Below are positions 1 through 41,117 of a stretch of 41,117 nucleotides of DNA, one piece after another. The position numbers and the translations under genes were made by a program. Numbering within the stretch: position 1 is the stretch's first letter; each line of letters opens with the position of its first letter. The notes below the pieces were generated by a model that saw only the letters and a list, made by a program, of their open reading frames with translations, had not been told where the DNA came from and ran no database searches. The DNA is from Fimbriimonadales bacterium (GTDB lineage Bacteria; Armatimonadota; Fimbriimonadia; Fimbriimonadales; Fimbriimonadaceae), in the NCBI GenBank assembly GCA_026418055.1, contig JAOACB010000010.1:23927-65043 (forward strand), in the 5' to 3' direction.

Positions 1-2
1 GA

Positions 3-503
3 CACCCGTGGGAGACCGGACGGGCTCCCGAGTTCGTGTACCACGCGGGAGTCGTGTCCACCGACCGTCCCCTGCGCAAGGGCGCCCGTGGCTCCGACCG
101 GACCATCCCGCGGGGAGAGATCCGACCCTCCGGCGAGAACGCGCAGCCGATCCTCGAGGCACTGGCAACCGGCCAGCCGCGCGAGATCGACGCCGTGAAC
201 GTGCCCAACCGGGGATTCATCCCGAATCTGCCCGAGGGCACGGTGGTGGAGGTGCCAGCGGTGGCTGACGGCGAGGGGGTGCACCCCAAGACGACGAGCG
301 CGCTGCCCGAGGCGGTGGCGGCGATCCTGCGCACCCAGGCCTCGATCCAGAGGCTGCTGGTGGAGGCGTTCCAAGAGGGCTCCAAGGCGAAGCTGCTGCA
401 GGCCGTGCTGCTGGAGCCGACCGTCGATTCCTACAGGCGTGCGGTGGCGATGATGGATGAGATGCTTCGCCTGCAGAGGGACATCCTGCCACCGTTGGAG
501 TGA
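3..503 (+). CDS. Glycoside hydrolase family 4 enzyme, C-terminal part (5' truncated by window)
   Basis: The frame is open from base 3 and ends with TGA at 501-503, so only the last ~166 residues are present. The segment VNVPNRGFIPNLPEGTVVEV followed by a helical stretch (LPEAVAAILRTQASIQRLLVEA) and LLQAVLLEPTVDSY is the typical C-terminal part of family 4 glycosidases (alpha-galactosidase, alpha-glucosidase or alpha-glucuronidase type). These are NAD- and metal-dependent cytoplasmic enzymes. The NAD-binding N-terminal domain and the catalytic residues lie outside the window, so the substrate cannot be told. The stop is 3 bases before the TTG start of a ROK sugar kinase, which fits release of a sugar and then its phosphorylation in one operon. 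Confidence 0.85.
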   Translation, partial: HPWETGRAPEFVYHAGVVSTDRPLRKGARGSDRTIPRGEIRPSGENAQPILEALATGQPREIDAVNVPNRGFIPNLPEGTVVEVPAVADGEGVHPKTTSALPEAVAAILRTQASIQRLLVEAFQEGSKAKLLQAVLLEPTVDSYRRAVAMMDEMLRLQRDILPPLE

Positions 504-506
504 CCG

Positions 507-1355
507 TTGCGGGTGGTAGGGGTAGACATCGGCGGCACGAAGACCGCTCTCTGCCTATGGGAGAACGGCCTCGTGGAGGATCGCGCCATGTTGCCGACCG
601 AAGGATACGCGGCGACGCTCGATCGGGTCGCGGAGTGGGTGCTGGCGCGCCGCCCCGTCGCCGTCGGCGTGGGTTGCCGGGGACCGCTCGACGAGGAGAC
701 CGGCTTCGTCGAGTGCGTCACGCCAACCGACTGGCACGAGCGACCCCTGGGCGGGGACCTGAGCCGCTTGCTCGGTCTGCCGCTTCGGATCGTCAACGAC
801 GCGGACGCGGCCCTGCTGGGGGAGCTCGGCGAGGGAGAGTCGGAGCCGGTCTTGCTGCTCACTCTCGGCACGGGAGTCGGCGGGGCACTCTGGACGGGCG
901 AGGGAAGGTACCGGGGCGCCTTCGGCGAGCATCCCGAGATCGGCCACGTGCCTGTGCTGGAGGATGGACCTCCGTGCGCCTGCGGCCTGCGGGGTTGCCT
1001 CGAGCACGCCCTTTGCCGCGGCGGCTTGCTCCACCAAGCGGATCAGGCGGGCTTCGGCGCGGACGTGGAAGGGTTTCTTCGATCCGGTTGCGAGGGCGCC
1101 TTGCGGCTGCGTCGGGCGGTGGAGCGGGCCGTGGCCCTGTTCGCCCACGCCTACCGTCCCAGCCGCATCGTGTTCGGCGGGGGCGTGGCCGACGAGTTCG
1201 GCGATCTGCTGTTGCCGTTCGGCGAGGTGCCCCGCGACCGATTGCCGTTCCTTCAGAGGCCGCTGGTCCTCGAGCGGGCGAGGCACGGAAACTGGGCTGG
1301 CGCCTACGGCGCCGCGAGGCTCGCGATCGCTGTGGCGGAGGGCAGGCGGCTGTGA
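507..1355 (+). CDS. ROK family sugar kinase (glucokinase-like)
   Basis: This 282-residue protein has the full ROK pattern: phosphate-binding DIGGTKT at residues 7-13, catalytic NDADAALLGE near residue 97, GTGVGGA near 121, HPEIGH near 145 and the zinc motif CACGLRGC at residues 157-164. ROK proteins with these motifs and no N-terminal helix-turn-helix are kinases of glucose or related hexoses (family knowledge); the exact sugar is unknown. The start is TTG at 507, since no ATG or GTG lies nearby in frame and the DIGGTKT motif sits at the usual distance. It is sandwiched between a GH4 glycosidase and pxpB, and its TGA overlaps the GTG of pxpB in a GTGA junction, which suggests translational coupling. 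Confidence 0.9.
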   Translation: MRVVGVDIGGTKTALCLWENGLVEDRAMLPTEGYAATLDRVAEWVLARRPVAVGVGCRGPLDEETGFVECVTPTDWHERPLGGDLSRLLGLPLRIVNDADAALLGELGEGESEPVLLLTLGTGVGGALWTGEGRYRGAFGEHPEIGHVPVLEDGPPCACGLRGCLEHALCRGGLLHQADQAGFGADVEGFLRSGCEGALRLRRAVERAVALFAHAYRPSRIVFGGGVADEFGDLLLPFGEVPRDRLPFLQRPLVLERARHGNWAGAYGAARLAIAVAEGRRL

Positions 1356-2011
1356 GGCTGGTGCGCCTCAGCGAGCGGCTTTGGGTGGTCCGGGACATCG
1401 ATCCTTGGGATCCTCCGGCGTTGGCGGAGGCCGTCCGGCAAGCTGGGTGGCCGGACCTGGAGGAGGCCACCGAGGGACTGGAGTCCGTCGGCCTTTACTT
1501 CCGGGAGCCGTTCGGCAACGCAGGCTCCTTGGAACGGCGGTTGCTCGAGCTGCGACCGGTCGAGCGCGCGCCGGGAGCCGCTTGGCGCATTCCCGTGTGC
1601 TACGAGCTGGGTCTCGATCTGGATTCGGCGGCCGCCGATCTGGGCCTTTCCGTCGACGGGCTCGTCGAGCTGCATGCTCGGCGTCCCTACCGGTGCCTGG
1701 CGGTCGGTTTCAGCCCGGGGTTCCCCTATCTGGGGCCGCTCCCGTCCGAGCTGACCGGTCTCCCCAGGCTCCCAGCGCCCCGTCCGAAGGTGCCCGCGGG
1801 GGCGGTGGGCATCGTGGGAGGCCACACGTGCGTCTATCCCAGCGAGACGCCCGGCGGGTGGAGGATCGTGGGCGTGACTCCTCTGCGCATCGCGAGCTTG
1901 GAGGAGGAGCGGTTCCCCATCCGGCCGGGCGACTCCGTCGAGTTCGAACCGATCGGTCGCGCCGAGTTCCAGCGGCTGGAGGGTCGCAGACTGTGGGAAG
2001 CGTGGACCTGA
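1352..2011 (+). CDS. pxpB: 5-oxoprolinase subunit PxpB (KipI / allophanate hydrolase subunit 1 family)
   Basis: The 219-residue product carries the AHS1/KipI domain over its whole length, including ARRPYRCLAVGFSPGFPYLG, PRLPAPRPKVPAGAVGIVGG and YPSETPGGWRIVG. PxpB works with PxpA and PxpC in the cytoplasm to hydrolyse 5-oxoproline to glutamate using ATP. The GTG start at 1352 overlaps the stop of the ROK kinase by four bases. A longer open frame exists upstream but is only the shadow frame of the kinase. The gene is followed by pxpA (19-base overlap) and pxpC, so all three known subunits are together, in the order B-A-C. Confidence 0.9.
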   Translation: MRLVRLSERLWVVRDIDPWDPPALAEAVRQAGWPDLEEATEGLESVGLYFREPFGNAGSLERRLLELRPVERAPGAAWRIPVCYELGLDLDSAAADLGLSVDGLVELHARRPYRCLAVGFSPGFPYLGPLPSELTGLPRLPAPRPKVPAGAVGIVGGHTCVYPSETPGGWRIVGVTPLRIASLEEERFPIRPGDSVEFEPIGRAEFQRLEGRRLWEAWT

Positions 2012-2667
2012 ACGTCGACGTCGCAGAGGGCTTTCCGTTCGACCGAGAGCTGCTGCGCGTCGCGACCTCGGCGAACGTCGCCTGCGGCGAGCACGCAGGC
2101 TCTACCGAGCTCGCCCGCGAGACCGCCATCCTGTGCAGGGATCTCGGCGTGGTGGTGGGCGCGCACCCGGGCTATCCGGACCGGGCGCGCATGGGTCGGG
2201 AGCCTTGGCCCAGCCCAGCCGCCGCTTGGGACAGCCTCCAGCGGCAGGTCGAGCTCCTGATGACCCTCGGCGCCTGCTACCTCAAACCGCACGGTGCGCT
2301 TTACAACCAGTCGTGCGACCCTGGGCCGGCGGCGGAGCTTCTGGCCAGGCTGGTCGAGAAGTTCCGCCTGCCTTTGATCGGCCTGGCCGCCACCGAGCAC
2401 GAGCGCGTTGCGAGGGAGGTCGGGGTGCCGTTCGCCCGCGAGGGGTTCGCGGATCGCCGCCTGCTCCCGAACGGGCGGCTGGCTCCCCGGTCCGAGCCGG
2501 GTGCCGTCCTCCACCGGGCCGACGAGGTGGTCGCGAACGCGATCAGCCTGGCACCATCCGTCGATGCGATCTGCCTCCACGGGGACACTCCGGGTTGCGT
2601 CGAGCTGGCGCGCGGCGTGCGGCGCGGGCTCGAAGCCGCCGGTTGGAGGATCGAGCCGTGGCTCTGA
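1993..2667 (+). CDS. pxpA: 5-oxoprolinase subunit PxpA (LamB/YcsF family)
   Basis: About 224 residues. The start of the fold, VDLNVDVAEG, and the motifs ANVACGEHAGS, VGAHPGYPD, YLKPHGALYN and CLHGDTPG identify the LamB/YcsF (PxpA) family, the subunit thought to open the 5-oxoproline ring. Two GTG codons (1993 and 2002) are possible starts; both give a product beginning at the conserved DLN segment. Usual family members are about 245-255 residues, so this one is slightly short. The stretch after PGYPD reads RARMGREPW rather than the common GFGRR. The gene overlaps pxpB by 19 bases and pxpC by 10. Confidence 0.9.
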   Translation: MGSVDLNVDVAEGFPFDRELLRVATSANVACGEHAGSTELARETAILCRDLGVVVGAHPGYPDRARMGREPWPSPAAAWDSLQRQVELLMTLGACYLKPHGALYNQSCDPGPAAELLARLVEKFRLPLIGLAATEHERVAREVGVPFAREGFADRRLLPNGRLAPRSEPGAVLHRADEVVANAISLAPSVDAICLHGDTPGCVELARGVRRGLEAAGWRIEPWL

Positions 2668-3470
2668 GGGTGCTCCGCGTGCAGCAGGGCGCGACGTTCC
2701 AGGACCTCGGTCGCCCTGGCTTCCGGCGCTTCGGCGTCCCGCCGGGCGGCGCGTTCGACGCCGCGGCCCTTCGCTGGGGCAACTCGCTGCTCGAGAATCC
2801 CCCTTGGGCCCCTTGCTTGGAGCTGATGCTGACCGGAGGGCTCTTCGAGGCGGAGGAGGACCTCTGGATGGCCGTGGTCGGCGCGCCTTGCCCGGTCCGA
2901 GCGAACGGCGTGGCCACCGAGACCGGCCGACCCTTCCTCCTGCCCAGCGGCGGCACGCTGGAGCTGGGCCTGGCGACGGAGGGCCTGCGCATCCTCCTGT
3001 GCGTGCGCGGCGGCTTCGATGGGCCGCGGATCCTCGGCTCGGTTTCCGGCCACGCCGTGCGGCCCGGAGACCGGTTGCCGATCGGGCGCGAGAAGGGCGG
3101 GCCGTTCGAGGTGGAGCCGCCGCGCTGGAAGGAGCGCCGTCAGGTTCCGATCCACCCCGGTCCGTCGGCGGAGCTCCTGCCCGAATCCAGCCTCAGCCGA
3201 CCGTTCGAGGTCTCGCCGCAGTCCAGCCGCATGGGCGTGCGCCTGGAGGGGCTGGAGGCCCAACCCATCCCCGAGCTGCCGAGCGAGCCGTGCGACGTGG
3301 GAACGGTGCAACGGACGCCGGGCGGCCAGCTGCTGGTGCTGGGGCCGGACGGACCGACCGTGGGTGGATACCCGAAGGTCGGCTTCATCCCGACGGAGCA
3401 CCTGTGGAAGCTCGGGCAGCTGCGACCCGGCGAGACGGTGCGCCTGCTCCCCGCCGGACCGTGGAGCTAG
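2658..3470 (+). CDS. pxpC: 5-oxoprolinase subunit PxpC (KipA / allophanate hydrolase subunit 2 family)
   Basis: The 270-residue AHS2 domain starts with LRVLRVQQGATFQDLGRPGF and includes GVPPGGAFDAAALRWGNSLL, LCVRGGFDGPRILGS, SSRMGVRLEG and LGPDGPTVGGYPKVG, all typical of KipA/PxpC. It is shorter than many relatives (about 300-330). The start is the GTG at 2658, ten bases inside pxpA. It completes the ATP-dependent 5-oxoprolinase. The last codons contain a TAGAAT hexamer (3468-3473) that may serve as the -10 element of the next gene. Confidence 0.9.
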   Translation: MALRVLRVQQGATFQDLGRPGFRRFGVPPGGAFDAAALRWGNSLLENPPWAPCLELMLTGGLFEAEEDLWMAVVGAPCPVRANGVATETGRPFLLPSGGTLELGLATEGLRILLCVRGGFDGPRILGSVSGHAVRPGDRLPIGREKGGPFEVEPPRWKERRQVPIHPGPSAELLPESSLSRPFEVSPQSSRMGVRLEGLEAQPIPELPSEPCDVGTVQRTPGGQLLVLGPDGPTVGGYPKVGFIPTEHLWKLGQLRPGETVRLLPAGPWS

Positions 3471-3481
3471 AATCAGGGCGG

Positions 3482-3949
3482 ATGCGCGGGCGGGTGCGGA
3501 TCGCGATTTTGGATGCGGCCGATCGCAGGATGGGCGCCGCCGTGGCCGCGGTGTTCGCCACCAGCTTCCCGGAGCGGCCGCTGCAGGTGCGCCTGTTCGA
3601 CCCGGAGCCCGAGTTTCTCGATCTGATCGAGCGGCTCTGGAGGCTGCTGCTGCTGATGGAGAAGGCTCCCCACGAGGTTCGGCTGTGCGCGACGGCCGAG
3701 GAGGCGATCGAGGAGGCCCACGCCGTCCTCAGCCTGAAGGAGTGCGCCGAGGGCAACGAGGTGCCGATCCCCGCTGCGGACCAATGGGTGCATTGGCCCA
3801 AGGAGGGGGATCTGCGGTTCTGGCCGCACCAGATCCTGCGCTGGATCCGTCTCGACGAGAACCCGTTCGAGCTGCTGCGGCTGCATGCTCGGACGCCTCT
3901 GCACGGTTGGATCGACGCCGTGGTGTCCAGAGCGGCGCACTCCCGTTGA
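3482..3949 (+). CDS. Hypothetical protein with a Rossmann-like N-terminal segment
   Basis: The 155-residue product is not recognised with confidence. Residues 5-12 (VRIAILDA) look like a first beta strand, followed by DRRMGAAVAAVFA, then a second strand LQVRLFDPEPEFL, a long helix rich in Leu, and HEVRLCATAEEAIEEAHAVL. This strand-helix-strand order with an acidic residue after strand 2 resembles the NAD-binding half of GH4 glycosidases or lactate/malate dehydrogenases, but the GxGxxG loop is replaced by DAADRRMG, so nucleotide binding is doubtful. The C-terminal half is Trp- and His-rich (WVHWPKEGDLRFWPHQILRW). It lies 11 bases after pxpC and abuts the next, convergent gene without any gap. 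Confidence 0.6.
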   Translation: MRGRVRIAILDAADRRMGAAVAAVFATSFPERPLQVRLFDPEPEFLDLIERLWRLLLLMEKAPHEVRLCATAEEAIEEAHAVLSLKECAEGNEVPIPAADQWVHWPKEGDLRFWPHQILRWIRLDENPFELLRLHARTPLHGWIDAVVSRAAHSR

Positions 3950-4414
3950 TCAGGCCGAGTCGTCCACTGCGCGCTCGATGGCCACCAGCCGCCGCCCCAA
4001 GGCGCGGACCCTCGCCCTGCATCCCTTGCGGAGCCTTCGGTACGCCTGCGGCTCGCACCACAGTTCGGTGAGGTGCTGGTCCACCGGCTGCCACAGGGTC
4101 ACGTAGCATCGGCCTCCCAGCAGTTCGGGGTCGCCGTCCTCGAAGATCTCGCCGTCCGAGAACACCGTGCGGCTGACCACGACCCCCTCGACGCGCCGTG
4201 CGAGGAAGCGAGGTCCGATCCCGAAAGCCACCGCCAAACCCGCCGCCAGCGCGGCGAGCCCCGACGCCGCCCCGAGGACGATCTGCGCCTCGCCGAGCCA
4301 CAGGGCACGGAGGTTCGCGGATTCGCTCCGGATCGTGGCGAATCCCGAGTACACGAGCATCGCGGACCCCGCCAGCAGGGTGGCTAGGATCCCCTCGGTG
4401 GTGAAGGAGCGCAT
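3950..4414 (-). CDS. Small membrane protein of unknown function, two predicted TM helices
   Basis: About 154 residues. Two hydrophobic segments stand out: GILATLLAGSAMLVYSGFA near the N-terminus and VLGAASGLAALAAGLAVAFG after a short loop. They are followed by a soluble C-terminal region of about 80 residues (VVSRTVFSDGEIFEDGDPEL and WQPVDQHLTELWCEP). I do not recognise a family. ATG at 4414 gives a product starting MRSFTTEG and is preceded by a GGGAGACC stretch; an in-frame ATG at 4447 would add 11 residues without a visible ribosome-binding site. Its stop codon directly abuts the stop of the convergent upstream gene. It is divergent from glgP. Confidence 0.55.
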   Translation of the reverse strand: MRSFTTEGILATLLAGSAMLVYSGFATIRSESANLRALWLGEAQIVLGAASGLAALAAGLAVAFGIGPRFLARRVEGVVVSRTVFSDGEIFEDGDPELLGGRCYVTLWQPVDQHLTELWCEPQAYRRLRKGCRARVRALGRRLVAIERAVDDSA

Positions 4415-4451
4415 GTGGAGGTCTCCCTCGAAGCTACCCCGCGGCATCGGC

Positions 4452-4457
4452 TAAGAT
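4452..4457 (+). promoter_or_regulatory. Candidate -10 element upstream of glgP
   Basis: TAAGAT lies 27 bases before the ATG of glgP in the short gap between divergent genes. A matching -35 is weak (TCGAAG about 18 bases upstream), so this is only a candidate. Confidence 0.3.
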
Positions 4458-4484
4458 GGGTCTGGCACCCCGAAACGAAAGCCC

Positions 4485-6599
4485 ATGTGGAACCGCATCC
4501 CGACCTCGCCCCAGCCCATGCTCGCCTCCCTGCAGGACCGGACACCGATGGCCCGCGTGCTGGCCAACTACGCGTGGACTTGGTTGCCGCAGTGCCGGCG
4601 CGCGGTGCAAGCCATCGATCCCCTGAGCATCCAGGCGGGCGCGAGTCCGATCCGCCTTCTCGCCAACCCTGGGGTGCAGGCCAGAGTTTGCGCCGACTCC
4701 GAGCTGGTTTCTCTAGCGCGCGAGGCAGACGAGGCCCTGGGCCGCTACCTGGAGGACGTGCCCGAGCCCCCGGCCGGTTGCCGACCCGATCGGCCCGTGG
4801 CGTACTTCTGCGCGGAATACGGCCTCCACGAGTCCTTCCCGCAGTACTGCGGCGGTCTGGGGATCTTGGCGGGCGACCACCTGCGCGAGGCCTCCGACAT
4901 GGGCCTGCCGCTGATCGGCGTGGGCCTGTTCTACCGGCTCGGTTTCTTCCGTCAGGAGCTGGAGCCCGATGGCCGCCAGCAGCACGTGTACGAGCGGTTC
5001 GATCCGCTCGATCACCCTCTGGAGCGTGTGCTCGATCCCCGGACGGGAGTTCCGCTCACCGTGAGCGTGCGCTTCCCGGATCGGGAGGTGGCCGCTGCCG
5101 TGTGGCGCGTGGCGGTCGGCCGCACGCCTCTGCTGCTGCTCGACACGGACCTTCCGCAGAACCGGCCGGGCGATCGGGCGATCACGGCTCAGCTGTACAT
5201 GCTGGGAAGGCGGATGCGCTTCTACCAGGAGTGCGTGCTCGGCATCGGAGGGTTGCGCGCGCTGGAAGCCCTGGGCATCGAGCCCTCGGTGCTGCACATG
5301 AACGAGGGCCACTCGGCGCTGCTGCTGATCGAGCGCCTGGCTCAACGGATCCGCCGGGGCGAGCGTCCCTCGGAGGCCATGGAGGGGGTGAGGACGGAGG
5401 CCGTCCTGACGATCCACACGCCCGTGCCCGCGGGCAACGAGCGCTTCGACGCCAAGCTCGCCGCGGAGCTGCTCGGTCCGACGCTCGAGGAGGCGGGCGT
5501 AGATCCTCGGGCGATCCTTCGGCTGGGCCGCGACGCCGCGAACGACCGGAGAGTGTTCGACATGACCGCCTTCGCGCTGCGCCTCTCCAAAGCCGCCAAC
5601 GGCGTCAGCCTCCTGCACGGGAAGACGGCGGACGCCACCTGGCGCCCCGTCACCGGCAAGCCCGTTGGAGCCGTGACGAACGGCGTCCACCCACCCACCT
5701 GGCTCGGTCCCGAGATGCGCGCGCTCTACGAGGAGCACGGCTACCCCGTGGGCTCTCCGTTGCGGCCGACGCTTCGAGAGCGGACCGGCAAGCGTCCGAG
5801 TTGGGAGGGCTTGAGCTGCTCCGACGCCGAGCTGTGGGCCGCGCACGCCGCGCAGAAGCGCAGGCTGGTGGAGTTCGCGAACGAGAGGCTCCTGCGGCAG
5901 CACGTCAAGCACGGGTGGAGCCCCGAGGAGCTGGAGCAGGTTGGCGGCCTGCTGGATCCGGAAGCCTTCCTCGTGGGCTTCGCGCGGCGGTTCACGCCGT
6001 ACAAACGGCCTTCGCTGCTGTGGTTGGACCCGCGGCGGCTGAGGAGGCTCCTGGAACGGGAGGACGTTTCCGTGCAGATCCTGTTCGCCGGCAAGGCCCA
6101 TCCGGCGGACGGCGAAGGACAGGCGATGGTCGCGGAGATCGTGCGGTTGAGCCGCGAGAGGCGGTGGCGGGGCAGGATCGTGTTTTTGGAGGAGTACGAC
6201 ATGGCCGTCGCGCGCCACTTGGTGCAGGGGGTGGACCTCTGGATCAACAACCCGATCCGCCCCCTCGAGGCGAGCGGCACCAGCGGCATGAAGGCGGCTC
6301 TCAACGGCGTGCCGAACTGCTCGGTGCTCGATGGCTGGTGGGACGAGGGCTTCGAGGGGGACAACGGTTGGGCCGTTGGGGATAGGGAGGCGCCCGCCAG
6401 ACCCCGCAGGCGCGACCGGATGCACGCGGAGGCGCTGTACGAGGCCTTGGAGCGGGCTGCGGCGATGTTCGGGGAAAGGGGGCCTCTGGGCATCCCCGAC
6501 GCGTGGATCCGCATCATGCGCCGCGCGATCGCAACCAGCGCGTGGGCGTTCTCCACGAGGCGCATGCTGGAGGACTACGTCGGAACGATGTACCGGTAG
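4485..6599 (+). CDS. glgP: Alpha-glucan (glycogen/maltodextrin) phosphorylase
   Basis: The 704-residue protein belongs to the GT35 phosphorylases, in the short bacterial/archaeal subgroup. Residues ~20-90 (LANYAWTWLPQCRRAVQAID) match the N-terminal DUF3417-type region; then come VAYFCAEYGLHESFPQYCGG, HMNEGHSALL, HTPVPAGNERF and the PLP site EASGTSGMKAALNG with the cofactor lysine at about residue 603. It releases glucose 1-phosphate from alpha-1,4-glucans in the cytoplasm. ATG at 4485 is the chosen start; the preceding 36 bases form the gap to a divergent membrane-protein gene. It ends 4 bases from the stop of the convergent sirtuin gene, with no clear terminator between them. No other glycogen gene is in the window. 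Confidence 0.92.
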   Translation: MWNRIPTSPQPMLASLQDRTPMARVLANYAWTWLPQCRRAVQAIDPLSIQAGASPIRLLANPGVQARVCADSELVSLAREADEALGRYLEDVPEPPAGCRPDRPVAYFCAEYGLHESFPQYCGGLGILAGDHLREASDMGLPLIGVGLFYRLGFFRQELEPDGRQQHVYERFDPLDHPLERVLDPRTGVPLTVSVRFPDREVAAAVWRVAVGRTPLLLLDTDLPQNRPGDRAITAQLYMLGRRMRFYQECVLGIGGLRALEALGIEPSVLHMNEGHSALLLIERLAQRIRRGERPSEAMEGVRTEAVLTIHTPVPAGNERFDAKLAAELLGPTLEEAGVDPRAILRLGRDAANDRRVFDMTAFALRLSKAANGVSLLHGKTADATWRPVTGKPVGAVTNGVHPPTWLGPEMRALYEEHGYPVGSPLRPTLRERTGKRPSWEGLSCSDAELWAAHAAQKRRLVEFANERLLRQHVKHGWSPEELEQVGGLLDPEAFLVGFARRFTPYKRPSLLWLDPRRLRRLLEREDVSVQILFAGKAHPADGEGQAMVAEIVRLSRERRWRGRIVFLEEYDMAVARHLVQGVDLWINNPIRPLEASGTSGMKAALNGVPNCSVLDGWWDEGFEGDNGWAVGDREAPARPRRRDRMHAEALYEALERAAAMFGERGPLGIPDAWIRIMRRAIATSAWAFSTRRMLEDYVGTMYR

Positions 6600-6603
6600 G
6601 AGC

Positions 6604-7278
6604 TCAGAGGCCGAGCAGTTCGGCGGCCTTGCGCACGCCCGTGGACGCCCTCTCAGGGATCACTCGGACGCCTTGCCGGAGATGGGCCGGCGGATTCGGA
6701 TCGACCAGCACCACTGGGATCTCCGGCGGCAGATCGCTGGCCAGCAGAGCGGCGGGATACACCTGCAGCGACGTCCCGACGATCACCAGCGCCTGGCAAC
6801 CCTCCAGAGCGCGGAAGGCGAGCTCCATGCGAGGCACAGGCTCGCCGAACCACACGACGTTCGGCCGGATCTGCGTGCCGTCCGGCGCGCGATCGCCGAT
6901 CCGCATGTCGCCGGTCCAGGGAACGACGAGGTCGGGGTCGGTGGAGCTGCGGCCCTCCAGAATGCTCCCGTGGAGATGGATCACGTTCGTCGAGCCCGCG
7001 CGCTCGTGCAGGTCGTCGATGTTCTGCGTGACCACGGTCACTCGGTGGCGTGCCTCCCACCGCGCGATCTCGCAATGGCCCTCGTTCGGCTGGGCGGCGA
7101 GCACCGCTCTCCTCCGCTGGTTGTAGAACTCCAGCACCAAGGCGGGGTTGCGCCGGAACGCCTGCGGCGTGGCGACGTCCTCCACGCGGTGGTTCTCCCA
7201 CAGACCGTCGGAGTCGCGGAAGGTCTTCAGGCCGCTCTCGGCGCTGATGCCGGCTCCCGTGAGAGCGACGACGTTCAC
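6604..7278 (-). CDS. cobB: SIR2-family NAD-dependent protein deacylase, zinc-less, class III type
   Basis: The 224-residue sirtuin shows GAGISAESGLKTFRD at residues 8-22, TQNIDDLHERAG near 84-95, the catalytic HLHG (His103), VVWFGEPVP and GTSLQVYPAA. Tyr52 and Arg55 in FYNQRRR match the Tyr-x-x-Arg pair that recognises succinyl/malonyl lysine in SIRT5 and CobB (family knowledge), so desuccinylase activity is likely. The four zinc-binding cysteines usually found between HLHG and the FGE segment are absent; that region has no cysteine at all. The GTG start at 7278 overlaps the TGA of atpC (GTGA), so it is the third gene of an atpD-atpC-sirtuin unit and may act on ATP synthase or central metabolism (inference). 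Confidence 0.88.
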   Translation of the reverse strand: MNVVALTGAGISAESGLKTFRDSDGLWENHRVEDVATPQAFRRNPALVLEFYNQRRRAVLAAQPNEGHCEIARWEARHRVTVVTQNIDDLHERAGSTNVIHLHGSILEGRSSTDPDLVVPWTGDMRIGDRAPDGTQIRPNVVWFGEPVPRMELAFRALEGCQALVIVGTSLQVYPAALLASDLPPEIPVVLVDPNPPAHLRQGVRVIPERASTGVRKAAELLGL

Positions 7279-7694
7279 GCCTTGCCGACGCGCTGAGCGG
7301 CGCGCAGGCGGTTGACGGCCCGCTCCATCTCCTGCACCGCCTCGGCAGGGGTGACGCCGCTGATCTCCCCGCGCAGCGCCTTGCGGGCGTTCTCCAAAGC
7401 CCTCTCTGCCCGCTGCACGTCGATCTCCTGCGCCCTTTCGGCGGCGTCGGCCAGCACGACCATCCGGTCGCCCTGCACCTCGGCGAATCCACCGCTGACC
7501 GAAACGTAGCGACGGTCGCCGGCGGGCGTCTCGTACTCCAACAGGCCCGCCTTGAGCGCGGCGATCAGCGGCATGTGCCCGGCCCAGACGCCGAAGTACC
7601 CGAGGCGGCCGGGAGCGACGACCGAAACGACCTCCTCCTCGACCACGTTGTGGTCGGGAGCGACGATCGACAGATGGAACGACTTGCCCGGCAT
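7275..7694 (-). CDS. atpC: F1Fo ATP synthase epsilon subunit
   Basis: The 139-residue product has the N-terminal beta-sandwich of epsilon (LSIVAPDHNVVEEEVVSVVAP, GHMPLIAALKAGLL, VSVSGGFAEVQGDRMVVLAD) and a helical C-terminal part (ERALENARKAL). It forms part of the F1 central stalk at the cytoplasmic face of the membrane. It starts 10 bases after the stop of atpD. Its stop overlaps the start of a sirtuin gene by four bases. Confidence 0.92.
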   Translation of the reverse strand: MPGKSFHLSIVAPDHNVVEEEVVSVVAPGRLGYFGVWAGHMPLIAALKAGLLEYETPAGDRRYVSVSGGFAEVQGDRMVVLADAAERAQEIDVQRAERALENARKALRGEISGVTPAEAVQEMERAVNRLRAAQRVGKA

Positions 7695-7704
7695 CGCGCC
7701 TTCC

Positions 7705-9492
<1,788 letters not shown>

Positions 9493-10158
9493 ATGAAAAG
9501 GCTCCCCGCCCGACTCGTGGCCGCGGCGACGTTGGGAAGTCCTCCTCTGGCCGCCGCCCAGATCGGTTTCGGGTCTCACACGTTCCACTTTCAGCTGAAC
9601 ACCACGGTTCCGCTCGAGAACGCCGTGATGATCGTGGTGGAGGAAGACCCGTCCGACTACTCGTTTTCCCTGAGGCACCTGATGACTTCGGGGACTCTGT
9701 GGAGAAACATCTCGGTGGGGAGCCACTCCTTTGTGGTTCTGCTCAACGAGCCGAAGCCCTACCGAACCTTCTATACTTTCTTGGCCAACACGGCGTCTGG
9801 ACTCGTTGTCCACATGGATGCAATACCGGCCAACTGGGTCACCCGACCGGGATCCGGCCGCAACTGGAGCGATCTCTTCGGGCAATGGTCCAAGTCGTCC
9901 GTGGAGGATGCCCTCCGAGCCTTGTACCAGGGCGAGCCAGGAGCCGTTGACTCGTTCGTTTCGTTCGGCACTCGCTGGGGAGTTCGCTGGAGCCTGTTGG
10001 AGAGTCCGGCGACCCAGGTCAGCTTCTCGGAGCCGACCATCACGGGCTCCAGCTCGATGGGCTTGGTGGACTCGGTGCCCGTTCCAGAGCCCGCGACCGT
10101 CGCCCTCGATGCTTTGGGCTTGGCCGCAGCCGCGGTTCGGCGCCGCAGCCGCTCGTGA
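9493..10158 (+). CDS. PEP-CTERM sorted surface protein of unknown function
   Basis: The 221-residue protein has an N-terminal signal peptide (MKRLPARLVAAATLG...PPLAAAQ), a soluble middle part rich in aromatic and Ser/Thr residues, and the C-terminal sorting signal VPEPATVALDALGLAAAAVR ending in an arginine cluster. PEP-CTERM proteins are exported, cut by an exosortase and attached to or released from the cell surface (family knowledge); no exosortase gene is in the window. The middle part matches nothing I know. The signal has VALDALGL where most have a plain hydrophobic stretch, so it contains an acidic residue. It is divergent from atpD. Confidence 0.75.
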   Translation: MKRLPARLVAAATLGSPPLAAAQIGFGSHTFHFQLNTTVPLENAVMIVVEEDPSDYSFSLRHLMTSGTLWRNISVGSHSFVVLLNEPKPYRTFYTFLANTASGLVVHMDAIPANWVTRPGSGRNWSDLFGQWSKSSVEDALRALYQGEPGAVDSFVSFGTRWGVRWSLLESPATQVSFSEPTITGSSSMGLVDSVPVPEPATVALDALGLAAAAVRRRSRS

Positions 10159-10305
10159 TGAGCTGCGTCGGCCTTTCAGCCCGAGCAGCCTTTCCGGGGA
10201 AGAGGCAGCGAATCGGTCTCGCGGAGGAGGTGGATCGATTCGCTTCGGCCTCATGGGATCTCCCGTAGGACCCGTCCCGAGCAACCGCTGGCTGACTGCC
10301 GTTGG

Positions 10306-10311
10306 TATACT
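10306..10311 (+). promoter_or_regulatory. Candidate -10 element for the pspA-like gene
   Basis: TATACT lies 30 bases before the ATG at 10342. I see no convincing -35 at 16-18 bases upstream, so the promoter might be of the -10-dominated kind or use another sigma factor. Confidence 0.35.
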
Positions 10312-10341
10312 GCGGGTCGCTTCGGGGCGGTGACAAAACCC

Positions 10342-11163
10342 ATGAAACGCTTCTTTCGATGGCTGAAGGCCCTGTTCAATCGGGGGATGGATCGGCTGGA
10401 GGATCCGGACATCATGCTGGATCAAGCCCGCCGCGAGATGCAGGAGAACCTCGCGGCCAACCGCGAGAAGGCGGTCCAGGCCATCACCCAGAAGAACCGC
10501 CTCCAGATCATGCTGGACGACGCGCGCAAGCGCAGCGAGGAGCTGGAGGCGAAGGCCGCCATGGCGTTGCGGCAGGGCAACCGCGAGCTCGCCCGCACCT
10601 TCATCCGCGAGAAGGCCAACAACGACTCGGTGATCTCCACGCTGGAGCAGAGCTATCAGCAGGCGGTGCAGACCGTCGAGGCCGTGAAGATCGCGATCAA
10701 GCGCCAGGAGGAAGAGGTCCGCAAGAAGACCGCCGAGGCCCTGGCGATGAAAGCCCAGTGGAAGCAGGCGCAGATCCAGAACTCGATCGCCAAGGCGTTG
10801 GACGGCCTCACGTTCGAGTCCAGCTTTGGCAGCTTCGAGGCCGCGCAGGAGCGCATCCGCCTGGCACAGAGCGAGGCGGCCGCACGGCAGGAGATGCACG
10901 CCACCAGCCTCCAGGGCAAGGTGATGGCCATGGAGGATCAGGCGATGGACTACCAGGCCGAGGAGGAGCTCGTGAAGCTGGAGGAGCGCCTCGGCCTGCG
11001 CCAGCCCGCCCAGCAGCCCGCGGAGACGCAGGTCGTTCAGCAGGTCGGCCCCGGCGCTCAGCCCACCGAGGTTCCCGCCCAGCCCGAGGTGCCGGCCAGC
11101 GAGGTGGACCAGCAGCTCGCCGAGCTGGAGCGGCGGCTCAGCGGCGAGAAGAAGGATAGCTGA
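10342..11163 (+). CDS. pspA: PspA/IM30 family membrane-stress protein
   Basis: The product of about 273 residues starts MKRFFRWLKALFNRGMDRLEDPDIML, the usual amphipathic N-terminus plus 'D..EDP..M' of PspA/IM30 (ESCRT-III-like) proteins, followed by long coiled coil (residues ~25-220, heptads of Gln/Glu/Lys/Ala). The family binds membranes with stress damage and forms rods or rings. The C-terminal ~55 residues are Pro/Gln-rich (QQPAETQVV, VPAQPEVPAS) and then a short amphipathic helix; such a tail is longer than in the classical PspA. ATG at 10342 is preferred because the conserved helix begins there; a GTG at 10330 would add four residues. No pspF, pspB or pspC genes adjoin it. Confidence 0.88.
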   Translation: MKRFFRWLKALFNRGMDRLEDPDIMLDQARREMQENLAANREKAVQAITQKNRLQIMLDDARKRSEELEAKAAMALRQGNRELARTFIREKANNDSVISTLEQSYQQAVQTVEAVKIAIKRQEEEVRKKTAEALAMKAQWKQAQIQNSIAKALDGLTFESSFGSFEAAQERIRLAQSEAAARQEMHATSLQGKVMAMEDQAMDYQAEEELVKLEERLGLRQPAQQPAETQVVQQVGPGAQPTEVPAQPEVPASEVDQQLAELERRLSGEKKDS

Positions 11164-11249
11164 GGCCGCTTTCGGCAAGCCGAAACGTTGCGCCGCGGCC
11201 TCCCGCCGTGGGTAGTCTCGCCGGCAACCCAACGGTGGGAGGATAGCGG

Positions 11250-12242
11250 ATGAACCCTGTTCGTATTGGCATGATCGGTTGCGGGGGGCACGCCCGCTGG
11301 CACATCTCGAACCTCACCAAGGTGGCCGACGCGCGCATCGTCGCTCTGGCGGACCCGAACCCGGCCCAGATCCAGCGAACCCAGGGCATGTTCCCAGCTC
11401 TGGCCAAGGTACCGACGTTCGGCGACTTCCACGCCATGCTGGCGAACGCCGAGATGGACGCGGTGGTGATCTGCACGCCACACACCCAGCACGTGGATCA
11501 GGTGATCGACGGGTTCGGACGGGGGTTGCACGTTCTGGTGGAGAAGCCGATGGTGACCAGCGTGCAGGATGCGCACCGCGTGCTCGACGCGCACAGGAAG
11601 GCGCCTGGCAAGGTGGGAGCCATCGGCTACCAGAGGCACACGCAGGCGGAGTTCATCCGTTTGAAACAGGAGATCGCCTCGGGCAAGTGGGGGGCGGTGA
11701 CGTACATGTCCGCGCTGCAGTGCCAAGAATGGAAGCGCCTGACCAAAGGCACCTGGCGGCAGGACCCTCAGCTCTCTGGTGGAGGCCAGCTCAACGATTC
11801 CGGCAGCCACCTCATCGACATCCTGCTCTGGACCACCGATCTGCGGCCGGCCAGCGTCAGCGCGTTCGTGGACAACCTCGGCACGCCTGTGGACATCAAC
11901 TCGAGCCTGTCCATCCGGTTCGCCGGAGGCGCCATGGCGTCGGTGTCGATCGTCGGCGACGCGCCTTGCTGGCACGAGGAGATCACCATCTGGTGCGAGC
12001 GGGCGATGTTCCTCATCCGCAACGGACACCTGTCGATCGTCGAAGCCGACGGAACGCGGTCGGAGTTCCAGAGAATCGCCGGAGGGAGCGACCCCGATCG
12101 GAACTTCGTCGACGCGATCCAGGGGCGCGCGCAGGTGGCGGCCCCGCTGGAGTGCGGCCTGAGGGTGATCGAACTGACCGAGGCCGCTTGGGAGTCGGGC
12201 CGCAACAACGGCCTGCCCGTGCGCGTCCACCACGAGGAGTGA
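11250..12242 (+). CDS. Gfo/Idh/MocA family NAD(P)-dependent oxidoreductase
   Basis: The 330-residue protein begins with a Rossmann fold, VRIGMIGCGGHARWHISNL, then IVALADPNPAQ, VICTPHTQHVDQ and the family's hallmark EKPMVTSVQDA near residue 97-107. The second domain contains GGGQLNDSGSHLIDILLW, where the conserved Gly-Gly...Asp...His of the Gfo/Idh active site is seen. Members oxidise or reduce sugar hydroxyls, inositols or related compounds; the substrate here is unknown. GGGAGG sits about 8 bases before the ATG, a good ribosome-binding site. A strong hairpin follows the stop. Confidence 0.88.
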   Translation: MNPVRIGMIGCGGHARWHISNLTKVADARIVALADPNPAQIQRTQGMFPALAKVPTFGDFHAMLANAEMDAVVICTPHTQHVDQVIDGFGRGLHVLVEKPMVTSVQDAHRVLDAHRKAPGKVGAIGYQRHTQAEFIRLKQEIASGKWGAVTYMSALQCQEWKRLTKGTWRQDPQLSGGGQLNDSGSHLIDILLWTTDLRPASVSAFVDNLGTPVDINSSLSIRFAGGAMASVSIVGDAPCWHEEITIWCERAMFLIRNGHLSIVEADGTRSEFQRIAGGSDPDRNFVDAIQGRAQVAAPLECGLRVIELTEAAWESGRNNGLPVRVHHEE

Positions 12243-12250
12243 GAGCAAGA

Positions 12251-12273
12251 GGGGCTCGCCGCAGGCGAGCCCC
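12251..12273. terminator. Hairpin between convergent genes, probable bidirectional terminator
   Basis: A perfect 10-base stem GGGGCTCGCC / GGCGAGCCCC with a GCA loop lies between the stop of the Gfo/Idh gene and the stop of the S9 peptidase. On the minus strand it is followed by TCTTGCTCT, moderately U-rich; on the plus strand by GATGTTCT. Confidence 0.75.
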
Positions 12274-12285
12274 GATGTTCTGCCG

Positions 12286-14634
12286 TCAGTTCTTGGTGGC
12301 TGGCGGAGGCGGGGCGATGCCCCAGCGCTTCCGCACGAACTCCAGCACGATCTCGATCTGTTCTCGGTAGCCGATGTCGCCGCCCAGGCCGTGGCCGCCG
12401 GTCGGGTCCACCACCAGCTCCACCAGCGGACCCTTGCCCCATCGGAGCAGCTCGCGATACACGGCCACGGTGTCTTGGAACAGCACGTTCAGGTCCTCCA
12501 TGCCGTGGATCAGCAGCAAAGGCGAGCGCAGGTTCTTAGCCAGGTGCGTGAGCGAGAACTTGTCCAGATCCTCGGGCTTGCCGATGCGCGACTTGCCGAT
12601 CACGCCCCCCGCGTACCAGTTGTTGTAGTTCTGCCACTGCGTGGGACCGGCTCCCGCGACACCCAGAGTGAACACGTCCGGCTCGGTGTAAAGGCACATC
12701 TGCGCTTGGAAGCCGCCGAACGACCAACCGCTGACAGCGGTCCTAGCGGGGTCGGTTCCCCAGGTCTGCTGGATGTAGCGGGCGCCATCGACCAGGTCCT
12801 CGACCTGAGGCTTGCCCGGCTGGCCGAAGTTCGCCTTGCCGAACACGTTGCCGTAGCCGCTTTGTCCTCGCGGGTCGATCGTGGCCACGACCATGCCCAG
12901 CGTGTAAGCCATGTACACGTCCACCAGGCTGATCGCGCCGTCGTTCACCGACTTGCCGGTGGTGAGCGGCCCGCCGTACACGTTGATCCACAGCGGCCGC
13001 TTGTCTTCCTTCCTGTGGTTGGGCGGCAGATAGATGTAGCCGTGGATGGTTTGTCCGTGGCGGGTCACGTACTGGAACAGCTGCGGACGGATGCGGAAGA
13101 CCTTCTCGAATCCAGGTCGGTGGCTGCTGGTGAGCGTCTTCTCGTTTCCGGGCTTGGAGGCGTCCACCAGCACCAGCTCGGGGCGGAACGTCCAGCTGCG
13201 GTGCATCGCGGCGGCCCACTTGCCGGACGGCGAGAAGGCTGGATCGTCGTACACCCCGTCCTTGGCGGTGAGTCGGCGCATCTGGCCCGATGCCAGATCG
13301 ACGGCGTACAGGTCCATGCGGGCGGGGTGCTCCTTCTGCGCGTGGGCGTACAGCGTCTTGCCGTCCTTCGAGACGACGTCCGGATAGAGCTCGAAGTCTC
13401 CCTTGGTGAGCTGCGTGGCTCCCTTCGTTCGGGGATCCAGCAGCCAGGCGTGCCGGAAGCCGCTCAGGTCGAGCAACAGGAGGATTTTGGAGCCGTCCGG
13501 GAGGTAGGTTGGGTTGGCCAGCGTCGGCGTCGTGTGCTCGCCGTCCAAGGTGGCCTTGTACAGCGCCTCGAGCTTCCTCTGGCCGGGGTCTCCCTCGAAG
13601 ACCTCGAACATCTTCTGGTCGCGCTTGAAGGTTGCGAACACGAACCTCTTGGAGTCGGGCGACCAAGGCTTCTCGCCCACGATGTCGTAGATCAGCTCCT
13701 CGCCGCCCGGGAACTTCCAAACCTCCCAAGGCTTCCCGTCGGACTTCGGGTCTTCGGTCGGACCCGGCTCGACGTCGGCGCAGTAGATCGTGGTCTCGTA
13801 GCGGAACGGGTCGTCCGCCACGTCGCGGTCCGTCTTGCGCGCCTGGGCGAACCGATCCCGGTACACGATGTAGTCCACTTGGCGGCTGGGTCCCGTGGAC
13901 TTGCTGGAGGCGATCAGCATGCGCCTGCCGTCCGGCGAGAGCCAGTAGCGGTCGATGTTGCCCCCGTTGGGCAGCGGCGGGTTCAGTTGCTGAACGAAGG
14001 CCTCGCCGAACGCTCGCTTGAAGATGCCGCCGCCCTCGCGCCACACCAGCGCCTTGTCGTCGTCGGCGAACTCGACCTGCGCCTCCTGCCCCCTCGTGCG
14101 CGTCAGCCGCTCGGGCTTGGCGTCCAGCGCCCTCAGCAGGTAGATGTCCCCCTTGTACACGAACAGCAGCTGGTTGGACTTCTTGCCCCAGGCGAACTCC
14201 GAGACGCCGGGGTAGGAGGGCAGCGGCTCCTTGCGCTTCTCGTCCTCCTCGCGCTTCCGGATGCGGTGCTCGCGGTACTCCTCGTTGGTCATCTTGAGCA
14301 CCCGCTCCTCCTCCTCGGCCTCCTTCCGGTAGCGCTCTCGCGCCTTGGGGATCTCGCGGTCGAACGGCTCCAAAACGTCCATCGACGTCAGCCGGAGGGT
14401 CCTTCCCGTCTTCGTGTCGTACACCCAGAGGTCGTAGCCTTTGTCGTCGAAGGGGTTCCACCGGTAGCCAAGGAAGCGGTCGTCGTGAGACCAGGCCAGG
14501 CTCTGCGCGGCCTTGCCCGTGTAGCCCTTGCGGGGGAAGATGTCGTCGAGGGTGAGCGCCTCCTGCGCCAAGCCAGCGGCCGCCAGGGCCAGAAGGCCCA
14601 GCGCGGCGAGGGGGGAGCGGGTTCGGATCGGCAC
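12286..14634 (-). CDS. Secreted S9 family serine peptidase (dipeptidyl-peptidase/prolyl-oligopeptidase type)
   Basis: The 782-residue precursor has a signal peptide (PLAALGLLALAAAGLAQEA), an N-terminal beta-propeller with repeated W/Y..D.K..., and a C-terminal alpha/beta-hydrolase domain. The triad is visible: Ser638 in GWSFGGF, Asp714 in HGMEDLNVLFQ and His748 in TGGHGLGG. It probably cleaves peptides in the periplasm or outside the cell. Between residues ~90 and 140 there is a very charged insertion (KARERYRKEAEEEERVLKMT, KREEDEKRKEP) likely to form a coiled coil projecting from the propeller. The start is GTG at 14634, six bases after a TAAACA hexamer on the minus strand. It is divergent from an S8 subtilase gene. 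Confidence 0.88.
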   Translation of the reverse strand: MPIRTRSPLAALGLLALAAAGLAQEALTLDDIFPRKGYTGKAAQSLAWSHDDRFLGYRWNPFDDKGYDLWVYDTKTGRTLRLTSMDVLEPFDREIPKARERYRKEAEEEERVLKMTNEEYREHRIRKREEDEKRKEPLPSYPGVSEFAWGKKSNQLLFVYKGDIYLLRALDAKPERLTRTRGQEAQVEFADDDKALVWREGGGIFKRAFGEAFVQQLNPPLPNGGNIDRYWLSPDGRRMLIASSKSTGPSRQVDYIVYRDRFAQARKTDRDVADDPFRYETTIYCADVEPGPTEDPKSDGKPWEVWKFPGGEELIYDIVGEKPWSPDSKRFVFATFKRDQKMFEVFEGDPGQRKLEALYKATLDGEHTTPTLANPTYLPDGSKILLLLDLSGFRHAWLLDPRTKGATQLTKGDFELYPDVVSKDGKTLYAHAQKEHPARMDLYAVDLASGQMRRLTAKDGVYDDPAFSPSGKWAAAMHRSWTFRPELVLVDASKPGNEKTLTSSHRPGFEKVFRIRPQLFQYVTRHGQTIHGYIYLPPNHRKEDKRPLWINVYGGPLTTGKSVNDGAISLVDVYMAYTLGMVVATIDPRGQSGYGNVFGKANFGQPGKPQVEDLVDGARYIQQTWGTDPARTAVSGWSFGGFQAQMCLYTEPDVFTLGVAGAGPTQWQNYNNWYAGGVIGKSRIGKPEDLDKFSLTHLAKNLRSPLLLIHGMEDLNVLFQDTVAVYRELLRWGKGPLVELVVDPTGGHGLGGDIGYREQIEIVLEFVRKRWGIAPPPPATKN

Positions 14635-14742
14635 GGGCTCTGTTTACCCTAGGCTCCCGCCCCGGCATCACGGGGCCGCAGCCCACCCCGCAAAAACACG
14701 GGAACAGGATCCGGAAAAACGCCATCAAAATGGACGTTGGGG

Positions 14743-14758
14743 CCGGCATCGTTGCCGG
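14743..14758 (+). other. Small stem-loop just before the first subtilase gene
   Basis: CCGGCA, loop TCGT, TGCCGG: a perfect six-base stem ending 14 bases before the ATG at 14773. It would lie in the mRNA leader close to the ribosome-binding site (GGGGGTGA). Whether it regulates anything is unknown. Confidence 0.35.
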
Positions 14759-14772
14759 GCACGGGGGTGATC

Positions 14773-17322
14773 ATGCATCTGCAACTGGTCGCGTTGGCTC
14801 TCTTGGCGTGGGGCGGCGGGGGAGCGCCTCCCTCGGTAGGTCCGTTTCGCCCGGGTCTGCCGCCGCTTCCGATCCCGAGGGGTCCGAAGACCGAGACGAT
14901 TCCCGGCTACGTGCTGGTCAAGACCTCGCAGGGAACCGCACGGGCGGTGTCCTCCCTCGCCCTGCAGCCGATCGCTCCGCCCGTGTCTCTGGTGCCGGGA
15001 GGGCGCCTGGTGAGCCGAATCGCCGACACCGGCTGGACGTTGTGGGCTCTGCCGCGTGGCCAATCCGTGGAAACCGCGATCCGCGAGGCGAGGCGCAACC
15101 CGTTGGTCGCCTACGCCCAACCCTTGAACCGGATCTATCCGCTTTGGGAGGAGCCCAACGATCCCGACTTCCGCGCCATCGAGCGGTCCCCGGACCTCAT
15201 CATGGGGCTCGAGGGCGAGGAAGGCGAGTTCCGTCGCCTGTGGCACCTCACCGACACGCTCGCCGAAGAGGCTTGGTCGAACTTTCCGGACCGGTGGTGG
15301 ACCGCGCTCACCAAGCCGGCTGGCTCTCCGGTGATCGCCGTCGTCGACACCGGCTGCGACATGAACCACCCGGACTTCCGCAACGCGGGCGGAACCAGCA
15401 GCAACGTCGCCAACGGGGGGCAGCTGGATTGGAGCCGCTCGAAGCAGTTTCGGCTCGGCGCGGTTTTCCCCTCCGGCTCGCCGGAGGACCGGCACGGGCA
15501 CGGGACGCATGTGGCCGGGCTGGCTTTGGCGTCCGGCAACAACGGAGGGTTCGACGGCCACGGCGTGATCGGCACGGGCTACAACGCCACGGGCATGATC
15601 CTGCGCGTGTTCGACGACAGCGGCACCGGAACAGACGCCGACGCTGCCGCGGCCATCTTCTACGCCGCCGACAACGGCGCCGACATCATCAACCTTAGCC
15701 TCGGCACCGAGAACTACTCGCAGATCTTCCAGGATGCCGTCACCTACGCCTTCCAGAAGGGCTGCCTGGTGGTGGCCGCCGGCAACGAGGACGGCGGCGG
15801 CGGCGGAGACCTGGGTCCGATCTACCCGGCGGCCTGCAGCGGCTCGCTGGGAGTGTCGGCCAACGGCCCCGATCTGATCCCGGCCACATCGACCTACAGC
15901 GGATTCGGCTACTACGTCGACGTCGCCGCGCCGGGCGGGGACGCGATCATCGCGCCGGACCTCAGCTCCTTCAAGATCCAGTTCGTCTTCTCGACGGCGA
16001 TGAGGACGCCGGGCACGCTGTGGAACCTCAGCCAGCAGGGCGTGCTGTATCCACCGTACAACCTGAACTACGCCTACCTCGCCGGCACGAGCATGGCCAC
16101 GCCCATCGTGGCTGGAGCTGCGGCGCTGTTCTTGGACAAGTTCGGTCTGCGTCGCGACTCGGGGTGGGCGAACGTGCGCGCCTACCGAGCCATCGAGCGC
16201 TCGGCGATCGGTGTCATGGGCGCCCCGTACGGCGGCTGGGAGCCCTACCAGGGCTACGGATCGCTGAACATCGCGGCTCTGCTGGAGGAGGACGACTTCC
16301 GAGGCGCCGAGACGGGCGCCGTGGAGGGCATCGTGTACTACGGCGCGACGCCGGTGGCGAACGTTTCCGTGCGCGCGAGGCTCGTGTCGGGCGGAATCAC
16401 CTACACCACCACCACGCAGCGGGATGGCACCTACCGGTTCGAGGCGCTGCCGCCGGGGGTTTACCAGGTGACCGCCGCGCCTTTCGGAGCCGCCAAGACC
16501 AAGCGGACGGTGGTGCACGCGGGTAGCGACACCCCCGGGTTCGACTTCTGGTGCGGAACGTTCACTTGGGACGACACCGACCCCACCATCGTGCGCTTCC
16601 AGCTCGCGGGGGATCCCGAGCCCAACCGCCTGGTCCTGCGGCACTGGGCGTACGACACAGAGACGGGCCTCGACCGGTTGGTGGTGCGCATCGGCACGAC
16701 GGCGGGCGGCACCGACGTGCTCGACGACACCGAGGTCGTGATCGACGGCCCCGAGTTCGAGCTCAGCGGGTTCACCCTGCCGAGCGGCACGAGCTACCTG
16801 AGGGCGACTTACACGGCGGGTTCCGGCAGGACCTCGAGCGTGACCATCCCCATCAACTTGGCGACCGCCCGGACGGTTTCGGGAACGGTGATCCTGGGAG
16901 ACTTCGTCGGGTCGCTCGCCGGCATCCCCGTCGAGGTGCAGATCCGTAACCCGGGCTCGACCGTGGCGGTGGAGACGCACACGGTTCTGCTGTCCGCGAC
17001 GGGCGGCTTCAGCCTCACCACGACGCGGAGCGGCACCTTCGACCTGGCGTTCAAGGCCAGCCACTGGCTCCGCCAGAAGGTCGCGAACGTCGCACTGGTG
17101 GGCTCGACGGTGTCGGGCCTGCTGGTCTCGCTGCCGAACGGCGACTGCAACGGGGACAACACGGTGAACCTAGCCGACCTCAACGCGATCTCGAGAGCTT
17201 GGCGGTCGGTGCCGGGCGGGGCGAACTGGGACCCGAACGCCGACCTGAACGGCGACCGCACCGTGAACCTAGCGGACCGGAACATCGTGGCCCGCAACTG
17301 GCGGATGTCGGGAGCGCCCTGA
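14773..17322 (+). CDS. Subtilisin-like (S8) secreted protease with C-terminal dockerin-like module
   Basis: The precursor of about 849 residues has a signal sequence (MHLQLVALALLAWGGGG), a propeptide of ~150 residues (GYVLVKTSQG..., AYAQPLNRIYP), and an S8 catalytic domain with Asp192 in VVDTGCDMNHPDF, His243 in HGHGTHVAGLA, Asn in AAGNEDGG and Ser440 in AGTSMATPIVAG. A carboxypeptidase-regulatory-like beta domain follows (VEGIVYYGATPVANVSVRAR, YRFEALPPGVYQVTA), then a beta domain with GTVILGDFVG, and finally two EF-hand-like loops (DCNGDNTVNLAD, DLNGDRTVNLAD). ATG 14773 starts the signal peptide properly; an in-frame upstream ATG at 14737 would spoil it. The C-terminal ~150 residues are shared with the next gene's product. 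Confidence 0.9.
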   Translation: MHLQLVALALLAWGGGGAPPSVGPFRPGLPPLPIPRGPKTETIPGYVLVKTSQGTARAVSSLALQPIAPPVSLVPGGRLVSRIADTGWTLWALPRGQSVETAIREARRNPLVAYAQPLNRIYPLWEEPNDPDFRAIERSPDLIMGLEGEEGEFRRLWHLTDTLAEEAWSNFPDRWWTALTKPAGSPVIAVVDTGCDMNHPDFRNAGGTSSNVANGGQLDWSRSKQFRLGAVFPSGSPEDRHGHGTHVAGLALASGNNGGFDGHGVIGTGYNATGMILRVFDDSGTGTDADAAAAIFYAADNGADIINLSLGTENYSQIFQDAVTYAFQKGCLVVAAGNEDGGGGGDLGPIYPAACSGSLGVSANGPDLIPATSTYSGFGYYVDVAAPGGDAIIAPDLSSFKIQFVFSTAMRTPGTLWNLSQQGVLYPPYNLNYAYLAGTSMATPIVAGAAALFLDKFGLRRDSGWANVRAYRAIERSAIGVMGAPYGGWEPYQGYGSLNIAALLEEDDFRGAETGAVEGIVYYGATPVANVSVRARLVSGGITYTTTTQRDGTYRFEALPPGVYQVTAAPFGAAKTKRTVVHAGSDTPGFDFWCGTFTWDDTDPTIVRFQLAGDPEPNRLVLRHWAYDTETGLDRLVVRIGTTAGGTDVLDDTEVVIDGPEFELSGFTLPSGTSYLRATYTAGSGRTSSVTIPINLATARTVSGTVILGDFVGSLAGIPVEVQIRNPGSTVAVETHTVLLSATGGFSLTTTRSGTFDLAFKASHWLRQKVANVALVGSTVSGLLVSLPNGDCNGDNTVNLADLNAISRAWRSVPGGANWDPNADLNGDRTVNLADRNIVARNWRMSGAP
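16873..17319 (+). repeat. C-terminal module, copy 1 (beta domain plus dockerin-like pair of Ca loops)
   Basis: About 149 codons encode GTVILGDFVG, VEVQIRNPGSTVAVETHT, FDLAFKASHWLRQKVANVAL, SLPNGDCNGDN and WRMSGAP. The last 64 residues match copy 2 (at 19302) at 48 positions by hand alignment. Each loop follows D-x-N-G-D-x-x-V-N-x-x-D, the calcium-binding pattern of dockerins. Confidence 0.8.
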
Positions 17323-17327
17323 TCGAA

Positions 17328-17345
17328 CCCCGCACATTTGCGGGG
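17328..17345. terminator. Short hairpin after the first subtilase gene
   Basis: CCCCGC, loop ACATTT, GCGGGG starts six bases after the TGA. The stem has only six base pairs and no T-run follows, so termination is uncertain. Confidence 0.4.
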
Positions 17346-17375
17346 CCCACCCGAGCAGGGGACCTGTAGGACAAT

Positions 17376-17399
17376 GGAGGGCGGAGTGGTTCGCCCTCC
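17376..17399 (+). other. Hairpin in the leader of the second subtilase gene
   Basis: GGAGGGCG, an 8-base loop GAGTGGTT, CGCCCTCC form a perfect 8-base stem ending 15 bases before the ATG at 17415. The sequence GGAGGG within the stem is the only Shine-Dalgarno-like element nearby, so it would be sequestered. It could be a terminator of the previous gene or a leader structure. Confidence 0.45.
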
Positions 17400-17414
17400 G
17401 CTTGGCTGTTCATC

Positions 17415-19751
17415 ATGCTTGCGAAAAGGATCCGAAGCAGCGCAGCGATCGCGGCGGTGTCTCTCGCCGCGATCGCTCCCTCTCAAACGACGACCAACGT
17501 TCCGGCCCTGCTGGAACTGGCGGAACGCCTCCAGCGCGTGGAGCGGACCCAGCAGCTCGCCATCCGCCTGCTGGCACCGCAGCTCTGGCAGCCCGCTCCC
17601 AGGGAGCTGCCCAACGGCGCGGTCTTCCAGCGGTTCTGGAGGTTCCCGGGCTGGGACGGCGTGTACGTGACCTGCAACCTGAACGCCGCCAGGACCATCA
17701 ACGCCGACAAGGTCTGGCCGGGAGGCTCGGCGGGCTTGGCCCTCACGGGCAGCGGCATCGATCTGGGTGTTTGGGACAGCGGCAGCGTGCGCACGACCCA
17801 TCGGGAGTTCGGCTCTCGCGCCCAGAACATCGACGGCGTCGCCCATCACTGGCACGCGACGCACGTTGGGGGAACGATGGCCGCCGCGGGAGTGGACCCC
17901 TCGGCCAAAGGCATGTCCTTCGAGGCGAGCCTGCTCAGCCTCGACTGGAACAGCGACTCCTCCGAAATGGCGACCCGCGCTGCCGGTGGCTTGCGGGTGT
18001 CCAACCACTCGTACTCCGTGATCTATGACAACGGCGCGAACTGGAACTACGGCTTCTACGATCCCGAGGCCCAGACTTGGGACCAGATCGCCTTCGACGC
18101 CCCGTTCTACACCATCGTCAAGTCCGCCGGCAACGACCAGTCGAGGAACACCAAGGGTGGATACGACACGATCCCCACGAGCGGCACCGCCAAGAACATC
18201 CTCACGATCGGCGCGGTGAGCAGCATCTCCGGAGGCTACTCCGGCCCGTCATCGGTCGTGATGAGCAACTTCAGCAGCTGGGGTCCCACCGACGATGGTC
18301 GGATCAAGCCGGACCTGGTGACCCCCGGCGTCAATCTGTATTCCACCTTCAACACCTCCGACAGCGCCTACGCGGTGGCCACGGGGACGTCGATGGCGGC
18401 GCCCGTTGCGGCGGGAGCCGTGGGCCTGTTGGTGCGCCACCAGCGCAACCTGCAAGGAGGCCAGGACCTCCGCTCGTCGACGATGAAGGCCCTTCTGATC
18501 GCCACGGCCAACGAGGCCGGGCCGGCGGACGGGCCGGACTACCGCTTCGGCTGGGGCCTGTTGGACGTGCGCCGAGCCGCGGAGGTGCTGACCGCCAACG
18601 CCTCCACGCCGGGAATCGTGCGGGAGGACGCGCTGTCCAACGGCGAGGCCAAGTCGTACTTCTTCCAATCGAACGGTTCCCCCGTGCGCGTGGCGCTGGC
18701 CTGGACCGACCGTCCGGGGACCGTCTCGCCCTATGCCACCAACGATCCCACGGACCTGCGCCTCGTGAACGACCTGGATCTGAGGGTGTTCGTGAACGGC
18801 GTGGAATGGCTGCCGTGGGTTCTCAACCCGGCCTCCCCGGCGGCGAACGCCACCCGCGGAGACAACTTCCGCGACAACGTGGAGCGGGTCGACGTGCCCT
18901 CTCCCGGCGCCGCCACCGTGGAGGTGCGTGTGACGCACAAGGGCTCGCTTGCCGGTGGCTCGCAGGCCTTCGGCCTCGTCGTGCTGGGCCTGACCCCGGC
19001 GGCTCCGGTGCGCGTTTCGGCGCTCTCGCTGAATCCGACCCAGGTGGTGGGAGGGGGCTCGTCGACCGGCACCGTCACGCTCACGGGCCCGGCGCCGAGC
19101 GGCGGAGCGGTGGTTTCCATCGCCAGCTCGAACCCGCCGGTGGCGTCCGCTCCGGCTACGGTGACGGTGCCCGCGGGCGCGACGCAGGCCAGCTTCACGG
19201 TGGCCACCTCGAGCGTGACCACGGCGACGGACGTGCGCATCGAGGCCAGCTACGGCGGCGGAACGGCCTCCGCGGATCTGCGCGTGCTGCCGGAGCAGGC
19301 GCTGACGGGAACGGGAGAGCTGCAGGACTTCAGCGGCGACCGAACGCAGGTCGATCTCACGCTCGAGATCCGCAATCCGGGCACCACTACCGTCGTGCAG
19401 TCCCTGTCGTTCCGTTTGGGGTCCTCCGGGGGGTTCCGCGTGGTCGCGAGCGTGGCTCCCGGCACCTACGACCTTGCGATCAAGGGAGGCACGTGGCTGC
19501 GCAAGGTTCTGCGGAACGTCTCGGTGGGCGCGAACGGCGCCGCGGGCCTGTCGTTCTCTCTGCCCAACGGGGACTGCAACGGCGACAACGTGATCAACCT
19601 GGCGGACCTCAACCTGATCTCAGCCGCCTGGAGGTCCCAGCCCGGCTCGTCCAACTGGGATCCCCGGGCGGACCTCAACGGCGACCTGAGGGTCAACCTG
19701 CTGGACCGCAACATCGTGTCGAAGAACTGGCGTCTTAGGGGAGACCCTTGA
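17415..19751 (+). CDS. Second subtilisin-like (S8) secreted protease with dockerin-like module
   Basis: The 778-residue precursor has a signal peptide (AAIAAVSLAAIAPSQ), a short pro-region, and a catalytic domain with Asp121 in VWDSGSVRTTHREFG, His150 in ATHVGGTMAA, Asn in SAGNDQSRN and Ser326 in GTSMAAPVAAGAVG. The Asp motif WDSG and HVGGT resemble KP-43-like bacterial subtilases rather than the DTG/HGTHVAG pattern of its neighbour. A jelly-roll-like P/C domain (VRVALAWTDRPG, LVNDLDLRVFVNG) and an Ig-like Ser/Thr-rich domain (LSLNPTQVVGGGSSTGTVTL) follow, then the same C-terminal module as the upstream subtilase. There is no clear Shine-Dalgarno before the ATG. The two proteases are not recent duplicates, because their catalytic domains differ while the C-termini match. 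Confidence 0.9.
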   Translation: MLAKRIRSSAAIAAVSLAAIAPSQTTTNVPALLELAERLQRVERTQQLAIRLLAPQLWQPAPRELPNGAVFQRFWRFPGWDGVYVTCNLNAARTINADKVWPGGSAGLALTGSGIDLGVWDSGSVRTTHREFGSRAQNIDGVAHHWHATHVGGTMAAAGVDPSAKGMSFEASLLSLDWNSDSSEMATRAAGGLRVSNHSYSVIYDNGANWNYGFYDPEAQTWDQIAFDAPFYTIVKSAGNDQSRNTKGGYDTIPTSGTAKNILTIGAVSSISGGYSGPSSVVMSNFSSWGPTDDGRIKPDLVTPGVNLYSTFNTSDSAYAVATGTSMAAPVAAGAVGLLVRHQRNLQGGQDLRSSTMKALLIATANEAGPADGPDYRFGWGLLDVRRAAEVLTANASTPGIVREDALSNGEAKSYFFQSNGSPVRVALAWTDRPGTVSPYATNDPTDLRLVNDLDLRVFVNGVEWLPWVLNPASPAANATRGDNFRDNVERVDVPSPGAATVEVRVTHKGSLAGGSQAFGLVVLGLTPAAPVRVSALSLNPTQVVGGGSSTGTVTLTGPAPSGGAVVSIASSNPPVASAPATVTVPAGATQASFTVATSSVTTATDVRIEASYGGGTASADLRVLPEQALTGTGELQDFSGDRTQVDLTLEIRNPGTTTVVQSLSFRLGSSGGFRVVASVAPGTYDLAIKGGTWLRKVLRNVSVGANGAAGLSFSLPNGDCNGDNVINLADLNLISAAWRSQPGSSNWDPRADLNGDLRVNLLDRNIVSKNWRLRGDP
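19302..19748 (+). repeat. C-terminal module, copy 2 (beta domain plus dockerin-like pair of Ca loops)
   Basis: About 149 codons encode LTGTGELQDFSG, LTLEIRNPGTTTVVQ, YDLAIKGGTWLRKVLRNVSV, SLPNGDCNGDN and WRLRGDP, colinear with copy 1 at 16873. Conservation is highest in the last 64 residues. Confidence 0.8.
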
Positions 19752-19842
19752 GGAAACGGGTTGGAATGTCGATCGCATTCGGCGTTTTCTCTGTTATTCT
19801 GAAGGTGTCGGGAGCGTGAGCTGCCGTGGGGTTGGTTTGGCT

Positions 19843-20550
19843 ATGGGCTTGAGAGGAATGGCTTGTGCCGCTTTCGCGGTCGGCTTGGCCGGGTCGCAGG
19901 CTCTCGCTGTGAGCGTGGAGTTCTTCTTCACCGACCCCACGGACGCGGCCAACACTCCCCTCACCCACCTCCAGATCGGAGGCGTGGGAACGGAGTTCAC
20001 GCTCAGCGTGTGGTTCAAGACAACGGGCTCTTGGAACCACTTGGGAGCCAACCTGTTCATCGGCTTCGACCGCACCAGCACCCATGGCTTGGGCGCATCG
20101 CCGTCGGACGGGTTGCTCGGCCTCGCTGGAACCCCCACGACCTCGCACGCCAACGTGAACTCGCTCTACGGCTTGTTCCCGCCGAACACCGGCGTGCTGG
20201 GCGGAGGAACAGACCCTGTGAGCGGCCCGGGCGAGCGCCCCTACGGCATCGAGTATCTGCTTCTGCTGAACAGCGGCGTGGACACGCCGACGCCCGATGG
20301 CACTCCGGTGCGTCTGCTCGACGTGAAGCTGAAGAACCTCGGCCTCCTTCCTGGGGAGACGTACAACGTGGTTCTGTACGACGCGGGGCGCGACATCGAA
20401 GGCACCACCTTCCTGTTCAACCTGAACACGGACGCGCTGCGCGGTGGAACCAGCACGCTGCAGGTGGAGGCCGTGCCGGAGCCGGCCACCTTGGCGGCGC
20501 TGGGCATCGGGTTGGGGTTCCTAGCGCGACGAAGGCGCAAGGGCGGCTGA
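19843..20550 (+). CDS. PEP-CTERM sorted surface protein, cohesin-like beta protein of unknown function
   Basis: The product of about 235 residues starts with a signal peptide (ACAAFAVGLAGSQALAVSVE), continues with a beta-rich region (FTLSVWFKTTGSWNHLGANL, VRLLDVKLKNLGLLPGETYN) and ends with AVPEPATLAALGIGLGFLAR plus an Arg/Lys cluster, a standard PEP-CTERM signal. The middle part, describing strands of the form 'F.LSVW...LGA.LFIGFD', is reminiscent of cohesin-like folds in other PEP-CTERM proteins, but this is only a visual impression. ATG 19843 gives a well-formed signal peptide; GTG 19816 is an alternative. Its stop is four bases from the stop of the convergent araC-type gene. Confidence 0.75.
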   Translation: MGLRGMACAAFAVGLAGSQALAVSVEFFFTDPTDAANTPLTHLQIGGVGTEFTLSVWFKTTGSWNHLGANLFIGFDRTSTHGLGASPSDGLLGLAGTPTTSHANVNSLYGLFPPNTGVLGGGTDPVSGPGERPYGIEYLLLLNSGVDTPTPDGTPVRLLDVKLKNLGLLPGETYNVVLYDAGRDIEGTTFLFNLNTDALRGGTSTLQVEAVPEPATLAALGIGLGFLARRRRKGG

Positions 20551-20554
20551 CCGC

Positions 20555-21421
20555 CTAGCCCTGCTCGGCGCGGAGCTCCGAGGGCAGCAGCCCGAGGTAC
20601 TCCTTGATGGATTCCCGAAGGCCTTGGGCGGTGCCGAACCCGCAGGACGTCGCGATCGAATCCACGGGCTCCTCCGTCGACGTCAGCTTCCGCACCGCCA
20701 GCTCGGTGCGGCACCGGTCCACGAACTCATGGAAGCCGTAGCCGACGAGGCTCTTGAACACGCGGGAGAAGTGGAACGGCGAGTAGCCTACGAAGTCCGC
20801 CCCCTCCTTGAGCGGCCACGGATGCTCGGGGTGCTCCTTCACCCGGTCGATCAGGGCGACGAGCATCGGCGGGAGGTCGCTCGGCAACGGCGTCAAACCC
20901 ACCGCGTCCTCGCTCTTCACGCATTCTCCCACGCCGCAGTGCGCGTAGGAGAACATCACCGGCAACACCCAGTCGGCTCCCCTGCGAGCGTCGGCCGCCA
21001 ACCGGTCGAGATCCGCCTCGCGCACGTGTTGGAATGGGGTGGAGAAGACCCCGTGCAGAACGTCGCCCGTCTTGGCCGAGCGCCGCTCCTTCTGGATCCA
21101 GCGGTGGAGGGCCGCGGTCGACTCCCCATGCCAAGCCATCACGTACATCTTGTGCTCGCCCCGGGCCAGGCTCAGCGCCACGGGGGCCGGACCGGACACG
21201 AGGCCCACGCTGGCTGGAGCGAGCACCGACCACCGGCCTTTGAGGCCCCGCCGGAGGAGCACGGTGCCCTTGCACACCCACAGCAGGGTGTGGACGTCTG
21301 CGGGCAACTCGAAGCGCACCAGAGTGGCCTGTTGCACCGAGCCGGTCCGCAACTGGAAGAGCTCTTGGTCGGTGTGGTACAGCTCGACGCTGCTGAGCGG
21401 ACAATTCTGGCCAAACCTCAT
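20555..21421 (-). CDS. AraC-family transcriptional regulator
   Basis: The 288-residue protein has an N-terminal ligand-binding cupin-like part (residues ~1-130: FELPADVHTLLWVCKGTVLL, LARGEHKMYVMAW) and two C-terminal helix-turn-helix motifs (WPLKEGADFVGYSPFHFSRV, PVDSIATSCGFGTAQGLRES) followed by YLGLLPSELR. Activators of this family bind DNA next to promoters in response to a small molecule, but the ligand is unknown. The second recognition helix GTAQGLRES is unlike the usual SQSYFSR pattern. The gene is divergent from asd; the 166-base gap holds its promoter and a nine-base inverted repeat. Confidence 0.85.
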   Translation of the reverse strand: MRFGQNCPLSSVELYHTDQELFQLRTGSVQQATLVRFELPADVHTLLWVCKGTVLLRRGLKGRWSVLAPASVGLVSGPAPVALSLARGEHKMYVMAWHGESTAALHRWIQKERRSAKTGDVLHGVFSTPFQHVREADLDRLAADARRGADWVLPVMFSYAHCGVGECVKSEDAVGLTPLPSDLPPMLVALIDRVKEHPEHPWPLKEGADFVGYSPFHFSRVFKSLVGYGFHEFVDRCRTELAVRKLTSTEEPVDSIATSCGFGTAQGLRESIKEYLGLLPSELRAEQG

Positions 21422-21468
21422 GGTGCTGACTGCAAAGCCTCCCGCCCGCTGGTCGAGAGCCCCCTTTG

Positions 21469-21497
21469 ATTATGCGGGCAACCACGCAAGAAGCCAA
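21469..21497 (-). promoter_or_regulatory. Promoter of the araC-type gene
   Basis: On the minus strand TTGGCT (21497-21492), a 17-base spacer and CATAAT (21474-21469). The transcript would start near 21462 and have a leader of about 40 bases. Confidence 0.6.
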
Positions 21498-21517
21498 CTT
21501 CTTCGGGACTGCTTACT

Positions 21518-21551
21518 CTGGCGGCTTGAGCGATTCCTGCGGAGCCGCCAG
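21518..21551. promoter_or_regulatory. Inverted repeat between araC-type gene and asd
   Basis: CTGGCGGCT (21518-21526), 16 bases, AGCCGCCAG (21543-21551): a perfect nine-base inverted repeat. It lies 21 bases upstream of the -35 of the araC-type promoter and 36 bases before the ATG of asd, so it could be an operator or a leader hairpin for asd. Confidence 0.45.
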
Positions 21552-21587
21552 CGGGCTTGCCGGAGGATGAGGTAAGAACCGGTCGGA

Positions 21588-22607
21588 ATGGCGAGGCTCT
21601 TGAACGTGGCGGTGCTGGGAGCCACCGGTGCGGTGGGTGGCGAGTTTCTGCAGCTGTTCGAGCGGAGGGGCTTTCCCGTTGGTCGTCTCAAGCTCCTCGC
21701 CAGCGAGCGCTCGGCCGGCAAGAGGATCCCCTTCCGAGGCGATGCGGTCGAGGTCGAGGCCGTGCGGCCGGAGTCGTTCGAGGGCGTCGACGTCGCCTTC
21801 TTCAGCGCGGGAGCCTCCCGCAGCCGGGAGTTCGCCCCGCACGCCATCGCCGCTGGCGCCACGGTGATCGACAACTCCAGCGCGTTCCGCATGGAGCCGG
21901 ACGTGCCTCTGGTGGTGCCGGAGATCAACTTCGACTCGATTCCCGAGGGTTGCCGACTCATCGCCAACCCGAACTGCAGCGCGATCATCCTGCTGATGGC
22001 GGTGCATCCTCTCACCCGCCTAGGCAGGGTCGAGCGCCTCGTCGTCAGCACCTACCAGAGCGCGAGCGGCGCCGGAGCCGCCGCGATGCGGGAGCTGGAG
22101 GAGCAGACCCGAGACGTGCTCGAAGGGAAGGATCCCCAACCCAGGGTGCTGCCGCACGTGTACGCCTTCAACCTGTTCAGCCACAACACGCCGATCAACG
22201 AGCACGGCTACAACGACGAGGAGTGGAAGGTCATCCACGAGACCCGCAAGATCCTGTCGAGGCCCGATCTGCGAGTCAACGTGACGTGCGTGCGCGTGCC
22301 GGTGCTGAGGGCTCACAGCGAGTCCGTGACGGTGGAGTACGAGGGGGAGGCTCCCTCGGAAGAGCGCGTTCGGGAGGCCGTGCGCAACGCGCCGGGGGTG
22401 CGCCTGGTGGACGATCGCGAGCACAACGTGTTCCCGATGCCTCTCGCCGCTTCGGGCATCGACGAGGTGCTGGTGGGCCGCATCCGCAGGGACCTGAGCC
22501 ATCCCTCCGCCGTGTCCCTGTTCGTTGCGGGAGACCAGCTGCTCAAGGGCGCTGCGCTCAACGCGGTCCAGATCGCCGAGCGCCTGCTGGACGCCGGCAG
22601 GCTGTAG
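21588..22607 (+). CDS. asd: Aspartate-semialdehyde dehydrogenase
   Basis: The 339-residue enzyme reduces aspartyl phosphate to aspartate semialdehyde for lysine/diaminopimelate, threonine and methionine synthesis. Seen are the NADP fold VAVLGATGAVGGEFLQLF, the SAGASRSREFAP segment, catalytic Cys130 in ANPNCSA, STYQSASGAG, and VRVPVLRAHSESV with the active-site His. Length and motifs are those of the common bacterial type (USG-1-like). It is followed by no other gene of the pathway; dapL, which also serves diaminopimelate synthesis, is 4.3 kb further in another operon. The segment before ATG 21588 has no strong Shine-Dalgarno at the normal distance (GGAGG lies ~20 bases upstream). Confidence 0.95.
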   Translation: MARLLNVAVLGATGAVGGEFLQLFERRGFPVGRLKLLASERSAGKRIPFRGDAVEVEAVRPESFEGVDVAFFSAGASRSREFAPHAIAAGATVIDNSSAFRMEPDVPLVVPEINFDSIPEGCRLIANPNCSAIILLMAVHPLTRLGRVERLVVSTYQSASGAGAAAMRELEEQTRDVLEGKDPQPRVLPHVYAFNLFSHNTPINEHGYNDEEWKVIHETRKILSRPDLRVNVTCVRVPVLRAHSESVTVEYEGEAPSEERVREAVRNAPGVRLVDDREHNVFPMPLAASGIDEVLVGRIRRDLSHPSAVSLFVAGDQLLKGAALNAVQIAERLLDAGRL

Positions 22608-22670
22608 GCCCCTCGGGAGCGCTACCCGGTAATTTTGCCTGCCCGATCTGCGTCCGCTTGCTTCGGGAAC

Positions 22671-22699
22671 TTGGACATTTCGCGGAAGCGTGCTACAGT
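22671..22699 (+). promoter_or_regulatory. Strong sigma70-like promoter for the 22706 gene
   Basis: TTGGAC (22671-22676), exactly 17 bases, TACAGT (22694-22699). The ATG at 22706 is 6 bases after the -10, which puts the expected start of transcription at the start codon. Confidence 0.65.
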
Positions 22700-22705
22700 A
22701 TCGGT

Positions 22706-23080
22706 ATGGTGTTCCAGCATTCGATCCCGTTTGCGGCGCCATCCCAGCTCCGGCTGGAGCTGGTGCCGGCCCCTGAGGTGGGCTGGGCTTGGCTCACGGT
22801 TGTGGACCAGTTCAACCACCCCATGGGCAACCTGTGTCATCTTTCTGTGAACGTCAACGAGCTGCTGGCGCTCGTGCATGGTCGCCGGCACATCGTGGAT
22901 GCGTCTGGGGAGAAGGCCGCGTGTTGCCTCAAGGTTCCGAACGTGCCGCACCCGGTGGACGTGGAGGTCACCTACGAGGACTTCGAGCGCCACCGCATGG
23001 TGCACACGGCCGTGACCTTCGACGACTTGAGGGACCTCGTGTACGAGGTTGCGCAGGCGGAGGGCCTTTCCGTAGCCTGA
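22706..23080 (+). CDS. Hypothetical protein, 124 residues
   Basis: I do not recognise this protein. It starts MVFQHSIPFAAPSQ and is a mixed alpha/beta soluble protein without signal peptide or membrane segment; it contains WAWLTVVDQFNHPMGNLCHL, a Cys-Cys pair (AACCLKVPN), and an acidic Tyr/Phe-Glu-Asp rich C-terminal half (VEVTYEDFERHRM, TFDDLRDLVYEVAQAEG). The ATG is the only plausible start given the promoter directly before it. It stands alone: asd ends 98 bases upstream and a strong terminator hairpin follows the stop, so it is an independent, probably well-expressed transcript. Confidence 0.7.
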   Translation: MVFQHSIPFAAPSQLRLELVPAPEVGWAWLTVVDQFNHPMGNLCHLSVNVNELLALVHGRRHIVDASGEKAACCLKVPNVPHPVDVEVTYEDFERHRMVHTAVTFDDLRDLVYEVAQAEGLSVA

Positions 23081-23100
23081 TTCCTCGGCGAGGCGGGACC

Positions 23101-23134
23101 GGCTCCCGGCGCGGCGCACCCGCGGCCGGGAGCC
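23101..23134 (+). terminator. Rho-independent terminator
   Basis: A perfect 10-base stem GGCTCCCGGC / GCCGGGAGCC with a 14-base GC-rich loop is followed by TTCGTCCTTTT. It lies 20 bases after the stop of the 124-residue gene and before the stop of the convergent cytochrome gene. Confidence 0.8.
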
Positions 23135-23149
23135 TTCGTCCTTTTGGGT

Positions 23150-23521
23150 TCACTTCTTGGCGCCGTCGGCGATCCAGGCCTCGATCTTCCGGATGTCCTC
23201 CTCGCTCAGGGGCTCTCCCGCGGGCGGCATGCGACGCACCCCCTGGCCTCTGACCGCGCGCAGGATCAGGCTGTTCGCCGGGCCGCCCGGCACGACCGCG
23301 GGTCCGCTCCGTCCCCCGGCCATCAGGCTCTCGAACGAACGGAAGTCGTAGCCCTTCTTGCCTCCGGCGGCGTGGCAACCGATGCAACGGCGCTCAAGCA
23401 CCTCAGCCACGGGCGCGAAGGCCCCTTGGGAAGACGCGGAGGTCTTCTCCTTGGGCTCGTTCGAAGAGCAACCAAGGGTTGCGACGCAGAGAACCAGCGA
23501 CAGCGTGCGTAGGATCCGCAT
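23150..23521 (-). CDS. c-type cytochrome lipoprotein
   Basis: The 123-residue precursor has a lipoprotein signal (RTLSLVLCVATLGC, lipobox Cys18), a short linker, and one haem-binding motif RRCIGCH (Cys46, Cys49, His50) followed by FRSFESLMAGG, GGPANSLILRAVRG and MPPAGEPLSEEDIRKIEAWI. The order CxxCH ... SLMxGG ... RMPP is that of the small cytochrome domain seen in planctomycete-type proteins (PSCyt1). Met near residue 97 in RRMPP is the likely sixth ligand. It would sit in the periplasm attached to a membrane. Its partner is unknown. CATACT eight bases before the ATG suggests its own promoter, separate from the dprA-like gene 28 bases upstream. Confidence 0.85.
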   Translation of the reverse strand: MRILRTLSLVLCVATLGCSSNEPKEKTSASSQGAFAPVAEVLERRCIGCHAAGGKKGYDFRSFESLMAGGRSGPAVVPGGPANSLILRAVRGQGVRRMPPAGEPLSEEDIRKIEAWIADGAKK

Positions 23522-23549
23522 GGCCCAGGAGTATGGCCCACTCCGGGGT

Positions 23550-24422
23550 CTAGGGGATGGTCTCCGCGCCGAGCTGCCGGAGCGGCGCCAGGGTCGGATC
23601 GTCGCCGGGCAACCGCACAGGCTTGCCCGCCTGCAGAGCCGCACGAGCGATGCGCTCCATGTTGCCCCCCGCGGCGATGTGGGCGAAGTCGATGCGGCCG
23701 GCCAGGGCGGCGATCAGACGGTCGCGCACTTGGTTGCTGACCCCGACGAGGCCGGCCGTGGGCTTGACGGGGGACACCACCAGATCGGTCTGGGGGTCGA
23801 ACCTGTAGCGCCACAGGCGAGCCCCGGCGAACGGCTCCTGCTCCAAGTCCTCCCCCAGCGCAGGGAACAGTCCGCGGTCCAGCACCAGGATGCGCGGCGC
23901 CCCCCAGCGCAGCGGCACCACGGCGGCGCGCTGGTACTCCGGCCGATCGTGGCCCGAGACGGCCACCTCGGAGGCCAGCACGCCCTCCTGCGTCAGGAGT
24001 TCGATACGGTCCAGCACGCCGGGGCCGCCCCCTCGCGAGGCCATCACCGCGAACGTTCGGACCGAGAGCAGCTGGGTGTTGCCGTACAGGAAAAGGGCTC
24101 CGGGCGGGTCGGGGTCGAACGACTCGATCTGCCTCGGGTAGTGCACGTCGGCGAGGCAGACCCAGGCGACGCCGTGCCGGTTGAGCCTCTGCTCCATCTC
24201 CCAGCTTTCCTCCAGCACGGCCCTGCCCTTGGAGGCCAGCCGCTCGGCCACCGCCTTGGGGATGCGGTACTCCTCCCGCAGAGCCTCGGAGGAGAGACCG
24301 AGGAATTCCTCCGGCGCGATGCCGAGAAGGTCGTTCCGCGCCAGAACGCGGCTCACGGTCTTCCCGCCGACGCCAGGCTGGAGCGCCAGCGCCAGGGCGA
24401 ACGATCGTCGCGAGACGCTCAT
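23550..24422 (-). CDS. DprA/Smf-like protein, strongly diverged
   Basis: The 290-residue product begins with a helical region LALALQPGVGGKTVSRVLAR (like the SAM-like/HhH start of DprA), then YPRQIESFDPDPPGALFLYG, the segment that precedes the Rossmann-like domain in DprA. Next come FAVMASRGGGPGVLDRIELL, LASEVAVSGHD, PRILVLDRGLFPAL and VRDRLIAALAGRIDFAHIAA followed by ALQAGKPVRLPGD. DprA loads RecA on incoming single-stranded DNA in natural transformation (family knowledge). Here the hallmark SGxAxGID is replaced by SGHDRPEY and the GSR by ASR, so DNA binding may have changed. Its ATG overlaps the stop of the phosphorylase gene (ATGA). I am sure of the fold family, less sure of function. Confidence 0.65.
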   Translation of the reverse strand: MSVSRRSFALALALQPGVGGKTVSRVLARNDLLGIAPEEFLGLSSEALREEYRIPKAVAERLASKGRAVLEESWEMEQRLNRHGVAWVCLADVHYPRQIESFDPDPPGALFLYGNTQLLSVRTFAVMASRGGGPGVLDRIELLTQEGVLASEVAVSGHDRPEYQRAAVVPLRWGAPRILVLDRGLFPALGEDLEQEPFAGARLWRYRFDPQTDLVVSPVKPTAGLVGVSNQVRDRLIAALAGRIDFAHIAAGGNMERIARAALQAGKPVRLPGDDPTLAPLRQLGAETIP

Positions 24423-25153
24423 GACCGGCAGATGGCCTCCGCCGCCTCGAACAGCACGGCGAGCGCCGTCCCGGAGGCCTTCGCGACGTTCTCCTCCACC
24501 TCCCGGTGGCTCAAGGGGCAGTCGCTCAGGCCTGTGCCCAGGTTGGACACGATCGCCAAGCAGCCGTAGTCGACGCCGGCTTCGCGGCAGAGGATCGCCT
24601 CGGTGGCGGCCGTCATGCCCACCACGTCGCCGCCCAGCCGCGCGAGCATCCGGACCTCCGCGGGAGTCTCGTAGCGCGGGCCGTTCATGCCCACGTACAC
24701 GCACGCCTCCGGCGTGCGCACCCCCAGCCGGCTGCAGGCCTCCCTCAGGGCGGCGGTGGCTCTGGAGCCCATCGGCGAGCTGAAGTCGGTGTGGCGCACG
24801 CCGCCGTCGAAGAGCGTGCTGTTGCGGCCCGTGAGGTCGAGGAAGTCCGTGCAGACCGCCAGCGATCCCGAGTCCAGCCCGGCGCGGAGGCTGCCGACCG
24901 CCGCCGTCGCGAGACACGCCCTCACCTCGAGGCGGGCCAGCCCATCGGCCATCGCCCGATACGCGATGCGGTGCGGCGGCAGCCTGTGCCCCAAACCGTG
25001 GCGGTGCACCACCGCCAGCCCGATCCCCTTCCAAGGCACCAGGCGGCCCCTCAGCGGGCCGAAGGGGGTTGGCAGACAGAAGGGGCTCCCTCCCAGCAGA
25101 TCCAGACGCGCACCGACGCCGGTGCCGCCGATGATGGCGACGTCCGCCCGCAT
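24419..25153 (-). CDS. S-methyl-5'-thioadenosine / purine nucleoside phosphorylase family protein
   Basis: The 244-residue enzyme of the PNP/MTAP family 2 shows IIGGTGVGA at the start, VHRHGLGHRLPPHRIAYRAM (phosphate/ribose site), ATAAVGSLR, CTDFLDLTGRNSTLF, MNGPRYETPAEVRML and VVGMTAATEAILCREAG. It cleaves a purine (or methylthio-) nucleoside with phosphate in the cytoplasm. VGSL and SNLGTG instead of the usual residues of the strict MTAP (TAVGSL, SDY) leave methylthioinosine or guanosine/inosine as possible substrates. TATAAT on the minus strand (25166-25161) lies seven bases before the ATG. It forms an operon with the DprA-like gene. Confidence 0.85.
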   Translation of the reverse strand: MRADVAIIGGTGVGARLDLLGGSPFCLPTPFGPLRGRLVPWKGIGLAVVHRHGLGHRLPPHRIAYRAMADGLARLEVRACLATAAVGSLRAGLDSGSLAVCTDFLDLTGRNSTLFDGGVRHTDFSSPMGSRATAALREACSRLGVRTPEACVYVGMNGPRYETPAEVRMLARLGGDVVGMTAATEAILCREAGVDYGCLAIVSNLGTGLSDCPLSHREVEENVAKASGTALAVLFEAAEAICRS

Positions 25154-25186
25154 GGAGCGGATTATAACCGTGTAGACTCAGGCCAG
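25154..25186. promoter_or_regulatory. 33-base divergent intergenic region with two candidate -10 elements
   Basis: TATAAT on the minus strand (25166-25161), seven bases before the phosphorylase ATG, and TAGACT on the plus strand (25173-25178), eight bases before the CBS gene ATG. Neither has a convincing -35. Both would give leaderless or near-leaderless transcripts. Confidence 0.5.
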
Positions 25187-25594
25187 ATGACGCTGCGCGA
25201 GGTGTTGCACGCCCACATCCCCACCCTGGACGCCCAGAGCACCGTTCGGGACGCCGTCGACAAGATGGACCTCTACCAGTTTCCGGCCTTGGTGGTGCTC
25301 ACGCCTTCCCGGGTGCCGATGGCTGTGGTCACGGAGGGAGACCTCTGCCGGGCCGCCTCCACCGCCGGCTCTCTGTCGGGCATCGCCTACCTGCCCGCCT
25401 ATCGGTTCGGCACCCGGGAGCCGATCACCGCTCCGGCAGACACCGAGATCAGCGAGGCGTTCCACCTGATGCTGGCCAGGGGGCTGACGATCCTGCCCGT
25501 GATGGACGACGAGACGCTGGCGGGCGTCGTGCTGCGCTGCGACCTGATGCACGCCATGCTCGTCGACTCCGAGCCCGAGTCGCCGCCCGTCTAG
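25187..25594 (+). CDS. CBS-domain pair protein
   Basis: The 135-residue protein consists of two CBS repeats and nothing else: IPTLDAQSTVRDAVDKMDLY with VPMAVVTEGDLCRAA, and EPITAPADTEISEAFHLMLA with LTILPVMDDETLAGVVLRCD. Such small CBS proteins bind adenine nucleotides and regulate enzymes or transporters. ATG 25187 is chosen. Its TAG stop overlaps, inside the palindrome CTAG, the stop of the convergent folC gene, a 4-base convergent overlap with no terminator. Confidence 0.85.
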   Translation: MTLREVLHAHIPTLDAQSTVRDAVDKMDLYQFPALVVLTPSRVPMAVVTEGDLCRAASTAGSLSGIAYLPAYRFGTREPITAPADTEISEAFHLMLARGLTILPVMDDETLAGVVLRCDLMHAMLVDSEPESPPV

Positions 25595-26871
25595 AGCCGC
25601 GCCAGGGCGCGGGCAGCCTCTCCGAGCAGATAGAAGCTTCCGGACACGAGCACCGGGCGTCCCGGTCCGGCCGCATGCACGGCACGGGCCACCGCCTCCC
25701 CGACGCTGGCGCACGGCTCGGCGGCCACACCGGCTCGTTCGGCGGCCTCGGCCACGGCGTGCGGCTGGAGAGCCCGAGCGAACTCCAGAGGGCACGCGAA
25801 CACGCGCTCGACGCAGGGCGAGAGCTCTCGGAACACCCCGACCGGGTCATGGCCCCGGACCGAGCCCGCGACCATCGGCACGCGGACGCCGGGAAAGGCC
25901 CGGAGCATCGACCGCGCCAGCACCGACGCCGCTTCCGCGTTGTGCGCGCCGTCCAGCACCACCGTGTGACCCGCGATCTGTCGCCGCTCGAAGCGGCCGG
26001 GCAGGCTCGTCGTGGCCGCTCCGAGACGGATCGCGTCGTCGGGAAGCTGCGCGCCGGCAGCCAGCACCGCCGCAACCGCCAGGGCCATGTTGTGCGGCTG
26101 CGCGGCTCCCTCGATGCCGGGGCAGAGCCCGGTCACCGTCCGCCCTGGCACGGACACGGTCCACAGCTCGCCGTCCCGATGAAGTCGAACCTCCCGGCCG
26201 AAGACCCAGGCGGGGCTGCCTACGGCATCCGCCTGCCGCAGCACGGTTTCCAAGGCCGAGGGAGGGAGGTCGCCGACGATCAGTGGGCGTCCCGGCTTGG
26301 CGACTCCGGCCTTCTCGAAGGCGATCGACTCCAAGGTGCCTCCGAGGATGTCCACGTGGTCCAATCCGATGGACACCACCACCGCGCTCGCCGGGTCCAC
26401 GATGTTCGTGGCGTCCAGACGCCCTCCGAGGCCCACCTCGAGCGCCACCCACTCGCAGCCGCAGTCCCTCCAGTGGGTGAAGCCCATCGCTGTCTTGAAC
26501 TCGAACTCGCTGATCGGGCCGTACGGCCCTCCGTCGAAGGACTCGGCGATCGGCCGCAACCGCTCGACCAGCTCGGCGAAGCTCTCTCGGGAAACCATGC
26601 GGCGGCCGACTTGGATGCGCTCCCGGATGTCGTACACGAAGGGGCTGTAGTAGGAGCCGACCTTGGACCCCGCCTCGAACAAGATCGACTCCACGAACGC
26701 CGTGACGGAGCCCTTGCCGTTGGTGCCGGCCACGTGCACGTAACGCGGATGGGGGCCCAGCGCCCCGTCCAGGCCGGCCCGGCGGGCGAATTCGCGCATG
26801 CGGTCCAGCCCCAGCCGCCAGCCCCTGGGGGCCAGGCCCGATACGTAGGCTACGGCCTCCTCGTAGGTCAC
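25591..26871 (-). CDS. folC: Folylpolyglutamate synthase / dihydrofolate synthase
   Basis: The 426-residue enzyme of the Mur ligase-like family has the P-loop GTNGKGSV (residues 49-56), SPFVYDIRERIQVGRRMVS, LEVGLGGRLDATN, ISIGLDHVDILG-like VSIGLDHVDILGGTLESIA, FEKAGVAKPG and DGAHNAEAAS. It adds glutamate to folates in the cytoplasm. GTG at 26871 overlaps the TGA of dapL. It is the last gene of the long minus-strand operon. The frame is open far upstream but that part is a shadow of dapL. Confidence 0.93.
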   Translation of the reverse strand: MTYEEAVAYVSGLAPRGWRLGLDRMREFARRAGLDGALGPHPRYVHVAGTNGKGSVTAFVESILFEAGSKVGSYYSPFVYDIRERIQVGRRMVSRESFAELVERLRPIAESFDGGPYGPISEFEFKTAMGFTHWRDCGCEWVALEVGLGGRLDATNIVDPASAVVVSIGLDHVDILGGTLESIAFEKAGVAKPGRPLIVGDLPPSALETVLRQADAVGSPAWVFGREVRLHRDGELWTVSVPGRTVTGLCPGIEGAAQPHNMALAVAAVLAAGAQLPDDAIRLGAATTSLPGRFERRQIAGHTVVLDGAHNAEAASVLARSMLRAFPGVRVPMVAGSVRGHDPVGVFRELSPCVERVFACPLEFARALQPHAVAEAAERAGVAAEPCASVGEAVARAVHAAGPGRPVLVSGSFYLLGEAARALARL

Positions 26872-28049
26872 CCGAGCAGTCCCGAGGCCCGGATGCGGCG
26901 CACCGCCTCCTGGAAGCGTTCGCCCTCTCGGTCGCCCAGCAGGGTCAGCGACATCCTCAGGAAGCCCTCGCCCTCGGATCCGTAGCCGTTGCCCGGGATC
27001 GTGAGCACGTGCGCGCGCTCCAGCAGCGCCTTGCAGAACTCGGCGCTGCTCATCCCGGGCACGGGAACGCGGGCCCAAACGTAGAACGTCGCCTTGGGCT
27101 TGCCGACGCGCCAGCCGAGCGAGTTCAGGCCGTCGCACAGATAGTCGCGGCGTCGCTGGTACACGGCCAGCGAAGCCGAGTTGTCCACGCTTCGGAGCGC
27201 CTCGGCTCCGGCCTCCGCGATGGCCGGGAACTGCTTGCTGTCGATGTTGGACTTGAACTTGGCCAAGGTGGCGATGGCGTCGCGGTTCCCGAGGGCGAAG
27301 CCGAGCCTCCAGCCGGTCATGTTGAACATCTTGCTGAGGCTGTGGAACTCGATGGACGCGTCCTTGCCGCCGGGCACCTGCAGCACGGTCGGATTGCGGA
27401 ACCCCTCGTAGCTGACGGTGGCGTAGGCCATGTCGTTGACGAGCAGGATGTCGTGGTCCCGGCAGAACCGCACCAGGTCGGCGTAGAACTCCGGGGTCGC
27501 GACCGCGCCCGTCGGGTTGTGGGGGTAGCACACGTAGAACAGCTTCGCGCGCCGTGCCACGTCGGTGGGGATGTCCTCGAGCCTCGGCAGGAAGCCGTTC
27601 TCCTCGCGCAGCGGGGTCTCGAACACCTCGGCCCCCGCCATGAGCGCGTTCACCTTGTACACGGTGTAGCCGGGGTTCGGCACGATCGCCACGTCGCCCG
27701 GATCCAGGTAGGCGTAGGCGAGATGGGCCAAGCCCTCCTTGCTGCCGATCAGCTGGACGATCTCGCCGCCGGGATCGACCCGCACGCCGAACTCGCGCTC
27801 GTACCAGTCGGCGGCGGCCCGGATGAACGATTCCCACCCGAACGGCGTTTCGTCGTAGCGGTGGGTGGCCGGGTCGTGCGCCGCCCTGGCCAAGGCCTCG
27901 ACCACCGGCTCGGGTGTGGGCAGGTCGGGGTCGCCGATGCCCAGGTCGATGATGTCCGCACCGGCGGCGATGGCCTCGGCCTTCACGCGCGAGATCTCTG
28001 CGAACAGGTAGGGAGGAATGCTGTCGAGGCGCTTGGAGCGTGCTGGCAT
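26868..28049 (-). CDS. dapL: LL-diaminopimelate aminotransferase
   Basis: The 393-residue PLP-dependent class I/II aminotransferase has the characteristic start RLDSIPPYLFAEISRVKAEA, DIIDLGIGDPDLPTP, YPHNPTGA (Asn178), NDMAYATV (Asp206, Tyr209) and HSLSKMFNMTGWR (PLP lysine 240). This opening and the spacing are those of DapL, which makes LL-diaminopimelate directly from tetrahydrodipicolinate. The annotation rests on family likeness and could also fit a related aminotransferase. TAAACT (28064-28059), overlapping the stop of the LmbE gene, lies nine bases before the ATG. Confidence 0.85.
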   Translation of the reverse strand: MPARSKRLDSIPPYLFAEISRVKAEAIAAGADIIDLGIGDPDLPTPEPVVEALARAAHDPATHRYDETPFGWESFIRAAADWYEREFGVRVDPGGEIVQLIGSKEGLAHLAYAYLDPGDVAIVPNPGYTVYKVNALMAGAEVFETPLREENGFLPRLEDIPTDVARRAKLFYVCYPHNPTGAVATPEFYADLVRFCRDHDILLVNDMAYATVSYEGFRNPTVLQVPGGKDASIEFHSLSKMFNMTGWRLGFALGNRDAIATLAKFKSNIDSKQFPAIAEAGAEALRSVDNSASLAVYQRRRDYLCDGLNSLGWRVGKPKATFYVWARVPVPGMSSAEFCKALLERAHVLTIPGNGYGSEGEGFLRMSLTLLGDREGERFQEAVRRIRASGLLG

Positions 28050-28061
28050 CGGCCCGGGAGT

Positions 28062-28811
28062 TTACCAGCCGGACTCCGTCAGGCTCAGGAAGGCTTCGGC
28101 CGCGAGCAGCCAGCGGCGCCAAGTCGCGCTGCGTTCCACCTCGCGCCGGAGGCGCGGCGGGAGGTTGGGGCTGCGGTAGTCGCGGTGGACCTGCAGCCGG
28201 AGGCGCTCGGAGCGGCACAGGCTCAGCGGACGCAGGGTGAGCCAGCGGTACACGTGGTACCAAACGAGCACGGCGTGGATGTTCTGGCTGGGGTAGCCGC
28301 GAGCCAGGCGCCTCTTCAGAGCGCACTCCTCCTGGGTCAGCTCGAGCACCTCCTCGCCGTCGGGCGTGGCGAACCGGTTCAGCGTTTGGATGCGGCGCGT
28401 GTAGGGGTGGTACATCGGGTACTCGAGCACCGGTCCTTCGAAGCTCCGATTCACCAGTAGGTTGGTGGCGTCATGGTCGAGGTGCCCCTGCTCGAACGCG
28501 ATCGTCACGACTCGGTCCGGCCTGGCCTCGTCCACGACCTGGCGCATCCGCGGCCAGAGCTCGGGCATCTGCTCGGCGACGCGCCCATCCACCCCCGGAA
28601 GGAACGCCAGGTTGCGTTCCTCCACGCCGAGCGCGGCCATGGCGCGGACGGCCTCGGCCTTCCGCACGGGCGTGTGGTGGGTCCAGCAGGCGTGCACGGT
28701 GGCTCCCGCCCGCGTCAGTCGCCGGATCCAAGCGCACACACCCAGCTCGTCGTCGGGGTGCGCGAACACGAACAGCCAGCGAAGCGAGGGATCCTCGTCG
28801 AACGCCCTCAC
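28062..28811 (-). CDS. PIG-L / LmbE family deacetylase
   Basis: The 249-residue protein begins with WLFVFAHPDDELGVCAWIRR, where AHPDDE is the zinc-binding motif, and has QGHLDHDATN as the second ligand site. Members deacetylate GlcNAc linked to lipid, inositol or other sugars. Its place among LPS genes suggests action on a glycan or glycolipid precursor (inference). GTG at 28811 overlaps the stop of the nucleotidyltransferase gene (GTGA). The C-terminal third (VWYHVYRWLTLRPLSLCRSE) is not typical of the family and may bind a partner. Confidence 0.85.
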   Translation of the reverse strand: MRAFDEDPSLRWLFVFAHPDDELGVCAWIRRLTRAGATVHACWTHHTPVRKAEAVRAMAALGVEERNLAFLPGVDGRVAEQMPELWPRMRQVVDEARPDRVVTIAFEQGHLDHDATNLLVNRSFEGPVLEYPMYHPYTRRIQTLNRFATPDGEEVLELTQEECALKRRLARGYPSQNIHAVLVWYHVYRWLTLRPLSLCRSERLRLQVHRDYRSPNLPPRLRREVERSATWRRWLLAAEAFLSLTESGW

Positions 28812-29263
28812 TCCAGCCCGGCCCTCCTGAGGGTGCTGGTGGTGGAGCGCCCGGGGACGGTGGGGAAGATCACCACCCGCCCTCCGTACGATCGCACGAG
28901 GGGAGCCTCGGGGAGGTCCTGCTCGCGATAGTCGCCGCCCTTCACGTGCACCTCGGGGCGGAGGAAGCGGATCAGCTCCTCGGGCGTGTCTTCGGCGAAG
29001 GCCACCACGGCGTCCACGGGCCGCAGGGCGGCCAGCAGCTCGGCGCGGTCCTCCAAGGGGTTCAGAGGCCGGTTCGGACCCTTGCCCAGACGCCGCACCG
29101 ACTCGTCGTCGTTGATTCCCACGATCAGCAGGTCGCCCAGGGCGCGAGCGGCTTCGAGCAACCGCAGGTGGCCGACGTGCAGCACATCGAACACGCCGTT
29201 GGTGAACGCGAGCTTCCGGCCTCGGCGCAAGGCGGCGGCCTCCTCCCAGCGCAACAGGCTCAC
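28808..29263 (-). CDS. D-glycero-beta-D-manno-heptose 1-phosphate adenylyltransferase (HldE C-terminal type)
   Basis: The 151-residue nucleotidyltransferase contains FTNGVFDVLHVGHLRLLEAA with the HxGH motif, GINDDESVRRLGKGPNRPLN, DAVVAFAEDTPEELIR and VHVKGGDYREQDL, ending with GRSTTSTLRR. These are the signature segments of the RfaE domain II, which activates heptose 1-phosphate to ADP-heptose (or CDP/GDP form). The kinase domain (HldE domain I) and other heptose genes (gmhA, gmhB, hldD) are not in the window. GTG at 29263 overlaps the stop of the glycosyltransferase gene. Confidence 0.88.
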   Translation of the reverse strand: MSLLRWEEAAALRRGRKLAFTNGVFDVLHVGHLRLLEAARALGDLLIVGINDDESVRRLGKGPNRPLNPLEDRAELLAALRPVDAVVAFAEDTPEELIRFLRPEVHVKGGDYREQDLPEAPLVRSYGGRVVIFPTVPGRSTTSTLRRAGLE

Positions 29264-30189
29264 GCCAACGCCTCCAGAACCTTGTCGGCGACTGCCTCGG
29301 GAGCGATGCGGTCCAGCCCCTCCGGCTCGTAGAGGCACCGGTGGATCTGGCCGTAGGGGCAGCTGCGCTGAGGTCGGGTGATCGAGTACAGGCCGATCGC
29401 GGGAACGCCGAGGGCGGCGGCGAGGTGGGTGCTGCCGGTGTCGCCGCCCACATGGGCCTTGGCCAGAGAGAGCAGCGCCACCAGCTCGCCGAGGCTTGTT
29501 TGCCCGCACAGGTTCGCGGCGCCTGAGCGGGTGGCCTCCAACGCCGCTCGCGCCGACGCGTGGTCGGATTCCGCCCGGCCCCCGATGAGCACCGTGCGCA
29601 ACCCTTGGAGGGCGAGCAGATCGATGAGCCTCCCGCAACGCTCGGAGGGCCATCGCTTGGTCGCCCAGGCCGCGCCCGGATTGAGCACGACGAACGGATC
29701 TCCGACGGCCAGCTTCGAGCGGACCGAGTCCAAGTCCTTCTCGGCGGGCCGCAGGCCGAAGTCGGCTTGGTGGGCGCTTCCGCCCGCTGCCCGGGCCACG
29801 TCCACGTACTGGTCGACGATGTGCGTGGAGCTGGGATCGGGAAGCACCGCCTGAGAGGCCAGCCATGAGCCCTCCCGTTGCCAGTGATAGCCGAGCTTGC
29901 GGCGGGCCCTCGCTCGGGCGACCACGATCGCGCTCTTCGCCAAGCCCTGCAGGTCGAGCGCGGCTTCGAACTCCTCGCCGAACACCGGCCAGGACTTCGG
30001 GTTCAACTGCGGCTTGGCCTCCACCACCTCGTCCACGTGGCGACAGAGCCGTGGCAGGGCGGCGAACCGGGGATCGCAAACCCAAACCACCCGGCAGCCC
30101 GGGTGGCCGGCCTTCAGCGCTCCGGCCGCGGGCAGGGAGCACACGACGTCGCCGAGCGCGCTGAGTCGGCTGATGAGGAAGCTAGGCAC
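29260..30189 (-). CDS. Family 9 glycosyltransferase (heptosyltransferase-like), copy 1
   Basis: The 309-residue protein has SRLSALGDVVCSLPAAGALK at the N-terminus, VLNPGAAWATKRWP in the middle and GDTGSTHLAAALGVPAIGLY near the end, the GT9 (ADP-heptose:LPS heptosyltransferase) pattern. It would add a sugar to the LPS core at the inner face of the membrane; sugar and acceptor are unknown. The GTG at 30189 overlaps the TAG of the second GT9 gene by eight bases. Confidence 0.88.
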   Translation of the reverse strand: MPSFLISRLSALGDVVCSLPAAGALKAGHPGCRVVWVCDPRFAALPRLCRHVDEVVEAKPQLNPKSWPVFGEEFEAALDLQGLAKSAIVVARARARRKLGYHWQREGSWLASQAVLPDPSSTHIVDQYVDVARAAGGSAHQADFGLRPAEKDLDSVRSKLAVGDPFVVLNPGAAWATKRWPSERCGRLIDLLALQGLRTVLIGGRAESDHASARAALEATRSGAANLCGQTSLGELVALLSLAKAHVGGDTGSTHLAAALGVPAIGLYSITRPQRSCPYGQIHRCLYEPEGLDRIAPEAVADKVLEALA

Positions 30190-31138
30190 GCAGCTCCCTC
30201 CACATCTGTTGGGCGGCGGCGAAGATCGCGCTCTGGGGCACCAGGGCGGCGTTGCCGCCGAGGCTGAGCACCTTGCCCCGCCCCCAATAGGGTCGGAACT
30301 TCTCTTGGGGCATGTGGCCGAACACCGTCACGGTGGGCACCCCCAGCGCCGAGGCGATGTGCGCTGTTCCGGTGTCGCCGCTCAGATGCAGCGCCGACAG
30401 CGCCAGGGCGGCCATGGTCTGGCGCAGCGGCAACCGACCGACCCAATCGATCGAGCCTGGCAGCTCCGGACTGGGGTCCCCCGGCCCTCCGAGGTAGCCC
30501 ACGGCGAGACCCTCTTTCATCAGCAACTCGCCGACCGTCCTCCACCGGTCGAGCGGAACCACCTTGTTGGGGTGTCCGGCGCCGACGGTGATCGTGACCA
30601 GCGGCCGGTCGGGCAGCTGCGCCTTCAGCGTCTCCCTCTCCGCCGTGAGATCGGGAAGCATCGGCGTCGGATCGCCGCTGGCGAAGCCCAGGTAGCCCAG
30701 GGTCTCCAGGTTCTGCTCGACCATGTGCTCGGCTCGGTGGGGATCGGGCCGGACGGGGTTCAGCGCTCGGGCGAGGCCGTCCGTGGCGCGCGCCGCAACC
30801 CTGCGGGCCGGTCGTGCGATGCGCAGGCAGAGGGCCGTCTTCGAGTGCCCTTGAAGGTCGATCCCGTAGTCGTACCCGCGCTCCCGCAACCGAAGGTAGA
30901 AGCGCATCTGCCTGGCGATGCCGGCGGGGGTCCAACGCAGCCGCTTCTCCTCCCGGCTGTCGAACGTCTCGAGGCCGTTCACCAGGCGCTCGGTGTCGAT
31001 CACGTCGGCGCACCGTCGGTCGACCACCCAGTCGATCACGGCCCCGGGCACCGAGCGCCGAATCCGCGACGCAACCGGCAGGGCCATCACGCAGTCGCCG
31101 ATCGCCGAGAAGCGGAGGATGAGGAACCTCGGTCCCAT
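30182..31138 (-). CDS. Family 9 glycosyltransferase (heptosyltransferase-like), copy 2
   Basis: A 318-residue GT9 enzyme: FLILRFSAIGDCVMALPVAS, YGIDLQGHSKTALC, VTITVGAGHPNKVVPLDRW and GDTGTAHIASALGVPTVTVF. Sequence is clearly different from the neighbouring GT9 gene, so the two probably make different linkages in the core oligosaccharide. The ATG overlaps the stop of the acyltransferase gene by one base (TGATG). Confidence 0.88.
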   Translation of the reverse strand: MGPRFLILRFSAIGDCVMALPVASRIRRSVPGAVIDWVVDRRCADVIDTERLVNGLETFDSREEKRLRWTPAGIARQMRFYLRLRERGYDYGIDLQGHSKTALCLRIARPARRVAARATDGLARALNPVRPDPHRAEHMVEQNLETLGYLGFASGDPTPMLPDLTAERETLKAQLPDRPLVTITVGAGHPNKVVPLDRWRTVGELLMKEGLAVGYLGGPGDPSPELPGSIDWVGRLPLRQTMAALALSALHLSGDTGTAHIASALGVPTVTVFGHMPQEKFRPYWGRGKVLSLGGNAALVPQSAIFAAAQQMWRELRA

Positions 31139-32037
31139 CACGCGATCCAACCCTTTCGTCGGGCGCTCTTCCATCGGTCGTGCAGCCAAAGATACTGTTC
31201 GGGCCAGCGTCGGATCAGGGACTCCAAGTCGCGGTGGAGGTCCTCCATGATCCGCTCCGGCTTCACGCCGCTCGCACGGTCGTACACTCGGTAGGGCAGG
31301 ATCTCGATGTGCAGGCGGCCCACGCCGGCGCTGATGCAGGCCAGCGGCAACAGAGGAGCTCCCGTGCGCAGGTGCAGCACGGCGGGCCCCAAGGCGGTTC
31401 CCGCCGGATGGCCGAAGAACGGCACGAAGGCCTCGTTGGAGTTCTGGTCCGGGAGAATGGCCACGACGCCGTTCGCCTTCAGCTTGGCCAGAACGGGTCG
31501 GGCGGCGTTGCCGCGGGGGATGACCTCCACGCCCGCGTGCCGCCGCATCCGCAGCACGAGGTCGTTCAGCTCCGAGTCGTTCGCGTCGCGGGCCACCACG
31601 CTCATCGGGAAGCCCGAGGCCGAGAACCATTGAGCGCCCCGCTCCCAGTTTCCCAGGTGGCCGGTGATCACCAGCACCCCACGGCCCAGTCCGAACGCCT
31701 CCTCCAGATGCTCCCTGCCTGCGGTGGTGGTGGTGCGCAAGACCTCCTCGTCGGAGCGGAGCTCGCTGCGCAGGAAGTCGGTTGCGTTTCTGCCGAAGTG
31801 CTCGAAGACCCGCAGGGCCAGAGCGCGGCGGTCCTCCTCGGAGAGTTCGGGAAACGCCAGCGCAAGGTTGGACAGCGCGCGCTCTCGGTGCTTGCGGGAA
31901 AGGCGGAACGCGAGCCGCCCCACCCGTTCGCCGGCTCGGGCTGCCTGCTCGGCGGATCGTCGCAAGCACCAGCGCTGGGCCCTTACGAACGCCCAGCTGC
32001 CGAGCCGCGTCGCAACCCTATTCAGCCTCAGCCTCAT
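31138..32037 (-). CDS. Lipid A biosynthesis acyltransferase, LpxL/HtrB family
   Basis: The 299-residue LABLAT-family protein has the catalytic HX4E motif at GHLGNWE (His127, Glu132), VARDANDSELNDLVLRMR, VEVIPRGNAAR, VAILPDQNSN and FFGHPAGTALGPAVL. Such enzymes transfer a secondary acyl chain to lipid A at the inner membrane. No strong N-terminal transmembrane helix is visible; there is a cationic region (RLRLNRVATRLG, RLSRKHRERA). It overlaps the 3' end of lpxK by 20 bases. ATG 32037 is preferred; the longer upstream frame is the shadow of lpxK. Confidence 0.88.
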   Translation of the reverse strand: MRLRLNRVATRLGSWAFVRAQRWCLRRSAEQAARAGERVGRLAFRLSRKHRERALSNLALAFPELSEEDRRALALRVFEHFGRNATDFLRSELRSDEEVLRTTTTAGREHLEEAFGLGRGVLVITGHLGNWERGAQWFSASGFPMSVVARDANDSELNDLVLRMRRHAGVEVIPRGNAARPVLAKLKANGVVAILPDQNSNEAFVPFFGHPAGTALGPAVLHLRTGAPLLPLACISAGVGRLHIEILPYRVYDRASGVKPERIMEDLHRDLESLIRRWPEQYLWLHDRWKSARRKGWIA

Positions 32038-33010
32038 GCAACCGTTCCACCAGCCAGCGCCGGAACTCCTCGGCCGGCTGGATCGAGACATCCCGAAGCG
32101 CGACGACCCAACGTCGGCCTGCAAGGTCCGGTCTGCGGCGGAGCTTGACCCAGTCCTTCGCCGTGACCACCACCGTCGAACCCGGCGGGACGCCATCCAG
32201 CAGGTTACCCGCGGACAGAGGGTCGTGGTCGGTCAGCGCGGCCAGGCCCCGCAGCCCCACGCCTGCCGCCCGCAGGTCGTCGGCGAAGCGATCCGGTCGA
32301 GCGATGGCGCACAGAGCCCAGGCGTCCTTCGGCGCCTCGGTGGGACGATCGGACTCCGCGTCCACGAACCGGAGCCCGCCGCAGGCTAGGTCGAAGCGGC
32401 CCGGCAGGATCAGGTCCGCGCGACTGCGGTTCCAACGGGGTTCGCGGTAGGGCCCCGCCGGCAGGCAGAGGCGGTTCGTCGGCGCGGGATCGTCCAGCGC
32501 GATGGTCGCGTGCTTGCGCAAGGGGAGGTGCTGCAAGCCGTCGTCCAGCACCAGCACGGCGTCCGGCGCGCGCTGGGCGCACAGCGCGGCCGCGGCGACG
32601 CGGTCGCGTCCCACCACCAGCGGCAGATCCGGCATCAGCCAGCGTGCCATCGCGGGTTCGTCTCCCCACTCAGCCGGGTCGAGATCTCCCTCGGGCGCCC
32701 ACGACGCGCCGCGCTGTCGGGGCGAGCCGTAGCCGCTGCAGGAGAGCACCGCCGGGCGCCCGGTCGATCGGAGCACCTGCGCCACGTGCAGGGCCGTCGG
32801 CGACTTGCCGGAGCCGCCGACCACCAGGTTTCCCACGCACACCACAGGCCTATGGGGGGACCGTGGCCGCTTCAGGCCGGACCGGTAGGCGGCGAGGTAG
32901 GCCTCCCAGCCGACGGCGTACAGCAGCGCGAGCGGAGCCAGCGCCGCGCGGGCGGTCCGGAAACGCAACGCCCGCCCATACCAAACCCGCTGCTCCCACC
33001 CCCCGGCCAT
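32018..33010 (-). CDS. lpxK: Tetraacyldisaccharide 4'-kinase
   Basis: The 330-residue kinase adds the 4'-phosphate to the lipid A precursor at the inner membrane. Seen are a hydrophobic N-terminal helix (LAPLALLYAVGWEAYLAAY), the Walker A GNLVVGGSGKSPT (residues 60-72, GGSGKSP instead of GGTGKTP), LSCSGYGSPRQR, GRDRVAAA, DDGLQHLPLRK and LTDHDPLSAG. First gene of the minus-strand envelope operon. CATACT lies eight bases before the ATG. It is divergent from mtaB. Confidence 0.92.
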   Translation of the reverse strand: MAGGWEQRVWYGRALRFRTARAALAPLALLYAVGWEAYLAAYRSGLKRPRSPHRPVVCVGNLVVGGSGKSPTALHVAQVLRSTGRPAVLSCSGYGSPRQRGASWAPEGDLDPAEWGDEPAMARWLMPDLPLVVGRDRVAAAALCAQRAPDAVLVLDDGLQHLPLRKHATIALDDPAPTNRLCLPAGPYREPRWNRSRADLILPGRFDLACGGLRFVDAESDRPTEAPKDAWALCAIARPDRFADDLRAAGVGLRGLAALTDHDPLSAGNLLDGVPPGSTVVVTAKDWVKLRRRPDLAGRRWVVALRDVSIQPAEEFRRWLVERLHEAEAE

Positions 33011-33119
33011 CGACCCGAAGTATGGGGCAAGATCCCGGCAGGTTTCCTTGGGTCTTCGGACCCCGCTTGCGCCCGGGCCCCACCGGCTGGGGCGCGTTCC
33101 ATGCGGTAAACCCGTTCAC

Positions 33120-34460
33120 ATGCCCCGCGCCGCGTTCACCACGCTCGGATGCAAGGTGAACCAGTATGAAACTCAGCGCATTCTCGAGTCGTTCGCAGAC
33201 GCCGGCTTCGAGGTGGTGCCGTTCGACTCCGCTGCCGACGTGTACGTCGTGAACACCTGCAGCGTTACGGCGATCGCGGAGAGCAAGAGCCGGTACACCG
33301 TGCGGCGGGCCCTGCGCGCGAACCCGAGCGCCAAGGTGGTGGTGACCGGTTGCGCGGGCCAAATGGCGCTCAACGAGCGCAGGCCGTTTCCAGAGGCGCA
33401 CCTGGTTGTCCCGAACCCCGACAAAATGCGCACGCTGGAGCACGTGCTGCGGGCCTTTCCGGGGCTCGGCCATGGGTTGGTACCGAAGCCGGCGAGCCGT
33501 CGGGGTCTCGGATCCGCCTGGAAGGGTCGGACCCGCGCGACGGTGAAGATCCAGGACGGGTGCAACATCTTCTGCAGCTACTGCTCCATCCCCTACACGC
33601 GGCCGCACATGACCAGCCGCCCCGCCGCCGAGGTGCTGAGCGAGGTCGAGCGCCTGGTGGAGATGGGCTACAAGGAGGTCGTGCTGAGCGGGGTGCTGGT
33701 CGGAGCCTACGGCCCGGAAACCGGGAGCGGCGGCCCGCAGTTCGAGGACCTGATCGAGCTGATGGCCGACACGCGCGGCGTGGAGCGGATTCGGATCAGC
33801 AGCATCGAGATGGGCCACGTCACCTACCGCCTGATGAACCTGATGGCCTGCGGGGTCGTGGTGCCGCACCTCCACCTGCCGCTCCAGAGCGGCAGCGACG
33901 GCGTTCTGCGAGACATGAACCGCCCGTACACGGTCGAGAGGTATCTCTCGTTGCTCGACCTCGTCCGGGAGGTGGTGCCCGACCTGCAGGTCACGACCGA
34001 CGTGATGGTGGGATTCCCGACGGAGGACGAGAGGCGGTTCGAAGAGGGCCTGGGCACGGTGGAGCGCGCCGCGTTCCTCAAGGCGCACGTGTTCCGCTTC
34101 AGCCCACGGCCGGGCACGAGGGCCGACGCGTGGGGCGACCCCGTTCCGCCCGAGGAGAAGCAGCGCAGGAGCAGGCTGATGCTGGAGCTGACCGCCAAGA
34201 CCGGCGAGGCGCAGGCGGCTCGATTCTTGGGCAGACGGCTCAGGGTGCTGGTGGAGGGCAAGTGCCCCCAAACGGGCCTGATGACGGGCTTGGCGGACAA
34301 CTACCTCGAGGTGCGCTTCGCGGGGCCGGTCGACCTGGTCCGGCGCCTTTGCACGGTGGTCGCCTTGGAGGTGCGGGACGGCGTGCTGTACGGGGAGCTG
34401 GCGGCCGACGGCCGATCGTCGGGCGGAGACGGGGATCTGATTCGCGCTGCAGCGCTGTGA
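33120..34460 (+). CDS. mtaB: tRNA (N6-L-threonylcarbamoyladenosine(37)-C2)-methylthiotransferase MtaB-like
   Basis: The 446-residue MiaB-family radical SAM enzyme begins MPRAAFTTLGCKVNQYET, the signature of the MtaB (YqeV) branch. The N-terminal cluster cysteines are Cys11, Cys47 and Cys78; the radical SAM cluster is at CNIFCSYCSIP (148, 152, 155); HLPLQSGSD and the C-terminal TRAM-like domain (FLGRRLRVLVEGK...YLEVRFAG) are present. It adds a methylthio group to t6A37 in tRNAs. ATG 33120 removes an unrelated upstream extension. Separated from lpxK by about 110 bases. Confidence 0.92.
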   Translation: MPRAAFTTLGCKVNQYETQRILESFADAGFEVVPFDSAADVYVVNTCSVTAIAESKSRYTVRRALRANPSAKVVVTGCAGQMALNERRPFPEAHLVVPNPDKMRTLEHVLRAFPGLGHGLVPKPASRRGLGSAWKGRTRATVKIQDGCNIFCSYCSIPYTRPHMTSRPAAEVLSEVERLVEMGYKEVVLSGVLVGAYGPETGSGGPQFEDLIELMADTRGVERIRISSIEMGHVTYRLMNLMACGVVVPHLHLPLQSGSDGVLRDMNRPYTVERYLSLLDLVREVVPDLQVTTDVMVGFPTEDERRFEEGLGTVERAAFLKAHVFRFSPRPGTRADAWGDPVPPEEKQRRSRLMLELTAKTGEAQAARFLGRRLRVLVEGKCPQTGLMTGLADNYLEVRFAGPVDLVRRLCTVVALEVRDGVLYGELAADGRSSGGDGDLIRAAAL

Positions 34461-34493
34461 GTCCCGGATGTGCCCGGGCCGCTCGGCTTGGTG

Positions 34494-34499
34494 CATAAT
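34494..34499 (+). promoter_or_regulatory. Candidate -10 for acpP, with structured leader
   Basis: CATAAT lies 57 bases before the ATG of acpP. The following leader contains GCCGGC three times (34516-34521, 34528-34533, 34534-34539), which can pair with each other and form alternative hairpins. Confidence 0.4.
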
Positions 34500-34556
34500 G
34501 TTCAGGCCGTTTGCCGCCGGCCAGATTGCCGGCGCCGGCGTTCGAAGGTGTCATCC

Positions 34557-34793
34557 ATGTCTCAGGAAATTCTGGATCGCGTTCGCAAGATCGTCGTCAA
34601 CGCTCTGAGCGTCAAGGAGGAGGAGGTCGTGGAGAGCGCCTCGTTCGAGGAGGACCTCGGGGCGGACTCGCTGGACGTGGTGGAGCTGGCCATGGCCCTC
34701 GAGGAGGAGTTCGGCATCGACATCCCTGACGACGACGTGAACAGCATCAAGACGGTGGGCGACGCCGTCAAGTACATCAGCGGCAAGGTATGA
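34557..34793 (+). CDS. acpP: Acyl carrier protein
   Basis: The 78-residue acidic protein has the phosphopantetheine site [10 protein letters not shown] (Ser38) and typical helices ([36 protein letters not shown]). It carries the growing acyl chain in fatty-acid synthesis and supplies lipid A acyltransferases and lipoate synthesis. Its TGA overlaps the ATG of fabF (ATGA). Confidence 0.96.
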
Positions 34794-36043
34794 GCGACGG
34801 CTCCCGCTCCTCCGGGCGGGTGGTCGTCACCGGCCTCGGGGTGGTCACCCCGCTGGGCGTCGGCGTCGGACCGACTTGGGAGGCGCTGAAAGCGGGCAAG
34901 AACGCCATCGCGCGCATCACGCACCTCGATCCGTCCGAATACAGCACGCAGATCGCTGCGGAAGTCCGAGACTTCAACGCCGAGGACTTCCTCGAACGCA
35001 AGGAGGCCCGGCGCGTCGATCGGTTCATCGCGCTGGCCGTGGCGGCTGCCTCGATGGCCATCGAGGACGCCGCTCTGAAGATCTCCGACGACGAGACGTT
35101 CGACGTCGGGGTGCTGGTCAGCTCGGGCATCGGCGGACTCACGTTCCTCGGCGAGCAGTACAAGCGCATGCTCGAGGGTGGCCCGTCGAAGGTCTCGCCG
35201 TTCCTGGTGCCCTACATGATCCCGGACATGGCTTCCGGGTACATCTCGATCCTCAATGGATACCGGGGGCCCAACCTTTGCGTGGTGACGGCCTGCGCCA
35301 CCGGCGCCCACTCGATCGGAGAGGCGGCGCACGTCATCCGCAGGGGCGACGCGAAGGTGATGCTGGCAGGCGGCAGCGAGGCGCCTGTGAACCCGATCAG
35401 CCTCGCGGCCTTCTGCGCCGCGCGCGCCATGAGCACGCGCAACGACGATCCCGAGCACGCCTCGCGGCCCTTCGACAAGGATCGGGACGGCTTCGTGATG
35501 GGTGAGGGAGCCGGCGTGATCGTGCTGGAGGACTACGACTACGCGGTGGCCAGGGGCGCCAGGATCTACGCCGAGCTGGTCGGCTACGGACTGAGCGGCG
35601 ACGCCTACCACATCACCCAGCCCGATCCCGACTCGCGCGGGGCGGTGCGCTCGATGGCGATGGCGCTCGAGTCGGCGGGCCTGAAGCCCGAAGAGGTCGA
35701 CTACATCAACGCCCACGGCACGTCGACCTACTACAACGACAAGGGGGAGACGGAGGCGATCAAGAGGGTGTTCGGCGAGGCCGCCTATCGCGTGCCGGTG
35801 AGCAGCACCAAGTCGATGCACGGGCACCTGCTGGGTGCGGCCGGCGCGGTCGAGGCGGTGGCCTGCCTCAAGGCGATCGAAGAGGGCGTCCTCCCGCCGA
35901 CCATCAACTACGAGAACCCCGACCCCGAGGGCGACCTCGACTACGTTCCGAACGTGGCCCGCAAGGCCGAAGTCAACGTGGCCATGTCCAACTCGTTCGG
36001 CTTCGGCGGGCACAACGCCACGCTGATCTTCCGCAAGCTGTGA
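34790..36043 (+). CDS. fabF: 3-oxoacyl-ACP synthase II
   Basis: The 417-residue KAS II has [20 protein letters not shown], the nucleophile Cys169 in [10 protein letters not shown], His in [11 protein letters not shown] and in [17 protein letters not shown], and [11 protein letters not shown] at the C-terminus. It performs chain-elongating condensation in fatty-acid synthesis. Co-transcribed with acpP. A perfect palindrome after the stop forms a terminator. Confidence 0.96.
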
Positions 36044-36048
36044 GCTCC

Positions 36049-36074
36049 GAGGGGAAAGGGGCCCCTTTCCCCTC
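36049..36074. terminator. Perfect 26-base palindrome, bidirectional terminator
   Basis: GAGGGGAAAGGGG is followed immediately by its reverse complement CCCCTTTCCCCTC. A further GCTC/GAGC pair flanks it after one C-A mismatch. It separates fabF from the convergent lipoate-ligase-like gene, and the stop codon of that gene overlaps its right end. Confidence 0.8.
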
Positions 36075-36741
36075 AGAGCCTCTCCAACTCCCAACGCAGG
36101 GCTTCGGCGAAGCCGGTCGCCTCCCATCGGGTCTGGGAGTAGGCGGCCGGACGCTCGAACACTGCGGCAGGATCGACGAGGGGCGGACCGTTGGGAACGC
36201 TGGCCTGGGCGAGGACCGCCCTCTGGGTCAGCCGCAGGGCGCATCCGCACACCTTGAGGCCGGTGCGCTCGTCGACCACGTCGTTCGGCGCGATGTGGGC
36301 GAAACAGTCGGCGGTTCGGCCGGCCTGGGCCACGAACGGGGTCCGCTCGGCCAGCGAGGCGGGCACGCCGCAGGCCCTCAGAGCAGACACCAGAGGGGCG
36401 ATCACGCGCCGATACACCCGCTTGAGGGCTCGGGACAACACCACGGGGTCCTCCCCCGGCTCGGCCAGGTCCGCGAGAGGCCAGGCGAGACCGACCGTCA
36501 CATCGTGGCCGTGCAGCACGGCCTTTCCTCCGGTGGGACGCATCACCCAAGGGACGGGGCAAGCCGGAAGAAGATCGCGCTCGGGGCGCTGCCAGTAGCC
36601 GAGGCTCACCCAAGCGCCGTCCCACCCGTACACCCTGCAGCAACGCTCTCCCGCCTCCGCGCGCGAGAGCAGCTCCCGATCCCTGCGCATGTTCTCCGGG
36701 CCGCTCAGGAGGCCCTCGACCGAGAAGCGCAACCGATCCAT
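36073..36741 (-). CDS. Lipoate-protein ligase / octanoyltransferase family protein (LipM/LplA-like)
   Basis: The 222-residue product of the biotin/lipoate protein ligase fold starts MDRLRFSVEGLLSGPENMRR, as LipM proteins do, and has MRPTGGKAVLHGHDVT (residues 67-82), Cys146 in DCFAHIAPNDVV (position of the catalytic Cys of LipM) and Lys163 in GLKVCGCALR. It moves an octanoyl group from ACP to, or ligates lipoate on, carrier proteins. The neighbours acpP and gcvH are a donor and an acceptor of that reaction. I use ATG 36741; a frame start at 36777 would begin with MPGAPPGAPEPP, encoded by a perfect hairpin, and does not match the family. Confidence 0.8.
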   Translation of the reverse strand: MDRLRFSVEGLLSGPENMRRDRELLSRAEAGERCCRVYGWDGAWVSLGYWQRPERDLLPACPVPWVMRPTGGKAVLHGHDVTVGLAWPLADLAEPGEDPVVLSRALKRVYRRVIAPLVSALRACGVPASLAERTPFVAQAGRTADCFAHIAPNDVVDERTGLKVCGCALRLTQRAVLAQASVPNGPPLVDPAAVFERPAAYSQTRWEATGFAEALRWELERL

Positions 36742-36750
36742 CGGAGGTTC

Positions 36751-36772
36751 GGGGGCGCCCGGCGGCGCCCCC
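36751..36772 (-). terminator. Perfect hairpin after gcvPB
   Basis: GGGGGCGCC, loop of four, GGCGCCCCC: a nine-base stem starting nine bases after the stop of gcvPB and ending nine bases before the ATG of the lipoate gene. No T-run follows, so it may attenuate transcription or protect mRNA ends rather than terminate fully. Confidence 0.55.
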
Positions 36773-36781
36773 GGCATCGCT

Positions 36782-38248
36782 TCAGCTCGGACGCCAGCAG
36801 ACGTCCAGGTTCTTGACCGCCGCCGTCTCGTCGAGCCGCCCCACGACCTGCGAGCCCGGCGCGTCGTGCAGCAGCTGCGGGTTCTCCACCGCCTCCCGGC
36901 AGATGGAGCGCAGCGCGTCGCAGAACGCGTCCAGCGTCTCCTTGGTTTCCGTCTCCGTGGGCTCGATCATCAGCGCTTCGGGCACGATGAGCGGGAAGTA
37001 GTTGGTCGGCGGGTGGAACCCGTAGTCGATGAGTCGCTTGCTGATGTCCAGCGCCCGCACGCCGTGCTTCTTGTACGGTTGCGCCGTGAGCACGCACTCG
37101 TGCATGCAGAAGCGGTCGTGGGCGGGGGGTAGCACGTCCTTCAGGCGGGCCTGCACGTAGTTGGCGTTCAGAACCGCGTGGCGCGAGATCTCGGCCATGT
37201 GCTCCCTTCCGAAGGCCAGCAGGTAGCTCAGGGCCCTCACGGCCAGGAGGAACTGGCCGTAGTAGGGCGAGACCTTGCCAATGGACTGGGGAACATCGTG
37301 CCGGAACACGGCACGCCCTCCGGCGTCGCGCTCGATGACCGGCTTGGGGAGGAACGGAGCGAGGTTCGCCTGGACACCGATGGCCCCGCACCCTGGCCCG
37401 CCGCCGCCGTGGGGAGTGCTGAACGTTTTGTGCAGGTTCAGGTGCATGCAGTCGAAGCCGTGATCGGCGGGGCGGGTTGTTCCCACCATCGCGTTCATGT
37501 TCGCTCCGTCGCAGAACACCAAGGCGCCCGCCCGGTGCACCCTCTCGCAGATCTCGACGATGTTCTTCTCGAACAGGCCCAGGGTCGAGGGGTTGGTCAG
37601 CATGAGGGCCGCGGTGTCGGGGCCCAGCGCGGCGTCGAGAGCCTCCAGGTCCGTCAGGCCCTCCTGGTTCGTGGGGATCGGCTGGACGGAGAACCCCGCG
37701 CGCGCGGCGCTGGCGGGGTTCGTGCCGTGCGCGCTGTCGGGCACCAGCACCACCTTGCGGCCATGGTCTCCCCGAGCCTCGTGGTAAGCCTTGATGAGCA
37801 TGAGGCACGTGAGCTCGCCGTGCGCGCCGGCCAGAGGCTGCAGCGTCACGCGGTGGAATCCTGTGATCTCCTGCAGCATCTCCTGCACGCACGCGATCAC
37901 TTCCAGCGCGCCGGGCACGGTCTCCTCCGGCTGAAGCGGATGGATGCCGGCGAATCCGGACAGCGAGGCCACCCGCTCGTTGACCTTGGGGTTGTACTTC
38001 ATCGTGCAGCTGCCCAGAGGATAGAACCCCGTCTCGATCCCGTAGTTGATGTGGCTGAGGTGCGTGAAGTGCCTCAGGACCTCGAGCTCGGAAAGCTCGG
38101 GAAGGTTCAGCTCGGTTCGGATCGCGCCGAGCTCGTTCTGCAGGTCCACCTCGGGTGTGGTCGGCGCGGGAAGGTTGCATCCAACGCGTCCCGGCCGGGA
38201 CTTCTCGAACAACAGCCTCATGTCGGGGACGTTCTTGGTGCGGCTCAT
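36782..38248 (-). CDS. gcvPB: Glycine dehydrogenase (decarboxylating) subunit 2
   Basis: The 488-residue C-terminal half of P protein has FTHLSHINYGIETGFYPLGS, CTMKYNPKVNERVASLSGFA, PDSAHGTNPASAARAG, CDGANMNAMVG and the PLP site MHLNLHKTFSTPHGGGGPG (Lys274). With GcvPA it decarboxylates glycine and passes the aminomethyl group to lipoylated GcvH. GGAGG precedes the ATG by eight bases, and the ATG overlaps the stop of gcvPA. Confidence 0.96.
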   Translation of the reverse strand: MSRTKNVPDMRLLFEKSRPGRVGCNLPAPTTPEVDLQNELGAIRTELNLPELSELEVLRHFTHLSHINYGIETGFYPLGSCTMKYNPKVNERVASLSGFAGIHPLQPEETVPGALEVIACVQEMLQEITGFHRVTLQPLAGAHGELTCLMLIKAYHEARGDHGRKVVLVPDSAHGTNPASAARAGFSVQPIPTNQEGLTDLEALDAALGPDTAALMLTNPSTLGLFEKNIVEICERVHRAGALVFCDGANMNAMVGTTRPADHGFDCMHLNLHKTFSTPHGGGGPGCGAIGVQANLAPFLPKPVIERDAGGRAVFRHDVPQSIGKVSPYYGQFLLAVRALSYLLAFGREHMAEISRHAVLNANYVQARLKDVLPPAHDRFCMHECVLTAQPYKKHGVRALDISKRLIDYGFHPPTNYFPLIVPEALMIEPTETETKETLDAFCDALRSICREAVENPQLLHDAPGSQVVGRLDETAAVKNLDVCWRPS

Positions 38249-39576
38249 GCCAAAGCCTCCTGAAGTTCGTCGGCGAAGCGGTCGATCTCGTCCTTCAGCC
38301 GGCACTCGGTCACCGCCACGAGCAGGCAGCCGTCCATGCCGGGATAGAAAGGCCCGAGCGGCAGACCGGCCATGATGCCTCTGTCGAGCAACCGCCGTTG
38401 CACGGCGGCGGCGTCGCGCCCCAGGTCGAGCACGAACTCGCCGAACACCCGGGCGGGGAAGCGCAGCCTCGCTCCGGCGGTCGTCAACCGATCGATCGCA
38501 TAGCGCGTGTTGCGCACGGTGGTCTCGGCCACCTGCCGCAACCCGTTCTTGCCCAAGGCGGCCAGGTAAACGGTCGCGCATAGGCCCATGAGCGCGGAGT
38601 TCGTGCAGATGTTGGAGGTCGCCTTCTCGCGCCGGATGTCCTGCTCGCGCGTGCGCAGCGTCATGGTGAAACCGGGGTTGCCGTTTCGGTCGACCGTGCG
38701 GCCGACGATGCGCCCGGGAAAGGCCCGCACGAACTGCCTCTTGAAGGCGAACAGGCCGAGCAAGGGGCCTCCGAAGCCCATGGGGATGCCGAGGGGCTGA
38801 CCCTCTCCCACCACGACGTCGGCGTCGAACTCGCCGGGCGGCGGGAGCAGGCCCATGGCGGTCGGATCGGCGGCCACGAGGAACAGGGCGCCGGCCTTGC
38901 GCGCGGCGTCGCGGGCGGCGCCGAGGTCCTCGATGGCCCCAAAGAAGTTGGGCGACTGGACGATCAGACAAGCCGCACGATCGTCGACGGCCGAGTAGTC
39001 CGCGGTGAGGCCCTCGGTGTGCGGCAGCTCCACGACCTCGACGTCGACGGCCCAGCAGTACGTTCGAACCACCTGCCTCCAGACGGGGTGCACGGCCTCG
39101 GAGACGAACACCTTGGGACGACCGTTCAAGCCGTGAGCCATGACGGCGGCCTCGGCCAGCGCGGTGGCTCCGTCGTACATGGAGGCGTTCGCCATGTCCA
39201 TGCCGTACAGGTTCGCCACCATCGTCTGGAACTCGTAGATCGCCTGCAGATAGCCTTGGGAGAACTCCGGTTGGTACGGGGTGTAGGACGTCAGGAACTC
39301 GCCGCGGGAGATCACCGCAGGCACGGTCGCCGGAATGTAGCGGTCGTAGAGACCGGCGCCAAGGAACCAGAGGGTGTTGGCGGACGAGCGGTTCTGCGAG
39401 GCCAACTGAAAGAAGTGCCGCTGCAGATGGTACTCATCCATCGAGGGGGGGAGGTCGAGGGGCTCCCTCAAACGAAGCTCTTCCGGGATGTCCCGGAAGA
39501 GCTCGTCGATCGATCCCACCCCGATGGCCGCGAGCATCTCGCGGCGGTCCGCTTCGGTATGGGGGATGTAGGGCAT
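38245..39576 (-). CDS. gcvPA: Glycine dehydrogenase (decarboxylating) subunit 1
   Basis: The 443-residue N-terminal half of P protein begins MPYIPHTEADRREMLAAIGV and contains FLGAGLYDRYIPATVPAVIS, FLTSYTPYQPEFSQGYLQAI, NASMYDGATALAEAA, QSPNFFGAIEDL and EKATSNICTNSALM. AGAGGAAG lies just before ATG 39576. A longer frame to 39618 has no family support. Separate A and B subunits are typical of many non-proteobacterial lineages. Confidence 0.96.
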   Translation of the reverse strand: MPYIPHTEADRREMLAAIGVGSIDELFRDIPEELRLREPLDLPPSMDEYHLQRHFFQLASQNRSSANTLWFLGAGLYDRYIPATVPAVISRGEFLTSYTPYQPEFSQGYLQAIYEFQTMVANLYGMDMANASMYDGATALAEAAVMAHGLNGRPKVFVSEAVHPVWRQVVRTYCWAVDVEVVELPHTEGLTADYSAVDDRAACLIVQSPNFFGAIEDLGAARDAARKAGALFLVAADPTAMGLLPPPGEFDADVVVGEGQPLGIPMGFGGPLLGLFAFKRQFVRAFPGRIVGRTVDRNGNPGFTMTLRTREQDIRREKATSNICTNSALMGLCATVYLAALGKNGLRQVAETTVRNTRYAIDRLTTAGARLRFPARVFGEFVLDLGRDAAAVQRRLLDRGIMAGLPLGPFYPGMDGCLLVAVTECRLKDEIDRFADELQEALA

Positions 39577-39583
39577 CTTCCTC

Positions 39584-39958
39584 TCAGTCTTCGCACACCG
39601 CCGCGTAGGCGTCGGCATCGAGCAGGCCGGTCGGCTCTCCCTCCACCTCGATCTTGACCATCCAGCCTTCGCCGTAGGGGTCCGCGTTGACGGCCTCGGG
39701 CTTCTCGGCGAGAAGGGCGTTGACCTCCACCACCTTGCCCGCCACCGGCGCGTACAGCTCGCTCACGGTCTTCACGCTCTCCACCGTGCCGAAGGCCTCG
39801 TCCTCGGCCAGGGTGCGGCCGACTTCGGGGAGCTCGACGTACACGACGTCGCCCAGCTCCTTCTGGGCGTAATCCGTGATGCCCACCACGGCGACGCCGT
39901 CCTCCAGGCGCACCCACTCGTGGGACTTGGTGTACTTCAGTTCGGAGGGAATGTTCAT
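39584..39958 (-). CDS. gcvH: Glycine cleavage system H protein
   Basis: The 124-residue lipoyl carrier has KYTKSHEWVRLEDGVAVVGI, GDVVYVELPEVG, the lipoylation site ESVKTVSELYAPVAG (Lys63) and NADPYGEGWMVKIE. It shuttles the aminomethyl and dihydrolipoyl groups among P, T and L proteins. First gene of gcvH-gcvPA-gcvPB(-lipoate gene). The T protein gene gcvT is not adjacent. AGGAA about 6 bases before the ATG serves as ribosome-binding site; TAAGAT on the minus strand (39998-39993 region) may be its -10. Confidence 0.95.
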   Translation of the reverse strand: MNIPSELKYTKSHEWVRLEDGVAVVGITDYAQKELGDVVYVELPEVGRTLAEDEAFGTVESVKTVSELYAPVAGKVVEVNALLAEKPEAVNADPYGEGWMVKIEVEGEPTGLLDADAYAAVCED

Positions 39959-40041
39959 CGGGATTCCTCGCTTTGGGGATAGCCGGAGCGATCTTACCTT
40001 GGGGGCCTCTGGCAGGTAGCATGCTGCGGACGGGTGGACGG

Positions 40042-40752
40042 ATGAGGGTGGGATTCGTCACGCTGTTTCCCGATTTGGTGCGCTCCGCGCTGGCGCACGG
40101 CGTGCTGGGCAGGGCCGCCCAACGGGGCTTGGTCCGGTTCGAGTTCGCCGACCCTCGGGACTTCGTGTACGATCGGCACCGAACGGTCGACGACCGTCCC
40201 TTCGGGGGTTTCGACGGCATGCTGCTCAAGGCGGAGCCGGTGGTCGCCGCTGTGCGGTGGCTCCGCCCCGCCCAGGGCGCAGCGGTGGTGTTCACCGAGC
40301 CCGCCGGAGAGCGCTTCGACCAAGCGGCGGCGGAGGAGCTCTCCAGGAGGCCCGAGGTGCACTTCGTGTGCGGGCGCTACGAGGGCATCGATGACCGGGC
40401 TCGCCAGCTCGTCGCCACCCACTGCCTCAGCTTGGGCGACTTCGTGCTCACGGGTGGCGAGATCCCCGCGCTGGCGATGGCGGACGCGGTGGTGCGGCTG
40501 CTGCCGGGCGTGGTGGGGGCCGAGGGAAGCCTGTGTCAGGACAGCCACGCCGGCGGTCTCCTGAGCGCTCCGCAGTTCACCCGTCCGAGGCGGGTGGAGG
40601 GCTTGGAGGTTCCGGAGGAGCTTCTGAGCGGGGATCACGCCGCCGCGGCGCGATGGCAGAGAGCGCGCGCCCTCCGCCTGACGCGCGCCCTGAGACCGGA
40701 CCTGTTCTGCAAGGCCCGTCTGGAAAAAGGCGACCTGGACCTGCTACAATAG
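40042..40752 (+). CDS. trmD: tRNA (guanine-N1)-methyltransferase
   Basis: The 236-residue SPOUT methyltransferase makes m1G37 in tRNAs. VGFVTLFPDLVRSALAHGVL, PRDFVYDRHRTVDDRPFGG, CGRYEGIDDRA, SLGDFVLTGGEIPALAMADA and APQFTRPRRVEG are all in place. The conserved loop usually read as PYGGGPGM is PFGGFDGM here. ATG 40042 is chosen; an in-frame ATG at 40021 would add seven residues. rplS follows 57 bases later, the usual order; rimM and rpsP are absent upstream, where gcvH is divergent. Confidence 0.94.
   Translation: MRVGFVTLFPDLVRSALAHGVLGRAAQRGLVRFEFADPRDFVYDRHRTVDDRPFGGFDGMLLKAEPVVAAVRWLRPAQGAAVVFTEPAGERFDQAAAEELSRRPEVHFVCGRYEGIDDRARQLVATHCLSLGDFVLTGGEIPALAMADAVVRLLPGVVGAEGSLCQDSHAGGLLSAPQFTRPRRVEGLEVPEELLSGDHAAAARWQRARALRLTRALRPDLFCKARLEKGDLDLLQ
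40721..40750 (+). promoter_or_regulatory. Candidate internal promoter for rplS
   Basis: TGGAAA (40721-40726), 18 bases, TACAAT (40745-40750), overlapping the end of trmD. It would give rplS a leader of about 53 bases independent of trmD. Confidence 0.4.
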
Positions 40753-40809
40753 CCGCTCGGATAGCCAACGCCGGGCATTGTGCCGCCCCGTTGCCGGAGT
40801 TTGACCGCC

Positions 40810-41117
40810 ATGTCGAAAGCAGCCATCTTGCAGAGCGTCGTCCAGCCTTGCCTGAAGCAGGATCTCCCCGAGATCCGCCCTGGCGACACGGTGCGTGCCC
40901 ACGTGAAGGTCCGCGAGGCTGGCAAGGAGCGCATCCAAATCTTCGAGGGCGTGGTGATCGCTCTGAAGCACGGCGGCATCGCCGAGACGGTGACGTTGCG
41001 GAAGATTAGCAACGGCGTGGGGGTCGAGCGAACCTTCCCCCTGCACTCGCCCAACGTGGCGAAGTTCGAGGTGGTGCGCCGCGGTCTGGTCCGCAGGGCG
41101 AAGCTGTACTACCTGCG
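40810..41117 (+). CDS. rplS: 50S ribosomal protein L19, 3' end outside window
   Basis: The first 102 residues of L19 are present: [55 protein letters not shown] and [16 protein letters not shown], where the window ends. L19 lies at the interface of the ribosomal subunits. The start ATG 40810 has no strong Shine-Dalgarno (GGAG lies about 12 bases upstream). Confidence 0.96.

Follow-up and report, generated by a model that had tools for sequence, protein, structure and literature searches.

An X-module-dockerin dyad at the C-terminus of two Armatimonadota subtilases and a candidate PEP-CTERM receptor encoded beside them

The C-terminal module shared by two adjoining subtilases of a Fimbriimonadales bacterium is an X-module-dockerin dyad (XDoc) of the type II cohesin-dockerin kind. 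XDoc-tagged exported proteins probably dock onto cohesin-like receptors sorted by PEP-CTERM, a form of surface docking outside cellulosomes. The parts are known and the arrangement is new: the literature searched contained no account of an XDoc-PEP-CTERM combination or of tagging on such a scale, and no paper with both PEP-CTERM and dockerin. One paper on ANME archaea contains exosortase and cohesin and treats them separately (PMC9012536). The window analyzed here (the whole stretch of 41,117 nucleotides) lies on contig 11 of a genome of 2.89 Mb in 135 contigs that is 96.8% complete. This genome was compared with 60 relatives, giving a set of 61, in which G-numbers label the genomes of the relatives.

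Two subtilases ending in a common dyad

The two subtilase genes are open, adjoining reading frames on the + strand. P1 (14737-17322, 861 aa; ORF list and Pfam) is a secreted S8 subtilase ending in XDoc that also carries a fervidolysin-type propeptide and a CarboxypepD_reg domain, and P2 (17415-19751, 778 aa; ORF list, Pfam and homologues) is a secreted KP-43-like S8 subtilase ending in XDoc. Peptidase_S8 was matched by Pfam in both. The first-pass annotation had described unlike catalytic domains (DTG/HGTHVAG versus WDSG/ATHVGGT) joined to a common C-terminal module, and both observations were confirmed: the last 149 residues of P1 and 147 of P2 were 53% identical, the hand count of 48 identical residues among the last 64 was exact, and the best local score between the proteins was 470 for the whole pair and 112 without the modules. 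The 'EIRNPG' motif it had given for both proteins is present in P2, whereas P1 reads 'QIRNPG'. The P1-P2 gene pair was also found in two close relatives, an uncultured Fimbriimonadaceae and Armatimonadetes UBA8783, and P1 orthologues with XDoc were found in G036, G029 and G007.

In P1, the X-module (16873-17133, + strand; alignment, predicted model and structure comparison) is a seven-stranded, transthyretin/carboxypeptidase-regulatory-like beta domain, and the dockerin (17134-17319, + strand; Pfam PF00404 and predicted model) reaches the stop codon. The Ca-binding loops of this dockerin were placed by alignment at 17143-17178 (module residues D91-D102, with invariant D columns) and 17242-17277 (D124-D135), both on the + strand. 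The same parts of P2, also on the + strand, are an X-module at 19308-19562 (pairwise alignment), a dockerin at 19563-19748 that again reaches the stop codon (PF00404), and Ca-binding loops at 19572-19607 and 19671-19706 (alignment). Both dockerins contain two Ca-loop/helix repeats and scored above the curated Pfam cut-off for Dockerin_1 PF00404 (29.2 and 33.2 bits in P1 and P2 versus 22.9). The beta domain of P1 and P2 yielded no match of its own in Pfam or NCBIfam, and no NCBIfam model covered the XDoc module.

When a profile built from 65 related modules (alignment A2) was run against all PDB sequences, the top matches were X-dockerin dyads of cellulosome scaffoldins (4wi0_B, 2.1e-18; 4u3s_B; 2b59_B, 8e-17; 3kcp_A; 5g5d_B); they covered both domains (profile positions 30-147) and paired the module strand 'SHWLRK..NV' with 'ANYLTREIANV' of the scaffoldin X-module. 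AlphaFold2 predicted one compact structure (pLDDT 97.7, pTM 0.90); in answer to the earlier question, beta domain and EF loops thus make up a single unit in the predicted model. When the model was compared by Foldseek and VIA-align, eight XDoc entries ranked first (Z 14.7-16.0, 136-141 residues, 2.2-2.5 Å), and the next fold was the transthyretin-like domain of carboxypeptidase D (Z 7.4). Because XDoc ranked first in both the sequence and the structure searches, the beta domain was identified as an X-module and the whole as an XDoc dyad; sequence homology extends over X-module and dockerin, and the two-domain structure with its fixed X-Doc packing is the same. The proposal of a tag of its own kind was therefore abandoned, the module being a recognizable XDoc dyad by sequence (E 2e-18) and predicted model. 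The XDoc dyad anchors clostridial cellulosomes.

Distribution of XDoc and its genome-specific face

Restriction of the module to P1 and P2, considered in the first-pass annotation, was true inside this genome, where a whole-genome search with a P1/P2 profile found these two copies and no others, but not for the group, where a narrow profile found the module in 33 of 61 genomes, with copies from 1-2 up to at least 64. A broad profile found 131, 109 and 78 copies in three genomes. In an even sample of Armatimonadota, 38 of 161 genomes contained the module, with expansions in several families. XDoc occurred once per protein in 193 distinct proteins from 30 genomes, and in 191 of these it ended 8 residues or fewer from the stop. 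Signal peptides, called by a simple heuristic, were present in 59 of 65 complete module ORFs compared to 35 of 236 other long ORFs, a set that includes many spurious genes. The profile search of relatives, which had been recommended as a check, thus recovered many signal-peptide-bearing proteins ending in XDoc. The 94 passengers scanned matched 91 Pfam families, including subtilase (11), glucose/sorbosone dehydrogenase (8) and PPC (8), as well as trypsins, reprolysins and propellers. Proteases and dehydrogenases were the commonest passengers, and no glycoside hydrolase was among the 25 commonest of the 91 families.

PEP-CTERM was detected in 60 of 61 genomes at any XDoc count, in agreement with the earlier statement that the module is used beside PEP-CTERM; a genome-wide replacement of PEP-CTERM by XDoc was rejected on the same grounds. 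The 23 PEP-CTERM matches in this genome suggest that it encodes an exosortase.

Identity was compared in ten genomes, each with at least 7 sampled XDoc copies. The X-modules were 27% identical within a genome and 25% between genomes, and the dockerins were 62% and 39% identical, respectively. With the first Asp of the Ca loop numbered 1, the genome-informative columns clustered at ten positions per repeat (7, 9, 10, 11, 13, 14, 16, 17, 20 and 21), and the strongest lay at matching loop-helix positions of both repeats; position 7 passed the mark in repeat 1 and was slightly under it in repeat 2. The repeat-1 consensus was IGDYALLS..FG in G015, TIFDYLALS..FD in G025, DLSDYTIVV..FN in G036, DDSDLAAVL..FG in G037 and NLADLN.IS..WR in the host genus. 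At the ten positions, which were picked as genome-informative with no part played by agreement between the repeats, repeat 1 equaled repeat 2 in 77% of comparisons within a protein, 74% between proteins of the same genome and 26% between genomes; at the other non-ligand positions, the corresponding values were 27%, 24% and 20%. Face identity was independent of X-module identity and stayed at 72-75% within a genome even where the X-modules were less than 20% identical.

Contacts in type II XDoc-cohesin complexes involve Ser108, Asn146/Leu147/Phe148, Gln145/Val115, His151/Ser121 and Asn122/Gly155/Gly125/Asn158 (PMC5141474). By a numbering derived here from the 2b59 alignment, these residues correspond to positions 7, 9-11, 17 and 21, all within the ten, with a chance of 0.003 if positions were random. 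The faces of P1 orthologues (host genus, G036, G007 and G029) were 10-35% identical to one another, the pair within the host genus excepted; where further XDocs of the same genome were available for comparison, the P1 face matched them at 80-88% identity. G036 and G007 belong to one genus, yet their P1 faces differ.

A face that is uniform within a genome, different between genomes and symmetric argues for docking to one partner per genome, and XDoc is very probably a docking tag with a single type of partner in each genome. The docking role of XDoc is well supported; we infer the binding itself from the location of the face at contact positions in the sequence.

A PEP-CTERM neighbour as candidate receptor

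The gene that starts 65 bp downstream of P2 (19816-20550, + strand; ORF, Pfam and genus synteny) encodes a candidate receptor composed of a signal peptide, a cohesin-like domain and a PEP-CTERM signal. As a point against the pairing, a weak terminator-like hairpin lies between P2 and this gene (19763-19788), one of three such sites in the region where 3.2 were expected. The gene is present at the same place in both other genomes of the genus and is 86% identical. Its PEP-CTERM sorting signal (20470-20538, + strand) scored 27.3 bits with PF07589, above the curated cut-off of 20.7. The domain of about 187 residues in the same protein had no Pfam match, including cohesin PF00963, and hhalign against one CipA cohesin, the sequence of which was checked against PDB 1aoh, found no similarity. 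This cohesin-like jelly-roll domain (19909-20469, + strand) was assigned from the predicted fold only (pLDDT 83.2, pTM 0.83). Foldseek of the receptor model returned cohesins first (1qzn at 1.3e-4, 3l8q, 6kgf and 2vn5, in the range of 1e-4 to 1e-3). VIA-align ranked 2vo8 highest (Z 11.0, 121 residues, 2.5 Å), then 2w1n, 2jh2 and 6kg8; its first 26 matches were all cohesins, followed by pilin and integrin beta-sandwiches (Z 7.7-8.4). The model points to a cohesin jelly-roll fold, and the match is clear but not overwhelming.

Pfam Cohesin was matched in none of the 61 genomes. At E<=10 in 11 XDoc genomes, two weak matches were obtained and judged to be chance; by eye, they were GH2-like and alpha-2-macroglobulin-like proteins. 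The possibility that the module is an ordinary dockerin with cohesin partners, also raised in the first-pass annotation, therefore holds in part: there is no Pfam cohesin, but a protein of predicted cohesin fold is encoded next door.

A first search with the neighbour profile detected PEP-CTERM relatives in G036, G015 and G025, and in G004 a relative that bears XDoc; M23-type peptidases (genus g37) and a methyltransferase-like ORF (G045) were chance matches of this profile and were dropped. With wider profiles, the receptor family was found in 8 of 61 genomes from five genera, all XDoc-bearing, in 1 to 15 copies, and no member was found in the 28 XDoc-free genomes. The co-occurrence of the family and XDoc had hypergeometric values of 0.005 by genome and 0.017 by genus, which are affected by the wider profiles having been built with matches from XDoc genomes. 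No member was detectable in the other 25 of 33 genomes with XDoc, including some that have more than 100 copies of it, and another or a more diverged receptor is therefore needed there.

The gene-order evidence used was direct same-strand order (host genus and G025) and uniqueness in this genome; XDoc-rich genomes were left out of the adjacency statistics because about one XDoc per 50 kb gives chance neighbours. The sole member of the receptor family in this genome adjoins its only two XDoc genes, an arrangement kept in three genomes of the genus, and a member in G025 directly follows an XDoc gene. Of the complete cohesin-like proteins found, nearly all terminate in PEP-CTERM. The domain in G004 carries XDoc where others have PEP-CTERM; this protein resembles a minimal scaffoldin, with a tag swap as the alternative, and its cohesin-like domain could be simply another passenger. 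The PEP-CTERM neighbour is a strong candidate for the receptor, and we consider it the probable partner of XDoc in the host genus.

In the proposed mechanism, exported proteins, here two subtilases, would carry XDoc at the chain end. Once outside the cell, the dockerin, loaded with Ca and held in place by the X-module, would plug into a cohesin-like socket through the same helix face as clostridial dockerins. The socket in this genome would most likely be the PEP-CTERM neighbour, which the exosortase pathway would process and fix to the envelope. XDoc would thereby keep the enzyme at the cell surface, the role played by T9SS sorting domains on the same subtilase family in Bacteroidota. Physical binding, the surface location of the subtilases, and the processing and fixing of the receptor by exosortase are thus putative steps. 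A broader reading, to which we give about even chances, is a general diderm surface-display system joining two established pathways, in which cohesin-like PEP-CTERM receptors anchored by exosortase would catch scores of secreted, XDoc-ending proteins; recognition would follow a species-specific lock-and-key code that would drift between genomes, with all tags of one genome changing together.

Alternative explanations and related systems

Module swapping or gene conversion had been offered in the first-pass annotation to explain the likeness of the two modules. For shared dockerin residues within a genome, the same-codon share was 0.45-0.58 compared to 0.42-0.53 expected from codon usage, and codon agreement in the X-modules was close to the codon-usage expectation. 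At 27 of the 45 dockerin residues and 22 of the 32 X residues that they share, P1 and P2 used the same codon, and each gene keeps its own version of the module across the three genomes of the genus. Recent gene conversion was ruled out by the near-random synonymous sites in shared dockerins; the X-modules, as diverged within as between genomes, and the distinct P1 and P2 versions also speak against swapping or conversion. What stands of the earlier interpretation is a C-terminal tag used beside PEP-CTERM, without the claims of its own kind and of swapping or conversion. Because codon agreement is near expectation, protein-level selection most likely maintains the face, as would be expected were all tags of a genome required to fit one socket. 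Dockerin synonymous identity was 2-6 points above expectation in 10 of 10 genomes, and this small excess may reflect some old exchange. The same excess would suit a partnerless, Ca-stabilized C-terminal cap made uniform within genomes by gene conversion or recent duplication. This explanation is disfavoured and very improbable, since the excess is small, the X-modules of these proteins resemble each other no more within a genome than across genomes, and the uniformity falls mainly on the recognition face, recurring in each half of the dockerin.

Two other explanations accept docking and differ in the partner or its purpose. It is possible, though rather unlikely, that XDoc is a surface-docking tag for another receptor, such as an unrecognized cohesin, an S-layer protein or an outer-membrane protein, in which case the similar jelly roll of the PEP-CTERM neighbour would belong to an unrelated surface protein. 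This would agree with the many XDoc-rich genomes without a candidate receptor family, with the candidate's lack of sequence similarity to cohesins, and with homologous domains bearing XDoc or PEP-CTERM in different genomes; against it are the cohesin as best fold match of the neighbour, the location of the family's sole copy next to the only pair of XDoc genes in three genomes of the genus, and the absence of the family from every XDoc-free genome. Less likely still, and improbable in our judgement, is that XDoc builds a free extracellular enzyme complex of the 'planctosome' type rather than attaching proteins to the cell. Cohesin-dockerin pairs with peptidases have been proposed for Planctomycetes (PMC6461901), and the G004 protein joins a cohesin-like domain and XDoc like a small scaffoldin; however, multiple cohesin-like domains were not seen in any protein, and the PEP-CTERM ending of nearly all complete cohesin-like proteins found does not favour a free complex.

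Docking onto a PEP-CTERM receptor can be compared with several known systems. The XDoc of cellulosome scaffoldins (CipA/ScaA, CipB) has the same two-domain fold and arrangement (Z 15-16), is homologous over both parts, and shares the C-terminal position and the two Ca loops; the variable positions of the module studied here coincide with its cohesin-contact positions (PMC5141474). The scaffoldin XDoc ends one or two scaffoldin-type proteins, whereas the tag here ends up to more than 100 individual proteins, in a diderm host with no cellulosome and no Pfam cohesin. A cellulosome was rejected, as no Pfam cohesin-bearing scaffoldin was found in 61 genomes and no glycoside hydrolase was among the commonest passengers. 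Dockerins and cohesins outside cellulose degradation, as here, are represented by C. perfringens glycosidases, Archaeoglobus, ANME archaea (PMC9012536, PMC5244752) and the 'planctosome' proposed for Planctomycetes, with peptidase passengers (PMC6461901); the fold of our candidate receptor is matched best by 2vo8, a C. perfringens cohesin. In contrast to these systems, the X-module is always present here, the tag is C-terminal, tags far outnumber receptors in most genomes, and the candidate receptor carries PEP-CTERM and is unrecognizable as a cohesin by sequence.

Of 70 C-termini scanned from homologues of P2 (about 36-49% identical; Bacteroidota and other phyla), 55-58 carried the T9SS type A sorting domain, and KP-43 subtilases have been described as putative T9SS cargo (PMC11982257). 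A Chthonomonas homologue (L245) ends in XDoc, and one homologue each from Zixibacteria and Phycisphaerae ends in plain dockerin-like repeats. The T9SS type A domain stands in the position that XDoc has on the KP-43-type subtilase, at the extreme C-terminus, and has many passengers, but its sequence is unrelated to XDoc and it contains no dockerin. Por_Secre_tail had no match in P1 or P2 (Pfam, NCBIfam); SprA_N had no match in 61 genomes, where a control search was equally empty. XDoc thus sits where other phyla place a surface-sorting tag. PEP-CTERM is likewise a C-terminal sorting signal on dozens of proteins of the same genomes, the candidate receptor included. It consists of a short motif, a transmembrane helix and a basic end, none of which XDoc has, and the copy numbers of the two showed no evident link.

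Annotated dockerins occur in many bacteria that lack cellulosomes, and, to our knowledge, few of these have a known docking partner. The present analysis supplies a concrete receptor candidate, a protein of predicted cohesin fold that is invisible to sequence profiles and has its own sorting signal, and a route to hidden cohesins, namely inspection of the PEP-CTERM neighbours of XDoc genes. For protein assembly, it provides new orthogonal pairs of plug and socket, and it indicates a way in which a diderm phylum could keep many enzymes on the cell surface with no known covalent sorting tag on each.

C-termini of the P2 homologues

The X-module plus dockerin (XDoc) was also found at the C-terminus of the P2 homologue of Chthonomonas sp. 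UBA2387 (L245, 3863-6139), an Armatimonadota lineage under a different name, whose protein is 42% identical to P2. P2 homologues from Zixibacteria and Phycisphaerae (L209 and L214) ended in plain dockerin-like repeats with no evident X-module, and the T9SS domain of the Bacteroidota homologues occupies the same site as these repeats.

Cohesin-like genes in relatives

A 437-aa ORF of the relative G004 (G004:C36, L186/L280) carried XDoc on a cohesin-like domain that elsewhere bears PEP-CTERM; either the two modules were fused as in a scaffoldin, or one sorting tag was exchanged for the other. Cohesin-like PEP-CTERM genes were arrayed in tandem in two XDoc-rich genomes: four in G036 (C55:42985-46351; L281, L284, L288 and L291), on a contig that also encodes two proteins with XDoc, 1622 and 940 aa long, and three in G025 (C8:209791-212647; L282, L285 and L289). 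Several such genes from different genomes (L285, L289, L287 and L294) shared a near-identical start, 'MKLNTRTLA' or 'MKLNSRTLA', preceded upstream by 'RGRGG'; the leader and the 5' untranslated DNA look as if they were conserved jointly.

Surroundings of the three-gene row and host envelope

The 92-bp gap separating the subtilase genes P1 and P2 contained a perfect, GC-rich inverted repeat with 8-bp arms (GGAGGGCG-8-CGCCCTCC, 17375-17398). An AraC-family regulator gene (20558-21421, minus strand) converges on the row formed by P1, P2 and the candidate receptor gene; its position was kept in both genus relatives, and it is a possible regulator of the row.

Genes for a heptosyltransferase, a lipid A acyltransferase and LpxK were located at 29263-33010 (minus strand), and it is therefore very likely that the outer membrane of the host contains LPS, a point that bears on where a surface tag would act.
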